Assembly: GCA_003280135.1 (NCBI GenBank)
Contig: QCFW01000005.1
Span: 41,306-105,305, forward strand
DNA: 64,000 bases
Source: Prochlorococcus sp. AG-363-N16
GTDB lineage: Bacteria; Cyanobacteriota; Cyanobacteriia; PCC-6307; Cyanobiaceae
Direction of reading: 5' to 3'
Both the position numbers and the translations under genes were made by a program. Below the pieces are notes generated by a model. The model did not search any database. It was not told the origin of the DNA and saw only the letters and a program-made list of their open reading frames with translations. This document shows, piece after piece, positions 1 through 64,000 of this stretch; position 1 is the first letter of the stretch; every line of letters begins with the position of its first letter.

Positions 1-219
1 CAACGATGGATTGACTAATAATTTCTCTTCTTCAGTTTTTTTATCCGGGGTCTGATCCACTAAAGTCTTAGAGTTACTATTTTCAAGAGGTGAGTCAAAA
101 CTATTAGCCAATTTTTTGGCAACTTCCGAATCAGCGCAAGAGTTCAGCGACAGGAAGCATATGAAAAAAGAAAAGATCTTTAGGAAGTTCCAAATAAAAC
201 GTAAATCCTCCTTAATCAT
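1..219 (-). CDS. Putative lipoprotein, 5' part only (runs off the window)
   Basis: The reverse complement opens with ATG at 219 and stays open to the window edge (73 codons seen). The N-terminus has a basic residue pair, a hydrophobic stretch (residues about 12-25) and a lipobox-like LNSC around residues 25-28, followed by a polar, Lys/Glu/Asp-rich tail. That is the pattern of a lipoprotein signal peptide and suggests a membrane-anchored protein facing the periplasm. The start shares one base with the topA stop (TAATG), so it is probably translated with topA as the next gene of one transcript. A good Shine-Dalgarno-like AAGGAGG lies just inside the reading frame, so a slightly later start cannot be excluded. 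The family is not recognised; the rest of the gene lies outside the window. Confidence 0.6.
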   Translation of the reverse strand, partial: MIKEDLRFIWNFLKIFSFFICFLSLNSCADSEVAKKLANSFDSPLENSNSKTLVDQTPDKKTEEEKLLVNPSL

Positions 220-2966
220 TAATCTTCCGTAGATTTAATAATCCGAACAGTACTAGCTCTCAGCTTTCCTGATTTCGTTGTTGATGGCGACTTGGCTTTT
301 TTAGTCGTTGTTGCTTTTTTAGTCGTTGTTGCTTTTTTAGTCGTTGTTGCTTTTTTAGTCGTTGTTTTTTTCCCTTTCACCTTGGTCTTCGTAGTCCTTT
401 TCTTTGTTGACTTTTTAGTTGAGACTTTTGCTTCCAACAAAGCTATTGCTTCTTCTAAAGAGATATCCTCAGCCCCCTTACCTTCAGGCAAAGAAGCATT
501 GACCTTACCTTGCTTAACATAAAGGCCATAAGGACCATCATAAACTTGAATATTCTCGTTACTGCCTTTAGGAGTGCCGAGATCTTTCAATGCGGTTCTG
601 CCTCCTCTTCCACGTTTAGGCATAGCCAATAATTCAAGTGCTCTGTCAAAGCTAATTTGAAGTACATCATCATCCCCTTTAATAGATCTATAATCTTTCT
701 CACCTTTACCTTTACTCCAAACTACATAAGGGCCAAAACGACCTAAGCCTGCTGAAACTTTTCCTCCTTCAGAATGCTCTCCCAATAGTCGAGGTAATTT
801 CAAAAGACCAACTGCGTCATTCAGAGTTAGATCCTCGGGTTTAATTCCTTTGGGCAAGGAGGCTCTTTTAGGTTTTTGATTATCTTCTGTCACTTGTCCC
901 CTTTGGACATATGGGCCATATTGACCAAATAATAAATATATCTCTTCACCCGTCTCATCATCCTGTCCTAAAGATTCTGGTTCATCAGACTTTTGTTTTA
1001 AAATAAGCTCTGCTTTCTCTTCATCTAAATCTGCCGGAGTTGTTTCTACTGGCAAAGTTGCCTTGATTAATTCTTCCCCACCATCATCCTTCAGCCGTTT
1101 AGATTCAAGATAAGCACCAAATCGGCCTATTCTAACTACACATGGTAAGCCTTCTAAAGTAATTGTTCTAGAAAGACCAGGGTCAATATCTCCTTCTTTT
1201 TTTTCAACTTGACTTTCGAGTCCTTGAGATCCTTTATAAAAATCATCTAGATATGGTAGCCATTGCGCCTTACCTGTAGAAATTTCATCTAATGTTAGTT
1301 CCATTCTTGCAGTAAATTTGGTATCAACAAGATCTGGGAAATGCTCTTCAAGTAGAGCCGTAACAGCAAATGCAGTAAAACTAGGAATCAAAGAATTATT
1401 TTGTATAGAAGAATAACCTCTGTCAACGATAGTGCCAATAATACTTGCATATGTAGAAGGCCTGCCAATGCCTTCTTTCTCTAACATTTTCACTAAAGAG
1501 GCTTCACTAAAGCGAGCAGGAGGTTGAGTGTTATGAGATAACGCTTCTACATCTCTTACAGAAGGGCTATCACCCACCGAAACTGCAGGTAATAAAACTT
1601 CCTGTCCTTCTAGTGCCGCCTCAGGATCATCATTACCTTCTACATAAGCACGAAAGAAACCTGGAAAGTCAATTCTTTTACCTGATGCACGGAACAAAGC
1701 ATTCTCAACAGATACCTCAATGCTTAAAATAGTTAATTTTGCTTCGGCCATCTGACTAGCAACAGTGCGCTTCCAAATCAACTCATATAAAGCTAAATCT
1801 CTTCCATTCAATCCTGTATCATCTGGAATAATAAAAGTGGAGCCTGCAGGACGAATGGCTTCATGCGCTTCCTGTGCATTCCTTGATTTATTACTAAATT
1901 GTCTAATTGTTTTACTTAAATATTCTTTCCCATACCTCATTTCAACACACTTGCGTGATGCATTAAGCGCCTGCTCAGATAAATGAACAGAATCGGTTCT
2001 CATATATGTAATGAAGCCTCTTTCATATAAACCTTGAGCACATCTCATTGTTTCTCTCGCGGACAGCCTTAACTTTCGATTTGCTTCTTGCTGAAGAGTA
2101 CTTGTTGTAAATGGAGGAACAGGTCTTCTAACTGTAGGTTTTTCTTCAACAGAGCTAATTGACCATTGACTAGATCGAAAAGCTTTCGAAAATTCTTTCG
2201 CTTCTTTTTCAATGATCAAACGAGAATTACTCTCTCTTTTCATTAATCCTGTTGAATCATCAAAGTCAATGCCGCTAGCAATCTTCTTACCTCCCAAGCT
2301 TATTAACTTTGCTTCAAAAGAGCTTCCATCTTTCTCAAGTATTGCTTTTAAATCCCAATAATTTGAAGTCCTAAAAGCTCGTCTTGCTCGTTCTCGTAAT
2401 ACAAGCAATCTCACTGCCACAGATTGAACTCTGCCTGCGGAAAGACCCCATGCAACTTTCTTCCATAAAAGTGGCGACAATGTATATCCAACAAGACGGT
2501 CAAGAATTCTTCTGGTTTCCTGAGCGTGAACTAGCTCCATATCTAGATCTCTTGTTTTTAAAAGCGCATTAGAAATTGCATCTTTAGTAATTTCATGAAA
2601 GACCATTCTTTTTACTGGAACCTTAGGATTTAAAAGTTGCAACAAATGCCAGCTAATACTCTCACCCTCTCTATCTTCATCAGTTGCCAACAAAAGCTCA
2701 TCAGCTTCCTTTAAAGCGGATTTCAATTCTCTTACTATCTTTTTCTTATTTTTAGGAATTACATATAAAGGTTCAAAGTTAGAGCCTGTGTTAACTCCAA
2801 GACTTGCCCATTTCTCTCCCTTTTGAGCAGGTGGGACTTCACTTGCACTATTTGGGAGATCTCTAACATGTCCCATAGATGCAACTACTTGAAAGCCCTT
2901 GGGAAGAAAGGCTTTTATGGTTCTCGCCTTTGTAGGGCTCTCAACAATAACCAAAGTTTGCGCCAT
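219..2966 (-). CDS. topA: DNA topoisomerase I
   Basis: Type IA topoisomerase that relaxes negative supercoils by single-strand passage. The Toprim domain is at the N-terminus, with VESPTKA at residues 8-14 and the metal-binding DEDRE at 96-100. The catalytic tyrosine is Y321 in FITYMRTDS. The C-terminal third (about residues 590-830) has the repeated FGPYV/GRFGAY-type modules of cyanobacterial and actinobacterial enzymes rather than four-cysteine zinc fingers. The last 60 residues are a very basic Lys/Thr tail containing a perfect hexapeptide repeat (KKATTT, four times), probably a nonspecific DNA-binding tail. Length (915 aa) fits cyanobacterial TopA. It is divergent from ndhB and overlaps the downstream lipoprotein gene by one base. 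Confidence 0.97.
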   Translation of the reverse strand: MAQTLVIVESPTKARTIKAFLPKGFQVVASMGHVRDLPNSASEVPPAQKGEKWASLGVNTGSNFEPLYVIPKNKKKIVRELKSALKEADELLLATDEDREGESISWHLLQLLNPKVPVKRMVFHEITKDAISNALLKTRDLDMELVHAQETRRILDRLVGYTLSPLLWKKVAWGLSAGRVQSVAVRLLVLRERARRAFRTSNYWDLKAILEKDGSSFEAKLISLGGKKIASGIDFDDSTGLMKRESNSRLIIEKEAKEFSKAFRSSQWSISSVEEKPTVRRPVPPFTTSTLQQEANRKLRLSARETMRCAQGLYERGFITYMRTDSVHLSEQALNASRKCVEMRYGKEYLSKTIRQFSNKSRNAQEAHEAIRPAGSTFIIPDDTGLNGRDLALYELIWKRTVASQMAEAKLTILSIEVSVENALFRASGKRIDFPGFFRAYVEGNDDPEAALEGQEVLLPAVSVGDSPSVRDVEALSHNTQPPARFSEASLVKMLEKEGIGRPSTYASIIGTIVDRGYSSIQNNSLIPSFTAFAVTALLEEHFPDLVDTKFTARMELTLDEISTGKAQWLPYLDDFYKGSQGLESQVEKKEGDIDPGLSRTITLEGLPCVVRIGRFGAYLESKRLKDDGGEELIKATLPVETTPADLDEEKAELILKQKSDEPESLGQDDETGEEIYLLFGQYGPYVQRGQVTEDNQKPKRASLPKGIKPEDLTLNDAVGLLKLPRLLGEHSEGGKVSAGLGRFGPYVVWSKGKGEKDYRSIKGDDDVLQISFDRALELLAMPKRGRGGRTALKDLGTPKGSNENIQVYDGPYGLYVKQGKVNASLPEGKGAEDISLEEAIALLEAKVSTKKSTKKRTTKTKVKGKKTTTKKATTTKKATTTKKATTTKKAKSPSTTKSGKLRASTVRIIKSTED
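295..366 (-). repeat. Four perfect 18-bp tandem repeats inside topA
   Basis: On the plus strand gcttttttagtcgttgtt occurs four times in a row without a mismatch (295-312, 313-330, 331-348, 349-366). A diverged partial unit follows. Each unit encodes KKATTT on the topA strand. The unit is a multiple of three, so gain or loss of copies would change only the length of the basic C-terminal tail, not the reading frame. Confidence 0.95.
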
Positions 2967-3101
2967 AGGCTAAAAATAATCATTCTTCATCTTTATCGCA
3001 TCATTGCCCAAAATGCATACACCTTTTGAATATCTAAGGCATAATTCATAACATCGCTAGAGTTAGAACCCTGGCATTTTTTTTATAAAATTTTTCCCGA
3101 A

Positions 3102-4667
3102 ATGGGTGCAATCCCTATTATTGCCGAAGTCATGGCAGCTCCTGGAGAACTTTTAAGCCTTTCACTAAATGCAAAGGCAATTGCTCCCGAAGGTTTTGTT
3201 CTGTTTTCTTTAATTGGAACTTTACTTGTAGATCTGGCTGGGGAAAAAACTGCAGCAAAATGGTCACCTCCAATTTGCTATTTAGGTCTTGGCTCTGCAC
3301 TGTTAATACTTGCATTGCAATGGAATGCCATCCCAGAAAGTGCTTTTTTAGGTGCTTTCTATTCTGACAACCTCGGCATTGCTTTCAGATCAGTTGTAGC
3401 TCTTTCAACCCTTATTTCATTATTAATTAGCTGGAGATATGCAGAGCAAAGTGGTAGTCCTGTTGGTGAATATGCCGCAATATTGCTTGCTGCAACACTA
3501 GGAGGAATGCTTCTTTGTGGTTCAACAGATCTAATAAGTATCTTTATTTCTCTCGAAACGCTTTCTGTAGCAAGCTATCTCTTATCCGGTTATATGAAAC
3601 GAGATGCTAGAAGTTCAGAAGCTGCTCTTAAATATCTTTTAGTAGGTTCGGCTGCAGCTGCAGTATTTCTTTATGGAGCATCTCTTTTATATGGGATCAG
3701 TGGCTCAACAAATTTAGAAGAAATTGGATTGACACTTACTGGTAGTCCCTCACCAATAGCTGCATTAGCACTGGTTTTTATACTAGCTACAGTTGCATTC
3801 AAAATTGCTGCAGTTCCATTCCATCAGTGGACTCCTGATGTTTATGAAGGTTCTCCAACACCAGTAGTTGCATTTCTTTCAGTTGGTTCAAAAGCAGCAG
3901 GGTTTGCTCTTGCAATAAGACTATTGGTTGGCTGCTTTAACGCTTTTGATAATCAGTGGAAATTACTCTTTACTGTTCTTGCAGTATTAAGCATGAGCCT
4001 AGGAAATATTGTTGCTCTAGCCCAAACATCAATGAAAAGAATGCTTGCCTATAGCTCCATTGGTCAAGCAGGTTTTGTAATGATTGGACTTGTCTGTGGA
4101 ACAGAAGATGGATATGCAGCGATGGTGCTTTATATGGCTGCATATCTCTTTATGAATCTTGGTGCTTTTGCTTGCATTATTCTTTTTTCCCTCCGCACAG
4201 GAAGCGATCGAATTTCAGATTATGCAGGACTTTATCAAAAAGACCCTTTAATAACATTAGGTTTAAGCTTATGTCTTCTTTCCTTAGGAGGAATCCCTCC
4301 AATGCTTGGATTTTTCGGGAAAATATACCTATTTTTTGCTGGCTGGGCCGATGGACAATATTTATTAGTAATTGTAGGACTAATAACTTCAGTAATCTCA
4401 ATTTATTATTATATTTCAGTTATCAAAATGATGGTTGTGAAAGAACCACAAGAAGCATCTGAACTAGTTAAAGAGTATCCATTAATAAAATGGAACACAG
4501 TAGGGTTACCACCTCTTAGAGTCGCATTACTAACTTGTGTTTTTGCTACCGCCGTAGGAGGAGTACTTTCAAATCCTCTCTTTACTTGGGCTAATAATGC
4601 AGTTTCAGGAACTCCCATACTTCAAAATGCCCTAACAACTATTGCTGACAAAGGAACTTTTGGTTAA
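3102..4667 (+). CDS. ndhB: NAD(P)H-quinone oxidoreductase subunit 2 (NDH-1 subunit NdhB)
   Basis: Membrane subunit of the thylakoid NDH-1 complex, which passes electrons from reduced ferredoxin to plastoquinone and pumps protons in cyclic electron flow, respiration and CO2 uptake. The protein is about 520 aa with roughly 14 hydrophobic segments. It carries the proton-channel signature of the NuoN/NdhB family ([16 protein letters not shown], then [15 protein letters not shown] about residues 235-250). [15 protein letters not shown] follows at about 310. The ATG at 3102 has no strong ribosome site; a second in-frame ATG at 3132 is an alternative start. It is transcribed divergently from topA, and its end overlaps the next ABC ATPase gene, suggesting translational coupling. 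Confidence 0.95.
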
Positions 4668-5358
4668 GAACACAATCACACATAATCCAGTAGCAAAGCT
4701 TCTAAAAGTATCCAAGTTTTATGGTCATGGAGATCTTCTGGTCAAAGCCTTAGACGAAGTAAATCTTGAAGTAAACAAAGGAGATTATCTTGCAGTCATG
4801 GGAGCTAGTGGCTCAGGGAAAAGCACAGCAATGAACATTTTAGGCTGTTTAGATAAACCCACTAAAGGAAGTTATCAGTTAAATGGCCTTTCAGTAGAAA
4901 ATCTTGATGACGATGCCCTTGCAGATTTACGAAATAAAGAATTGGGTTTTGTCTTTCAACAATTCCATCTCCTCCAGGATGCAACTGCATTAGAAAATGT
5001 AATGCTTCCGATGATTTATGCATCTATACCTCCAGACGAAAGAAAAATACTGGCAGAAAAAGCTTTAGAGAGAGTAGGGCTTCATGAAAGAATGCAAAAC
5101 CGACCCAATCAACTTTCTGGAGGACAACAACAAAGAGTCGCCATAGCAAGAGCAATTATCAATCAACCCTCCTTATTACTTGCCGACGAGCCAACTGGTG
5201 CTCTTGATTCAAGTACTACTGAAGATGTCTTGAGATTATTTGACGAGTTGCATGATCAAGGGATAACCATAGTACTTGTAACTCATGAGGATGAAGTTGC
5301 TAAAAGAGCCCAAAAAGTAGCAAAGTTTAAAGACGGTAAGATTATTGAAATCTCTTAA
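4642..5358 (+). CDS. ABC transporter ATP-binding protein, DevA/MacB/LolD type
   Basis: ATPase subunit of an ABC exporter or lipoprotein-type transporter. Visible motifs: Walker A GASGSGKS (about residues 54-61), Q-loop VFQQFHLL, signature LSGGQQQR, Walker [13 protein letters not shown], and an H-loop TH near the end. The spacing and the [10 protein letters not shown] segment match the MacB/DevA/LolD branch, which works with a FtsX-like permease. No permease or membrane-fusion gene is next to it here, so the partner must lie elsewhere. No ATG is available before the core domain; start candidates are TTG at 4642 (overlapping ndhB by 26 bases) or TTG at 4660. The substrate is unknown. Confidence 0.85.
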
Positions 5359-5377
5359 AAAAGACCTAATTTAAAGT

Positions 5378-6136
5378 TTAATCCCAACGATATAAAGACT
5401 TGGCATCACAACCATTCTTTAGGATTAGTGAACCATCAGAGTTCAAACCTTCGATGTCCCAAGTTTTTCCAGTTTTAGAATCATAAAAGTGTCTTACATA
5501 AAGAAGTTTTTCTGCTTCCCTGCAAAGAGATTGATTATCATTTAAAAGAGAAATTACATTTTCTAAAGAAATCAATATTTTCGAAGTCCATTCAGTAACT
5601 GAAATATTCTTTTGACCCAATACTTGAGTCAAGCTGATTGCCTCTGTAGATACAGGGTTTCGAACATTTAGGCCTATACCAATACGAGCAGATTGAATAA
5701 TTCCTCCTCTACTAATAACCCTAGGCAAAAAACCAGCCAACTTCTTCTGAGAAACCATTAAGTCATTAGGCCACTTTAACGATACAGGAATACGACTACC
5801 ATGAAGCATCTTTGCGACTGCAACTGCAACTGCCAATCCAAATAGTCCTGTAGAACGAACTGGGGCACCAAGAGGGATTGCAGCACTTAACCATATCCCT
5901 CCTTTAGGTGAACTCCATTTACGATCATATTGTCCCTTACCAAATCTCTGACGCGCCGCCAAAACCACCCGTGGGGAATCATTGATCCAAGGGTTTTCTT
6001 CTAGCCATTGAGAAAGGAGCTTCTCTGTGCTTGCACAGACAGGTTTATAGCGGATCTGCCATGCCTTTGATGAATTATGAGCTTTTAGTGCACTAGCAAT
6101 TAAAGCAGCTCCAGTAGAAGGTAATGCTTTGAACAT
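5378..6136 (-). CDS. birA: Biotin-[acetyl-CoA-carboxylase] ligase
   Basis: Attaches biotin to the biotin carboxyl carrier protein of acetyl-CoA carboxylase through a biotinyl-AMP intermediate, so it supports fatty acid synthesis. The catalytic-domain motifs are present: RQRFGKGQYDRKW (the RxxxGRGxxxRxW adenylate loop, about residues 63-75), SLKWPNDL with the conserved lysine, and GIGLNVRNP. There is no N-terminal helix-turn-helix, so it is the monofunctional enzyme and not a BirA repressor. Length (252 aa) is usual for that type. Convergent with the ABC ATPase gene (19-bp gap) and divergent from the DUF721 gene. Confidence 0.9.
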   Translation of the reverse strand: MFKALPSTGAALIASALKAHNSSKAWQIRYKPVCASTEKLLSQWLEENPWINDSPRVVLAARQRFGKGQYDRKWSSPKGGIWLSAAIPLGAPVRSTGLFGLAVAVAVAKMLHGSRIPVSLKWPNDLMVSQKKLAGFLPRVISRGGIIQSARIGIGLNVRNPVSTEAISLTQVLGQKNISVTEWTSKILISLENVISLLNDNQSLCREAEKLLYVRHFYDSKTGKTWDIEGLNSDGSLILKNGCDAKSLYRWD

Positions 6137-6215
6137 TATTTAGTTAATGTCATAATTTCTTCAAACTCATTCAGCTTAGGGAAATTACTCATCTAAACTT
6201 CCAAAAGAATCCCTC

Positions 6216-6723
6216 TTGAAAGAATCTGAACCAAAATCAATTTTCGATAGATTTCAAAAAAAACAACCCTTCATCTTTACTTAAATGTCTAGATGCATTA
6301 AACAGCGACTTCAAAAAAAATCAGAAAATAGCTTCTTTATGGAAAGATTGGCCTAAAATTGCTGGTGAACAACTTTCTCCACATTGCACTCCTCTAAGTC
6401 TTTATAAAAACATTCTAGTAGTGGGTGCCAATCATCCTCAATGGATACAAGCTCTAATCTTTAATAAACCACAACTATTAAAAGCGCTAAAAGAAAAAGG
6501 CCATGACATTAAGGATATAAAAATAAGAAATTATTTTCAAAAGAAAAACCCCAAAGCTCATGCTGAAAAAGAAGTTTGGGCAAATCACCCAAGCAGAATT
6601 GATATTCATGGGACTTCTCAATGCTCTGTTTGCAATCTTCCTGCACCTTCAGGAGAAATATCTTTATGGGGCAAATGTGGACTATGCAGAAGAAAAGATT
6701 TATCCACGAAAAATAATTATTAG
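6216..6723 (+). CDS. DUF721/DciA-like protein with C-terminal zinc ribbon; apparent frameshift at an A8 run
   Basis: The family includes DciA, the helicase loader or operator of bacteria that lack DnaC. A TTG start at 6216 gives a reading frame beginning KESEPKSIFDRFQK that hits a stop at 6282-6284. The +1 frame continues without stop through LLKCLDALNSDF, IASLWKDWPKIAGEQLSPH and VGANHPQWIQAL to the stop before 6724. The two frames join at AAAAAAAA (6256-6263); reading seven A instead of eight gives one continuous protein with a normal DUF721 N-terminus. The C-terminus has paired CSVC and CGLC motifs, a likely zinc ribbon. In the downstream frame the first GTG (6421) lies inside the conserved domain, so it is an unlikely true start. 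The gene may be frameshifted, rescued by slippage, or misread in this sequence. Confidence 0.7.
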
Positions 6724-7430
6724 CCTCTAGGTTTCTCCATCAATAAAATTCCCATTTGACCTCTCGCAAGAAGTTGATATCGAACATTTTCAAAACCTGC
6801 ATCAATAGCAATTTGTTTTTGAACAGTTCCATTAGGAAAATTTTGCAAACTTGACTCTATATACTCATATTCTTTCTTAAGTTTAAACAAAGAGGCTATA
6901 GGTACTACAATTAACCGTAAATATACTTTCTGAAATAATGGATTTATTGATCCGTTTTCAAAAGAGTTAAAATCTAAAATGCCCGCCCTTCCTCCAGGCT
7001 TTAAAAGCCTATAGACTTCTTTGATGCCTTCTTTAGTGTTACTTAAATTCCTAAGCCCATAAGCCATAACGACCCCATTAAATGAATTTCTAGGCAAGCA
7101 ATTCTCTAAAACATCTTGTTTAATAAAAGTTATTTGAAACTCTTTTTCTTTTATCACTCTTTTCTTAGCCAAAGCTAATTGATGAGAAGAGAAATCAATC
7201 CCTAAAACATTCCCTTTTGGCTTCAAGTATCTTGCTATTAATACTGTCAAGTCCCCTGTACCGCAGCATAGGTCAATCCATTTCTCCCCTGGTATAGGTT
7301 GCAAAAACTTCAAAAGCTTTCTTTTCCAAATTCTATGTAATCCGAAACTCAACAAATCATTTAAAAAATCATACCTTGGAGCAATTTTGTTAAAAAGTTC
7401 TTCTATTTTTCCTGGCATTAGACGATTCAT
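6720..7430 (-). CDS. menG: Demethylphylloquinone / 2-phytyl-1,4-naphthoquinone methyltransferase (UbiE/MenG family)
   Basis: SAM-dependent methyltransferase carrying out the last step of phylloquinone (photosystem I quinone) synthesis in cyanobacteria. Family motifs: FNKIAPRYDFLNDLLSFGLHRIWKR near the N-terminus, SAM motif I WIDLCCGTGDLTVLIAR (about residues 51-67), the acidic loop GIDFSSHQL, and YGLRNLSNTKEGIKEVYRLLKPGG before the motif III region. Length 236 aa is typical. In phototrophs this UbiE homologue is assigned to phylloquinone or plastoquinone methylation. Its end overlaps the end of the convergent DUF721 gene by four bases. The same strand continues upstream with hisF. Confidence 0.92.
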   Translation of the reverse strand: MNRLMPGKIEELFNKIAPRYDFLNDLLSFGLHRIWKRKLLKFLQPIPGEKWIDLCCGTGDLTVLIARYLKPKGNVLGIDFSSHQLALAKKRVIKEKEFQITFIKQDVLENCLPRNSFNGVVMAYGLRNLSNTKEGIKEVYRLLKPGGRAGILDFNSFENGSINPLFQKVYLRLIVVPIASLFKLKKEYEYIESSLQNFPNGTVQKQIAIDAGFENVRYQLLARGQMGILLMEKPRG

Positions 7431-7483
7431 AAAAACCGTAATTTAAAGATAAAAATAATCCATTTAAATTACCTAAAAATCTA

Positions 7484-8254
7484 TTATTCAAGTGGTCTTA
7501 CATATATTTTATTTACCAATAAATATTTTTTTATCTGCTCAATAGTTAACTGGCCATCATGCAAAAGAGATGCTAAGAGCGCAGCCGAGGCCTTTCCTTT
7601 ACTAAATGCATCAAGAATGTGTTCAAGCTTTCCGGCACCCCCAGATGCGATTACAGGTATGTTTACGGCCTCTGAAATAGTGCTTGTAAGATCTATGTCA
7701 TAACCATTTTGAGTCCCATCTCCATCCATAGACGTTAAAAGTATTTCACCTGCTCCTAGAGAAGCTCCTTTTTTAGCCCATTCCAAAACATCTAATCCTG
7801 TATTTTCTCGACCCCCCTTGACATAAACATCCCACCCAAGCGAACCAGAAAGTTTCCTTTTTGCATCTATTGCTAGAACAATACATTGGGAACCAAAGTG
7901 GTTTGAACCAATTGATATCAGTTCAGGATGTTTAACAGCAGCAGAATTCAAGCTAACTTTATCTGCTCCAGCTCTTAACAATTCTCTAATCCCATCAACA
8001 GAGCTAATACCCCCACCAACAGTAAATGGAATAGTTACAGATTCAGCAGTCCTACGAACAATATCTAACAACGTTGCTCTTCCTTCATGGCTAGCAGCTA
8101 TATCAAGAAAAACCAATTCATCTGCTCCAGCAAGACTATACCTAGAAGCAAGTTCGACAGGATCACCAGCATCTCTAAGGTCAATAAAGTTCACACCTTT
8201 TACAACTCGTCCGTTCGCAACATCAAGACATGGGATTAATCTTTGGGCAACCAT
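7484..8254 (-). CDS. hisF: Imidazole glycerol phosphate synthase subunit HisF
   Basis: Cyclase subunit of IGP synthase. With HisH it makes imidazole glycerol phosphate and AICAR in histidine synthesis. It is a (beta/alpha)8 barrel with the canonical opening [19 protein letters not shown], containing the catalytic Asp of the CLDV motif. [28 protein letters not shown] follows in the first half and [15 protein letters not shown], with the second catalytic Asp, at about residues 170-185. The start is chosen at MVAQRLIP (256 aa, the family length); a longer frame begins at 8290 but adds an unconserved extension. It is divergent from petP. Confidence 0.95.
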
Positions 8255-8311
8255 AGAAATTAAGTTACTAAGCCTGTTAATCTTGCTCAACTACCACAAG
8301 CATCGCAGGCT

Positions 8312-8536
8312 ATGCCACAATCAGCAAACCTTACGCGAATTGGATCAAAGGTCAAGATTGATCTTCAAAAAGTCAAAGACCGTATCCCAGGCGGTTTAAT
8401 GAACAAGCTAAGTAGTGACCCTAGGGGGACTGTGTTGGACTATAAAATGACTGATGGAGGAGGAGTTGGTGCAGTAGTGAGTTTTAATGATGGAACAAAA
8501 AGATGGTTTTTTGAGGATGAAATCTCACGTGGTTAA
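8312..8536 (+). CDS. petP: Cytochrome b6f complex regulatory subunit PetP (DUF2862)
   Basis: Small cyanobacterial protein (74 aa) matching the PetP/DUF2862 family. In other cyanobacteria PetP binds the stromal side of the cytochrome b6f complex and influences linear versus state-transition-related electron flow. The sequence has an SH3-like fold pattern: TRIGSKVKID opening, DRIPGGLMNKLSSD in the middle, GTVLDYKMTDGGGVGAVV, and the conserved ending WFFEDEI. No membrane segment. It sits 12 bases before chlG on the same strand, so the two photosynthesis genes are probably co-transcribed. The assignment rests on family resemblance. Confidence 0.85.
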   Translation: MPQSANLTRIGSKVKIDLQKVKDRIPGGLMNKLSSDPRGTVLDYKMTDGGGVGAVVSFNDGTKRWFFEDEISRG

Positions 8537-8548
8537 TGGAGTAAAGCA

Positions 8549-9499
8549 GTGAGTGATGCACGTCAGCTCCTTGGAATAAAAGGGGCCTCTGAAACAACAA
8601 ATTCCTGGAAGCTGCGACTGCAGCTAATGAAGCCAATTACTTGGATACCTTTACTATGGGGAGTTATTTGTGGTGCCGCAGCAAGTGGTAACTACCATTG
8701 GTCCGTAAGTAATGTATTGGCCGCCATTGCCTGTATGGCAATGAGTGGCCCTTTACTTGCAGGCTATACCCAAACTATTAATGATTTTTATGACCGAGAA
8801 ATAGATGCAATAAATGAACCTAATCGTCCTATTCCTTCCGGAGCAATTTCTCTTTTCCAAGTAAAATTACAAATCTGGGTACTACTCCTTCTTGGTCTAG
8901 GAGTAGCTTATGGTCTTGATAAGTGGGCAAATCATTCAACTCCATCTGTATTTCTTTTGGCACTTGGTGGATCTTTTATAAGTTATATATATTCTGCTCC
9001 ACCTCTTAAACTCAAGCAAAATGGCTGGCTAGGAAATTACGCACTTGGGGCTAGCTATATTGCTTTACCTTGGTGGGCAGGGCAAGCATTATTTGGTCAT
9101 CTTACAATAACAACAGCAATCCTTACCCTTGCCTATAGCTTGGCTGGTCTAGGAATTGCAGTAATCAATGACTTTAAAAGTGTTGAAGGAGATAAAGCAC
9201 TTGGCTTACAATCTTTACCCGTTGTTTTTGGTATAAAAAATGCAAGTTTTATCAGTGCAGGAATGATAGATATATTCCAACTTGCAATGGTTGGAGTATT
9301 GATAATAATTGGCCAAAAATTTGCATCAATAATCTTAGTCTTATTAATAATTCCACAGATAACTTTTCAAGACATTTGGCTGTTGCGTGACCCTTTAAAA
9401 TTTGATGTTAAATATCAAGCGAGTGCTCAACCGTTTCTAATTCTAGGTATGTTAGTCACTGCTTTAGCTATAGGTCACAGCTCCTTAATCAATTTTTAG
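8549..9499 (+). CDS. chlG: Chlorophyll synthase
   Basis: Membrane prenyltransferase of the UbiA superfamily that esterifies (divinyl) chlorophyllide with geranylgeranyl or phytyl diphosphate, the final step of chlorophyll synthesis. The two Asp-rich motifs are clear: NDFYDREIDAINEPNRPIPSG (about residues 88-108) and NDFKSVEGDKALGLQSLPV (about 210-228). There are roughly nine hydrophobic segments. Starts with GTG at 8549 and is 316 aa, the usual length. It follows petP closely, and its TAG stop overlaps the GTG start of the penicillin-binding protein gene by one base. Confidence 0.96.
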   Translation: MSDARQLLGIKGASETTNSWKLRLQLMKPITWIPLLWGVICGAAASGNYHWSVSNVLAAIACMAMSGPLLAGYTQTINDFYDREIDAINEPNRPIPSGAISLFQVKLQIWVLLLLGLGVAYGLDKWANHSTPSVFLLALGGSFISYIYSAPPLKLKQNGWLGNYALGASYIALPWWAGQALFGHLTITTAILTLAYSLAGLGIAVINDFKSVEGDKALGLQSLPVVFGIKNASFISAGMIDIFQLAMVGVLIIIGQKFASIILVLLIIPQITFQDIWLLRDPLKFDVKYQASAQPFLILGMLVTALAIGHSSLINF

Positions 9500-11313
9500 T
9501 GAAAAAAAAAGGTAATTTTTTTTTACTGTTAGCCATTAGTGCCTCAACAATTGGTTCCTTAACATCAGTTGTTGAAAAATTAACCATAAATTTAATTGAC
9601 AGCTCACTTCCCAACGCCAGTCAAATAAATTTGTTTAGTAGACCTGGAACTATAACGATTCTTTCAAAAAACCATAAAGTTCTTAAAAAGCTCGGTCCAA
9701 CAAGTAGAGAAAAAATTAAACCTGGAAGTATCCCTCCAAAAGTTAAACAAGCTTTTATAGCAGCAGAAGACAGAAGATTTTACAAGCACAATGGAGTTGA
9801 TGTATTGGCTATCACTAGAGCAGTAGTCATTAATATAAAAAACAGATCAATCCTTGAAGGTGGCAGCACTATTACACAACAACTTGCAAGAATTATTTTC
9901 CTAAACCAAGATAGAACTTTAGTTAGGAAAGCAAAAGAAATAGCACTTGCTTATAAATTGGAACGGCAATTAGATAAAAACGAAATACTTCGACAATACA
10001 TTAATAATGTCTATTTGGGCTCTAATGCTTACGGTATTGCAGATGCCTCCTGGATTTATTTTTCCAAATCACCTTCCTCACTCACTCTGGGAGAAGCTGC
10101 TTTAATAGCAGGTTTAGCACCAGCACCCTCAATTTATTCACCGTTAGTCAATATAGAATTAGCCCTTAAACAACAAGCAAAAGTTCTCAAAAAAATGAAG
10201 CTCGAAGGCTTTATTTCTGAAGAAGAGTTTACAAAAGCATTAATCTCTCCCTTAACTCTAAAACCGGCTAAACCAAAGTTCTCAAAAAGCGAAGTCCCTT
10301 TTTTTACAAGCTGGGTTGAACAAACACTTCCAAAACTTCTATCTCAAGAAGAGTTAGAAATTGGTGGTATTTCTATCCATACTAGCCTCAATCTCAAATG
10401 GCAAAACCAAGCTCAGCAACTAATTAAAAACGAAACTCCTAACGAAATTGAAGGAGCAATCGTTGCGATTGAACCAAGCACTGGTCTAATAAGAGTGCTT
10501 GTAGGTGGGAAAGATTTTGAAACCAATGAATTCAATAGAGCAACACAAGCGCTGAGATCTCCAGGATCTACTTTTAAGATTTTCCCCTATGCAGCTGCCA
10601 TTCAAAAAGGATATAAGCCCGAAGATCTGCTATTTGACACTCCTCGATGTTGGTATGGCTACTGTCCAAAGAATTTTGGAGACCTATATTTTGGAGAAGT
10701 CTCTTTAACAGAAGCATTTCAAAAATCACTGAACACAGTAGCTATAGATCTATTAAATAACGTTGGATTTAAAGACGTAATTTCTATTGCTAATAAGCTA
10801 GGCGTAGGTGATGAAAATGGTTTAGGAGAGTACTACTCTTTAGGTATAGGCTCACATGAGGAAACAGTACTAAATATGACGGGAGCTTATGCAGGGATTA
10901 CAAATAGAGGAATATACATGAAGCCTAGCCCAATAGAGGAAATTATAGGTCCTAAAAAGCAAGTCATATGGAGTAAAGAAAAAGATGGAGCTAAAGGTGT
11001 CAAGGTAATTTCAATCAAAGTTGCTGATGTCTTGAATCGGATGCTTCAGAAAGTTGTAATAGATGGGACTGGAGAAGCTGCATTTATAAAAGGAATTCAA
11101 ATAGCAGGAAAGACTGGAACTTCTGAAGGAGATAGAGATCTATGGTTTATTGGCTCAGTACCAGAACTTACAGTCGGAGTATGGCTAGGAAATGACGACA
11201 ATTCACCAACAAATGGAGGAAGCAGCGATGCAGCATTGATGTGGAAAAAATTTATTTTAAGGATTCTGGAGGACCTACCAACTAGTAATTCTCCTCCAAA
11301 ACCAAAATCATAA
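9499..11313 (+). CDS. Class A penicillin-binding protein (glycosyltransferase/transpeptidase)
   Basis: Bifunctional peptidoglycan synthase of the PBP1A/1B type. A short N-terminal hydrophobic anchor is followed by the GT51 glycosyltransferase domain with AAEDRRFYKHNGVDV (catalytic Glu, about residues 89-103) and EGGSTITQQLARI. The transpeptidase domain carries SPGSTFKIF (SxxK, catalytic Ser), SLN (SxN) and KTGTSEG (KTG). All catalytic motifs are intact, so it should be active. The start is GTG at 9499, overlapping the chlG stop; the first codons include an A9 and a T9 run. 604 aa is on the short side for class A enzymes, as in other picocyanobacteria. Confidence 0.93.
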   Translation: MKKKGNFFLLLAISASTIGSLTSVVEKLTINLIDSSLPNASQINLFSRPGTITILSKNHKVLKKLGPTSREKIKPGSIPPKVKQAFIAAEDRRFYKHNGVDVLAITRAVVINIKNRSILEGGSTITQQLARIIFLNQDRTLVRKAKEIALAYKLERQLDKNEILRQYINNVYLGSNAYGIADASWIYFSKSPSSLTLGEAALIAGLAPAPSIYSPLVNIELALKQQAKVLKKMKLEGFISEEEFTKALISPLTLKPAKPKFSKSEVPFFTSWVEQTLPKLLSQEELEIGGISIHTSLNLKWQNQAQQLIKNETPNEIEGAIVAIEPSTGLIRVLVGGKDFETNEFNRATQALRSPGSTFKIFPYAAAIQKGYKPEDLLFDTPRCWYGYCPKNFGDLYFGEVSLTEAFQKSLNTVAIDLLNNVGFKDVISIANKLGVGDENGLGEYYSLGIGSHEETVLNMTGAYAGITNRGIYMKPSPIEEIIGPKKQVIWSKEKDGAKGVKVISIKVADVLNRMLQKVVIDGTGEAAFIKGIQIAGKTGTSEGDRDLWFIGSVPELTVGVWLGNDDNSPTNGGSSDAALMWKKFILRILEDLPTSNSPPKPKS

Positions 11314-11346
11314 GTTTATTGGTATTAGCTTTTCTCAAAGGATTTT

Positions 11347-12663
11347 TTACACATAGTCTATAACTGCGGCATAAAACCCATCTCCTTTAACCGAATCATC
11401 AGGCCAAATCTGCTTCTCATATGTAAGTTTTATTCCTGGAGTAATTGATATAAATTTATTAACTTGCAATGAGTTTTCTTTAGGGTGAATAGTACAAGTT
11501 GAATAAACAAGACGACCTCCAACACTCAATAGGGGTATAACGCCTTCTAACAGTTTCTCCTGTAACTGCACAAGGTCATAAATTTTAGCTGGAGACATTC
11601 TCCATCGAGCATCTGGATTTCTTGCTAGCGTTCCTAATCCTGAGCATGGCGCATCTAATAAGATTCTTTGAAAATAACCTTTCCACTCTTTTTTCTTGTC
11701 CAATAACGAAGATGAATCAGCAACCAAGTAATTTAACGACTTAAGTCCTAATCGACGTGCACTTTGAGAAACTCTGTTTAAACGTTTCAGGTTGCGGTCT
11801 ACCGCCCAGATTTCTCCTTGGTCATTGATCAGTTCAGCAATATGTGTTGTTTTACTACCAGGTGCTGCACAAGCATCAAGAATCCTCTCTCCTGGTTGAG
11901 CCTCCAAGAGTGGAGCAATCCATTGAGAGGAGCGATCCTGCACGGACCATTTACCTTGCTCATACCCTGGCCACTTAGTTAAATCTCCAAGCCCAGTAAG
12001 AACCTCTAATCCATATTGGCATTCTCTTATAGGAAGATTTAATATTTCCGCAGACTGAAATTCCAGCTGAAGGTCATGCAATGTTGTCCTTCTGCGATTT
12101 ACCCTTAAGTCGAAGGAAGGTAGTTGATTTGATGCTTTAGCAAAAGTTTCAGCACCTTGCTCACCACGCCAAGAAATTAATTCTTTTACCAACCAATCAG
12201 GAAGGGAATGTCTCTGCGCTAATTGAGTTACAAGTGTCGAAGGCTTAGGAAGGCCCTTACCTAGCTCTAAAGTACGAATTGTTTTACGAAGAATAGCATT
12301 GACAACTGGAGCTAATTTCGACAATTTATTATTTTTCGCAAGTTCAACAGTTGTATCAACTGCAGCAGAGAAAGGAATTCTTTCCATTTTAAGTATTTGA
12401 TACAAGCCAACATGAAGTAACCATCTCAACAAAGGCGGTTGTTTCAGTGCTTCTACCTTTGCTAAATGATTAATCCAACAATCCAACAGCTTGCGTTGAC
12501 GAATAGCCCCATAAGATAATTCAGTTAAGAGTTTTCTATCAATTTCTTTAAAAGAATATTTTTTGACAACTCTATCTAATGCCACATCTGCGTAAGCGCC
12601 TGAGGATACAGCTTGCAGAACTTCCCATGCTGCTTTTCTTGGCAGTAATCCTGGTTTTGACAA
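11347..12663 (-). CDS. rsmB: 16S rRNA (cytosine-967-C5)-methyltransferase RsmB/Sun
   Basis: SAM-dependent RNA m5C methyltransferase. The N-terminal NusB-like RNA-binding domain (residues about 5-135) is followed by the catalytic domain with LDACAAPGSKTTHIAELI (SAM motif I). LDAPCSGLGTLARNPD follows, then YSTCTIHPKEN with the catalytic Cys of the TC motif. Length 438 aa fits. It is convergent with the penicillin-binding protein gene (33-bp gap). About 220 bp without a gene separate it from trmH; no obvious feature was seen there apart from AT-rich sequence. Confidence 0.93.
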   Translation of the reverse strand: MSKPGLLPRKAAWEVLQAVSSGAYADVALDRVVKKYSFKEIDRKLLTELSYGAIRQRKLLDCWINHLAKVEALKQPPLLRWLLHVGLYQILKMERIPFSAAVDTTVELAKNNKLSKLAPVVNAILRKTIRTLELGKGLPKPSTLVTQLAQRHSLPDWLVKELISWRGEQGAETFAKASNQLPSFDLRVNRRRTTLHDLQLEFQSAEILNLPIRECQYGLEVLTGLGDLTKWPGYEQGKWSVQDRSSQWIAPLLEAQPGERILDACAAPGSKTTHIAELINDQGEIWAVDRNLKRLNRVSQSARRLGLKSLNYLVADSSSLLDKKKEWKGYFQRILLDAPCSGLGTLARNPDARWRMSPAKIYDLVQLQEKLLEGVIPLLSVGGRLVYSTCTIHPKENSLQVNKFISITPGIKLTYEKQIWPDDSVKGDGFYAAVIDYV

Positions 12664-12883
12664 TTTACAAGAAATGCAGAGATATATTAAAGAAGTTCAT
12701 TTGTAACCATACAAAAGTTTCAATTTTTTTTATCGATATATTCTTAAAGATATCAATCCTTTGAACTTAAAGGTATGAAGCGCACGAAAATTCACAAAGG
12801 AATAAAATAGAGCATCTATAAACTTATTGCCTTTAGCCTAAAATCGACTAGAAAAAGATGTAAAGACATCATGAGAATTATCC

Positions 12884-13573
12884 ATGCCAATATTGCCTCG
12901 TCGCTTTGAAAAGCTTAAATCTGTTCTTAACTATAGAATGTCAAATCTCACTATACTTGTTGAAAATGTTGAAAAACCCCATAATCTTTCTGCGATTATG
13001 CGCACATGTGATGCGGTGGGTGTTTTAGAAGTTCATACAATTTCAAATGAAAAAAAAATTACAACTTTTAATAGCACTGCTCAAGGAAGTCAAAAATGGG
13101 TCGGATTAAAAAATCACCAAACAATAGAAAAAGCTGTAGATGCATTAAAAGTATTGGGCTTCAAATTATATGGTACTAATCTTAAAACAGATGCAACTGA
13201 CTACAGACTATGTGACTACACAGGACCTACAGCATTTGTATTAGGAGCGGAGAAGTGGGGTTTGACAAATACAGCAACAAGATTAATGGATCAAGATATT
13301 TTTGTACCAATGAGAGGTATGGTTCAATCGCTTAATGTTTCAGTAGCAGCAGCAACGCTCCTCTTTGAGGCATTACGTCAAAGAGAGCTTGCAGGCGATG
13401 TTCCCAAAAATGGAGAAGGCTTAACAAAAAAAATCTACAACAAAATATTGTTTGAATGGGCATATCCAGAAGTTGCTAACTGGTGTAAAAGCATAGGTAG
13501 AAATTATCCAGCTATTGGCCCTAATGGCCAAATTCTAGAACAGTTGCCGAGAAATCTAAGATTGCCTCATTAG
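12884..13573 (+). CDS. trmH: tRNA (guanosine-2'-O)-methyltransferase, TrmH/SpoU family
   Basis: SPOUT-class RNA methyltransferase, most likely forming Gm18 in tRNA. The three SpoU motifs are present: NPHN-like KPHNLSAIMRTCDAVGV (about residues 31-47), FVLGAEKWGL (about 118-127) and VPMRGMVQSLNVSVAAATLLFEALRQR near 145-170. These form the trefoil-knot SAM site. The protein is 229 aa, matching TrmH rather than the larger RlmB. The start ATG at 12884 (PILPRRFEKLK) fits the usual N-terminus of TrmH. It stands alone, convergent with the oligopeptide-type permease gene. Confidence 0.9.
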   Translation: MPILPRRFEKLKSVLNYRMSNLTILVENVEKPHNLSAIMRTCDAVGVLEVHTISNEKKITTFNSTAQGSQKWVGLKNHQTIEKAVDALKVLGFKLYGTNLKTDATDYRLCDYTGPTAFVLGAEKWGLTNTATRLMDQDIFVPMRGMVQSLNVSVAAATLLFEALRQRELAGDVPKNGEGLTKKIYNKILFEWAYPEVANWCKSIGRNYPAIGPNGQILEQLPRNLRLPH

Positions 13574-13589
13574 CACCAGATTTTCTCAT

Positions 13590-14465
13590 TTATGTATTTG
13601 ATTCATTTAGTTCATTAAGATTGACAATTATCTCTAGACCTTCTCCAATAAAAGAAAAAGCCAATACTAGTCCCAACATTGCTATACCTGGAAATAGGGC
13701 TGTCCACCAAATACCAACCGGAACTGCATCTAATGCAAGATTTAAATCACTACCCCACTCTGGTATTGTCTCAGGAAGTCCTAGGCCTAAAAAGCCAAGT
13801 CCTCCAAGAACCAACACTGCATCAGCAGCATTCAGAGTCAAAAGAACAGGTACTGAAGAGACAACATTCCTAAGCAAATATTTTCCCATAATCCAAAAAG
13901 GTCCTGCTCCAATTACACGAGCTGCTTCAACATATAGTTCACTTTTGGCTTGAGCAGTCTGGTTTCTTACTACACGAAAATATTGAGGCGTATAAACTAC
14001 ACATAAAGCTATTGCGGCATTAAAGATTCCTCGACCCAAGAGAAATGCAATAACTACTGAAAGTAGTAATACTGGTATTGTATATAAGGTTTCCATAAAT
14101 AAAACAATGACTCTATCAACCATTCCTCCTAGATAGCCACTTAAGATCCCTAAAGGTATCCCAATGATTACAGCCAAAGTGACTGCCAAAAGAACAATTA
14201 TAATAGCCACTCGACTTCCTTCCAAAGTTCTTACACAAACATCTCTTCCCAATCGATCTGTACCACACCAATGATCAATTGAAGGTGGGGAATAAATTGG
14301 ATTCCCAAGGCCTTCTTGAGGTTCTGGTAAAAAACCAAATTTAATAAATAAAGGAGTTAAGAAAGCTGTAAGCAAATAAATTGCCAACAAATATAAGCCC
14401 CATCTAAGCATTTTCCCTGAAAGGGTTCTATTCCGAAAGGTTTTATAAATGGATGGGTATCTCAA
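13590..14465 (-). CDS. ABC transporter permease, oligopeptide/nickel (DppC/OppC/NikC) type
   Basis: Inner-membrane permease of the BPD_transp_1 family. It has an N-terminal transmembrane segment, then the GTDRLGRDVCVRTLEGSR motif typical of DppC/OppC-type proteins. About five further hydrophobic helices follow, with the EAA loop YVEAARVIGAGPFWIMGKYLLRN (about residues 180-202) that contacts the ATPase. Full length at 291 aa. No binding protein, second permease or ATPase lies beside it, so it is an orphan component whose partners must be elsewhere. The substrate cannot be told from the sequence; short peptides are the usual one. Confidence 0.88.
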   Translation of the reverse strand: MRYPSIYKTFRNRTLSGKMLRWGLYLLAIYLLTAFLTPLFIKFGFLPEPQEGLGNPIYSPPSIDHWCGTDRLGRDVCVRTLEGSRVAIIIVLLAVTLAVIIGIPLGILSGYLGGMVDRVIVLFMETLYTIPVLLLSVVIAFLLGRGIFNAAIALCVVYTPQYFRVVRNQTAQAKSELYVEAARVIGAGPFWIMGKYLLRNVVSSVPVLLTLNAADAVLVLGGLGFLGLGLPETIPEWGSDLNLALDAVPVGIWWTALFPGIAMLGLVLAFSFIGEGLEIIVNLNELNESNT

Positions 14466-14543
14466 TTAAATCAACCAAAAAGTACAATAAGGGTAGAATT
14501 TCTATTAAAGTTAGGCTTGAATAGAAAAGTAAAAGCAATCACA

Positions 14544-14714
14544 ATGAAGCTAAACAATCAAGGACTAACGGTTGGAGAGTTAACGATGGCAATCACTGTC
14601 CTTATAATACTCACTCTGACATGGTCTGCATTTAACAACAACCAAGATTCCTTAGAAAATTCAATGCATATAAATAACGACAGGGTCTCTCTGGTTTTTC
14701 ATAATGAAGTTTAA
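14544..14714 (+). CDS. Very short type IV prepilin-like protein
   Basis: The 56-aa frame starts with a short basic leader (KLNNQG). A cleavage-like site G/LTVGE follows, with the conserved Glu at mature position 5, then a hydrophobic helix LTMAITVLIILTLTWSAF. This is the prepilin peptidase signature of type IV pilins and minor pseudopilins. The mature part after the helix is only about 25 residues, with no room for a normal pilin globular domain. ATG at 14544 is preferred; a TTG at 14517 would add nine basic residues. It is convergent with lepA, two bases apart. No other pilin gene is in the window. Function is inferred only from the N-terminus. Confidence 0.6.
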   Translation: MKLNNQGLTVGELTMAITVLIILTLTWSAFNNNQDSLENSMHINNDRVSLVFHNEV

Positions 14715-14716
14715 AG

Positions 14717-16525
14717 TTATTTATTTAATTTCAAAACTGCCATAAAAGCCTCCTGAGGAACATCTACTTTTCCCATAGACTTCATCCTTTTCTTTCCTTT
14801 TGCCTGCTTCTTTAATAATTTTTTCTTCCTTGAGATATCTCCTCCATAACACTTTGCCAACACATCCTTTCTTAGGGCACTTATGCTTTCACTCGCTATC
14901 ACTCTACTACCAATAGATGCCTGAAGAGGGATCTTGAATTGTTGCTTTGGTATCAATTCTTTTAATTTTTCAACAAGAGCTCTTCCAACCCCATAGGCTT
15001 TTTCCCTATGAACAATAGTAGTCAATGGATCTGCTTTTTCTGAATTAATTAATACATCTAATCGAACCAAATCATTTCTACGATAACCAATCAAATGGTA
15101 CTCCATAGATGCATAGCCTTTTGTCCTACTTTTCATCTCATCAAAGAAATTGGTCACGACCTCAGCTAGAGGTATCTCGTAAACAAGTGTAACACGATTA
15201 GTAGTCATATATTTCATATCAACAAAATCTCCTCGACGATCTTGGCACAATCCCATCAAAGTGCCATTGTAATCATTTGGAGTATAAATCTCTAGACGAA
15301 CGTAAGGTTCTTCTAGTGAATCTCTTTTTTGTGGATCGGGCAATGTAGCGGGATTATCAACCATCAGTGCTTTTCCGTCCAACATATTCACTTTGTAAAT
15401 TACAGATGGTGCCGTAACAATTAAATCCAGATCATATTCTCTCTCTAATCTTTCCTGAACAATTTCCATATGCAGAAGACCAAGAAATCCACATCGAAAA
15501 CCGAATCCCATTGCACTACTGGTTTCCGGCTCATATTTCAACGCAGCATCTGAAAGTTGTAGCTTTTCCAACGATTCTCTCAAATCTGGATATTGATCTG
15601 CATCAGTTGGAAAAAGTCCACAAAAAACCATTGGTTTTGCTTCTGTATAACCTGGTAAAGGTTCTTCAGCAGGAGCATTGAACAGCGTGATTGTATCGCC
15701 TACTCGAGCATCTGCCACTGCCTTGATTGATGCTGCCAAGTAACCAACTTCTCCTGCATGCAGTTCCTCTACTTTTTTTTGCTCTGGAGCCATTACACCA
15801 ATTTCATCAATATCATAGCTCTTTTTACTAGCCATTAAAAGAACTTTATCTCTATGAGTAATTGTTCCGGAAATAATTCTAAAGTACACAATTACACCCC
15901 TATAAGGATCATAATAAGAATCGAATATCAAAGCTTTTGTCAAATTGTCTACTAAATCTTCAGGTGCTGGGACACGATCAACTACTGCTTGGAGAATTTC
16001 AGGGATCCCTAAACCTGTCTTTGCTGAGCATTCAATAGCTTTCGATGTATCCAGTCCAATGATTGACTCAATTTCATTCTTAATTCTTTCGGGATCTGAG
16101 CCTGGTAAGTCAACCTTGTTCAAAACAGGAATAATTTCCAGATCATTTTCTAAAGCCAAGTAAACATTTGCTAATGTCTGAGCTTCAACTCCCTGACTTG
16201 CATCAACGACAAGTAAAGCTCCTTCACAAGCTTGCAATGATCTACTTACCTCATAAGAAAAATCTACATGTCCTGGCGTATCAATTAAATTTAAAACATA
16301 GTCTTTACCATCTAAAGCTTTGTAATTCATCCTGGCTGCTTGCAATTTAATAGTTATTCCCCTCTCTCTCTCCAAATCCATATTGTCAAGAAATTGATCT
16401 TGCATATCTCTTGAAGCAACCGTATCCGTATCTTGTAAAAGCCTGTCAGCAAGAGTTGACTTGCCATGATCAATATGAGCAATAATGCAAAAGTTTCTTA
16501 ATCTTGAAGCAGGAGCATCTGTCAT
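14717..16525 (-). CDS. lepA: Elongation factor 4 (LepA), ribosome back-translocase GTPase
   Basis: Translational GTPase that acts on stalled or mistranslocated ribosomes. G1 is [15 protein letters not shown] (near residue 16); then ERGITIKLQ (G2), DTPGHVDF (G3) and [13 protein letters not shown] (G4). Domains II, III, V and the LepA-specific C-terminal domain follow, ending [23 protein letters not shown]. Length about 602 aa is standard. The start is placed at MTDAPASR, the conserved cyanobacterial N-terminus; the frame also has an ATG three codons earlier. It is separated from mqo upstream by about 50 bases on the same strand. Confidence 0.97.
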
Positions 16526-16576
16526 GTTGATCAATCTATAATCATCGAATGAAGGGAACGCTGTTCAAAAAGGTTT

Positions 16577-18067
16577 TTAACAAAATCCAAGGATTGTATT
16601 AGTTCTATTGCGAACTCTTCTAGATAGGGATCTGTCTTCATTTAAGGCATCACCATAACTAGGTAAAAGCTTTTTTAGCTTTGTTTGCCATTGTTCTGTA
16701 GACATTTTCTCAACCCAACAAGAGTTTAATACTTCCAGCATAATTGCAATTGCAATGCTTGCTCCTGGAGAAGCCCCCAATAAAGCAGCCAAAGAACCAT
16801 CAGATGAAGTCACTACTTCTGTGCCCATTTTAAGAATGCCTCCTTTAGAGGTCCTTTTAATAATCTGCACCCGTTGACCAGCGACAGATAATTTCCAATC
16901 TTTCCGCTTTGCTTCTGGGAAAAAGCTTCTCAGGGAATCAATTCTGTCGCTCTGATCTTGTTGTAATTGGCTAAGCAAATAAGAGACTAAATCAAAATTG
17001 TTAATTCCTACTTGCAACATAGAGCTGAGATTACGGGGCTTGATAGATCGAAACAAGTCCCATCGAGAGCCATGTTTTAAAAACTTTGTATTAAAGCCAG
17101 CAAAAGGTCCAAAGAGAAGTGACCGTTTACCATTTATCCATCTTGTATCCAAGTGAGGTACTGACATTGGAGGAGCACCTGCAAGAGCATTTCCATAAAC
17201 CTTAGCGTTATGTTTTTCTATTAATTCTTTTTCCTCACAAATTAACCACTTCCCACTCACTGGAAAGCCACCATATGAAGCACCTTCAGGAATCTTAGAT
17301 TCTTGTAAGAGTGACAATGCTCCTCCTCCGGCTCCAATAAAAACAAATGAACTTTCAACGGAGTACGTATTGGATTGATCTTCTAAAGATATTTCCCATA
17401 AGCCATTACTCTTTTTAGTCAAAGTCTTAACTTCTGTTGAATATCTCACTTTGACCCCCGAATTTTCTTCTAATAGCTTCATATAGGTCCTAGTCAATGC
17501 CCCAAAATCAATATCAGTACCTCTACTCATTCTGGTGGCGGCAACTTTTTGCAGCGGATCTCTACCATTCATCACCATAGGTATCCACTCCTTTATTACT
17601 CCAGGGTCTTCGCTGAACTCCATATCTGAAAAAGCACTTTCTAAGTTCATTTGCAGATATCTTTGCTTTAAGAAATCAATATCCATATCTCTAGAAACGA
17701 AACTGATATGAGGAAGAATCCTTAAAAAATCACTCGGTATTATTCGTCCTGCCTCTGTTAGAGAAGCCCAAAATTCTAAACTTTGCTCAAAGTAACTATT
17801 TATTTGCAAAGCTTTTTGAATCTCTACAGAACCATTCTCAAGCAAAGGTGTGTAATTAAGTTCACAATTTGCTGCATGACCAGTACCAGCATTATTCATG
17901 GCAGAACTACTCTCTAAGGCTGGTCCATGCAATCTCTCTACGATTAAAATATTCATTTGCGGCTCAAGCTCATTAAGAAGCAAAGCAAGAGAAGAACTCA
18001 TAATGCCAGCTCCTATAAGGACTGCATCGAAACGTTTTTCTGATCCTTTAATGTCAGAAATAAACAC
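16577..18067 (-). CDS. mqo: Malate:quinone oxidoreductase
   Basis: Peripheral membrane FAD enzyme that oxidises malate to oxaloacetate and passes electrons to quinone. The N-terminus has the FAD-binding [21 protein letters not shown], then [31 protein letters not shown], a hallmark of the Mqo family. [10 protein letters not shown] and the C-terminal FAD contact region ([12 protein letters not shown]) are also present. 496 aa is the family length. It may replace a soluble malate dehydrogenase in these reduced genomes (inference). Same strand as lepA, with a 51-bp gap; divergent from the Nfu gene. Confidence 0.93.
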
Positions 18068-18154
18068 CTATAAAAATTTCCTTTTACTATTATGTATTAA
18101 TTGATTAGGCTAAAAGGATAAAGCCCAACAATCAAGAACAATCTATTTCAAGCT

Positions 18155-18385
18155 ATGGAACTCACCAAAGATAATGTTGAAAAGGTACTAGATGAATTAA
18201 GACCTTTTCTAATGGCTGATGGAGGAAATGTTGAAATCGTTGAAATCGATGGTCCTGTTGTGAAAGTAAGACTGCAAGGAGCCTGCGGAAGTTGTCCAAG
18301 TAGCACAATGACTTTAAAAATGGGAATAGAAAGAAAACTTCAAGAAATGATTCCTGAAGTTAGCGAAGTTATTCAAGTGCTTTAA
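18155..18385 (+). CDS. nfuA: NifU C-terminal-domain protein (Nfu-type Fe-S scaffold)
   Basis: Small (76 aa) Fe-S cluster scaffold or carrier. The sequence is a single Nfu domain: [22 protein letters not shown] followed by [14 protein letters not shown] with the CxxC pair that binds a 4Fe-4S cluster, and [13 protein letters not shown]. In cyanobacteria this stand-alone Nfu is the main scaffold that delivers clusters to photosystem I and other Fe-S proteins. ATG start at 18155. Divergent from mqo with about 87 bp between. Confidence 0.93.
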
Positions 18386-18408
18386 ACACAGACTTTTAAA
18401 GATATAAC

Positions 18409-18579
18409 TTAATTAACACTTGACTCTCTGTCATACTTTAGACCTCGATCATTCATCCATTGAGCTTCAGTCTTACAATATTGGGCATGCATAGAGACAT
18501 GTAAAAATTCAATCAAAATTAAAAGAGATACCAATCCAACTGGAACAAACCATAAAGGTGATGTGATACTAATTTTCAT
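18409..18579 (-). CDS. Small single-span membrane protein (56 aa), unrecognised
   Basis: ATG at 18579 opens a 56-codon frame: KISITSPLWFVPVGLVSLLI, then a hydrophobic continuation. A polar tail follows with one Cys (HAQYCKTEAQWMNDRG) and ends ESSVN. One transmembrane helix, residues about 8-28, is predicted by eye. The amino-acid composition looks coding (W/F/Y interspersed, charged tail). It fills a gap that would otherwise be about 280 bp, and is convergent with the Nfu gene, 23 bases away. I do not recognise the family. Confidence 0.5.
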   Translation of the reverse strand: MKISITSPLWFVPVGLVSLLILIEFLHVSMHAQYCKTEAQWMNDRGLKYDRESSVN

Positions 18580-18666
18580 TAAAATGAGCCTTGATTAGTT
18601 TGTAAGGATAAAAGGTGGTTTCTTAACTAGATTCTCATAAATTAAGTAGTCCTACATGTAAAGTAA

Positions 18667-18921
18667 TTAGCTATTTATTTCTGCATTTACTGCCTTTTCA
18701 AGATTTAAGCAGTCTAAAGGAAGCCCCCGATAAATAGCAATCATTAAAGGAGTAATTACACCTGCGACAAAAATTAATCGGTATATCTCCAATGAATTAC
18801 TACTTGCCATATATGTTAAAAAGTAAACCAAAGAAATATATCCATGAAAAATAAAGAACTTAACGGGGGCCAGCACCATTGAGCGAATTAAAGTGCCGAG
18901 GAAAAACAAAACTACTTTCAT
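18667..18921 (-). CDS. Small membrane protein (84 aa), unrecognised
   Basis: The protein has two to three hydrophobic stretches (residues 2-24, 26-40 and 48-64), short basic loops, and a soluble tail with one Cys (RGLPLDCLNLEKAVN). ATG start. No catalytic motif is visible. It lies on the same strand as the 56-aa membrane protein, 87 bp upstream of it. Both are followed by nothing recognisable, so they could form a small transcript. Function unknown; likely a lineage-specific membrane protein. Confidence 0.6.
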   Translation of the reverse strand: MKVVLFFLGTLIRSMVLAPVKFFIFHGYISLVYFLTYMASSNSLEIYRLIFVAGVITPLMIAIYRGLPLDCLNLEKAVNAEINS

Positions 18922-19120
18922 CTTCTAGTGAGTCTGCTAGGTAAAAACTAATAGCCAGCTCTTGACTATAGAGCAAGAAAAGCTGATTACTAGTGAATCT
19001 ACATCTTAATTGAGCAACAAGAAATCTTAATCAAAGCTAAATATCTATGTTTTTGTATCAGCATGAACTACCCATGATTGCATCTATATCAGAATATATT
19101 TATGTAGCAAAAGCTACAAA

Positions 19121-19190
19121 CGTTCACCTTGGAAACAAGGCGCAGCACGTGTCAGGCCATGGAACGGGGACCTGATCGTCCAAAGGACAA
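19121..19190 (+). promoter_or_regulatory. Probable glutamine-type riboswitch (glnA / Downstream-peptide RNA class) with switch-like hairpins
   Basis: P1 can form between cgttc (19121-19125) and gaacg (19162-19166). P2 is cctt/aagg (19127-19130 with 19137-19140) closed by loop ggaaac. The 5' CGTTCACC and 3' GGAACG ends match the glutamine-binding RNAs of cyanobacteria; the middle (cgcagcacgtgtcaggccat) differs from the classical glnA core. Downstream, gtcc (19178-19181) can pair with either ggac at 19168-19171 or ggac at 19185-19188. The second lies next to the ATG at 19195, so the two pairings are mutually exclusive and could mask the start region. Class assignment is inference from memory of the families. 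Confidence 0.5.
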
Positions 19191-19194
19191 TCCA

Positions 19195-19362
19195 ATGACA
19201 ACTCTCACTTATCGTGGAAAGGAGTATGTTCAGAACAAGGAAGCTGCTCAAAAGCAATTCATCGAACTGACATACCGAAGAACGGTTTATTTAAACCGAA
19301 AAAAAGAAGCTGCTTACTCGCCTCATCAACTTAAGTACAGAGGAACTTCTTACCAAAAATAA
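19195..19362 (+). CDS. DUF4278-type mini-protein with three YRG repeats
   Basis: A 55-aa protein built of three related units: LTYRGKEYVQNKEA, LTYRRTVYLNRKKEAA and LKYRGTSYQK. That is the repeat of the cyanobacterial DUF4278 family, of unknown function. ATG at 19195 is chosen because the repeat begins three residues later; the upstream in-frame extension to 19129 lies in the structured leader and looks untranslated. A strong terminator follows. It stands alone as a leader-gene-terminator unit, consistent with tight regulation, possibly by nitrogen status if the leader is a glutamine riboswitch. Confidence 0.8.
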   Translation: MTTLTYRGKEYVQNKEAAQKQFIELTYRRTVYLNRKKEAAYSPHQLKYRGTSYQK

Positions 19363-19392
19363 AAAAGTCTAAAAAAGACTTATACATAAGAT

Positions 19393-19420
19393 AAGGTCTC
19401 TTCTAATGAGACCTTTTTTT
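19393..19420 (+). terminator. Rho-independent terminator of the DUF4278 gene
   Basis: Perfect 8-bp stem aaggtctc (19393-19400) / gagacctt (19408-19415), loop ttctaat, followed by a T run. It lies 30 bases after the DUF4278 stop. A second weaker inverted repeat (aagtctaaaaaagactt) lies just before it. The rest of the gap to 19680 shows only AT-rich sequence. Confidence 0.9.
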
Positions 19421-19680
19421 ATGTATAAATATGTAGTTGAAAATCAAGTTCCATTGGAGCAAAGCTATTCAAGGAAGTGAATAAGAGATTTATAGGTAAG
19501 CTTCTTAGTTCTTAAAGTTACACTTCAAATATCTTTAACATCTCTTTTTAAGGTGTCAAACAATTCTTTCAGAATAATTTATAGAAAAACGTATCTTCAT
19601 TCTCTTAATGAACGATAAGTCTCATACGAAATACTGTTGTTAATGGATTTAAAATTAAGCAATTAAGGTTAATAGATGCC

Positions 19681-20892
19681 ATGGAAAAGTCTTTAATAGA
19701 CCAAAGAAACTTAAGAGACTTGATGCCTGCTTTGAAAAATAAAAAATATTTTAATTATGGCGGCCAAGGACCTTTGCCCGAACCTTCTTTAGATGCTATT
19801 CAACACAGTTGGCAAAAAATTCAACAACTTGGACCATTTACAAATAATGTTTGGCCTTACGCCTCACACGAAATATTCTCAACAAAGAAAATGCTTGGAA
19901 GTCTGTGTGGAGTTAACAGCAAGCAAATAGCATTAACTGAAAATGTTACCAGTGGATGCATTCTGCCACTTTGGGGACTACCTTTTGCACCTGGAGACCG
20001 CTTATTAATTAGTGACTGTGAACATCCAGGGATAGTAGCGGCATGCAAAGAACTTGCAACGCGCAAAGACTTAGAGATTGACATCTTATCAATACAAAAT
20101 CTAAGAAAAGGAGTTAATGATCTCGAAACGAAAAATAATATCTTGCTTCAATTATTAAACAAATCACTTACCCCTAAAACAAAATTAGTTGTTTTATCTC
20201 ATATCCTTTGGAATGTAGGAACAATAATGCCTATTAAAGAAATCGGAGATCTTCTACATAATCATGTTAATAGTCCCTTTTTATTAGTTGACGGAGCGCA
20301 GAGTTTTGGTCAAATACCAATTCAAGATGCTGCATCCCATGCAGATATATATGGCTTCACTGGTCACAAATGGGCTTGTGGCCCTGAAGGGCTTGGAGGA
20401 GTAGCTATCTCAGAGAGAGTACTAGCAGAATCAAATCCAACATTAATTGGTTGGCGCAGCATTAAAAATGAAGGAAGTATTTACGATACTATTCCTCATC
20501 CATTTCATGATGATGCTAGACGCTTTGAAATAGCAACTTCATGCATCCCTTTATTAGCAGGTCTTCGCTGCTCTCTAAACCTACTAAGAAATGAAGGTAG
20601 TGAATTTCAAAGGCATTCAAAGATTACAAATCTCAGCCAAAAGCTCTGGCATAATCTTAAAAATATTAATCATGTAACCCCTATACTTGAAGAAGAACCT
20701 GAAACAGGTCTTGTGAGTTTTCTGGTGCATTCAAGTCAACCTCCTTCAAAAATTGTTGAAATCCTTGGCAAAAAACATCTATGGATAAGGGCGTTGGAAG
20801 ATCCAATATGGCTAAGAGCATGCATACACATAACATCTACAGAAACTGAAATAGAAGATTTAACTGAAGGAATTAGACAATTAAACGCATAA
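19681..20892 (+). CDS. Class V PLP aminotransferase-family enzyme, C-DES-like cysteine/cystine lyase
   Basis: Fold-type I PLP enzyme of the class V (NifS/SufS/isopenicillin epimerase) group. The PLP lysine is in FTGHKWACGPEGLGG (about residue 228), preceded by LLVDGAQSFGQIP, with the Asp that contacts PLP. TENVTSGCILPLWGL is near the N-terminus. The sequence resembles the cyanobacterial L-cysteine/cystine C-S-lyase (C-DES) more than true cysteine desulfurases, because the mobile catalytic Cys loop of NifS is not evident. A role in supplying persulfide for Fe-S assembly or cysteine breakdown is inferred. ATG at 19681. Convergent with murE. Confidence 0.8.
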   Translation: MEKSLIDQRNLRDLMPALKNKKYFNYGGQGPLPEPSLDAIQHSWQKIQQLGPFTNNVWPYASHEIFSTKKMLGSLCGVNSKQIALTENVTSGCILPLWGLPFAPGDRLLISDCEHPGIVAACKELATRKDLEIDILSIQNLRKGVNDLETKNNILLQLLNKSLTPKTKLVVLSHILWNVGTIMPIKEIGDLLHNHVNSPFLLVDGAQSFGQIPIQDAASHADIYGFTGHKWACGPEGLGGVAISERVLAESNPTLIGWRSIKNEGSIYDTIPHPFHDDARRFEIATSCIPLLAGLRCSLNLLRNEGSEFQRHSKITNLSQKLWHNLKNINHVTPILEEEPETGLVSFLVHSSQPPSKIVEILGKKHLWIRALEDPIWLRACIHITSTETEIEDLTEGIRQLNA

Positions 20893-20911
20893 GGTTCAGT
20901 TCAATTAAACA

Positions 20912-22435
20912 TTAATCATAAAACTTTTTTTGTAGTGCTCGCCTTGTAACTTCTCTATCATCAAAATATTTTTTATTGTTTCCAATGATTTGATAATCTT
21001 CGTGCCCTTTTCCTGCAATTAAAACAAGATCAGTTAATTTTGCCATCGATACAGCGATCTCAATTGCATTCTTTCTATCAACTTCGATTATAACGTCATC
21101 AAAAGTAGTTATGTCAGAAACTATATCTCTTATGATTTCATTAGGATCCTCCGTCCTGGGGTTATCAGAGGTGATAATGATTTTATCCGCTAACTCATAA
21201 GCTATTGCTCCCATTTGACCTCTTTTGCCACGATCTCTATCTCCACCACAACCAAAAACACAGATGAGCTTTCCTTGTACAAATGGTCTTGAAGCGAGGA
21301 GTGCATTTTTCAAGCCATCAGGAGTATGTGCATAATCCACTAAAACTTTAGGAACTTCACACTCATTGGTAAGCTTGGGTAAGCTTACCAATTCCATACG
21401 TCCCGGAACACCAGGGAAATCTTTGACACGCTCTAAAAGTTGTTCTAAGGGGTAGCCTAGTTGTATTAATGAGCCTATCGCCTGCAACAAGTTCATTAAA
21501 TTAAATTTCCCCATTAAAGATGATTTAAAAAAACCCTCACCGAGAGGAGTACGAATGACTCCACTAACTTCTTTGCCTGAAACCTGGATATCTTTCATAT
21601 ATAACTCTGGATTTTCGTTATTTATTTTGTTATCATCTAATGATGAACGCCAACATCTGTCCTGAAGTCTTCCAGCTAGTAGAGATCCCCACTCATTGTC
21701 TATATTTACAACAGATCTTGCGCTACCAGATATCAATAGAGGTTCCTCAAATAAACGGGCTTTCGTTTCAAAATATAAGTCCATTGAGCCATGATAATCC
21801 AAGTGGTCTTGACTGAGATTGGTAAAAATAGCTCCTGCAAAACGTAACCCTGACACTCTGTGTTGATCAAGAGCATGCGAACTCACCTCCATTGCTCCTG
21901 ATTTCACTCCAGCACGAATTGCTTGAGCAAGTTGCTCATGTAGAACATTACTAAACCTTGTGGTTTGCATTGCAACCTCACTGTAATTTGGCCAGCGGTT
22001 AAACAATGTGCCAAACAAGCAGGATTCTGAGCCTGATATTTTACTCAGGTGCTCGATTAAATGTGTAGTTGTGGTTTTCCCATTAGTTCCAGTAACACCT
22101 ATTAATTTGAGCTTTAGAGATGGCTTATCCCAAAACAATGAAGCTAATTCACCCATCCAATAGGCCACAGGATCTTGGACAAAAATTATTAGATTCTTTT
22201 GACTCTCGGGAATCAATACATTAGATGAAGAGCTTAAAACAACGGCCGCTGCACCTTTCGCCAACGCCTCGGCCCAAAAAGAACTGCCATCAAAGTTCCG
22301 ACCAGGCAACCCAAAAAACAAGTCTCCTTGCTTTACTAAACGAGAGTCGCAGCATATATTTTCTATTAAAGGATTACTTAACCCAGAAAAATCTATCCCT
22401 AGTTCACTTAAAAGGGCATGAAGCTTCTTAGCCAT
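20912..22435 (-). CDS. murE: UDP-N-acetylmuramoyl-tripeptide synthetase (meso-diaminopimelate adding)
   Basis: Cytoplasmic Mur ligase that adds the third residue of the peptidoglycan stem peptide. The ATP-binding loop is GVTGTNGKTTTTHLIEHL (about residues 114-131). LSQDHLDYHGSMDLY and FGCGGDRDRGKR are in the middle. SDNPRTEDP contains the DNPR motif that marks meso-diaminopimelate specificity. Length 507 aa is normal. It is the last gene of a minus-strand run yidD - glutaredoxin-like - murE, with a 14-bp gap. Confidence 0.96.
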   Translation of the reverse strand: MAKKLHALLSELGIDFSGLSNPLIENICCDSRLVKQGDLFFGLPGRNFDGSSFWAEALAKGAAAVVLSSSSNVLIPESQKNLIIFVQDPVAYWMGELASLFWDKPSLKLKLIGVTGTNGKTTTTHLIEHLSKISGSESCLFGTLFNRWPNYSEVAMQTTRFSNVLHEQLAQAIRAGVKSGAMEVSSHALDQHRVSGLRFAGAIFTNLSQDHLDYHGSMDLYFETKARLFEEPLLISGSARSVVNIDNEWGSLLAGRLQDRCWRSSLDDNKINNENPELYMKDIQVSGKEVSGVIRTPLGEGFFKSSLMGKFNLMNLLQAIGSLIQLGYPLEQLLERVKDFPGVPGRMELVSLPKLTNECEVPKVLVDYAHTPDGLKNALLASRPFVQGKLICVFGCGGDRDRGKRGQMGAIAYELADKIIITSDNPRTEDPNEIIRDIVSDITTFDDVIIEVDRKNAIEIAVSMAKLTDLVLIAGKGHEDYQIIGNNKKYFDDREVTRRALQKKFYD

Positions 22436-22449
22436 ATAGTAAAACCCTG

Positions 22450-22776
22450 CTAAGGATCTTGTTCAATATGAATCTTCTCGCACAACATCTTTTTCAGCCA
22501 CCTCAAAAGATCTTCTTTGGTTAATCTTGGCGAAACTCTTGGTAAGTCAATAATTAAGTCTCGATCTTTACTTAACCTAAAAGTAAGAACTGGAACCTCC
22601 ATGGAATATTTTTTCTTTTCTAAATTTGTAACACCATCTCCATCAATATTTTTGATAACAAACTGCAATTCAGGAGAAAGTTCTTTCAAAGGAATATTCT
22701 TCAACTTTTCCTCCAATCCCTCACATAAACAACAACCTGATCTTGTATACAAGATTAACTCAAAACCTTTCATCAA
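22450..22776 (-). CDS. Glutaredoxin-like thiol protein (DUF836 type)
   Basis: A 108-aa thioredoxin-fold protein. The start is [21 protein letters not shown] with a C-C-x-C redox-type centre at residues 15-18. [26 protein letters not shown] follows, with the cis-Pro strand (VPVLTF) typical of glutaredoxin-like DUF836 proteins. Its ATG overlaps the yidD stop by four bases, so the two are translationally coupled. It probably acts as a cytoplasmic thiol oxidoreductase; the substrate is unknown. Clustering with yidD and murE is common in picocyanobacteria (family knowledge). Confidence 0.82.
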
Positions 22777-23009
22777 TCTGGAACAGGGTCACACCCACAT
22801 GGAGTAAAGGGATGGCACCTTAAAAGTCTTTTAATAGTAAGCCATCCCCCCCTCCATGGGCCATGCTTAGAAATAGCCTCTACTCCATATTGACTACAAG
22901 TGGGTATAAAACGACAGCTTGGTCCCATAAGAGGTGAAATCCATCTGCGATATAAACCAATTAATGCCAAAAGGAAAAAACTAACTACTTGATTGATCTT
23001 TTTGAGCAT
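22773..23009 (-). CDS. yidD: Membrane protein insertion efficiency factor YidD
   Basis: Small membrane-associated protein thought to assist YidC-dependent insertion. The family signature is unmistakable: [41 protein letters not shown], then [19 protein letters not shown]. The start is set at MLKKINQ (78 aa); an ATG ten codons further upstream (23039) is also in frame. It is divergent from rpsD with about 100 bp between and overlaps the glutaredoxin-like gene. Confidence 0.93.
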
Positions 23010-23108
23010 GCTTAGAGCTAGAGTATTAAGTCCGTGCAAGTAAAGCCTTTGTTCTCATTATAAGAGCCCGATGGTTTTGGCACGATTTTATCCCTTACTT
23101 GTTGTCTT

Positions 23109-23717
23109 ATGTCTCGATACCGTGGGCCTCGCCTGAGGATCACGCGTCGCTTGGGAGATCTTCCAGGTCTCACTAGGAAAGCCGCAAAGCGGTCAAATCC
23201 ACCAGGTCAGCACGGCCAAGCCCGTCGCAAGCGCTCAGAATACGCGATCCGATTAGAAGAAAAACAAAAACTTCGCTTTAACTATGGCATTTCAGAACGA
23301 CAGCTTGTTCGTTATGTCAAAAAAGCCAGGGCCCTTGAAGGTTCCACTGGTACTAATCTACTCAAACTGTTAGAGAACAGACTAGATAATATATGTTTCA
23401 GACTTGGTTTTGGTCCCACTATTCCTGCAGCGAGGCAATTAGTAAACCATGGACACATCCAAGTCAATGGAAAATCTCTTGATATTGCTAGCTACCAATG
23501 CAAAGCAGGGGATGTTATTTCTGTAAGGGAAAGGAAAGGTAGCAAAAACCTTGCAGAAGCTAATTTAGAATTCCCTGGCTTGGCAAATGTGCCGCCTCAT
23601 CTTGAGCTGGAAAAATCAAAGCTCACTGCAAAGATTACTGGCAAATGTGATAGAGAGTGGGTGGCAATAGAAATCAATGAATTGCTAGTTGTTGAATACT
23701 ATTCACGCAAGGTATAA
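23109..23717 (+). CDS. rpsD: 30S ribosomal protein S4
   Basis: Primary 16S rRNA-binding protein of the small subunit. The opening [20 protein letters not shown] is the usual one for cyanobacterial and plastid S4. The S4 RNA-binding domain (about residues 90-150) contains [34 protein letters not shown]. 202 aa as expected, and it ends YYSRKV. It is a single gene with its own terminator. Confidence 0.98.
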
Positions 23718-23760
23718 ACCTTTTGGTTATTTACTTTTTGGCATTTTAATTGTTTAAATA

Positions 23761-23788
23761 AAGTCTCCTAACTTAGGAGGCTTTATTT
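23761..23788 (+). terminator. Rho-independent terminator of rpsD
   Basis: The stem agtctcctaa / ttaggaggct pairs over ten positions with one G-T wobble and a single-base loop, followed by ttattta. It lies about 45 bases after the rpsD stop. The remaining bases up to 23943 hold no convincing gene. Confidence 0.85.
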
Positions 23789-23943
23789 ATTGCCAAAAAA
23801 ACCATATTATAATGCCAGCAAAGTAACAAAAGTTAAGATCCTGTGTTTTCTTTTTTATTGATTTTGCCATCTCCTTTTGTTTAGGGGCTTTTTAACATGA
23901 CAAGAAGCTGTTACGTTAAGTAATCATCTGCGCAACAATTGTT

Positions 23944-24255
23944 TTGGTTACTGACAAGGAACTACTCAAAGAGGTTACTAAAGAGCTTTGGAAGACCGTT
24001 AAAAAACTTCGTCCAGAGCTAGGGAAAGACCCAAGAATGCAGCTTGTTTTAAAAGCCCTTATCACTATTGGCGACCTGCCCAATCAAATTGAAGCAGCAA
24101 TGGTTATAGGGGCTTGTTTAGAGATGGAAGAAGAAGAAGAAGAAGAAACTAAAACCAAACAAAAAAGTGAAGATTCACCCAAGAGCAAGAATTCAGAAAT
24201 GGAAGAAATGCCTGAAGGTAGAAGGGTGGTACGGAGAAGATCCGCTGCTAATTAA
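23944..24255 (+). CDS. Conserved cyanobacterial hypothetical with acidic run and basic tail (103 aa)
   Basis: Soluble protein. The N-terminal helical part (ELLKEVTKELWKTVKKLRPEL ... KALITIGDLPNQIEAAM) resembles a compact helical domain. A run of seven Glu at about residues 60-66, encoded by GAA repeats, and a charged tail ending RRVVRRRSAAN follow. No ATG is available; TTG at 23944 is the first plausible start. No function is recognised. The strongly bipolar (acid then base) C-terminus suggests an interaction surface, perhaps nucleic-acid related, but that is speculation. Confidence 0.7.
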   Translation: MVTDKELLKEVTKELWKTVKKLRPELGKDPRMQLVLKALITIGDLPNQIEAAMVIGACLEMEEEEEEETKTKQKSEDSPKSKNSEMEEMPEGRRVVRRRSAAN

Positions 24256-24334
24256 AAATATTTTCTTGTATTAGTTAGTTTTTATAACTATGTAAATGTA
24301 GTGAAATTGTAAAAATCAGAAAGGATAAAAAATA

Positions 24335-25093
24335 ATGAAAAAAACATCAATTAATTGGCCAACCATAAAAAGCTTGGTCAACCCTTGGCTAGGGCCAATC
24401 ATTTCATTAACCATTCTTTCCATATTTGGCGCTATTGGCTATCGAATAACAGAAGGTTGGGATTGGGGCGACTGCCTTTGGATGGTACTGATAACAATTA
24501 CTACAATTGGTTTTGGAGAGGTAGAGCCACTTAGTGAAGCTGGAAGAATAGTTACTTTTCTAATAATTGGAGGTGGCTTGATTTTGATTCAATTAAGCCT
24601 TCAAAGATTGATTGGACTTAATGAATCGGGATATTTCCGAAGAATGAAAGAGCTAAGGTTTCGTAGACTTATTAGAAAAATGAAGGATCACACTATTATT
24701 TGTGGATACGGGAGGATAGGTAAAGAAATTGCCTCACAGCTCCAATCTCAAAATACTTCTTTTCTAATTATTGAAAAAAACCCACTCGTCAAAAAAAATG
24801 CAGAAGAAAGTGGTTTTCAAGTTTTATTGGCTGATGCAACCTTAGATGAAACATTGGTATCTGCTGGAATACATGAGTGCAGAAGTTTAGTAGTTGCTCT
24901 TCCTAATGATGCTTCAAATTTATATGTAGTACTTAGTGCAAAAGGGATAAGGCCATCATGTCGCCTAATTGCACGAGCACAAAGCGAAGAGGCATCAAAA
25001 AAACTGAAATTAGCTGGTGCTAGTATTGTTGTCAGTCCGTATGTAGCGGCTGGTAAAACCATGGCTGAAGCTTGTACCATCAAACAAAGCTAA
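24335..25093 (+). CDS. Two-pass potassium channel with TrkA-N (RCK) domain
   Basis: The protein has an N-terminal transmembrane helix, a pore loop with selectivity filter ITTIGFGE (like TVGYG of K+ channels, about residues 53-60), and a second helix. A cytoplasmic RCK/TrkA-N domain starting HTIICGYGRIGKEIASQL (NAD-binding GxGxxG, about residues 117-134) follows. This is the architecture of ligand-gated bacterial K+ channels (MthK/Kch type). 252 aa, so it lacks a full RCK C-lobe. ATG start with an AAGGAT ribosome site upstream. Probably single-gene. Confidence 0.87.
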   Translation: MKKTSINWPTIKSLVNPWLGPIISLTILSIFGAIGYRITEGWDWGDCLWMVLITITTIGFGEVEPLSEAGRIVTFLIIGGGLILIQLSLQRLIGLNESGYFRRMKELRFRRLIRKMKDHTIICGYGRIGKEIASQLQSQNTSFLIIEKNPLVKKNAEESGFQVLLADATLDETLVSAGIHECRSLVVALPNDASNLYVVLSAKGIRPSCRLIARAQSEEASKKLKLAGASIVVSPYVAAGKTMAEACTIKQS

Positions 25094-25472
25094 TAGCAAA
25101 TTAAAAGCCCTACTCCAAAAAGGTATAAAGATGGAAACTACTATTACAAAATTTTCGAACATGAATCGCAATCTAAAAGTCATTCCATCTACACTTCAAA
25201 AAAGGATGATATAAATCATCTCCATAAACGGAGTTCATAAGTAGTCTTGTTCATATGATTTCAATTTTTTTCAACTACTATTTCTATTGGTTCTAATTGC
25301 TTATCCTTTATCTTCTTCATAAAAGAAGTTTGTATAATCCTTTTTTTTTATAATGCTCTTCAAGTAAGTCATAAACTTCAGTATCAGGATTGCTTCCTTT
25401 TTATTCATGGACTTACCTTTTTTTTTATGCTTTATTTAATGATCTAGCATTCTAAACAACAATTTTTCCAAG
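25094..25472. other. Gene-poor AT-rich gap before the sulfur amino-acid genes
   Basis: A 379-bp stretch with no convincing gene. A 27-codon frame (METTITKFSNMNRN...) begins near 25132, and the hairpin gatgatataaatcatc sits at its end, but neither is strong. Several T runs occur. It would hold the promoter of the downstream PLP gene; no SAM riboswitch core was recognised. Confidence 0.5.
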
Positions 25473-26642
25473 GTGTCATCAACAAACTCAGAAAAGAACA
25501 AGCTAGAAGGAATAAACACAAAGGTTATTCATCATTGCAAGGACTTTGCAGAAAAAACAGGTGCTGTTATGCCACCGATTTTTCAAACCTCTACTTTTAA
25601 GCATGGTAATCCAGCTGGATTCGACTACACACGCTCAGGTAATCCAAATTTTAGAATCTTAGAAAATGTTTTAGCTTCATTAGAAGGCTCAAAATATGCG
25701 ACTGTATTTGGTTCAGGTGTTAGTGCAATCACGGCCATAGCATCTTCTCTAAAGAAAAATGACTTGATTTTATGTGAAGCAAACTTATATGGATGTACTG
25801 TAAGGTTATTTGAACAAGTTTTTCAAAAGTTTGGATTAAAAGCACTTTGGATAGATTTTACTAAGCAATCATCAATCGATTCAATTCATCAACATAAACC
25901 AGCACTTATTTGGCTAGAAAGTCCAACAAATCCTTTACTAAAAATCATAGACTTAAAAAAAGTTTGCTCGGAAGCAAATAAAGAAAATATACCTGTTGTA
26001 GTAGACAATACTTTTGCTACTCCAATATTGCAGAAACCATTAGAGCTAGGCGCAACAATTTCATTAACTAGCACCACTAAATATATCAATGGTCATTCAG
26101 ATGCATTAGGAGGAGTGGTATGTACTCAAGACCCTTATTGGCATGATTGCATGATTTTTTCGCAAAAAGCTCTAGGCCTTCAGCCCTCTCCTTTTGATTG
26201 CTGGCTAATTACTAGAGGTGTCAAAACTCTTCCATTGCGCTTAGAGAAGCAAATTCAAAATGCGTCATTTCTAGCTGATGTTTTAGCTGATAACCCTTCT
26301 GTAGTCTCAGTAACGTATCCATATCGCAAAGATCACGCACAATATTCTCTAGCAAAAAAGCAAATGTCCAAAGGAGGCGCCATAATTACAGTAAGGCTCG
26401 CAGCCAATGAAAGTAACACATACTCGTTTTGCAAAAACCTCAAGTATTTCAGTATGGCCGAAAGTCTTGGTGGAGTTGAAAGCCTTATATGTCATCCAGC
26501 TACAATGACACATGCTTCTGTCCCAGTAGATGTCAAAGAAGAGTTAGGAATCACTGAATCGCTAGTTAGATTATCAATAGGCTGTGAAGATGAGTTTGAC
26601 CTTTTAAAGGATTTAGAAGAGGCCCTTGATCAATTGAAGTGA
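25473..26642 (+). CDS. Cys/Met metabolism PLP enzyme (cystathionine gamma-synthase / lyase type)
   Basis: Fold-type I PLP enzyme. The N-terminal GAVMPPIFQTSTFKHGNPAGFDYTRSGNPNFRILE carries the substrate-channel Tyr and Arg. VVVDNTFATPILQKPLELG contains the PLP-contacting Asp. SLTSTTKYINGHSDALGG has the Schiff-base lysine (about residue 205). Cystathionine gamma-synthase, gamma-lyase and beta-lyase cannot be separated reliably by eye. GTG start at 25473. The stop overlaps the GTG start of the next PLP gene by four bases (GTGA), so they are co-translated. With cysK following, a role in transsulfuration or methionine synthesis is inferred. Confidence 0.88.
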   Translation: MSSTNSEKNKLEGINTKVIHHCKDFAEKTGAVMPPIFQTSTFKHGNPAGFDYTRSGNPNFRILENVLASLEGSKYATVFGSGVSAITAIASSLKKNDLILCEANLYGCTVRLFEQVFQKFGLKALWIDFTKQSSIDSIHQHKPALIWLESPTNPLLKIIDLKKVCSEANKENIPVVVDNTFATPILQKPLELGATISLTSTTKYINGHSDALGGVVCTQDPYWHDCMIFSQKALGLQPSPFDCWLITRGVKTLPLRLEKQIQNASFLADVLADNPSVVSVTYPYRKDHAQYSLAKKQMSKGGAIITVRLAANESNTYSFCKNLKYFSMAESLGGVESLICHPATMTHASVPVDVKEELGITESLVRLSIGCEDEFDLLKDLEEALDQLK

Positions 26643-28111
26643 AAAAAAGAAATCTGCAACTATACCCTTATTGGGAAGCCAAGGATTTAGGGCAACCTAT
26701 ACCAGATAGCCCGCATGCAGTTTCCGTGACATTACCTCGTTGGAGTGATGTGATCGCATACGAAGAAAAAGAGCCACAATGCATCAACTCATTGAAATCA
26801 ATTTACCCACGTTTTGGGTTTAACCCTCTTATCGCAGAAATAGCTGAACAAGCTATAAGAATCTTTGCTAATGAGGATGGCAGTGCTTGGCCATATCCCA
26901 ATATCGAAACTGCTTTAAAAGCAAAGGAATATTGCAAAAAAAACAATGCAGATTCAACAGTAGATATCCATGAATTTCTAGGATTGCAATGTCTAATTGT
27001 TAATGCAGAATCAACCTCATCAGCCAAAGCCTTTTGGCAACATACTGGATTAGGCGCTTCATCACGTGATGCAGCGATCGCATTAAAAAAAGAAAAAAAA
27101 CCTTTAGAGAGTGAGGGCAGGAAAGGCAAGAAAAACATTATTAATCGCTTATCAGAAATTTATGGCTGTGACGCAAATTTAATCCACCTTCACCCTTCAG
27201 GAATGGCAGCACTCGAAACAGCTCTTGCAGCACTAAATAAATTACATTATGAAAAACCTGTGTTTCAGTTAGGGTTCCCATATGTAGATGTTTTAAAACT
27301 TCCACAATTCATTTTTAACGGCTCTGAGCTAATTCTGAATACAAATCCAAGCCAACTGGCTGCTGAACTAGATCAAAAACAACCATCTGCCGTCATAGTC
27401 GAAATACCAAGCAACCCAATGCTGCAATGTATCGATTTGCCTATGGTTTCAAAGCTGGCTCATGATCGAGGAATTCTTGTTATTGCAGATGACACAATTG
27501 GCTCAGCAATTAACATTAACCCTTTACCCTACGCTGACTTAACCTTCAGTTCCCTTACGAAAAGCTTTGCAGGTAGTGGAGACATAATGGCTGGCTCTTT
27601 AGTCATCAGTCCAGAATCAAAATGGAAAGCAGAGCTAAAAGAAATAATCCCAATGGTCTCAGTGACGGAATTGTCTAACTCTGATGCAATAGCTCTTGAT
27701 CGGGCGAGTCAAAATGTTTTCTCTCGCATAAAAAAATTGAACCACGCTTGTCTAAAGTTAAAAACCAGACTGGAGCTTCATAAAGAGGTTGAGCAAGTCT
27801 TACATCCCTCAAATTGTTCAAACTTTAAAAATTTAATGCGAGACAATGCAGGTTTTGGGTGTCTACTTTCTCTTAAATTAAATGGTGGTCAAGAAAAAGC
27901 TAAGACTTTCTATGATGCATTAAAAGTTTGCAAAGGGCCCAGTCTTGGTACTAATTTCACCTTGGTATGTCCTTATGTTCTTCTCGCTCATTACAATGAA
28001 CTTAACTGGGCAGGAAGTTGTGGTGTCCCTTCAGATCTCATAAGAGTTTCTGTTGGGCTTGAAGATCCTGACGATCTATGGGAAAGATTTGAAAATGCAT
28101 TAAATGCATAA
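26639..28111 (+). CDS. Second, longer Cys/Met-type PLP enzyme (cystathionine gamma-synthase-like)
   Basis: 490 aa with a Cys/Met PLP core preceded by about 150 residues not found in the upstream enzyme. The core has HPSGMAALETALAALNK, VIVEIPSNPMLQCIDLP, VIADDTIGSAININPL and the PLP lysine in LTFSSLTKSFAGSGDIMAG (about residue 310). C-terminal VSVGLEDPDDLWERFENAL is typical of the family. The N-terminal segment, YPYWEAKDLGQPIPDSPHAV, resembles the N-terminus of fungal and plant-like cystathionine gamma-synthases. It starts with GTG overlapping the previous gene, so the pair may form one enzyme complex or consecutive steps. Which step each performs is not determinable here. Confidence 0.82.
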   Translation: MKKRNLQLYPYWEAKDLGQPIPDSPHAVSVTLPRWSDVIAYEEKEPQCINSLKSIYPRFGFNPLIAEIAEQAIRIFANEDGSAWPYPNIETALKAKEYCKKNNADSTVDIHEFLGLQCLIVNAESTSSAKAFWQHTGLGASSRDAAIALKKEKKPLESEGRKGKKNIINRLSEIYGCDANLIHLHPSGMAALETALAALNKLHYEKPVFQLGFPYVDVLKLPQFIFNGSELILNTNPSQLAAELDQKQPSAVIVEIPSNPMLQCIDLPMVSKLAHDRGILVIADDTIGSAININPLPYADLTFSSLTKSFAGSGDIMAGSLVISPESKWKAELKEIIPMVSVTELSNSDAIALDRASQNVFSRIKKLNHACLKLKTRLELHKEVEQVLHPSNCSNFKNLMRDNAGFGCLLSLKLNGGQEKAKTFYDALKVCKGPSLGTNFTLVCPYVLLAHYNELNWAGSCGVPSDLIRVSVGLEDPDDLWERFENALNA

Positions 28112-28197
28112 AAAATAACTTTTTAATCATTAGATCAAGTCAAGTTCGTGCAAGCTGTCTAAATTTTGGCTAATTATTAGTAAATTGAATTTTTACA

Positions 28198-29184
28198 ATG
28201 TCTCGAATTTACGAAGATAACAGTTTTGCAATAGGGAACACTCCACTAGTGAAACTGAACTCTGTCACCAAAAAAGCTAAAGCCACAGTCCTTGCAAAAA
28301 TTGAAGGCCGCAACCCTGCTTATAGCGTTAAATGTAGGATTGGGGCGAATATGATTTGGGACGCAGAGAAAAAAGGGCTTTTAAATCAAAATAAAACCAT
28401 CATTGAACCAACATCTGGAAATACTGGGATTGCTCTCGCTTTCACAGCTGCTGCAAGAGGCTATAAATTAGTTCTCACAATGCCAGAATCAATGTCTTTA
28501 GAGCGAAGAAGGGTTATGGCAGTTCTTGGTGCTGAACTCATTCTTACTGAAGCAGCAAAAGGCATGCCTGGTGCCATAGCAAAAGCTAAAGAGATTGCAG
28601 AAAGCAACCCAAACAAGTACTTCATGCCTGGTCAGTTCGACAATCCTGCCAATCCAGACATTCATTTCAAAACAACCGGGCCAGAAATTTGGAATGACAG
28701 TGATGGGAACATTGATGTTCTAGTAGCTGGTGTGGGCACTGGGGGAACAATTACGGGAGTATCTAAATATCTAAAACAAGAAAAAGGTAAAGAGATTCTT
28801 TCTGTTGCTGTTGAGCCATCCCATAGTCCAGTCATTACACAAACAATCAATGGGGAAGCTGTCAAACCTGGTCCTCATAAAATTCAAGGGATTGGAGCGG
28901 GTTTTATTCCTAAAAATCTTGACTTGTCGATTGTAGACAGAGTTGAGCAAGTGACTAACGAAGAATCAATAGAGATGGCAACTCGTCTTGCACAAGAAGA
29001 AGGTCTACTTGTTGGGATTTCCTGTGGTGCTGCTGCAACTGCAGCAATCAGACTGGCCGAAAAAGAAGAGTTTGCAGGAAAAACGATAGTAGTCATTTTA
29101 CCGGACTTGGCAGAACGCTATCTCTCATCTGTAATGTTTACAGATGTTCCAACTGGGATCATCGAAGAACCAGCGCAAAGTTAA
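28198..29184 (+). CDS. cysK: Cysteine synthase A (O-acetylserine sulfhydrylase)
   Basis: PLP beta-replacement enzyme making L-cysteine from O-acetylserine and sulfide. Motifs: [24 protein letters not shown] with the PLP lysine (about residue 43), [26 protein letters not shown] phosphate loop and [13 protein letters not shown]. Length 328 aa matches CysK, not the short CysM. It lies 86 bp after the second Cys/Met PLP gene on the same strand, making a sulfur amino-acid block. Convergent with queA (5-bp gap). Confidence 0.95.
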
Positions 29185-29189
29185 TGAAA

Positions 29190-30308
29190 CTATTTAAATC
29201 TACGAGAAGAAGAAAGCACTAACATTGCATCTCCATAAGAAAAAAATCGATATTTGCGTTCTATAGCTGCTTGATATAAATCTAGTAGTCGTTCCCTACC
29301 AATTAGTGCACTAACAAGTAGTAATAAAGAACTCTTAGGAAGATGAAAATTTGTCAACATACCATCAACAACACCGAACCTGTAGCCTGGTTTAATAACT
29401 AAATCAACATAGCCTGAAAAAGGTTTTAAAATACCCTCCCCAGCAATCATGCAGGCCTCGAGGGTCCTAACAGTTGTTGTACCAATAGCAATAACACGTC
29501 CTCCCCGGGAATGGCACTTTTGTATAGCCTGAATTGTTTCTTGATTAACTTCTGCCCATTCGCTATGCAATTTAATATTTGTCAAGTCCTCTAGTTCTAG
29601 AGGGCGAAAGGTTCCCAAACCAACATGTAATGTTATTTTTACTTGCTCAATTCCTTTCCTTGATAAGTTGTCCAATAATTCATTACTTAAATGCAAGCCT
29701 GCTGTAGGAGCAGCAACTGCTCCTGGGCAGGTAGCAAATGTAGTTTGATACCTTTCAGAATCAAAGGAATCGTGATTTTTAATATATGGAGGTAAGGGTA
29801 CTTCTCCAAAACGTTCAAGTAGCTCTTCGATACTTTCTCTATCAAAAAAATTCGAAGGAAATTGAATTATTCTTCCGCCACTCTGGCTTTCTCTAGCGAC
29901 GACTGTTAATTCTATAGTTTCATGTTCAATGGATTCTAAAATTAATTTATCTCCTGGATGCAATTTTTTAGCTGGTTTTGCAAGGCACAACCATTTACCT
30001 GCTCCTTTTGGTTCCAATAACAACAGTTCTGCAGAACTTCCTTTTGATAATCGAACTTTTAACCTTGCTTTTAATACTCTTGTGTTGTTCATCACTATTA
30101 AGTCTTGGGATCTTAATTCATGCAACAAGTCCCAAACCTTTAAATGCTTTACATGCGATAAATTTTTCTTTTCATAGTTTATAACCATTAAGCGAGAATC
30201 ATGCCTTGGCTCTATAGGCCTTTGCGCTATGAGATTAGTTGGTAACTCATAGTCATAAGAGCTAAGAAGAAGATCTTTTGGATTTGTCAAAGATGAAGCT
30301 TTAATCAA
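29190..30308 (-). CDS. queA: S-adenosylmethionine:tRNA ribosyltransferase-isomerase
   Basis: Transfers and isomerises the ribose of SAM onto 7-aminomethyl-7-deazaguanine in tRNA, the penultimate step of queuosine synthesis. The motifs [17 protein letters not shown] (residues about 26-42), [28 protein letters not shown] and [17 protein letters not shown], and the ending FSYGDAML, are diagnostic. 372 aa. Downstream of pdhC on the same strand with a 30-bp gap. Confidence 0.96.
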
Positions 30309-30338
30309 AAAATCTAGTCAGAGGTGCGCAGAAAAGAA

Positions 30339-31688
30339 TCAACTCGAAAGACTCTCAGGATTAGTCTCAATCAAATTAGATAAGTCTTTCAAGAAAGCAG
30401 CTCCATCTGCTCCATAAATTACTCTGTGATCTGCCGTAAGATTTACTTGCATTTGACGCTTCACAGCTATTGAACCATCTGCTCCAGCAATTACTTTTGG
30501 CAATGACGCTCCTACGGCCAAAATTGCACCAGTACCAGGAGGAAGAATTGCATCAAAACGATCAACACCATACATTCCCAAATTTGAAAGAGTAAAGGTA
30601 CCTGTAGTGTATTCACTTGGTTGAAGTTGCTTTGATCTAGAACGTTTTACCAAGTCAGCCCATTGGCGAGATAATTCAAACAAATCAGTTTGATCCGTAT
30701 TTTGAAGAACAGGTGTAATCAATCCTCCCTCTTCCATGGCTACAGCAATAGCAACATTAATTTGATCTGGATAAATCATTCCTGCACTAGTAAACGCAGC
30801 ATTTAATTGAGGGTGCCTAGCAAGAGTCTTGCCAACTGCTTTTGCTAAAAGGGCAGTCATTGTAACTCCTTTAGGCTTTACTTCCTTATAAAAACTATCA
30901 AGTTTATCAGTAATAATTGAATATCCAACTCGAAAACAAGGGAACGACAAACTCTCCTCCATGTTTCTATTTACGGCCTGTTGAAGAGTATTGAAAGGGA
31001 CTTTTTCACCTGGCGACCCAAAACTTTTTCCTTTAGGAACCTCTGAGGAAACAGTCTTCTTAGATATCCTAGGATTACTTTCAGTGACGGTAAATGATGC
31101 TGGAGCATCACTTTCAGCTATCCATGGGACAGAAATAGGTTGGCCATTCGCTTTGTAAACATCCTCTGATTGGATACGGCCATGAGGTCCAGTTCCACGA
31201 ACTGTAGAGAGATCAACTCCAATTTGAGATGCAAGTTTTTTTGCTCTTGGAGTCGCAACAATTCGGCCATGATTGACAACAACAGGGACAGCTCTAGTCT
31301 CTTCCTTTGTTTTATTAATGGATGCTTGAGGAGCAGATTCCTTCTTAAGTGACTTTTCTTGAACAGAGGTAGTATTCCTGGGTTCGTCACTAACCGCAGG
31401 AGAAGTTTTCGGGGGATTTTTTGACTGAACTGCTGCTATCTCCTCTTCTGTTTCCACTATTAAACCTATTGTTTCTCCAACAGGAGCAGAACTTCCCGCT
31501 GGCATTAATACAGCAGCAAGGAAGCCTTCTTGGAAAGATTCAACATCCATATCAGCCTTATCAGATTCCACGACAAGAACAGATTCTCCTCGTTCGACCT
31601 TGTCACCTGGCTTTTTAAGCCATTCAACTATCTTCCCCTCAGTCATCGTTGAACTCAGAGCGGGCATAAATATGTCGGAAGTGGCCAA
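30339..31688 (-). CDS. pdhC: Pyruvate dehydrogenase E2 (dihydrolipoamide acetyltransferase)
   Basis: Core of the pyruvate dehydrogenase complex. The N-terminal lipoyl domain has LVVESDKADMDVESF with the lipoylated lysine (about residue 45). A Pro/Ser/Glu/Lys-rich linker follows, then the peripheral subunit-binding domain ATPRAKKLASQIGVDLSTVRGTGPHGRI (about 140-167). The catalytic domain ends in LTADHRVIYGADGAAFLKDL, which holds the active-site His (DHRVxxG). One lipoyl domain, as in other cyanobacteria and plastids. lipB, which supplies the octanoyl precursor of the cofactor, is 2.6 kb upstream on the same strand. Confidence 0.94.
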   Translation of the reverse strand: MATSDIFMPALSSTMTEGKIVEWLKKPGDKVERGESVLVVESDKADMDVESFQEGFLAAVLMPAGSSAPVGETIGLIVETEEEIAAVQSKNPPKTSPAVSDEPRNTTSVQEKSLKKESAPQASINKTKEETRAVPVVVNHGRIVATPRAKKLASQIGVDLSTVRGTGPHGRIQSEDVYKANGQPISVPWIAESDAPASFTVTESNPRISKKTVSSEVPKGKSFGSPGEKVPFNTLQQAVNRNMEESLSFPCFRVGYSIITDKLDSFYKEVKPKGVTMTALLAKAVGKTLARHPQLNAAFTSAGMIYPDQINVAIAVAMEEGGLITPVLQNTDQTDLFELSRQWADLVKRSRSKQLQPSEYTTGTFTLSNLGMYGVDRFDAILPPGTGAILAVGASLPKVIAGADGSIAVKRQMQVNLTADHRVIYGADGAAFLKDLSNLIETNPESLSS

Positions 31689-31758
31689 GACCTTTCCCCT
31701 TAAATCACTATTTATCTAATTTTAGATACGAAATGCGTCAAGCAACCAAATTCAGTAA

Positions 31759-32202
31759 TTAGTTCTGATCTATCGATTTAATAATTCCATCCTTAACAAG
31801 AACGGAAACCTGCATTTTTTCAATCAAATTATCGCCCACTTTTATGTCACAAAAACTTTCCATTTGACCTTGTTCCACAATCTGATCCATTTCTAGTTCT
31901 CGAATTTGTGATTGCTGTTGGAGCAAATTCCTTTTTTGTTCTTCTATCTCTGCTCTTTTTCCTGCGACCTGTTGTTGAACTTGCGAAACTTGTTCTTGAA
32001 CTCGTGGGTCTAATGGATTAGAACTCTGACTTCTTATCCCATCAACAACTTGTTGCCCCTCTTGTTCTAGTTGTCCAAGTTGTGTATCTGCATTTGCAAT
32101 TGCACTACTTAACTCTTTTTCTGCCTCTTCTTTCCAAGCAGGTGTAACAACAGCTCTGATATTGATCGAGCGCTTAATAGAAATGGTAGTTTCTTCAGAC
32201 AT
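31759..32202 (-). CDS. YlqD-family protein, coiled-coil rich
   Basis: 147 aa when started at MSEETTISIKR (32202); an in-frame ATG at 32253 gives an unconserved extension. The N-terminus ISIKRSINIRAVVTPAWKEEAEKEL and the Gln-rich central coiled coil (residues about 28-115, many Q/E/L) fit the YlqD family of unknown function, common in cyanobacteria and Firmicutes. The end, EGQVxxFCDIKVGDNLIEKMQ-like, is a small beta domain. Lies between pdhC and the acyl-activating enzyme gene, all minus strand. Confidence 0.75.
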   Translation of the reverse strand: MSEETTISIKRSINIRAVVTPAWKEEAEKELSSAIANADTQLGQLEQEGQQVVDGIRSQSSNPLDPRVQEQVSQVQQQVAGKRAEIEEQKRNLLQQQSQIRELEMDQIVEQGQMESFCDIKVGDNLIEKMQVSVLVKDGIIKSIDQN

Positions 32203-32277
32203 AAAAAATTTTTCATCAGCGCCAAGGATCTCAACGAATGTGCAATAGGTCAACCAAGTTTTATAAGCAAGTCAAAA

Positions 32278-34239
32278 TTAACTATTAAAAATTTCTTTTA
32301 CATGTTCACTATCTCTTTGAATAATTTCCTTTCTCTTTTGCTTTAGAGTTTGAGTGAGCAAACCATTTTCTATAGAAAATGGTTGCACTAAAGCTAACCC
32401 TCCTATTCTTTCATCTGATCGAGCCCCTGCTCTCTTTGATAAAAGTAAATTAATTTCTTGTTTTAAATAATTTCTTAAGTCTTTGTTTGTAGATAAAAGT
32501 TCAAAGTCTTCCAGAATAAAAACGCCCCTATCCTTAGCCCATGAAATCAGCAAAGAAACATTAGGGACTACTAAAGCACCTAATTTTTTTTCATCTTGTC
32601 CTATAAGCATAATTTGCTCAATAATAGGACTAGAAACCAAAAACTCTTCCAAAGGACCAGGCTCTATATTTTCTCCATTGCTCAAAACAATCGTATCTTT
32701 AGCTCTCCCTGTAAGAACCAAGGAGCCATCAAAAAGCAACATTCCTAAGTCTCCCGTATTCAACCAGCCCTCCGAATCAAGAACTTTTATAGTTTCATCA
32801 GGTTTCCCAAGGTACCCCTTCATAACTTGAGGCCCTTTTACAAAAACCAAGCCCTGTTCCATAAAATTCAATAATTTACCAGTATCAGGATCAACAATCT
32901 TAAATTCAGTCCCAGGGAGAGGAGAACCTGCACTTCCGCGAATGTTTCTCCAGGGTCTTCTGCAACTGACAACCGGACTTGTTTCAGTCAAACCATAACC
33001 TACTAACAATTCTATCCCAACCGTCTCAAAAAACTCGTCCACATGAGGTGCAATAGCTCCTCCTCCATTGATTGGGAAACGCAACCTACCTCCACAAAGT
33101 TGACGAACTACTTTTTTCCATAAAAAGAGCGTTGACAACATATGTAAAGGGAAGCGAGTCCCAACTTCTAACAATGCTGAAAATCTTTGCAAGAAATTCT
33201 TATTGACCAACATTAGATTTCTCGTCCTTCTTAAAGCATGCTTATATGATTTGCTATTAGCAAAAGCAAATTCCAGCAATCTTTTCCTAGATCTTGGCAA
33301 TTGCTTTATTGCATCATCAAAACCTAGCTTTACTGCTTCCCATAGACGAGGAACAGTAGCCATTACAATAGGTCTAACCTTTTGAAGATCTTGCTTTAGA
33401 TTCTTAATTGTAGTGTAAGTTTGTGTACAACCACATGAAAAGAAATAATATTCTGCGCTTCTTTCATAAGAATGCCATATTGGTAAAACACTTAAAAAAG
33501 GGGAGCCTGGTAGAGGGTTTGCAATGCATGCTAAAGCCCTGATTTGATGCAATAAATTGGAATGTGTTAGAGGTACACCTTTAGGCTTACCAGTTGTGCC
33601 CGATGTGTACAAAATCGTAGCTATTGGTAAAGGCGATTGCGTGGTAGTTATATTAGTAAAATTATCTAATTTTTTAGTTTCTTTTCTACTTAATAAAAAG
33701 TCTTCCCATCCAAGAAGGCTTTCTAAAGGCTTTCCTTCAAGCTGTAAAACAAATTTAAATTGTTTTTTTTGTGAATCATTTATCCCTAACGAGTCCCACA
33801 ACTTTGCATTCTGAACAATTATTCCTACAGCCTTACTATCTTCGAGAATATATCTAAGCTCATCTATTGGTGCCAAGGCACCTCTTACTGCATTCGCAGC
33901 CCCTATCCTCATTAAACTTTGATCAACTATCAACCATCTAGGACTATTCTCTGAAAAAAGAGCTATCACATCACCATTTTGCACTCCTAAAGACCGAAAG
34001 GATTCCGCAGCTAAAGATATTTTGTCGGCTAATTCTGCATAGGTAAATCTCTCTGCAGGCAAAGAATGGGGTGCATCTACAGCTAGAACTGAGCCATTGT
34101 TTTGTTTAAGCCATGGCCATATTTGATCTACCCTATTTATTGAATTAAGGTAAGTGCGTTTATTTAATACAGTTTTTTCTCTTTTATCAGGTCGCCACAC
34201 AGACTTAGCAATCGCACCTAGTTTTTTGGACATGATCAA
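32278..34239 (-). CDS. aas: Long-chain acyl-ACP / acyl-CoA synthetase (AMP-forming)
   Basis: ANL-superfamily adenylating enzyme of the FadD/Aas type that activates free fatty acids, in cyanobacteria mainly onto acyl carrier protein to recycle lipids. ILYTSGTTGKPKGVPLTHSN is the AMP-binding P-loop (about residues 210-229). The motifs LVGYGLTETSPVVSCRRP and GWLNTGDLG follow, then LTGRAKDTIVLSNGENIEP. 653 aa is the cyanobacterial length. It begins ATGATCATG, so either ATG is possible. Substrate class is inferred from family. Confidence 0.88.
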   Translation of the reverse strand: MIMSKKLGAIAKSVWRPDKREKTVLNKRTYLNSINRVDQIWPWLKQNNGSVLAVDAPHSLPAERFTYAELADKISLAAESFRSLGVQNGDVIALFSENSPRWLIVDQSLMRIGAANAVRGALAPIDELRYILEDSKAVGIIVQNAKLWDSLGINDSQKKQFKFVLQLEGKPLESLLGWEDFLLSRKETKKLDNFTNITTTQSPLPIATILYTSGTTGKPKGVPLTHSNLLHQIRALACIANPLPGSPFLSVLPIWHSYERSAEYYFFSCGCTQTYTTIKNLKQDLQKVRPIVMATVPRLWEAVKLGFDDAIKQLPRSRKRLLEFAFANSKSYKHALRRTRNLMLVNKNFLQRFSALLEVGTRFPLHMLSTLFLWKKVVRQLCGGRLRFPINGGGAIAPHVDEFFETVGIELLVGYGLTETSPVVSCRRPWRNIRGSAGSPLPGTEFKIVDPDTGKLLNFMEQGLVFVKGPQVMKGYLGKPDETIKVLDSEGWLNTGDLGMLLFDGSLVLTGRAKDTIVLSNGENIEPGPLEEFLVSSPIIEQIMLIGQDEKKLGALVVPNVSLLISWAKDRGVFILEDFELLSTNKDLRNYLKQEINLLLSKRAGARSDERIGGLALVQPFSIENGLLTQTLKQKRKEIIQRDSEHVKEIFNS

Positions 34240-34319
34240 TCGATAATTTCTGGTTATATAATTTTTTCACAAAAAGTCTTTAGCAAACCTAATTTAAAAA
34301 ATCATTGGTATTTATCTAA

Positions 34320-34985
34320 TTACAAAGCAAAGTACTTAATTAAAGTTTTTTTCATCAAAGGTTGTACTTCTTTCATCTTTAATCCTGGAATCCATGCACT
34401 GAGTTTGCCGACCTTATAACCTTCCAATCCACAAGGAATTATCTGGTCATATCCAGACATATCACAATCAACATTCAAGGCGAATCCATGTTGAGTTATC
34501 CATCTTTTGCAACTAATGCCAATTGAAGCAACCTTCAAATCATCAATCCAGATACCTGTCATGCCTGGACGTCTTTCTCCTTGGAGGCCCAAAAGATTAA
34601 TGACTTCTATAAGCACGTGCTCTAATTGACGCAAATACCAATTCAAGTCTTTTTTATAACGATGGAGATTAATAACTAAATAGGAAACAAGTTGACCTGG
34701 TAAATGATGGGTGACCTCACCACCTCTATCAATTCGAAACAAGTCATATGGTGATTTGTCCTGATGAAACAATAAATTGTTTTCTGAAGCTCCTCTTCCT
34801 AAGGTGTAGCATTTATGGTGTTGAAGTAACCAAATTGCCTGTTGAGCATCAGGTTCTCTTAGCAATCTCTCTTGCCATTTCCTTTGCAAATCCCACGCAT
34901 CTTTAAACCCTATTAATTCAGATGGTTCAAAAATCAATACAGAAGAACCTTCTTCTGATAAATATTTTATATCTAACTCATCCAT
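34320..34985 (-). CDS. lipB: Octanoyl-[ACP]:protein N-octanoyltransferase
   Basis: Transfers octanoyl from ACP to lipoyl domains, the first step of lipoate synthesis. The BPL/LplA/LipB domain covers the protein: HHKCYTLGRGASENNLLF, RIDRGGEVTHHLPGQLVSYLVINL (about residues 83-106), GERRPGMTGIWIDDLKVASIGISCKRWITQHGFALNV with the Lys of the active-site dyad (K in the ASIGIS/C-R-W region), and IIPCGLEGYKVG containing the catalytic Cys. 221 aa. Divergent from hpf with 26 bp between starts. Confidence 0.94.
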   Translation of the reverse strand: MDELDIKYLSEEGSSVLIFEPSELIGFKDAWDLQRKWQERLLREPDAQQAIWLLQHHKCYTLGRGASENNLLFHQDKSPYDLFRIDRGGEVTHHLPGQLVSYLVINLHRYKKDLNWYLRQLEHVLIEVINLLGLQGERRPGMTGIWIDDLKVASIGISCKRWITQHGFALNVDCDMSGYDQIIPCGLEGYKVGKLSAWIPGLKMKEVQPLMKKTLIKYFAL

Positions 34986-35011
34986 AAAAATACTCGATCA
35001 GGAGTGAACAC

Positions 35012-35608
35012 ATGAAATTGCTGATACATGGTAGAAATCTTGAACTAACACCAGCTCTAAGGGAATACACCCAATCAAAACTTGAAAAAGCTATTGAACA
35101 CTTCGAAGAAATGGTCAAAGAAGCTGATGTACATTTATCTGTTGCAAAAAACCCAAGTGTCCCGCAGCAAACTGCAGAAGTCACTGTCTTCGCAAATGGA
35201 ACAATAATTCGTGCACAAGAAAGAAGTCAAAACCTCTATGCAAGTATTGATTTGGTGGCAAACAAATTATGCCGTCAATTACGGAAATTTAAAGAGCGTC
35301 AAAAAGATCATCATCACAGTCATGGGCATAGCGCTTCACCCACTCAATCAACTGAATCTGTTTTAGATGAAACAACCATTAAAGGATCTCTTCTTGAGGG
35401 GAAAAAAGCTAACCTCCCTAATCCAGGAGTGCGACGAAAGTATTTTTCAATGTCACCCATGACTATGGAAGAAGCTAAACAACAGCTTGATCTGATAGAT
35501 CATGACTTTTATTTATTTAGAGATAGCGAAAGCAAAGATTTACAAGTTATCTATAAAAGAAATCATGGAGGATATGGAATTATTCAAGCTAAACAAGAAG
35601 AAGAATGA
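35012..35608 (+). CDS. hpf: Ribosome hibernation-promoting factor, long form (HPF/LrtA)
   Basis: Stress and darkness protein that dimerises 70S ribosomes. The N-terminal S30AE domain (residues 1-100: KLLIHGRNLELTPALREYTQSKLEKAIEHFEE...) and the C-terminal dimerisation domain (about 140-198: RRKYFSMSPMTMEEAKQQLDLIDHDFYLFRD ... GGYGII) are both present. A His-rich linker (DHHHSHGHS) sits between. In cyanobacteria the homologue LrtA is light-repressed. ATG at 35012 with a GGAG-type ribosome site upstream. First gene of a run hpf-deoC-recO with overlaps or gaps of less than 10 bp. Confidence 0.95.
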   Translation: MKLLIHGRNLELTPALREYTQSKLEKAIEHFEEMVKEADVHLSVAKNPSVPQQTAEVTVFANGTIIRAQERSQNLYASIDLVANKLCRQLRKFKERQKDHHHSHGHSASPTQSTESVLDETTIKGSLLEGKKANLPNPGVRRKYFSMSPMTMEEAKQQLDLIDHDFYLFRDSESKDLQVIYKRNHGGYGIIQAKQEEE

Positions 35609-35614
35609 ATCCAT

Positions 35615-36298
35615 ATGGGAAAAGAACCCTATACCTCGAAAATAACTGATCTTGCACAGCATTTACATCAAGCAGTTCTTGACCCACATATCAATCAGGA
35701 AGAGCTAAATGCAATATTTGATGCCTCCAACTATTTAAATTTTTCAGGTCTTTGTACCAATCTAATTCGTATTCCTCTTGCTCGAAAAAGACTAGGTAAA
35801 TCCTCAAGAACAAAACTTATAGCTGTTATTGGTTTCCCTTTTGGAGACATCCCAAATCATTTCAAGCAAGCTCAAGCAGAATGGGCTGCGGAACAAGGTG
35901 CCGACGAACTTGATATAGTTCCCAATTTCTTAGAGCTTTACAAAGGCAATATCGATGTCCTAGCAGAGGAACTTTCTACAATTTGCGAAATGGGCCTCCC
36001 TACAAGAGCAATTATTGATGTAACACGTTTAAACGATTTAAACCTTCGGCTAATAGTGGAAGCATCTATTGATGCTGGCGTCCAAGGGATTCAAACAGGC
36101 AATGGTTTTGGTGCAAAGATTACTCCTGAAAAAATTCAAGAACTAGTCCCAATAGTAAAAGGCAGGTGTTCTATTAAAGCTGTTGGAGGCATCAAAAACT
36201 TATTAGATGCATTAGATCTAATTCAAGCAGGGTCTTCAGCAATAGGAACTTCTATAGGGCCTGAATTAATGAAAGAGTTCCGAAAAAAAAATAAATGA
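35615..36298 (+). CDS. deoC: Deoxyribose-phosphate aldolase
   Basis: Class I aldolase splitting 2-deoxyribose-5-phosphate to acetaldehyde and glyceraldehyde-3-phosphate in nucleoside salvage. The TIM barrel shows AVIGFPFGDI (about 69-78), GADELDIVPNF, RAIIDVTRLND and SIKAVGGIKNLLDAL with the Schiff-base lysine. AIGTS is near the C-terminus. 227 aa. Its TGA overlaps the recO start by four bases (ATGA). Confidence 0.93.
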   Translation: MGKEPYTSKITDLAQHLHQAVLDPHINQEELNAIFDASNYLNFSGLCTNLIRIPLARKRLGKSSRTKLIAVIGFPFGDIPNHFKQAQAEWAAEQGADELDIVPNFLELYKGNIDVLAEELSTICEMGLPTRAIIDVTRLNDLNLRLIVEASIDAGVQGIQTGNGFGAKITPEKIQELVPIVKGRCSIKAVGGIKNLLDALDLIQAGSSAIGTSIGPELMKEFRKKNK

Positions 36299-37080
36299 AC
36301 GGAGAACAAAAGATTAAAGGTCTATCACTAAAAGTAGGTCCATTAGGCGAGAATGATCGGCTATTGACACTGCTTAGCGCTAACGAAGGAATCCTAAGAG
36401 TTGCTGTACCAGGAGCAAGGCGGCCGAAAAGTAGACTTGCTGCTGCTGCTGCGTTAACTCTCTTAGAGGTACAAATTAGTGGGAAAAGTAGCTTAAAACG
36501 AATACAGCAAATGAAAGTTATAAAAAGCTTTAGTAGGTTAGGAGAAAGAATTGAATCACTTGCTGCTGCTCAAGTAATAGCTGAGCTATGTTTAACATTA
36601 GTAGGAACAAATGATCCTCAGCCTAAAATCCTAGAGGCAGTTTTATTACATTTAGATCGATTACAAGAAAGCAACATCGATCCATTGAAAATACTAGGCA
36701 ACTGTCTTCAAGCATGCGTCCATCTCCTTGCACTGGGAGGTTATAGCATCCCATTTGATACATGCTTTCAAACTGGAGAGAAGATTAATCCTCCTATTGG
36801 TAATTGGGATTGGAAATGCACTTTTATTCCATCGGAAGGTTTCGCAATAGGGTTGATACCTAATTCAAAAATTCAACTAAATGCTTCGGAGATAGCTTTA
36901 CTACAACGATTAATCAGACCAAACTTACCCGTCAATAAAAAAGGCTATATAATGGGTCCAATAGATGTGTGGCTCAAAATATTAGTAATCATTGATGAAT
37001 GGATAGAAAATCACATACAAAAAAGTCTTTCTTCTTTGAAAATCTTAAGAGTCACATATGAAAAAGATATCAATCTTTAA
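36295..37080 (+). CDS. recO: DNA repair protein RecO
   Basis: Recombination mediator that loads RecA with RecR on SSB-coated gaps. The N-terminal OB fold (KGLSLKVGPLGENDRLLTLLSANEGILRVAVPGARRPKS, residues 8-46) is clear. The helical domain follows (LCLTLVGTNDPQPKILEAVLLHLDRL). The C-terminus is diverged and the zinc-finger cysteines of many RecO proteins are missing (only isolated Cys). 261 aa. Overlaps deoC. Confidence 0.92.
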   Translation: MNGEQKIKGLSLKVGPLGENDRLLTLLSANEGILRVAVPGARRPKSRLAAAAALTLLEVQISGKSSLKRIQQMKVIKSFSRLGERIESLAAAQVIAELCLTLVGTNDPQPKILEAVLLHLDRLQESNIDPLKILGNCLQACVHLLALGGYSIPFDTCFQTGEKINPPIGNWDWKCTFIPSEGFAIGLIPNSKIQLNASEIALLQRLIRPNLPVNKKGYIMGPIDVWLKILVIIDEWIENHIQKSLSSLKILRVTYEKDINL

Positions 37081-37123
37081 ATCTAAGAATATTAATTGGT
37101 TTAACTGACTTAATAACAAAACA

Positions 37124-38419
37124 TTGAAAGAACACAATTTAAAAAAAAATAAGTCAAGTCCCATCAAGAAAATCTTAACTAATAATGGTTTTCGTAATCT
37201 TTGGTATGCACAGATATTTTCTCAATTAGCTGATAAGTTTTTTATTGTTTTAGCTGTTTATTTAATATCCAATAATTGGTCAAATAATATTTTGATAGGT
37301 TCAGTTAAAGAAGCTAAAATTATTACTCTATTAGCTACAGGCATATATATAGCTAATAGCATACCTGCAATATTATTTGGGGCTTTTGCTGGCATTGCAT
37401 CTGATAGGTTGTCAAAAGTAAAAGTGATGATATTATCTAATTCCTTAAGGGGGGGTTTTGCATTATTAATACCACTATGCTTAATCAAATTTAAAGTTTT
37501 ATATGGATTGCCATCAGGTTATTGGCTCTTGATTTTTATCACATTTATCAATTCTTTTCTCACTCAATTTTTTACACCTGCTGAGCAATCTTCAATACCA
37601 TTAGTATTAGGGAAAGAAAACTTAATGGCAGCAAACTCTCTCTACCAAGCAACTACAATGGGAGCAACTATATTTGGCTTTGCATTAGGCGAACCCTTGA
37701 TAAGAGGTATACGTTTTATTTTTGAGAAATCTAGTATGAATGGTGGAGAATTTATACTTCTTCCTCTATGTTACTTAGGTGCATCCATTGCACTTATTAA
37801 TATTAATATAATCGAGGAAAATAAAGTAAAAAGAAAACAAACTATATGGAAAGATATTAAATCAAGTATAGATATACTTAAAAGAATAAAGATTGTTCGT
37901 AAAGCGATTATCCAACTAATAACAATCTACTCATTGATGGCAGCTTTGTATGCATTAACAATTACGCTTGCTGCCTCAATTCCAGAATTAGGTCCTACAA
38001 AGTTTGGTGTACTTTTAGGCATTAGTGGCTTTGGAATTGCAGCTGGGGCCTTTTTTCTTGCTCAAAAGGACCATTTAACCAGCAAAAGAAAGCTATCTGC
38101 TATTGGGTTCATGTTAATCACCTTATCCCTGCTTTTAATAGGCCAAGTTCAAGGATTATTAATGCCAGTACTTTGCTGTTGTTTTCTGCTTGGAATTGGA
38201 GCAGCTTTCGTTGCCATTCCGGCTCAAACAATAGTGCAAGAAAAGACACCAGAACATGAACTAGGCAAGGTTTTTGGCCTTCAAAATAATCTTATAAATA
38301 TTTCTCTAAGTATTCCTCTTGTTTTTGCAGGTGTTCTAGTTAGCCAATTTGGAATAATTCCTGTTTTATGGTGCTTAGCCGCTTTAACTTTATTTGGAGC
38401 AATTTCCAAAAATCCTTAA
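37124..38419 (+). CDS. MFS transporter (12-helix), substrate unknown
   Basis: 431-aa major facilitator with about 12 hydrophobic segments. NGFRNLWYAQIFSQLADKFF opens the protein and AGIASDRLSKVKVMILSN is the loop 2-3 signature (GxxxDRxxRR-like). SFLTQFFTPAEQSSIPLV and VAIPAQTIVQEKTPEHELGKVFGLQN are in the second half. This MFS subgroup includes drug exporters and the LplT lysophospholipid carrier; proximity to the acyl-ACP synthetase is suggestive but not proof. Starts with TTG at 37124; there is no nearby ATG upstream. Lies 43 bp after recO. Confidence 0.85.
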   Translation: MKEHNLKKNKSSPIKKILTNNGFRNLWYAQIFSQLADKFFIVLAVYLISNNWSNNILIGSVKEAKIITLLATGIYIANSIPAILFGAFAGIASDRLSKVKVMILSNSLRGGFALLIPLCLIKFKVLYGLPSGYWLLIFITFINSFLTQFFTPAEQSSIPLVLGKENLMAANSLYQATTMGATIFGFALGEPLIRGIRFIFEKSSMNGGEFILLPLCYLGASIALININIIEENKVKRKQTIWKDIKSSIDILKRIKIVRKAIIQLITIYSLMAALYALTITLAASIPELGPTKFGVLLGISGFGIAAGAFFLAQKDHLTSKRKLSAIGFMLITLSLLLIGQVQGLLMPVLCCCFLLGIGAAFVAIPAQTIVQEKTPEHELGKVFGLQNNLINISLSIPLVFAGVLVSQFGIIPVLWCLAALTLFGAISKNP

Positions 38420-38459
38420 TTTCAAGTGCTAGCTTGCTAGAAACATATGCTTTTTAAGG

Positions 38460-39617
38460 TTGACTCATATTGCTTGGCTAGGAAAAAAATCACCTTTTTG
38501 TGGGAATGTTATATATGGCATGAGCACCACAAATGCTCTTCGGCAAAGAGGTCATAAAACAAGTTTTATTCACTTTGATAATCCAACTAATCTAGTTTCT
38601 CCCAAGACTTCTTTATTAGCAAATGACCCTGATGTCAGTCTTCCCTATTTAATTAAATCTCAGCTATATACGATTCCTTCACCAAGGGCATTACGTGAAC
38701 TTAGAGAATCTCTTGAACGATTAAAACCTGATGTTGTACATGCAAGTCTTACCCTCTCACCTCTTGATTTTAGACTTCCTGAACTATGCCAACAAATTAA
38801 CGTACCGCTAGTGGCAACTTTTCACCCTCCTTATGATTCGAAACTCAGAAACCTAACCGCAAGCACTCAACAACTAACCTACCAATTATATGCTCCATCG
38901 CTAGCAAAATATGACAAGGTAATTGTTTTCTCTATCGAACAAGCCGAAGTGTTGTCAAAACTAGGCGTAGATAACTCTCGAATTGAGGTGATCCCTAATG
39001 GAGTAGATACAGATCAATGGAAACCTGCTGCCAGTGCCACTGAAAACCCTCAAACAACTGATATAAGGAAACGACTAGGCGTAGAACGAAATTTCCTATA
39101 CATGGGAAGAATTGCTGCGGAAAAAAACATCGAAGCTCTTCTTAAAGCATGGCAAGGAGTTGACACGACTGGTTGTCAATTGGTCATTGTCGGAGATGGC
39201 CCCTTAAGACCAACTCTTGAAAGTAATTTCATGCCAACAGAAAAAAACAAAATCCTTTGGTGGGGATATGAATCTGATGTTGCAACTAAGGTGGCTATTC
39301 TTCAATCAACAGAAGTGTTTATACTTCCTAGTCTCGTTGAAGGTTTATCATTAGCCCTACTAGAAGCAATGTCTACAGGTGTGGCATGTATTGCTACTGA
39401 TGCAGGAGCAGATGGAGAGGTTTTAAAAGAAGGTGCAGGGATTACTATAAGTACTGAAAATGTTACTGCTCAATTAAAAACTCTATTACCTGTCATAAAA
39501 GAACAACCAACATTAACCACTGAACTTGGTAGACGTGCAAGGGAACGTGTATTGAAAGAATACACTCTTGAAAAAAATATAGATAGTTTAGAGAAGTTGT
39601 ACAAAAGAATTCTTTAG
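38460..39617 (+). CDS. Glycosyltransferase family 4 (group 1)
   Basis: GT-B fold retaining glycosyltransferase. The C-terminal nucleotide-sugar domain has FLYMGRIAAEKNIEALLKAW (about residues 212-231), LVIVGDGPLR and ILPSLVEGLSLALLEAMSTGVACIAT, with the EX7E motif (EGLSLALLE). The N-terminal half has the acceptor-side KSPFCGNVIYGM and VVHASLTLSPLDFRLPEL. It resembles the SqdX-type glycosyltransferases, but sqdB is not next to it, so lipid sulfoquinovosylation is not claimed. TTG start. Its end is two bases from proC, convergent. Confidence 0.85.
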   Translation: MTHIAWLGKKSPFCGNVIYGMSTTNALRQRGHKTSFIHFDNPTNLVSPKTSLLANDPDVSLPYLIKSQLYTIPSPRALRELRESLERLKPDVVHASLTLSPLDFRLPELCQQINVPLVATFHPPYDSKLRNLTASTQQLTYQLYAPSLAKYDKVIVFSIEQAEVLSKLGVDNSRIEVIPNGVDTDQWKPAASATENPQTTDIRKRLGVERNFLYMGRIAAEKNIEALLKAWQGVDTTGCQLVIVGDGPLRPTLESNFMPTEKNKILWWGYESDVATKVAILQSTEVFILPSLVEGLSLALLEAMSTGVACIATDAGADGEVLKEGAGITISTENVTAQLKTLLPVIKEQPTLTTELGRRARERVLKEYTLEKNIDSLEKLYKRIL

Positions 39618-39618
39618 T

Positions 39619-40449
39619 TTATCCGTTTAACTCTCTACTACGTTCAGCCGCACGCACCACTGCCTCAATCAAGGCAGAACGAATTCCAGACATTTCAAGA
39701 TGACGCAAAGCAGAAATAGTAGTGCCTCCCGGAGACGCAACCAGATCTTTTAGCTGAGCTGGATGTAACTCTTTTTTCCTCATTAAAGTCGCAGATCCTG
39801 AGAGAGTTCTATTAGCAAGGTAATTTGCTAATAGACGTGGTAATCCAGCAGCAACTGCTCCATCAGCTAATGCTTCTGCAATTAGTGCAACATATGCAGG
39901 GCCTGAAGAAGTTAGCGCTAGAAACGCATCTAGTTGTGACTCAGGTAACTCAAGGACTTCACTAATTACTTTGAAATATGATTGAACTAAAGTTTTCTGG
40001 TTTAATGAAATCCCATTTCCCCAAGACAGGCCTGTTAGCCCTGCACCTACAAGTGCTGGACTATTCGGAACAGCACGAACACAATAGTGGTCTGGGAAAA
40101 GGGCTTCAAGTTTGCTAATGGTTACTCCTGCTAAAATTGAAATAAGAACAGGCTTTTCAGGAAATGATGAGAAATCTATTTCAAAAGGAGAATAATTAAG
40201 ATTATTTAATTGTTGAGGCTTAATAGCTAAGAGCTTTATAGGGGTTTTCCATACCTGCTTAGAACTAATATCATCTGAAGAGCAAATATTAAATCCTTTT
40301 GGCAATTCGTCTCTTAATCGATCATGCGATTCTTTGGAAGCAACAACACTCATCACCTCATCTATATTTAAATCACCTCTCTCAATCAATGGCAACAAAA
40401 TAGCCTGAGCCATTTGCCCTAGACCAATAACTCCGAAAGAAAAAGGCAC
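39619..40449 (-). CDS. proC: Pyrroline-5-carboxylate reductase
   Basis: NAD(P)H-dependent last step of proline synthesis. N-terminal Rossmann motif FGVIGLGQMAQAILLPL (residues 4-20), then AVPNSPALVGAGLTGLSWG. The signature LKDLVASPGGTTISALRHLEMSGIRSALIEAVVRAAERS is near the C-terminus. 276 aa. It ends the minus-strand series pipX-pipY-sepF-proC, a gene order recurring in cyanobacteria. Confidence 0.95.
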   Translation of the reverse strand: MPFSFGVIGLGQMAQAILLPLIERGDLNIDEVMSVVASKESHDRLRDELPKGFNICSSDDISSKQVWKTPIKLLAIKPQQLNNLNYSPFEIDFSSFPEKPVLISILAGVTISKLEALFPDHYCVRAVPNSPALVGAGLTGLSWGNGISLNQKTLVQSYFKVISEVLELPESQLDAFLALTSSGPAYVALIAEALADGAVAAGLPRLLANYLANRTLSGSATLMRKKELHPAQLKDLVASPGGTTISALRHLEMSGIRSALIEAVVRAAERSRELNG

Positions 40450-40454
40450 TTAGC

Positions 40455-41027
40455 TTAAATAGCAGATGCAATAGAACTACCCCAAGCGGGCTCTGGAGCA
40501 GTAACCATTTCATTAACAACCTCATCCGATTCTTTATTCATTACGCTAGAAGGAGACGGCTCTTCCTGGAAAGAATTTGTCACAGTCACACAACTAGGGG
40601 CAAATAAGAAAATACTCTCTCCAATTCTTTCCTGATGACCATCTATAGCAAAAGTTCCCCCAGCAACAAAGTCAACAGCCCTTTGTGCTTGATCAGGATC
40701 CATCATTGTTAAATTTAAAATAACGGTTTTCCTTTCCCTTAAAGCCTGAATAGCTTTAGGCATTTCATCAAAGCTCCGAGGTTCCATCAAATTGACTTCT
40801 GCCGTAGCAGTCGAAATACCTGGCATCCCAATCACCTTAGAAGATGACATTCCGGAACCATCAAAAGGGTTAGACTGGGAAAGAGACGCTAATCCATTTT
40901 GATAATCTCTTGGGTCATTAGAGTCTGAATCAAACTCATCACTTCTTGGATAATCAAGCTCATCAAAATCGCCATCAATATAGTCATCCCCTGCGACGAC
41001 TTGACGAAGACGTGAAATAAGCGACAC
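40455..41027 (-). CDS. sepF: Cell division protein SepF
   Basis: FtsZ-bundling division protein (Cdv2 in Synechococcus). The N-terminal amphipathic helix [14 protein letters not shown] is followed by a long acidic linker ([23 protein letters not shown]). The SepF/DUF552 domain (about residues 80-155) then follows: [66 protein letters not shown]. 190 aa. Five bases before proC; 158 bp downstream of pipY. The gap between pipY and sepF holds the small dyad tcggttaaaaccga (about 41056-41070). Confidence 0.95.
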
Positions 41028-41185
41028 CTTTGAAATCCTCTGATTAATTTAAAATTTCGGTTAAAACCGATAAAAGGATAGTCCTCTAAACAAAGCGGAA
41101 TATATCCTTAATTACCTAAATAGCGCTATTTATAGATAGGAGCAAGGTTTTAAATTGCTTTTGTTGATATCTCTGATTAATTGAA

Positions 41186-41827
41186 TTATTTCTTTTTACT
41201 CCCAAACAAGGCAGAACCTATTCTTACCCAAGTTGACCCAGCAACTACTGCTTCTTTCCAATCCCCACTCATTCCCATAGAACAGTCTTTAAGACCCAAG
41301 TTATTAGCTAAGGTTCTACATTGAGTAAACAAAAGTCTTCGGTCATCTAAAGCTAAATCGATTGGAGAAATAGTCATTAGTCCAACTATCTTTATGTTTG
41401 GCAATGAGATCAAATTAGCCCATTCATCTAACAGTTGATTTTCCAAAAAGCCAGTCTTATTTTCATCTGGTCTGAACTTAACCTGAATCATAATTGATGG
41501 TATCTTGTTTTCCTCTCCTGCTATCCTTGAAATTCTTTTAGCAATCTTGAAAGAATCAACTGAATGAATAAAATCAAACTCTTTAACAATTGCTCTAACT
41601 TTATTTGACTGAATCCTTCCAATAAAATGCCACTTTATTTCTTGTATATCTTTTAAGTCAATTATCTTTATCAAGGCCTCTTGTAATCTACTTTCGCCAA
41701 ATGCATTTTGTCCTTCTATAGCGAGAGCCCGTATTGATTGAACTGTATGCCCTTTACTTACGGCAAGCAAATTAACTCCGGGAGGAAGTTGAGCCTTAAG
41801 TTTTTGAAAGTAAGTGTTAGAAATCAA
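41186..41827 (-). CDS. pipY: PLP homeostasis protein PipY (YggS/COG0325)
   Basis: PLP-binding (beta/alpha)8 barrel protein thought to buffer pyridoxal phosphate. VNLLAVSKGHTVQSIRALAIEGQNAFGESRLQEAL contains the PLP lysine (about residue 25), followed by WHFIGRIQSNKVRAIV, GLMTISP and CSMGMSGDWKEAVVAGSTWVRIGSALFG. 213 aa. It lies three bases after pipX and is known to be functionally linked to it in cyanobacteria, hence the name PipY. Confidence 0.93.
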   Translation of the reverse strand: MISNTYFQKLKAQLPPGVNLLAVSKGHTVQSIRALAIEGQNAFGESRLQEALIKIIDLKDIQEIKWHFIGRIQSNKVRAIVKEFDFIHSVDSFKIAKRISRIAGEENKIPSIMIQVKFRPDENKTGFLENQLLDEWANLISLPNIKIVGLMTISPIDLALDDRRLLFTQCRTLANNLGLKDCSMGMSGDWKEAVVAGSTWVRIGSALFGSKKK

Positions 41828-41830
41828 AAA

Positions 41831-42103
41831 TCAAATAAAGGTTTGATTAAATAAAGCTTGCCATTTAGCTAGTTCTGTAGAACCACTTCTCCGACAACGC
41901 GCTAAATTTCTTTCCGCATGATATCTAGCATCTAAATAAGGAATAACTTCAAACTGAGCACCTCTAGGTTCAAGAACTACTAAAAAAAACATTTTTTGAG
42001 CATATAGGGTTGCATAAACATCTCTGCCTTCCCCAGCATGAGTAACAAGATAAAGCATTCCAAAAGTTGGATGGTTTAAATATCGCTCTTCGCTTGAACT
42101 CAA
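41831..42103 (-). CDS. pipX: PII-interacting protein X (PipX)
   Basis: Small cyanobacterial regulator that bridges the nitrogen sensor PII and the transcription factor NtcA. 90 aa, all of it the Tudor-like PipX domain: ERYLNHPTFGMLYLVTHAGEGRDVYATLYAQKMFFLVV, then FEVIPYLDARYHAERNLARCRRSG and a C-terminal helix WQALFNQTF. In nitrogen-rich cells it is held by PII, and in 2-oxoglutarate-rich cells it coactivates NtcA. Its presence at the head of this run implies co-regulation of pipY, sepF and proC. Confidence 0.96.
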   Translation of the reverse strand: MSSSEERYLNHPTFGMLYLVTHAGEGRDVYATLYAQKMFFLVVLEPRGAQFEVIPYLDARYHAERNLARCRRSGSTELAKWQALFNQTFI

Positions 42104-42209
42104 ATCAAAAAAGCTCTAATTCAGTACACATTAACTTAAACAATGAAACCTATTTAGTCACTGCTTAAAAAATAAAACAAATAACAAACAGACGTACGTT
42201 GAATATTTC

Positions 42210-43127
42210 TCAGAATTGACCATATTTATTCCTTAAAAAAAACATTACTATAAGGGTGCAAAAAGAAATCAGATTCAAGCAAAAAGTTCTTATATTTCCT
42301 ACATCTTCATTTTTGAAAACCATAGGCTGCAAAACTAAACCTCCATTCCTAGCTAAAAGCGCATCCGCCCCTTGCTCCGCCCGTAATAATATATTTACCA
42401 AAAGTCGCTCACCTAAAGACAAAAAGATACTTATTGAGGACTTAATCCCTATCTTCCGATAGTTAATTGCTCTAGTTGATAAAGATCTTGCAAGGTTTTG
42501 AAGTTCTTCCTGAACTAAAGGAATAAATCTTAGAGCTAAAAGAACTTGAAAGCTAAGGCGATCAATAGGTACGCGAAATACAGCCAAGGGGCGAAGAAAC
42601 CAACTTAATGTCCAAGTCAAATTCTCTGGAGAGGTAGTTAATAGCATCAAGTTGACACTATGAACAACAGTAAAAACTAACGTGGATGTTTTTACACCTA
42701 AGTCTAAAGATCTTCTATCTATCAAAAGAGAACCTAATGAAAAATTTCCTATATTAATTGGCCCTGATTTTAGAACCTCCCATTGAATTCCTTTAGCAAC
42801 TGCATTTGGCAACTCAACAGGAGAACGAGATGCTAATGCAATTGAGGCTTCACTAGTAGGTAAAAACATTACTAGCAAGCCAAGAAAAATTGAAAACATT
42901 GCTAGGAAAGAAACAGATCTCCACCAGATGCGAAATGGCAATAGACTTATGCAAGTAATCACAAGTAAAAGACATACCAATCCAATCCTCCAAAAAGAGC
43001 CTGCCAAAACCGGAGTAATTAAAAAAAACATTACCCACAAAAATTTCAATCTTGGATCAATTACTCGAATCCAACCAGCATCACCAACTACATATTGTCC
43101 AATTGGAATTTTTTTTAAAAAATCCAT
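42210..43127 (-). CDS. ecfT: ECF transporter T component (CbiQ/EcfT family)
   Basis: Energy-coupling factor transmembrane component. About five to six hydrophobic helices; AGWIRVIDPRLKFLWVMFFLITPV opens the family domain. Conserved Ala-Arg-Gly-like motifs, expected in the coupling helices, appear as ARSLSTRAINYRKIGIK and LLRAEQGADALLARNGG. It should pair with an ECF ATPase and a vitamin- or metal-specific S component; neither is nearby. 305 aa. Overlaps the der stop by one base, so probably co-translated with it. Confidence 0.83.
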   Translation of the reverse strand: MDFLKKIPIGQYVVGDAGWIRVIDPRLKFLWVMFFLITPVLAGSFWRIGLVCLLLVITCISLLPFRIWWRSVSFLAMFSIFLGLLVMFLPTSEASIALASRSPVELPNAVAKGIQWEVLKSGPINIGNFSLGSLLIDRRSLDLGVKTSTLVFTVVHSVNLMLLTTSPENLTWTLSWFLRPLAVFRVPIDRLSFQVLLALRFIPLVQEELQNLARSLSTRAINYRKIGIKSSISIFLSLGERLLVNILLRAEQGADALLARNGGLVLQPMVFKNEDVGNIRTFCLNLISFCTLIVMFFLRNKYGQF

Positions 43128-44500
43128 TAACTTTTAATCGCTCGTTCTTGTTGTCGAGCTATTTCTTTTTCAGCATCTCGTTGTTTCTTACCTCTCCAGA
43201 AAAGTTTTATTGGTGTTCCTTCGAAGCCTAATCCTTCACGTAATTGTCTTTCTAAATAGCGCCGATATGATTCCCCAAATAGTTTTGGATCGTTCACAAA
43301 AAGAGTAAAGGAAGGAGGGCTTATTGAAACTTGAGTTCCATAGTATAGACGACCTTGTTTCCCGCCACGTGTAGTAGGTGGACTCCTCCAACCCAAAGCG
43401 TCTATAAGCACTTCATTGACTACTGAAGTAGTAACTCTTTTACGGTGTTGATCAACTGCCAAAGTTGCAAAGCCAAAAACAGAATTCACTCTTTGTCCAG
43501 TAAGTGCAGACACAAAGACCATTTCAGCCCAATCTAAAAAAAATAGCTTTGAACGTAATTCTTTTTCCATTTGAGTCATTGTGTAAGTATCTTTTTCGAC
43601 TAAATCCCATTTGTTAACCAAAATTATGCATGCTCTTCCTTCTTCCTCAATCCTTCCTGCCAAGCGTTGATCTTGCTCGGTTACACCATCTAATGCATCA
43701 ATGACTAGTAAACATACATCACTCCTTTCAATAGCTTTAAAACTACGATTAATGCCAAAATATTCAGGTCCATAATTTACACTTCTACGCCTTCTAATGC
43801 CTGCAGTATCTATCAACTTCCAAAGATAATTTTCTCTCCTGATTAAAGTATCGATAGTATCTCGCGTTGTACCCCTTTTTGGACTAACAATTGCTCTGGG
43901 TTTACCACAAATTGCATTTAATAAGCTGGATTTTCCAACATTAGGTCTACCAATAATTGCTAATTGAATTGTTTCAAGATTATCTTTCTTCAGATCAAGT
44001 GAAGGCAGAAGGGAAACCACTTGATCAAGTAAATCTCCTGTCCCTACTCCATGAATGGCAGAGATAGGATATGGTTCGCCAAGACCTAATTTCCAAAATT
44101 CAGATGCCATTGAAAGCCCTTGCTCAGGCGATTCACACTTATTAACAGCTACAACAGCTTTGCAGTCGCATCCTCTCAACCACTCAGCTATTGCTTCATC
44201 AGCACAAGTTAAACCTAACTGTCCATCAACAATAAATAGTGCTAGCGAAGCTTCCGATAGCGCTATCTTTGCTTGTTCACGAATTTCAGGAAGAAACTCA
44301 CTTTCATCGTCAAAAACCAGGCCTCCTGTATCTACCACTTGAAAATCCTTACCCCCCCAAAAAGCATCCTGATATGTCCTGTCTCTAGTAACTCCTGGTT
44401 GATCATGAACAATAGCCTCTCGACTACTGCACAATCTGTTAACCAAAGTTGACTTGCCAACATTAGGTCGGCCAATTATGGCGACTATTGGATGCGCCAT
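43127..44500 (-). CDS. der: Ribosome biogenesis GTPase Der (EngA)
   Basis: Double-GTPase needed for 50S maturation. Two G domains: [14 protein letters not shown] (residue ~10) with DTGGLV and NKCESPEQ, and a second [14 protein letters not shown] (~185) with DTAGIRRR and [10 protein letters not shown]. The KH-like C-terminal domain ends [29 protein letters not shown]. 457 aa, as expected. Upstream partner of ecfT. Confidence 0.97.
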
Positions 44501-44560
44501 TTAATTAAAAATCTATAAGTACTATTTACCTTACTTAACCGGAAGACAAGAAGCTAGATC

Positions 44561-45025
44561 TCACTCCACTGGCTTATCGCCGGGGTGACCTTGAAGAGGG
44601 TTTTTCGGGGGTGCAAGTAATTCTGGTATCGGGCCGCACTCTGGAAGTTTCTCCCCACTATTTGCAATAAAAAATGCCAAAAGCCAATTCACAACAGTAG
44701 CTCTTCTTGTCCTTCGAGGGAAGAGTTCATTGATTTTGTAGCCATCAAAATTCAGATATTTTTTTAAGGATTGCTTGTACTCTTTTGGAATAGAACGTGT
44801 CAAATGCACAGATGCAGACCTATTTGCAATAATTTGTGGAGATTCAGGAAACGCACTACTCCAATAGCTGGGAGTCATATTTGTAGCTAGCCATACTTCA
44901 TTATCATTTGAGCTTTTGATATAACCTATCCTTTCCCATACCAATTGAGAAGCAAACTGGTCACTTATTCGATCAGCGAGAATTTCCATTAACAAAATTC
45001 TACTAATAGGCCATATAGTATTCAT
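44561..45025 (-). CDS. DUF1823-family cyanobacterial protein
   Basis: 154-aa soluble protein matching DUF1823, a conserved cyanobacterial family of unknown function. ASQLVWERIGYI, WSSAFPESPQIIANRSASVHLTRSIP and NFDGYKINELFPRRTRRATVVNWLLAFF are the conserved blocks. The start is taken at the first ATG (45025) because the family usually has about a dozen residues before the ILADRI block; MEILAD at 44989 is an alternative. No catalytic motif is visible. Confidence 0.78.
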   Translation of the reverse strand: MNTIWPISRILLMEILADRISDQFASQLVWERIGYIKSSNDNEVWLATNMTPSYWSSAFPESPQIIANRSASVHLTRSIPKEYKQSLKKYLNFDGYKINELFPRRTRRATVVNWLLAFFIANSGEKLPECGPIPELLAPPKNPLQGHPGDKPVE

Positions 45026-45061
45026 AAATGAATGATCTTCTAACTAAAACATTAATTAATC

Positions 45062-45265
45062 ATGAAAGAAAAACTCAATGGGCCTTTCAAGAGAGAACTT
45101 AAAAAAAATAAAAAAAGTTTCAGATTAAATGTTGCTTTAATTACTATTGGAATATTTTTGCTCGCTCTAACTCAAATACCCGAATCAATAAAAACTTCGT
45201 TAGACCTTTATTGCAGAATAATAGGCCTTGATTCTGAAGGGGAAAAATCCTTAGTGTGCAAATAG
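45062..45265 (+). CDS. Small single-span membrane protein (67 aa), unrecognised
   Basis: Very basic N-terminus (KEKLNGPFKRELKKNKKSFR), one transmembrane helix (about residues 23-39, LNVALITIGIFLLALTQI) and a short tail with two Cys (C50 and the penultimate residue, C66). By the positive-inside rule the N-terminus should be cytoplasmic. ATG at 45062, divergent from the DUF1823 gene (36 bp) and convergent with cobI (6 bp). I do not recognise it. Confidence 0.6.
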   Translation: MKEKLNGPFKRELKKNKKSFRLNVALITIGIFLLALTQIPESIKTSLDLYCRIIGLDSEGEKSLVCK

Positions 45266-45271
45266 TTCCGC

Positions 45272-46039
45272 TTAGTTAGCATCAGGCATTATATCTGGGA
45301 AAGAGTTTCTTATAATTAATAAAGAAAAATATGGCTTCACTGTTGCAGGAACTTTTTCAGCTATCAAAACATCCTGATCAGGTAATCCTACTCTTTGAGC
45401 AAACAAAGTTTTATCTAGCATTTTCCTTTTATATAATACTTCTCGAATCCATATCCATCTTGAACCAAGCTTAAGCAATACTATTACTCTATTATATTTA
45501 TTAGCATCATCAAGTATTTTCTCTAAATCTTCTTTTTTATCAGGAGCTGGCGAAATGATTAATTGTTCTTTTTGAAGAGCTAATGGATAGGCTCCGATTG
45601 CTGCTGCTGCCGAAAAAGAATTAATTCCAGGAATTACTTTAAACTTAATCTTAGGAAATTGCGACTTTATATAATAAGTCATATAAGCACTTGTGGAATA
45701 AAGAGAAACATCGCCTAGCGAAAGTAATACAACTTTATGATTATTCCTAAATGCATTTAACAATTTTGAGCTGGCTTCTTTCCAAGCCGCCTTTAGTAAG
45801 GCTTCATCTTTAACCATAGGGAATTCTAAAGGAAGTTTTTCTTTTTTCTTTATCAGCTTTTTTACAATGTCTGCAGCCAAGCTATTACCATTCTTTTTTG
45901 GAACTGGATAGGCAACTAAAGTGGATTCCTTAATAGCCTGGACAGCAGCTAAGGTCAAAAGAGATGGGTCGCCTGGGCCAACACCCACAACTGTTAAACT
46001 CGATTCTTTTCTCTTCAATAAAATGTTTAATACAAGCAT
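45272..46039 (-). CDS. cobI: Precorrin-2 C20-methyltransferase
   Basis: SAM-dependent step of cobalamin (pseudocobalamin in picocyanobacteria) synthesis. Tetrapyrrole methylase fold: TVVGVGPGDPSLLTLAAVQAI (residues about 17-37), YPVPKKNGNSLAADIVKKL, LLSLGDVSLYSTSAYMTYYI and VIPGINSFSAAAAIGAYPLA. FAQRVGLPDQDVL is near the C-terminus. 255 aa. Same strand as miaE and aroQ, but 43 bp apart. Confidence 0.9.
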   Translation of the reverse strand: MLVLNILLKRKESSLTVVGVGPGDPSLLTLAAVQAIKESTLVAYPVPKKNGNSLAADIVKKLIKKKEKLPLEFPMVKDEALLKAAWKEASSKLLNAFRNNHKVVLLSLGDVSLYSTSAYMTYYIKSQFPKIKFKVIPGINSFSAAAAIGAYPLALQKEQLIISPAPDKKEDLEKILDDANKYNRVIVLLKLGSRWIWIREVLYKRKMLDKTLFAQRVGLPDQDVLIAEKVPATVKPYFSLLIIRNSFPDIMPDAN

Positions 46040-46082
46040 TATCTATCTCTATTAAATATTCTATTTCTTAAAAAGTTCATTA

Positions 46083-46697
46083 TTAACTATGCATTCTTGG
46101 ATGATGATGTAATTTAGAAAGGATTTCCGCTTCAACTTCAGCTAATTCATTTAATCGAGAAATAATTACACTTCTTTGAAAACGCTCATCAGCCAAATTC
46201 CAATAAATACCAAAGTGTCTTGCTTCGCTTTTCAATAAGTTGCCATAAAGCACCTTTAGCTCCTTGTCTGGGCTATTTAAAGCAAGTAGAGACATTCTTT
46301 CGTGACTTCTCGCTTCAATCAAACCAGAAACTAAAAACATATCAAGCATTCTGCATGGTTCCTCTCTTCTTATCTGCTTAGATAACTTTGCTCCATAAGG
46401 AGGAGCAGCCAGAGGTAAAAGGGTTTTACCTCTGGAGTGAAGAATATCAAGAACCAACTCAAAATGTTCCAACTCTTCACGAGCCAAAGGACTCAAGACC
46501 TCCGCTAAGCCAGGTTCAGATAAATATCTAAACATTAATTGAACTGCTACTCCAGCGGCTTTTCTCTCACAATGAGCATGATCCATTAGGATCTCAATAG
46601 GGTTTTCAATAGCTTGCTTTAACCATTGATCAGTTGTTTTACTAGCAAGCCACTTAATCGGTTTTTTTTTATCGGCAACCTTCTCAGAAAGTTCCAT
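46083..46697 (-). CDS. miaE: tRNA-(ms2io6A37)-hydroxylase, MiaE-like diiron enzyme
   Basis: Ferritin-like diiron monooxygenase acting on the hypermodified A37 next to the anticodon. The iron-ligand pattern is visible: HAHCERKAAGVAVQLMF, LAREELEHFELVLDIL, GLIEARSHERMSLLA and LKSEARHFGIYWNLA (Glu/His clusters, spaced over residues ~40-180). 204 aa. Its ATG overlaps the aroQ stop by one base, so it is translated with aroQ. Confidence 0.85.
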   Translation of the reverse strand: MELSEKVADKKKPIKWLASKTTDQWLKQAIENPIEILMDHAHCERKAAGVAVQLMFRYLSEPGLAEVLSPLAREELEHFELVLDILHSRGKTLLPLAAPPYGAKLSKQIRREEPCRMLDMFLVSGLIEARSHERMSLLALNSPDKELKVLYGNLLKSEARHFGIYWNLADERFQRSVIISRLNELAEVEAEILSKLHHHPRMHS

Positions 46698-47143
46698 TAT
46701 TTTGAATTTTCATTTCGTAAATATGACAATATTCCATCAAAAGCCAATAGATAGCTATTAGAACCAAAGCCACTAACTAGACCAACCGCATTATCGGCTA
46801 ACAATGATTTATGTCGAAATTCTTCCCTAGCAAAAGTATTACTGAGATGTAATTCAACATAAGGTTTACTTGAACTCAAAAGGGCATCTCTTAAAGCAAT
46901 AGAAGTATGTGTGTAAGCTCCGGCATTGATCAAGAATGCATTTGTATGCTTCATGAATTTTTGTATTTGATCTACTAAAGCTCCTTCGGAATTACTTTGG
47001 AAGAATTCTATAGAAACTCCTTCAGTTATGGATTTTTTCTTTAGCTTGGCTTCAATTGATTCCAATGTTTCAACCCCATAAACAGAAGGCTCACGCTGGC
47101 CCAATAGATTAAGGTTTGGTCCATTAATAACCGATATATGCAT
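46697..47143 (-). CDS. aroQ: 3-Dehydroquinate dehydratase, type II
   Basis: Shikimate pathway enzyme. The start is placed at [23 protein letters not shown], the canonical type II N-terminus with the active-site Tyr and Arg; an earlier ATG at 47203 gives an unconserved extension. [35 protein letters not shown] and [32 protein letters not shown] contain the remaining catalytic residues. 148 aa. First gene of aroQ-miaE, about 105 bp from tRNA-Tyr. Confidence 0.95.
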
Positions 47144-47248
47144 GACCCTAAACTCAGTATTACTAACGTGATCGTATCTACCTAAAAGCAAAACGCCCAA
47201 CAATTTAATCTAAAAAGTCTCTCGAACTGATATTCTCCTTGATGGCAC

Positions 47249-47330
47249 GGGTCGGTGCCCGAGTGGTTAATGGGGGCGGACTGTAAATCCGCTGGCTATG
47301 CCTACGTTGGTTCAAATCCAACCCGGCCCA
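47249..47330 (+). tRNA. tRNA-Tyr (anticodon GTA)
   Basis: Acceptor gggtcgg (47249-47255) pairs with ccggccc (47323-47329) with one G-T. A long class II variable arm is present, and ctgtaaatc gives anticodon GTA. The T arm gttgg/ttcaaat/ccaac (47306-47322) is intact. Discriminator A at 47330. 82 nt. A broken copy of its 3' end lies at about 49575-49590. Confidence 0.95.
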
Positions 47331-47340
47331 CCTTTAATAA

Positions 47341-47412
<72 letters not shown>

Positions 47413-47912
47413 CTGGATCTGACCTCTTCTAAAAGAAAGCTTCTAAGGCACCAGAGGTTGTTTATATCTGAAAGTGGATATCGAATTTTGTCTCCTCTTT
47501 TGATCTAAAAGCTTTTCATTTGGATGACCCATTTGCTCTTCATCCCTCCTACCAATGGCAATGATTCGAAAAGGTAGCAAAAGCTTACAAGAGCTAATTA
47601 TTAGTGGATGCTTTAATTATTTACCCGTCGCTGCATTTTTAATTATTTTTCTTGCATCTAATGTCTCCAATGGTTTCTGATAAGTTGTTATCAATTTCTT
47701 CTAATAATTAGCCAATATTGTATTCAGTAATAGTTCTTTTAACATCAACTTCAACGCACTCTTCGTTACCGGTTTCAGTTCCTATTGATCTTCTTGAGCC
47801 TAAAACGCTTATAGCTTTCACATTATTAAGGCAAATATGACCAATCTTCCATTTGAAGTTATAAACAAATAAATACTACTCCAGATTTACCTGGATTTAT
47901 CAAGAGTTTTTT
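47413..47912. other. Gene-poor stretch between tRNA-Thr and the symporter gene
   Basis: 500 bp. The first 70-100 bp after tRNA-Thr recur in decayed form after the pseudo-tRNA-Thr (about 49680-49750), and ctgaaagtggatatc (47468-47482) recurs exactly at 49451-49465. A 41-codon frame (47555-47680) is listed separately. The rest shows no gene. It would contain the symporter promoter. Confidence 0.7.
47555..47680 (+). CDS. Possible 41-aa single-span membrane peptide
   Basis: ATG at 47555 opens AMIRKGSKSLQELIISGC, followed by a hydrophobic segment (YLPVAAFLIIFLASNV) ending NGF. It looks like a tiny membrane peptide, but no ribosome site is evident and length alone does not prove coding. Within the gap between tRNA-Thr and the symporter gene. 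Confidence 0.3.
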   Translation: MAMIRKGSKSLQELIISGCFNYLPVAAFLIIFLASNVSNGF

Positions 47913-49244
47913 ATGGAAGCAAGAGAAGAATGGCGCTCAGGCTTAGGATTTATGCTTGCTGCTGCTGGAAGTGCGGTTGGATTAGGTAATCTTTGGGGCT
48001 TTGCTTACAGGACTCAACAAGGAGGAGGAGCTGCGTTTCTGTTGCTCTATGTGCTGATTGTTTTAGTTGTTTGCCTGCCTGTTCTCGTTGCGGAAATGGT
48101 TTTAGGCAGAAGCACAACCAGTAGTCCATTGTTGGCTCCCGTTAAAGCAGGGGGAACATTATGGCAACCCATGGGTTGGGTTTTTGTAATTGCATCATGC
48201 GGAATTCTGTCTTTTTATGCGGTATTGATGGGATGGACTGCTGATACATTCTTTCATTCATTATTCTTTGGATTGCCTCAATCTCTTGATGAGGCAACAA
48301 CCTTTGTAACCTCAGTAAGCAAGGGGAGCAGTGTATTCCTTGGTCAGTTGTTAAGTTTGGTATTAACAGCCGCAGTTGTATCTGCTGGCATTAGAGGTGG
48401 AATTGAGAAAATCGCAAGGTGGAGCATGCCCTTGCTTTTTGGATTAGTAATAATTCTTGCAGTATGGTCAGCAACTTTGCCAGGAGCCTGGGATGGTTAT
48501 AAGGACTTTCTTTTAAAATGGGACTCAAGTCAATTAAGGAATCCAGAGACAATTCGTAATGCATTTGGACAAGCATTTTTCTCTTTGAGTCTGGGTATTG
48601 GAATAATGGTTGCTTATTCTTCTTATTTGAATAAAAAGAATCAACTTCCAAAACAAGCTTTAATAATTTCTGGGATGGATACGTCTGTTGGAATACTTGC
48701 AGGAATGGTTACTTTCCCGATCGTTGCAAGTTTTCCTCAGGTTCAAGAAGCTGTAAAAGGATCATTTGTGTCAACATTTTTTGTTGCTTTACCTACTGGC
48801 TTAAGTTCTTTAGGTATTACAGGTCAAATAATTGCTGTTTTACTTTTTTCTCTTACTTTTATTGCTGCATTAACTTCTGCGATTTCTCTTCTTGAGGTTC
48901 CTGTCTCATCACTAATTGATAGTTTTGGTTGGAATAGAAATAAAGCTGTAATTTTTTCTACAATATTAATATTCGTCATTGGAGTTCCTTCGGCTATTTC
49001 GGAAGATTTTTTAGGTAAAATGTTTACCTATATGGATATATTACTTTTGTTAGGTGGTTTCTTAATATCTATTTTGATTGGATGGTTTGTGACAAGAACC
49101 TATGACAACGATCTTTCAGAAAGCAACTCAAATATAAGTGTAAGGCGTTATTTGAAATTTATGCTTCGTTGGGTTTCACCTATCGCAATTGCATTTGGCT
49201 TATTTGTTAGTGTCTATGATTTAGTGAAATCGGCAATAACATAA
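47913..49244 (+). CDS. Sodium-dependent symporter, SNF (neurotransmitter:sodium symporter) family
   Basis: 443-aa protein with about 11 hydrophobic helices. The N-terminus WRSGLGFMLAAAGSAVGLGNLWGFAYRTQQGGGAAFLL has the unwound TM1 Na+/substrate site of LeuT-type carriers; G-N-x-W is conserved. VLVAEMVLGR follows in TM2. AFFSLSLGIGIMVAYSSY (TM6 region) and ALTSAISLLEVPVSSLID are in the second half. Substrate unknown; amino acids are usual. It lies between the intact and the decayed tRNA-Thr copies, so it may have entered with or been duplicated around that locus. Confidence 0.9.
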   Translation: MEAREEWRSGLGFMLAAAGSAVGLGNLWGFAYRTQQGGGAAFLLLYVLIVLVVCLPVLVAEMVLGRSTTSSPLLAPVKAGGTLWQPMGWVFVIASCGILSFYAVLMGWTADTFFHSLFFGLPQSLDEATTFVTSVSKGSSVFLGQLLSLVLTAAVVSAGIRGGIEKIARWSMPLLFGLVIILAVWSATLPGAWDGYKDFLLKWDSSQLRNPETIRNAFGQAFFSLSLGIGIMVAYSSYLNKKNQLPKQALIISGMDTSVGILAGMVTFPIVASFPQVQEAVKGSFVSTFFVALPTGLSSLGITGQIIAVLLFSLTFIAALTSAISLLEVPVSSLIDSFGWNRNKAVIFSTILIFVIGVPSAISEDFLGKMFTYMDILLLLGGFLISILIGWFVTRTYDNDLSESNSNISVRRYLKFMLRWVSPIAIAFGLFVSVYDLVKSAIT

Positions 49245-49567
49245 AATAGTTTTCTAATTAAATTAATTTCTTAATAAAAAAAACTCTCTAGGGTTTTCAA
49301 TTACCATTCTCAGTAGACAATGATGTATTTAATATCTGGTGAAGATTGGATCTTTTTCGCTTCAAATTTCTAAGCCTTGCTTCGTATAGAAAACGTACAT
49401 AAATACCCTCTAAGGCCTTATGGCTGATTTTTTTTAGTGGACTAAACCAACTGAAAGTGGATATCAAATCAAAATGCTCCCTCCCTAGGGTAATTTTTAG
49501 CAGCCTGAAAAACACCAGCTATCTTTCAAGAACATCTTTCAGATGAACTGTCCTGCAAAAAGTGTTA

Positions 49568-49770
49568 GGTGGTCCAACCCGGTCCACCTTTTTAATAAGC
49601 CCTTGTAGCTTAGCGGCAGAACACTCCTTGGTAAGGGCGAGGTCTCGGGTTCAAGTCCCGGACGAGGGCATTAGCCCAGACCTCTTATAAGAAAAAGCGA
49701 ATCAGCTACTAGAAGTTGTTTAAACCTAAAAGGGGACCTCCACTTTTTAGTCCATTTTTGCTCTCCTGAT
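49568..49770 (+). repeat. Degenerate second copy of the tRNA-Tyr end / tRNA-Thr / flank segment
   Basis: It matches 47306 to about 47500. Shared blocks: ccaacccggtccacc (tRNA-Tyr 3' end, shortened), ttaataagcccttgtagc, the tRNA-Thr sequence with substitutions, then gacctctt, aaagc, agaagttgttta and aaaggggacctcc against aaagtggatatc. Similarity fades after about 100 bp past the pseudo-tRNA. Copy distance is 2.26 kb. Confidence 0.85.
49599..49670 (+). pseudogene. Pseudo tRNA-Thr
   Basis: The acceptor stem gcccttg/cgagggc is kept. The D arm has tagcttagcggcagaac (the intact gene has tagctcagcggtagagc). The anticodon stem is disrupted: actccttggtaagggcgag lacks one c of ctccc. An extra g sits between T stem and acceptor (cccggacgagggc). 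It is unlikely to fold as a functional tRNA-Thr. Confidence 0.85.
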
Positions 49771-50101
49771 CATTCTTGCTTGATGCATCTAAACCGATGC
49801 AATTCAAGAAATATACTCATTAAAATAAGCGGCAAAGCTTTGAAAAAATTAATCCGAGAGAAGCAATATTAATTAGCAAAAGTAAATTATTGAGCTAAAA
49901 AACAAAATTTAGTTCTGTACAAATATTGACTTAAGGCATTTAAGGCTAATTCTCGAGTAATCATTCCATGATAATTAATAAAAATGTCAACATATTTAAT
50001 GCTGATAGAAGCTTCTTTTTCTTTGCCGAAAGTATTTTTAAACTACTAAAAACAACTAAAACTAGTATATCAATAATAAAATATGGGATCTCTCGTTGGG
50101 T

Positions 50102-50521
50102 TCAATGAGTTGCGCATGGCATCCACATGTTTCCCATCTTATGAACTCCTAAACAGCCCAACTTTTTAGCTTCTGCTTCTGCCTGTGATCTTTTCGAATA
50201 AACATAGATATTCTTCAAAGAAGACTGAGAATCTTCAAAAGTTTGCTGTAAAGATGACTGTTCTGGACTCCATACTTTTAAACCCATTGTAGTTATTCCT
50301 GCGGAAAAAATACCCATACCAACGATTGAAGCATTAACAACTCCCATAGCAACAACACCTAAAGATACAACTCCCATTGGGACTATACCTATCGTAAAAA
50401 TTCCCATAGGGACTATGCCTATCGAAACAATGCCAAGAGGAGCAATACCAATTGCAATTTTTTTAGGTTTACTTCCACAATGAGTGGAGGGTTCAGAGTG
50501 TTTCTGCTGGGAACTATTCAT
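50102..50521 (-). CDS. Decapeptide-repeat protein with C-terminal DUF3721 domain
   Basis: 139 aa. Residues 22-80 are six ten-residue units of the type IGIVPMGIVS (Gly at 25, 30, 35 and onward), which should form a hydrophobic beta-solenoid or membrane-associated coil. Residues 113-139 are a DUF3721 domain, AEAEAKKLGCLGVHKMG then NMWMPCATH, with C123, H127, C136 and H139 as likely metal ligands. The N-terminus is polar (His, Cys) with no signal peptide. It is 21 bp after the DUF3721 lipoprotein gene on the same strand and likely shares a transcript. Function unknown; a metal-related role is inferred from the Cys/His set. Confidence 0.7.
   Translation of the reverse strand: MNSSQQKHSEPSTHCGSKPKKIAIGIAPLGIVSIGIVPMGIFTIGIVPMGVVSLGVVAMGVVNASIVGMGIFSAGITTMGLKVWSPEQSSLQQTFEDSQSSLKNIYVYSKRSQAEAEAKKLGCLGVHKMGNMWMPCATH
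50275..50455 (-). repeat. 30-bp imperfect repeats coding the decapeptide units
   Basis: Six in-frame 30-bp units encode residues about 22-82 of the preceding gene, with the recurring core ccyatagggacyatrcctat (plus strand, degenerate). The units have drifted at synonymous sites and at the P/M/V positions, so the repeat is old or selected at protein level. Confidence 0.8.
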
Positions 50522-50542
50522 AGAAATACTTTTCCTTATATT

Positions 50543-50797
50543 TTAATGCTTATGATGTTCGTGATCAGGTCCATCCTGATGACCTTCATGCGCTTGATGG
50601 GTTTTGCAAGGCATCCACTTATCCCCCATTTTATGGGCACCAGAGCAATTGAAATTCTTAGCTGCCTCCTCTGCTTCAGCCTTTGTATCAAAGAAAACTG
50701 ACATTTTCTTTGTAGAGGACTCAGGAGAACACCCAGCCAAAACCATTCCAAAAAACAAAGATGATAAAAGAAAACTTTTGTTCAAGGCTAAAACCAA
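50543..50797 (-). CDS. DUF3721 lipoprotein with His-rich tail
   Basis: 84 aa. Signal peptide with lipobox VLAGC (C23), so a lipoprotein. Residues 38-67 form a DUF3721 domain (EAAKNFNCSGAHKMGDKWMPCKTH). The tail has eight His in 16 residues (HQAHEGHQDGPDHEHHKH), a typical divalent metal-binding tract. No ATG: TTG at 50797 or TTG at 50785 (gives NKSFLLSSLFFGM). It sits between the hupE promoter region and the repeat protein, and is likely a periplasmic metal carrier or buffer (inference). Confidence 0.75.
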   Translation of the reverse strand: MVLALNKSFLLSSLFFGMVLAGCSPESSTKKMSVFFDTKAEAEEAAKNFNCSGAHKMGDKWMPCKTHQAHEGHQDGPDHEHHKH

Positions 50798-50815
50798 ATA
50801 TGAAATTAGTAAGTT

Positions 50816-50831
50816 AAGTCAATTTTGACTT
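50816..50831. promoter_or_regulatory. 16-bp palindrome between the DUF3721 lipoprotein and hupE genes
   Basis: aagtcaattttgactt: arms AAGTCAA and TTGACTT with a two-base spacer, perfect. It lies 19-34 bases before the lipoprotein start, in the divergent region. A related half (gaaagtcactaaag) occurs about 35 bp away. It could be an operator for a metal-responsive repressor or simply a hairpin; not established. Confidence 0.4.
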
Positions 50832-51044
50832 TTTGGCATTTTTAAACTTTTTGAAAGTCACTAAAGTAAAAAAGTTGATGTCAGATATATTTCAAACTAA
50901 TTATATGAAAGCTTAATCAATTGAATTTATAGGAATCAGAATAGATAGGTAGTTTTTTAATTCAAACAAAGAAAACTTATGGTGTCAAAATTGATCAATG
51001 CGAGTTACAGTTTTGGTTATATTTTAAATTTTACAAGGTTACAG

Positions 51045-51665
51045 ATGCTTGGCCGAAAATCTCTACTTTATTCAATAAGCATGACTGTTATTGTAGTCGG
51101 TGGGATGTTTATCCCAGCATTAGCTCATCACCCTTTTGGCATGGGTGAAAGCTATGATCTCTCAATATTGCAAGGTTTAGCGAGCGGCATTGGTCATCCA
51201 CTTCTTGGTCCAGATCATCTTCTTTTTATGTTGGCTATAGGCTTAGTAGGATTAAGAAACCCAAGTAAATGGGTTTTACCGCTTCTTTTAATAGGTATTG
51301 CAGGAAGTGGATTAGTTCAATTGATCCCCTTACCTAATGTTTTAGTTCCCTGGGCAGAAGCGATTGTTTCGCTATCTCTGGCAATAGAAGGCTTAATTGT
51401 TATGAATTTTATAAGTACAAAATGGCTTTTACCAATGTTTGCCTTACATGGGTACCTACTAGGAAGCACAATTGTTGGGGCGGAGCCGACTCCTCTTATC
51501 GGATATTTTTTAGGACTTATTATTGCTCAAGGTGGCTTACTAATAATGACAACAAAAGCATCACAAAAAATAATTCATTTACTTGGAAGTAATGGAAGAA
51601 TCTTTGCCTCAGGTATATGGATAGGGATAGGTTCTGCATTCTCCTGGATTGCTCTAATCGATTAA
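51045..51665 (+). CDS. hupE: HupE/UreJ-family metal (Ni/Co) permease-like protein
   Basis: Membrane protein of the HupE/UreJ family, which handles nickel or cobalt for hydrogenase and urease. The start at MLGRKSLL (51045) gives a Sec-type signal ending ALA before HHPFGMGE; an earlier ATG is at 50979. The mature part has about six hydrophobic helices with the signature SGIGHPLLGPDHLLFMLAIGLVGL (about residues 50-73), containing the conserved HxxxxxDH. No hydrogenase or urease gene is in the window, so the substrate is probably Co or Ni for other uses (inference). Divergent from two DUF3721 genes. Confidence 0.85.
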   Translation: MLGRKSLLYSISMTVIVVGGMFIPALAHHPFGMGESYDLSILQGLASGIGHPLLGPDHLLFMLAIGLVGLRNPSKWVLPLLLIGIAGSGLVQLIPLPNVLVPWAEAIVSLSLAIEGLIVMNFISTKWLLPMFALHGYLLGSTIVGAEPTPLIGYFLGLIIAQGGLLIMTTKASQKIIHLLGSNGRIFASGIWIGIGSAFSWIALID

Positions 51666-51717
51666 CAGATTAGAAAGACTACTCGAAATTAAACGCCTCT
51701 ATTAAAGATCATTTTCC

Positions 51718-52119
51718 ATGACAAATGTCATTAGGCCTATTACACCAATAAACGATTTCGAAAAAGCTATGACTTTTGCAAATTTATCAGAAAAAGAGTA
51801 TGAGATTATTGAATATATTAGATATACAGGGATATTCTCTCAACCAATGATTACGAAAGATCTGCGAATTGAAAGTAAACCTCCTGTCTTTTCAATTATT
51901 TGTGAAGCTTCAAGGAAAATTGGCACTCATATACCTGCACATTTTGCAGCTGTGCGTAAATGGTCAAAGATGATTAATCCAAATGGAGTAAGATGGGATG
52001 GTGATCTTATTTGTAGTGCAATTAAAAACATTGATGGCGAATTATTGACTCCTGAAAATAGAAATTCCTTGTATGATTTTCTTTCTGTGCATAAAGAATT
52101 ATTCACAGGGATTTCATAA
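51718..52119 (+). CDS. Conserved hypothetical (133 aa), orphan
   Basis: Soluble, no signal or membrane segment. Features: FANLSEKEYEIIEYIRYTGIF, ICEASRKIGTHIPAHFAAVRKWSKMINPNGVRWDGDLICSA and LYDFLSVHKELF. Mixed alpha/beta by composition, with two Cys at about 62 and 102. No catalytic motif known to me. It lies 50 bp after hupE on the same strand, and the next gene starts about 200 bp later, so it may belong to the hupE transcript. I cannot assign a function. Confidence 0.65.
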   Translation: MTNVIRPITPINDFEKAMTFANLSEKEYEIIEYIRYTGIFSQPMITKDLRIESKPPVFSIICEASRKIGTHIPAHFAAVRKWSKMINPNGVRWDGDLICSAIKNIDGELLTPENRNSLYDFLSVHKELFTGIS

Positions 52120-52321
52120 ACAATAAAGTCATATAGTATTATTACTAAATAAATGTAATCCTTAAATAATTTAAGACTTAGTAAAAATTGTATTTTTAGA
52201 ATCTTATTATTCTAGGTCCTTGAAAGAACGGGAAAATATAAAATTTTACTTTGTTCATAATGCAATCAACTCAAGGATTGATTAAGATGAGTTTCATAAA
52301 AGTAAACTGAAATTAAATCCA

Positions 52322-53698
52322 TTGTTACATCAAAACTTTTCTATAGATGAACTCAAAAGACAAGTATCTTCTGGCAAAACAAGACCTGAGGAATGGAGGA
52401 GATCTCAATTAAAGAAAATTAAATTAATTATTGAGAAGCATCAGTCAGAAATTATTGATGCGCTAAAAATTGACTTAGGCAAGCCAGACACAGAAGCTTT
52501 ATTTGAATTAATTGCTTTAAGTCAAGAATTAAAACTAATAGAAAAGAAGCTTAAAAGCTGGATGAAGTCTAAAGTAATAGACATCCCATTATCTCTACAG
52601 CCTGGAACAGCCAAAGTTATGCAAGAGCCATTGGGCTGCGTACTTATAATTGGTGCATGGAATTACCCCTTCATGTTAACCATACAACCTTTAATATCAG
52701 CTTTTGCTGCTGGAAATACAGCTGTTTTAAAACCATCTGAATTTGCTCCTGAAACTTCAAAATTAATAACTAAGCTATTTACAAAATATTTTCCAGTAAA
52801 TGTTTTAATGGTTCTAGAAGGAGATGGTAACTTCTCAGAACAATTAGTTAACAAAAACTTTGACCACATCTTCTTTACTGGTGGAAGTAAAACAGGAGCA
52901 AAGGTTATGCAAGCAGCTGCAAAAAATCTAACCCCAGTAACACTAGAGTTAGGAGGAAGGAACCCAGCACTAGTCATGCAGGGAAGTGATATTGAAATAT
53001 CTGCAAAAAGATTGGTTTGGGGAAAATGTCTCAATGCTGGTCAAACATGTTTAGCTCCAAATCATTTGTTGGTAGATAAAAGTTTAAAGAATTCCTTAGT
53101 TGATGCATTAAAAAAAAATATAATTAGCTTTTATGGCTTTAATCCTGTTAAATCAAATGAGCTAGGAAAGCTTAATTTACGACAATTTGAAAAGATAAAG
53201 AATATTATAAGCAAAGCAAGCAAAGATAATCAGATCATATTTGGCGGAGATATTGATGAGGAAAATCAAAAAATTTCGCCTACATTAATTGATTTAAAAG
53301 GAATAAAAGATCCCATAATAGAAGAAGAGTTATTTGGACCATTAATTCCAATAATTAGTGTAAATAGCTTTATAGAGGCTCTCTCTTTTGTAAAAACTGA
53401 CAGCAAGCCTCTAGCTATATATATGTTTGGAGGTAGTAAAAAAGAACAAGAAACTCTTTTAGAGACTACAAGCTCAGGGGGTGTTTGCTTTAATGATGTA
53501 ATTCTGCATGCAGGAATCCCTGAAATGCCTTTTGGCGGAGTTGGAACAAGTGGCATGGGAAAATATCATGGACAGGCTGGCTTCAAAAATTTCTCAAATC
53601 AAAAAGCTATCTTCTCTAAACCTTTTTGGCTAGACATTAATTTCCGATACCCTCCTTATAAACTAGATATATCGATTCTTAAGAAGCTTTTCAGGTAA
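52322..53698 (+). CDS. Aldehyde dehydrogenase (fatty-aldehyde/AlkH-type)
   Basis: NAD(P)-dependent oxidation of aldehydes. 458 aa with IIGAWNYPFMLTIQPLISAFAAGNTAVLKPSE (about 110-142), FFTGGSKTGAKVM (coenzyme loop), LELGGRNPALV with the general-base Glu, and NAGQTCLAPNHLLV with the catalytic Cys. It resembles class 3 fatty-aldehyde dehydrogenases by its short N-terminus and hydrophobic basic C-terminal tail (PPYKLDISILKKLFR), which may dock to membrane. No ATG; TTG at 52322 chosen. Possibly removes aldehydes from lipid peroxidation or alkane pathways (inference). Confidence 0.88.
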   Translation: MLHQNFSIDELKRQVSSGKTRPEEWRRSQLKKIKLIIEKHQSEIIDALKIDLGKPDTEALFELIALSQELKLIEKKLKSWMKSKVIDIPLSLQPGTAKVMQEPLGCVLIIGAWNYPFMLTIQPLISAFAAGNTAVLKPSEFAPETSKLITKLFTKYFPVNVLMVLEGDGNFSEQLVNKNFDHIFFTGGSKTGAKVMQAAAKNLTPVTLELGGRNPALVMQGSDIEISAKRLVWGKCLNAGQTCLAPNHLLVDKSLKNSLVDALKKNIISFYGFNPVKSNELGKLNLRQFEKIKNIISKASKDNQIIFGGDIDEENQKISPTLIDLKGIKDPIIEEELFGPLIPIISVNSFIEALSFVKTDSKPLAIYMFGGSKKEQETLLETTSSGGVCFNDVILHAGIPEMPFGGVGTSGMGKYHGQAGFKNFSNQKAIFSKPFWLDINFRYPPYKLDISILKKLFR

Positions 53699-53779
53699 AC
53701 AAAAAAGTTCTTAAAATTTAGCTAGCTGCTATGGCGTATTAAAAAAATGGTCTTATCTTATAAGTAAAATTTTAGAAAA

Positions 53780-54661
53780 ATGCGAAGAACACTACTACTG
53801 TCTTTTGGCTTGTTTTCACTGCTCTTATGTCCTTCATTTGCTCGAGAAATAATAATAAAAGAAGGAGATACCTTGTCAGGGATAGCTAAAAAATATAACC
53901 TATCGATCAGATCTTTAATGGAAAAGAATCAAATATTTAACTCTGATAATTTACAAATAGGTCAGAAAATTAATTTACCAGAAAAAATCTCTCTTGAACA
54001 ATATAACAATTATTATATTGTTCAAAAAGGGGATACTTTAGTTAATATAGCTAATAAATATAATATAAATAAAAAATTAATTTTAGAAATAAATAATTTC
54101 GACAACCCTAATATTCTTTATGTTGGTCAAAAAGTAAACATCCCAGAAGGAGCAACTAATAGAATTATCAATAATAGTATAAGCTCACATGTTGTAAGAA
54201 AAGGCGAGACACTAACAATGATTTCGAAAAAATATAATGTTTCAATAGAAAATATTATAAGTATAAATAATATTGAAGATCCAAGTTTTATTAAACCAGG
54301 TTCAACTCTAATAATAAGAACTAATCAAAAAGTTACTAGCTCTTTATTAGGTACTTCCAAAAAATCTACGACTGTTCTAGCATCAAATGCATCGAAGATA
54401 TTAATAGCAGAATCAGATACCGTTCCTGATTGGAGGAAATATGGATCACTTAAAATTAACTGGGCAAACTGGAAAGAAATGAATGGAAGCTACGTTACCC
54501 CTGCAATAAATTTAAATGGAAAGCCTTTATTCCTTGCAGTTAATTGCTCAACAACCAGAATGAATAATACTGGCAAAAATAGTCAATGGGGAAAGTGGTT
54601 TGCACCTGAAACAGAATTTGAATTCAATTTAGTAGATGATGTTTGTAAAGCTAATTCTTAG
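53780..54661 (+). CDS. Secreted protein with three LysM domains
   Basis: A signal peptide (RRTLLLSFGLFSLLLCPSFA) is followed by three LysM domains, which bind peptidoglycan: IIIKEGDTLSGIAKKYNLSIRSL (about 24-46), YIVQKGDTLVNIANKYNINKKLI (about 78-100) and HVVRKGETLTMISKKYNVSIENI (about 140-162). The C-terminal 85 residues contain SLKINWANWKEMNGSYVTPAINLNGKPLFLAVNCS and a Trp-rich motif (WGKWFAPETEFEF), a domain I do not recognise. Should sit in the periplasm on the cell wall. Strongly AT-rich, more so than its neighbours. Confidence 0.85.
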   Translation: MRRTLLLSFGLFSLLLCPSFAREIIIKEGDTLSGIAKKYNLSIRSLMEKNQIFNSDNLQIGQKINLPEKISLEQYNNYYIVQKGDTLVNIANKYNINKKLILEINNFDNPNILYVGQKVNIPEGATNRIINNSISSHVVRKGETLTMISKKYNVSIENIISINNIEDPSFIKPGSTLIIRTNQKVTSSLLGTSKKSTTVLASNASKILIAESDTVPDWRKYGSLKINWANWKEMNGSYVTPAINLNGKPLFLAVNCSTTRMNNTGKNSQWGKWFAPETEFEFNLVDDVCKANS

Positions 54662-54691
54662 TATTTTTAACTTAGAAAACTAAAATGTGAT

Positions 54692-55705
54692 TCAAGAAGG
54701 AGGCTCTTCAACTATTTGAAGACGAATCTTTTTACCTCCAGCAATTTCTCCAAGAGAAATTCTCATAGTTGATCCAGTAAGAGTTTGTAAAGCGTTTAAA
54801 ACATCTCGCAAATAAGGAGTACTACTTCCACTTTCTAACCAAATTTTTTCATGCAAATGCTCGAGTCTCCTCCAAGCTGTATAGAGTCTAAGTACTGAGG
54901 CTTCTACATTTTTTGCTTGGCCAAATGCATCACTCAAAAAACCCAAAGCGTTTATTCTCTTTGCTTCTTGTGTTGCTTTTTCTAAATTCAACTCCAATTG
55001 ATTAAAAGCTCTTAATGACATTGAGGCATCAATTGCTCTAGTAATACACTTAGCAGTACTAGCAACATCTTTAAGAGATTCAAGACCTTGCTCGTCTTTT
55101 AAAGCTTCACGAAATTCTTCTTGCTGATTCTTTGGCAACTTTGATAATTCCCTAACTAAAGGAGCTACCACTTTTGAAGGCAACAAATTTGCTTGAGCCC
55201 TTTCTCTAATCTCCTCAGGCAACAGATCACTTGTCGCAGAAGTAAAGTCATCCGCAAGCCTTTTTACTTGCTTACGCGTAATTTCTTTACCTTCATTGGC
55301 TGAGTCTGCAATCATTTGTTGTACTTCAGGTACTGATTGAGCTGTTTCGATAAATGCTCTTCTAGAGAAATTATTTACGCTAGTTTCTTTAAGAAGCCCT
55401 CCTCCAACCAACTCATCAGAGGAATCAGCAAGTTTAATCAAAGAATAAGCTCTTGTTTTGCTGATTTCCATCTCTCTAAGCCATTGCAAAAAACCTGTAC
55501 CTCTTCCTGTCCCACCTCTCTTTTCACGATCTCGAATCACTCGTAAAATTCTTCCTCGCCAAATCTCCGTTTGCAAATCAAACCGATCACATATAGACCA
55601 TGCTTTCTCAAGTCGATCAATAAATTCGATACTGCTTAATTCATCTTGATTAGGATCTGGCAAGTCCAATTCAAAACTAGATGGATCGGGTTTCACAAAA
55701 ATCAA
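54692..55705 (-). CDS. Conserved cyanobacterial protein with HTH-like segment
   Basis: 337 aa, mostly helical and charged. A helix-turn-helix-like stretch lies at WLREMEISKTRAYSLIKLADSSDEL (about residues 73-98). A ParB/DNA-binding-like sequence, EGKEITRKQVKRLADDF, follows at about 138-155. The C-terminal half (AFNQLELNLEKATQEAKRINALGFLSDAFGQAKNVEASVLRL) looks like a helical dimer. Nothing catalytic. It is convergent with the LysM gene and divergent from psaE (115 bp). A DNA-binding or nucleoid role is suggested by the motif only; it has no matching name that I recall. Confidence 0.6.
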   Translation of the reverse strand: MIFVKPDPSSFELDLPDPNQDELSSIEFIDRLEKAWSICDRFDLQTEIWRGRILRVIRDREKRGGTGRGTGFLQWLREMEISKTRAYSLIKLADSSDELVGGGLLKETSVNNFSRRAFIETAQSVPEVQQMIADSANEGKEITRKQVKRLADDFTSATSDLLPEEIRERAQANLLPSKVVAPLVRELSKLPKNQQEEFREALKDEQGLESLKDVASTAKCITRAIDASMSLRAFNQLELNLEKATQEAKRINALGFLSDAFGQAKNVEASVLRLYTAWRRLEHLHEKIWLESGSSTPYLRDVLNALQTLTGSTMRISLGEIAGGKKIRLQIVEEPPS

Positions 55706-55820
55706 AAATTTTATCTAATGCTTACATAAACCAAATCATTCAGGACGACATTCTGTGACGCTGAAGCAACTTTGTACTTAAGTCGCGATAATGTATATAT
55801 GAAATCTCCTCATACTAGAA

Positions 55821-56030
55821 ATGGCCATCTCCAGGGGTGACAAGGTTCGCGTTAAGCGCCCAGAATCATATTGGTACAACGAAATTGGCAAAGTTGCTTC
55901 AGTGGACACATCAGGGATTAAGTACCCTGTTGTTGTTCGGTTTGAAAAAGTAAATTATGCAGCTTATAGCGGAATTGATGGGGGTAACAATACAAACAAC
56001 TTTGCGGAAGCTGAATTAGAGGTTGTTTAA
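55821..56030 (+). CDS. psaE: Photosystem I reaction centre subunit IV
   Basis: Stromal SH3-like subunit that assists ferredoxin docking and cyclic electron flow. 69 aa: [50 protein letters not shown] then [14 protein letters not shown], the entire family domain. ATG at 55821. Five bases before mutM, so probably co-transcribed. Confidence 0.98.
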
Positions 56031-56035
56031 ATCTA

Positions 56036-56899
56036 TTGCCTGAACTCCCAGAAGTTGAAACAGTCCGTAAAGGGCTGGAGCTTTATCTTAGGAATTTTTT
56101 AATAGAAAGAATAGAAGTCCTTAGCGAAAGGACCATAGCTAGTGATGGCGGTAGTAGGGTTTTTGTTAAAAATATGGAAGGAGTTGTTATTACTCATTGG
56201 CAAAGAAAGGGAAAGTATTTAATTGCAGGACTTTCAAAATTAAATTCCATTGATAGACAAAAGAATCAATTCAGTGCATGGGTTATTCATTTAAGAATGA
56301 CTGGACATTTTCAATGGAATCCAATGACAAGTTCTCCTTGCCCTCATACAAGAGTAAGATTATGGAATAAAGAAGGTGATGAAATTCGTTTTGTAGATGT
56401 TAGAAACTTTGGGCAAATGTGGTGGGTTCCGCCAAACGAAGTACCCAGTGAGGTTATAAACGGATTAAAAAGACTAGGTCCTGAACCATTTTCAGATGAA
56501 TTTAATTATAAATATTTAAGAAAAGCTCTTTTAAATAGGACAAGGTCTATAAAAGCAAGTTTGCTAGACCAAGCTTTAATTGCTGGAATAGGAAATATTT
56601 ATGCTGACGAAAGTCTTTTTGATGCAGGCATAGCCCCTAATAAACAATCTAAAAGTCTCAATATAAAAGAGCTCAAAAAATTATCACAAAGTATCGTAAA
56701 AGTTTTAAGCATGAGCATAGGTAAGGGTGGAACAACTTTCTCTGACTTTAGAAACTTAGAGGGATTAAATGGAAATTATGGTGAAGAAGCATGGGTCTAT
56801 AGAAGAACAAATATGCCATGTAAAAAATGCAATTCCATTATCAGGAGAGATAAGTTATCTGGAAGAAGTACGCACTGGTGTCCTTCATGCCAGAAATAA
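56036..56899 (+). CDS. mutM: Formamidopyrimidine-DNA glycosylase
   Basis: Base-excision enzyme removing 8-oxoguanine and Fapy bases, with AP-lyase activity. PELPEVETVRKGLE is the N-terminus; the catalytic proline follows the start, so the start must be the TTG at 56036. ASLLDQALIAGIGNIYADESLFDAGI contains the helix-two-turn-helix. The C-terminal zinc finger is CKKCNSIIRRDKLSGRSTHWCPSCQK (two CxxC, residues 262-285). 287 aa. Adjacent to psaE; guarding against photo-oxidative damage is a plausible reason for co-expression. Confidence 0.97.
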   Translation: MPELPEVETVRKGLELYLRNFLIERIEVLSERTIASDGGSRVFVKNMEGVVITHWQRKGKYLIAGLSKLNSIDRQKNQFSAWVIHLRMTGHFQWNPMTSSPCPHTRVRLWNKEGDEIRFVDVRNFGQMWWVPPNEVPSEVINGLKRLGPEPFSDEFNYKYLRKALLNRTRSIKASLLDQALIAGIGNIYADESLFDAGIAPNKQSKSLNIKELKKLSQSIVKVLSMSIGKGGTTFSDFRNLEGLNGNYGEEAWVYRRTNMPCKKCNSIIRRDKLSGRSTHWCPSCQK

Positions 56900-56904
56900 A
56901 AAAA

Positions 56905-56939
56905 GCCTTATCTAAAAGGCCATAAATTATTTTTTTTTT
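56905..56939 (+). terminator. Terminator after mutM, before 5S rRNA
   Basis: Short stem gccttatcta aaaggc (56905-56920; gcctt/aaggc) followed by a T-rich run. It could serve mutM on the plus strand; the minus-strand rRNA operon ends close by. Confidence 0.65.
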
Positions 56940-56967
56940 GGAAAATTAATTGTTTAAAGAAGGTTTT

Positions 56968-57085
56968 ACCTGGCATTGAGCTATTTTCTCAGGGGGCTAC
57001 CCCCCAAATATCTTCGCCGCTGATGCGTTTCACAACCGAGTTCGAGATGGATCGGAGTGGTGCCACATCGCCATGAACACCAGGA
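56968..57085 (-). rRNA. rrf: 5S ribosomal RNA
   Basis: The reverse strand reads TCCTGGTGTTCATGGCGATG, then CTCCGATCCATCTCGAACTCGG and ends AATGCCAGGT; the two ends (CCTGG/CCAGG) pair as in all 5S. About 118 nt. Last gene of the rRNA operon. Ends are approximate by a few bases. Confidence 0.95.
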
Positions 57086-57101
57086 AAAACACTCTCAAGA
57101 T

Positions 57102-57125
57102 GAACCTTGAGAACTGCATAGGTAA
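57102..57125 (-). repeat. 23S rRNA processing stem, 3' arm
   Basis: This 24-mer (gaaccttgagaactgcataggtaa on the plus strand, here given as core actgcataggtaa) is the reverse complement, with one mismatch, of 60235-60258. The two arms bracket the 23S gene and would pair in the precursor RNA, as for RNase III processing stems. Confidence 0.85.
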
Positions 57126-57168
57126 TGAATTGAATAAAGTCTTTTCTTAAAAAAATAAGATTGAAAAA

Positions 57169-60042
<2,874 letters not shown>

Positions 60043-60433
60043 ATATAATTAATCATCTAAAATTTGCCTAATTAATATAGTTAAACCTGAAATAAATTCA
60101 GATGTTAAATCTATATAATCAGGGAAATATAGACTCGGCTTTTTACTTAAGAATCAAACATTTACTAAATCAAAAAAGCCTAAGCTTAATTAATAAAGTA
60201 TATGCATCCATGAGATGCTTTATTCTTTCCAGACTTACCTATGCAGTTGTCAAGGTTCTACTGAACTTTCTGGTAATTCGTTTAAGAAGTACCGAGAGCC
60301 CAGCGTCTTATCAGCCTTAAAAAAATGATTAATCATAAGGAATGATATGAAGCTAGGTTCATTCAGTGAACAACACCTAGATCACAAAAACAAAAACAAT
60401 CTCCATAAAAAGAGTTATTAGGTAGTTGATCAG
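60043..60433. other. ITS between tRNA-Ala and 23S
   Basis: 391 bp, AT-rich, no gene. It holds the 5' arm of the 23S processing stem (60235-60258). Nothing else recognised. Confidence 0.8.
60235..60258 (-). repeat. 23S rRNA processing stem, 5' arm
   Basis: ttacctatgcagttgtcaag (first 20 of the arm) pairs with the arm at 57102-57125 with one mismatch. In transcription order it is upstream of the 23S gene, about 190 nt before its 5' end. Confidence 0.85.
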
Positions 60434-60506
60434 TGGAGGTAAGCGGACTCGAACCGCTGACATCCTGCTTGCAAAGCAGGCGCTCTACCAACTGAGCTAT
60501 ACCCCC
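60434..60506 (-). tRNA. tRNA-Ala (anticodon TGC)
   Basis: Reverse strand: acceptor GGGGGTA/TACCTCC with a G-T pair, D arm TAGCTCAGTTGGTAGAGC, anticodon loop TTTGCAA (TGC), T arm GCGGTTCGAGTCCGC, discriminator A. 73 nt. Second tRNA of the 16S-23S spacer. Confidence 0.96.
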
Positions 60507-60515
60507 AACAACGAA

Positions 60516-60589
<74 letters not shown>

Positions 60590-60611
60590 AGAAGAATGTT
60601 TGTTGGGTGTG

Positions 60612-60634
60612 ACCTAGACAAGTTTAGGAACTGA
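60612..60634 (-). repeat. 16S rRNA processing stem, 3' arm
   Basis: agtttaggaactga (60621-60634) is the exact reverse complement of 62576-62589 in the 16S leader. acctagaca (60612-60620) also pairs with 62597-62605 with one G-U. The stem totals 23 bp with a seven-base bulge on the leader side. Confidence 0.85.
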
Positions 60635-60768
60635 AATTAAAAACTTATAAAATAATGAAAAATCAATATTAGTAAGATCTTAAGCTGAGGTACCGATCGA
60701 CCTAAGGTGACAGGACTAGTGACTGATATTTGAAATCTAGTCATCATAATCTTTTGTTTGTCTCCCTG

Positions 60769-62253
<1,485 letters not shown>

Positions 62254-62903
62254 ATTTCAGACCCTCTTATCTAAAACAAATGTTTTGAATTCAGTCTGAC
62301 TTGCTTCACCCACAATCAAGCACTGGCGCACTTGATAGCGATTGATGCCACCTTATATAAGGGTTCTAAGAGTGCACATAGGATTATTAACCTCGTGACT
62401 TTCCAGGATCTCAGATCCGGTCGTTGCAATTAATTGAAAAATTTTTTCAATAAATTTGAACCGTGAAATTCAAAATTAATGATTTTCCAAAAAAATACAA
62501 CTAATTTCTTTTGACGGGACCTCACACCTTTATCGCATTTACATCCATAGCAAAGCCATGAACGCGATAAAAGCGTCAGTTCCTAAACTCTTTGGTTGTC
62601 CAGGTTCGATCTTTAGCAATAAATCACCAAGATCAAGAGGTCATTTAGACCGTTCTAGAACCTACAACATCAAAGGGCATTAAACCTAATCTTTGTAAGT
62701 GCAAGCTAACGAAAATAGAAATAAATCTAGTCTGATCAGCTTGCTGCTTATCAGGTATCAACCTGATTCGCACCCAGTCCTCTACTTTAAACCATAAACC
62801 TATCTATACGCAACAAAATAGTCCAAATAATTTTTACGTGCTACTTCTATTGAAGATTAGCTTTGCATAACAGGGTCTTATCAAATGCATCAAGTGCTAC
62901 TAA
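62254..62903. other. rRNA leader and promoter region; upstream of the invertase gene
   Basis: 650 bp with no gene. It holds the leader of the rRNA operon (minus strand) with the 16S processing arm at 62576-62605, a short inverted repeat attgaaaaattttttcaat (about 62434-62452), and further up the likely rRNA promoter. A possible -35/-10 pair on the minus strand is TTGTTG/TAAAGT around 62775-62815, but it is not certain. The invertase promoter should lie within the last 150 bp. Confidence 0.6.
62576..62605 (-). repeat. 16S rRNA processing stem, 5' arm
   Basis: tcagttcctaaact (62576-62589), then ctttggt (bulge), then tgtccaggt (62597-62605). It pairs with the arm at 60612-60634. It is about 325 nt upstream of the 16S 5' end in the transcript. 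Confidence 0.85.
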
Positions 62904-64000
62904 ATGGCTGGACGTTTTAGTCAACAACACAAGAGAGTTCGACCAAACTCCAATGAAGACGCTGTCATCAAGAGAGCTAAAGAACATTTTGAACGTTCTT
63001 TAGTAGAAATCTCAGGCAGCATTTCAGGAAGCGTTGCGGCTTTAGAGCATCCAGCCAATAATGACGCGCTTAATTATGGAGAAATATTCTTAAGGGATAA
63101 TGTTCCTGTAATGATTTACCTTTTAACACAAAAGAGATATGACATCGTAAAAAAATTTCTCAGTGTATGCCTAGATCTCCAAAGCACTGCTTACCAAACT
63201 CGAGGCATTTTTCCAACTAGCTTTGTAGAGGAAAAAGGTGAATTAATAGCTGATTATGGCCAACGTTCTATAGGAAGAATTACATCTGCAGATGCGAGTT
63301 TATGGTGGCCAATTTTGTGCTGGTTATATGTCAGAAAAAGCAAAGACACAAATTTCGGAATAAGCCAGCAAGTGCAACGTGGAATACAACTTTTATTAGA
63401 TCTTGTTTTACATCCAACCTTTGAAGGAACTCCAGTACTTTTTGTACCAGATTGTTCCTTTATGATTGACCGCCCTATGGATGTGTGGGGAGCACCTTTA
63501 GAAGTAGAAGTCCTTTTGCATGCATGTCTAAACAGTTGTATAGAACTGATGAATTTAAGCAGGCAGCATCAAGTCAGCCGATTACTTGACCAAAGGCTGC
63601 TATTAACGAAGCAATGGGTGAGAGATCTTAGACAATTTCTCCTTAAGCATTACTGGGTCACAGGACGAACAATGCAAGTTTTAAGAAGAAGGCCTACCGA
63701 GCAATATGGGGAAGACCAACACCAAAATGAATTCAACGTTCAACCTCAGGTTGTTCCTTCGTGGCTACAAGATTGGCTAGAAGATAGAGGAGGCTATCTA
63801 ATTGGAAATATTCGTACAGGAAGGCCAGATTTTCGCTTTTACAGCTTGGGCAATTCACTTGCTTGTATGTTTGGCGTCTTAACAGCTCCACAACAAAGGG
63901 CACTTTTTAGATTAGTTCTTCACAATCGCCAACATTTAATGGCTCAAATGCCTATGAGAATATGTCATCCTCCTATGGAAGTAGAAGAATGGCAAAACAA
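62904..64000 (+). CDS. Neutral/alkaline invertase, GH100 (5' part; runs off the window)
   Basis: Hydrolyses sucrose to glucose and fructose in the cytoplasm. ATG at 62904 and about 365 codons are seen without stop. Family features: DALNYGEIFLRDNVPVMIYLL (about 52-72), GIFPTSFV, ADYGQRSIGRITSADASLWWPILCWLY (general acid Asp in this block), FVPDCSFMIDRPMDVWGAPLEVEVLL, and GYLIGNIRTGRPDFRFYSLGNSLA. No signal peptide. Picocyanobacteria make sucrose as a compatible solute, so a turnover role is likely. Stands alone, divergent from the rRNA operon. Confidence 0.9.
   Translation, partial: MAGRFSQQHKRVRPNSNEDAVIKRAKEHFERSLVEISGSISGSVAALEHPANNDALNYGEIFLRDNVPVMIYLLTQKRYDIVKKFLSVCLDLQSTAYQTRGIFPTSFVEEKGELIADYGQRSIGRITSADASLWWPILCWLYVRKSKDTNFGISQQVQRGIQLLLDLVLHPTFEGTPVLFVPDCSFMIDRPMDVWGAPLEVEVLLHACLNSCIELMNLSRQHQVSRLLDQRLLLTKQWVRDLRQFLLKHYWVTGRTMQVLRRRPTEQYGEDQHQNEFNVQPQVVPSWLQDWLEDRGGYLIGNIRTGRPDFRFYSLGNSLACMFGVLTAPQQRALFRLVLHNRQHLMAQMPMRICHPPMEVEEWQN

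What the first reader, a model, noticed from the sequence alone, without database searches (positions are those of the whole stretch)
6216..6723. DUF721/DciA-like gene split by an A8 run: frameshift, slippage or sequence error
The TTG-started frame ends at 6282-6284, but the +1 frame carries the rest of a normal DUF721 protein with a C-terminal CxxC...CxxC zinc ribbon. The break falls exactly at AAAAAAAA (6256-6263), a classic site for transcriptional slippage or homopolymer error. DciA-type loaders service the replicative helicase, so loss would be notable, and slippage-based expression of a replication factor would be more so.
Basis: partly seen in the sequence, partly recalled or inferred. 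Interest (0 to 1): 0.7.

Follow-up and report, generated by a model that had tools for sequence, protein, structure and literature searches.

The report
Helicase-loader gene lacking a usual start
In a marine cyanobacterium (Prochlorococcus type), the gene for a likely DNA-helicase loader looked broken by a run of eight As, but its reading frame is open and well kept and lacks any usual start codon at its front, so the A run is probably incidental and the protein is predicted to start at an unusual codon instead.

Summary
The letters are as described: a TTG frame from 6216 stops at 6282-6284, A8 lies at 6256-6263, and the +1 frame carries a DciA/DUF721 protein with a CxxC...CxxC ribbon. The reading changes. 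The sister species (Prochlorococcus AG-439-G12, 73% protein identity) has no A run there, the same net spacing, the same in-frame stop (TGA 6217), and its counterpart of the TTG frame ends at codon five. So A8 probably did not split one gene. A8 runs are ordinary here: 81 of 110 A/T runs of 8 or more in 384 kb lie inside intact genes. The oddity is that the DciA frame has no ATG/GTG/TTG for 67 codons; where the sister has its predicted TTG start, this sequence reads TCG (ungapped alignment), followed by ATA. Of 86 copies with a readable 5' side, 84 have a usual start; the exceptions are this one and a likely assembly chimera. The body shows purifying selection. Likeliest: initiation at ATA 6247 (or CTG 6226). 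Main rival: a one-base lesion or error at the start codon; another gene of this assembly has an in-frame stop that three relatives lack. A8 slippage is not excluded. In passing: cobD and cbiD also lack usual starts, and so do relatives.

The parts
6220..6723 (+). dciA reading frame, 167 codons open from the in-frame stop to the stop TAG 6721-6723; no ATG/GTG/TTG in the first 67 codons
   Evidence: Pfam DciA; single copy in the genome
6265..6720 (+). conserved DciA body (DUF721 domain plus C-terminal ribbon)
   Evidence: dN 0.175, dS 1.13 against the sister
6217..6219 (+). TGA, in-frame stop upstream of the dciA frame, shared with the sister species
6226..6228 (+). CTG, second candidate non-canonical start (CTT in the sister)
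   Evidence: inference
6244..6246 (+). TCG at the place of the sister's predicted TTG start (ungapped alignment; only 6245 differs)
   Evidence: gapped alignments spread the sister's TTG over 6240-6246
6247..6249 (+). ATA, first candidate non-canonical start, 31 codons before the conserved W
   Evidence: TTG starts at 31 codons in L012, L017, L018 and at 32 in the sister L003; inference
6216..6284 (+). TTG-started 22-codon frame; its counterpart in the sister (ATG) ends at codon 5, so probably not a gene part
6256..6263 (+). A8 run, private to this sequence among the relatives seen; probably incidental
6313..6320 (+). second A8 run, inside the dciA body, with the frame open across it
6421..6723 (+). 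GTG-started 100-aa frame, the only piece that a caller limited to ATG/GTG/TTG finds (P0006); begins in mid-domain
6622..6687 (+). CxxC...CxxC ribbon (Cys codons 6622, 6631, 6676, 6685), invariant in the 33-row alignment
5378..6136 (-). divergent neighbour, biotin/lipoate protein ligase family
6720..7430 (-). convergent neighbour, ubiE/COQ5-type methyltransferase, overlapping the end of dciA by 4 bases

Best explanation
The dciA frame (6220-6720) is open and conserved but has no ATG, GTG or TTG before 6421, the A8 run is probably incidental, and translation likely starts at the non-canonical ATA at 6247-6249, one codon after the place of the sister's predicted TTG start. Shown: the open frame, the missing usual start, the shared upstream stop, the sister's in-frame TTG, the purifying selection on the body. 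Inferred: that the ancestral TTG changed to TCG here, that the cell still makes the protein, and that AUA (second choice CUG 6226) is where it starts, giving a protein of 158 residues whose first residues are probably disordered and free to vary. Expression would be low, as with natural AUA starts elsewhere, and the protein would work as an ordinary DciA, helping the replicative helicase onto DNA.
For: No ATG/GTG/TTG for 67 codons. Sister L003/L004: same TGA, same net spacing, no A run, TTG 32 codons before the conserved W; ungapped, that TTG lies over 6244-6246 with one mismatch. P0002, P0003, P0004 all begin at that position. The 5' leader drifts in this family: outermost starts lie 29 to 52 codons before the W, 62 ATG, 19 TTG, 3 GTG among 84 copies, and residues 1-7 of the model have pLDDT under 50. 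Body under purifying selection: dN 0.175, dS 1.13, differences 31/19/58 by codon position in 147 codons; 25 columns invariant over 33 rows. Only dciA in the genome; the only PF01695 match is partial and lies in a frame that I recognise as DnaA, so no DnaC/DnaI was seen in the 82% held. Precedent in the same genome: cobD and cbiD lack usual starts too, as do relatives. Precedent elsewhere: natural AUA starts of infC, ccpN and citZ in S. aureus, about 10% of AUG (PMC13009471, passages).
Against: No Shine-Dalgarno-like stretch before ATA 6247 or CTG 6226, although none is seen before the sister's TTG either. One of ATA/ATT/ATC/CTG at a given codon is not rare (together about 8.6% of codons), so the ATA may be chance. 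The ungapped alignment of the leader is firm in its first half (19 of 26 identical, next best offset 12) and weak in its second (12 of 24, next best 10), and two of three gapped scorings split the sister's TTG over 6240-6246. The non-canonical start is not shared by the sister. This assembly has at least one gene (ion channel, L102) with an in-frame stop that three relatives lack, so point lesions or errors do occur. Window has N where most rows have G at alignment residue 55.
Confidence: 0.45

Rival explanations
1. The start codon is hit by a single-base sequence error of this amplified, 42-contig assembly (or by a very recent mutation with no replacement start): the cell's true start would be a TTG at 6244-6246, as in the sister.
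For: Ungapped, the sister's TTG and this TCG differ at 6245 alone; three relatives begin there; 84 of 86 family copies have a usual start; another gene in this assembly carries an in-frame TAA where three relatives are open.
Against: No reads to test. The leader alignment is weak just there and gapped scorings place the TTG otherwise. cobD and cbiD show that a missing usual start is not by itself an error in this lineage.
Confidence: 0.28
2. Transcriptional (or translational) slippage at A8: ribosomes start at TTG 6216 and a fraction of mRNAs with a changed A count puts them into the DciA frame.
For: Frame geometry fits a net change of one frame at 6256-6263; 8A tracts let indel-bearing genes be bypassed in a laboratory gene (PMC3812077, passages); endosymbiont cases are mentioned in PMC5009743 (passages).
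Against: The A run is absent from the sister, whose counterpart frame ends at codon 5, and the N-termini of P0002 and P0004 leave no room for it. A8 or longer on the mRNA strand is common in intact genes here: 70 such runs in 384 kb. A second A8 lies in the body.
Confidence: 0.12
3. The gene is a fresh pseudogene, or only the 100-residue C-terminal piece from GTG 6421 is made.
For: GTG 6421 is the first usual start in the frame; loss of the start would silence the gene.
Against: GTG 6421 cuts the DciA domain: its match drops to 19.9 bits, under the curated 24. DciA is essential in Pseudomonas aeruginosa (PMC5109545, passages), and 246 of 251 family genomes at least 90% complete hold a match. 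The body shows no decay.
Confidence: 0.1

Closest known systems
DciA (PF05258, DUF721), replicative helicase loader/operator
   Same: Pfam match well over the cut-off; predicted fold closest to solved DciA, 7ykm (TM 0.76 by target length) and VcDciA in 8a3v; C-terminal zinc finger is described for cyanobacterial DciA (PMC5109545, passage).
   Different: No usual start codon; by sequence profile the solved chain 7ykm is found only at E 0.41.
Bacterial genes with natural AUA/AUU starts (infC, ccpN, citZ, cvfC1 in S. aureus; PMC13009471, passages)
   Same: A conserved protein frame whose candidate start is AUA; citZ's is lineage-specific, as this one would be.
   Different: Those sites have extended Shine-Dalgarno motifs and ribosome-profiling evidence; here there is neither.
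Poly(A) slippage rescue (8A tract in M.HaeIII, PMC3812077; endosymbionts in PMC5009743)
   Same: A8 between two frames.
   Different: No sign that one gene was ever split there; the sister has neither the A run nor an open upstream frame.
Frame-shifted cI rescued by a non-natural start codon in E. coli (PMC6397469, abstract)
   Same: A gene that looks frame-shifted but is read from an unusual start in the right frame.
   Different: Laboratory circuit and an ACA codon; no such test here.

Membership tests
DciA (PF05258) | DUF721/DciA domain over the curated cut-off | tested here: met
   67.4 bits against 24; 68.3 bits in the genome search
DciA (PF05258) | fold of solved DciA domains | tested here: met
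   Foldseek first hit 7ykm, E 3.4e-4; 8a3v chains next, E about 2e-3; model pLDDT 83.5, pTM 0.51
DciA (PF05258) | no DnaC/DnaI beside it in the genome | tested here: inconclusive
   one partial PF01695 match, in a frame recognised by eye as DnaA; genome 82% complete
DciA (PF05258) | binds and operates the replicative helicase; essential | not testable with these tools
   known for P. aeruginosa (PMC5109545, passages)
gene with a non-canonical start codon | no ATG/GTG/TTG ahead of the conserved domain | tested here: met
   67 codons without one
gene with a non-canonical start codon | the unusual start is conserved in relatives | tested here: not met
   sister and family use TTG/ATG/GTG
gene with a non-canonical start codon | Shine-Dalgarno-like support or profiling/peptide evidence | tested here: not met
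   no such stretch before 6247 or 6226; profiling and peptides not testable here
programmed slippage gene | slippery run and upstream frame conserved in relatives | tested here: not met
   absent in the sister
homopolymer sequence error | relatives differ by an indel at the run | tested here: not met
   net leader length equal to the sister's; only one relative with DNA that close

The most novel reading that the evidence does not exclude
dciA is throttled here by an AUA (or CUG) start, so that loading of the replicative helicase is tied to the strictness of start-codon selection (IF3), as part of a picocyanobacterial habit of starting conserved genes (cobD, cbiD, dciA) at codons other than AUG/GUG/UUG.
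Probability: 0.12. Interest if true: 0.6.

Novelty: new member of a known kind. Interest (0 to 1): 0.33.

Why it matters
If true, a core replication gene in an abundant ocean lineage runs from a start codon that gene callers limited to ATG/GTG/TTG miss, leaving a truncated 100-residue piece in protein sets. It warns against reading 'frameshift at a poly-A' from one genome, and it points to a set of conserved picocyanobacterial genes (cobD, cbiD) whose starts deserve experimental mapping.

Tried and rejected
Rejected: A8 length error as the cause (sister has equal net length and no run). Rejected: A8 as a rare feature. Led nowhere: looking for a same-species or same-genus copy. Of the two other genomes held for the genus, G002 is the sister and G001 gave no match to dciA, to the DNA around it or to the neighbouring ligase (whose tool warns that an empty answer without a control shows nothing). 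The protein search found no other protein near identity. L083, the other copy without a start, is the reverse complement of L082 over 472 identical bases on the same contig and is likely an assembly chimera. infC was checked as a control for non-canonical starts in this genome; its frame opens with ATG. Paper searches: slippage in Prochlorococcus, AUU starts in cyanobacteria, DUF721 in cyanobacteria, cbiD start codon, other start searches; none of the listed titles or abstracts describes this case, and only the passages named in the report were read.

Full report
WHAT IS THERE. The window lies in a 42-contig, 1.40 Mb assembly, 82% complete, whose nearest named relative is Prochlorococcus AG-439-G12 (L004; L003 is the same record in the genome search). 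Between a divergent biotin/lipoate ligase gene and a convergent ubiE-type gene lies an open frame, 6220-6720, that encodes DciA (PF05258, 67.4 bits against a cut-off of 24) with a CxxC...CxxC ribbon. It is the only PF05258 match in the genome. A zinc finger in the C-terminal part is described for cyanobacterial DciA (PMC5109545, passage), so the ribbon is expected. The model of the frame from 6247 (pLDDT 83.5, pTM 0.51) is closest to solved DciA structures (7ykm, then 8a3v).

CHECK OF THE OBSERVATION. The TTG 6216 frame, its stop at 6282-6284, the A8 at 6256-6263 and the +1 relation to the DciA frame are all there. But the DciA frame itself has an in-frame TGA at 6217 and no ATG, GTG or TTG until GTG 6421. 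Of 268 open frames of at least 150 codons in 384 kb of this genome (the window plus 16 stretches of 20 kb), five run 60 codons or more before the first such codon.

THE SISTER SPECIES. L003/L004 (73% identical protein) has the same TGA and the same net length from AAAGAATC to CTTCATC: 57 positions, 38 identical without gaps; two of three gapped scorings put gaps in, and these cancel. Sliding one sequence on the other, no shift is best for both halves of the leader, clearly for the first (19 of 26, next best 12) and weakly for the second (12 of 24, next best 10). The sister has no A run. At the place of TTG 6216 it has ATG, but that frame ends at codon five (MKES*). Its predicted start is a TTG in the DciA frame, 8 codons before PSS. 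The proteins P0002 and P0004 (75% and 71%) begin at the same position. So the TTG 6216 frame and the DciA frame were probably never one gene, and the A8 is not where a gene was cut. In the ungapped alignment the sister's TTG lies over TCG 6244-6246, one base different, and the next codon here is ATA.

BASE RATES. I examined 90 dciA places: the window and 89 loci from 88 of the 360 family genomes with a match (of 400 searched), the top-ranked 28 that were fetched as loci and 60 more picked from the list, so not a random draw; eight duplicate loci were left out. An upstream stop was visible in 86. Of these, 84 have a usual start at least 22 codons before the conserved W (outermost: 62 ATG, 19 TTG, 3 GTG). 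The two without are the window and L083, the latter a reverse-complement copy of L082 on one contig and likely a chimera. The leader is thus short, variable and drifting, but a usual start is the rule. A/T runs of 8 or more: 110 in 384 kb, 81 inside intact frames of 150 aa or more, 70 of these with A on the mRNA. A second A8 lies at 6313-6320 inside the DciA body.

IS THE GENE ALIVE? Against the sister dN is 0.175 and dS 1.13 (NG86; dS near saturation), with 31, 19 and 58 differences at codon positions 1, 2 and 3 of 147 codons; YN00 failed. The protein is about as close to outgroups as the sister is (for example 91 of 152 and 94 of 147 identical to L009). 25 columns are invariant over 33 rows, the window included; at one nearly invariant G it has N. 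DciA is essential in P. aeruginosa (PMC5109545, passages), and 246 of 251 family genomes at least 90% complete hold a match. I saw no DnaC/DnaI: the one PF01695 match is partial and lies in a frame that I recognise as DnaA (no family call was made on it).

HOW IT MAY WORK. The likeliest reading is that the start moved to a non-canonical codon: ATA 6247 (31 codons before the W, the same distance as the TTG starts of L012, L017 and L018) or CTG 6226. Natural AUA starts are known; in S. aureus three non-canonical sites gave about 10% of AUG expression, and one, citZ, is lineage-specific (PMC13009471, passages). Against it: no Shine-Dalgarno-like stretch is seen, and such codons are common enough (8.6% of codons) for ATA to be there by chance. 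The main rival is a base error or fresh lesion at 6245. That this assembly has lesions is shown by an ion-channel gene (L102 710-1405) with an in-frame TAA just upstream, where the three relatives with a strong match are open. Slippage at A8 from TTG 6216 is mechanically possible (8A bypass in PMC3812077, passages) but nothing about it is conserved.

A LEAD FOUND ON THE WAY. The same test brought up cobD/cbiB (L109) and cbiD (L113), whose Pfam domains start 80 and 40 codons or so before the first usual start codon. Relatives share this. For cobD, 11 of 20 loci (own and 19 relatives) have no ATG/GTG/TTG between the upstream stop and the conserved GDP, and the gene begins within or just after the end of ilvC. 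For cbiD, 5 of 17 loci have none, and 6 of 17, own included, have ATT exactly 11 codons before TLPVW; in three of the five nearest (own, L135, L138) an AAGGA/AGGGA stands at a proper distance. Public protein sets hold truncated forms (P0046, P0160-P0162), while two proteins with RefSeq-type names, P0163 and P0167, begin where the DNA of L118 and L125 has ATC and ATT, so such starts are already accepted in some annotation. This shows that a missing usual start is no proof of a broken gene in this family; it does not prove it for dciA, where the sister has a TTG.

VERDICT.

Noticed in passing
L109:2118-3140 (-), G000 contig C4: cobD/cbiB has no ATG/GTG/TTG before codon 100 although its Pfam domain begins at residue 14; 11 of 20 loci in the family share the lack, and the gene starts at the end of ilvC (candidates ATT/ATC/CTG).
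   Followed up: partly
L113:749-1948 (+), G000 contig C7: cbiD appears to start at ATT 11 codons before TLPVW with an AAGGA-like stretch upstream; ATT at the same place in 6 of 17 loci examined, 5 of 17 without any usual start.
   Followed up: partly
L102:710-1405 (+), G000 contig C1: Ion-channel gene interrupted by an in-frame TAA just before its domain, where three relatives are open: lesion or error in this assembly.
   Followed up: partly
L098:7126-19710 (-), G000 contig C5: Open frame of 4195 codons with Ig-like domains (He_PIG, Big_9), a giant repeat-type protein; first usual start at codon 88.
   Followed up: no
window 56968-62253 (-): rRNA operon (5S, 23S, two tRNAs, 16S), which explains the local rise in G+C.
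   Followed up: no
window 19118-19176 (+): Glutamine-II riboswitch aptamer (Rfam RF01704, 65.8 bits).
   Followed up: no
L006/L017, upstream of dciA: A run of nine Cs lies in the leader of dciA in Prochlorococcus AG-436-K22, just upstream of its predicted TTG start; homopolymers recur in this drifting leader.
   Followed up: no
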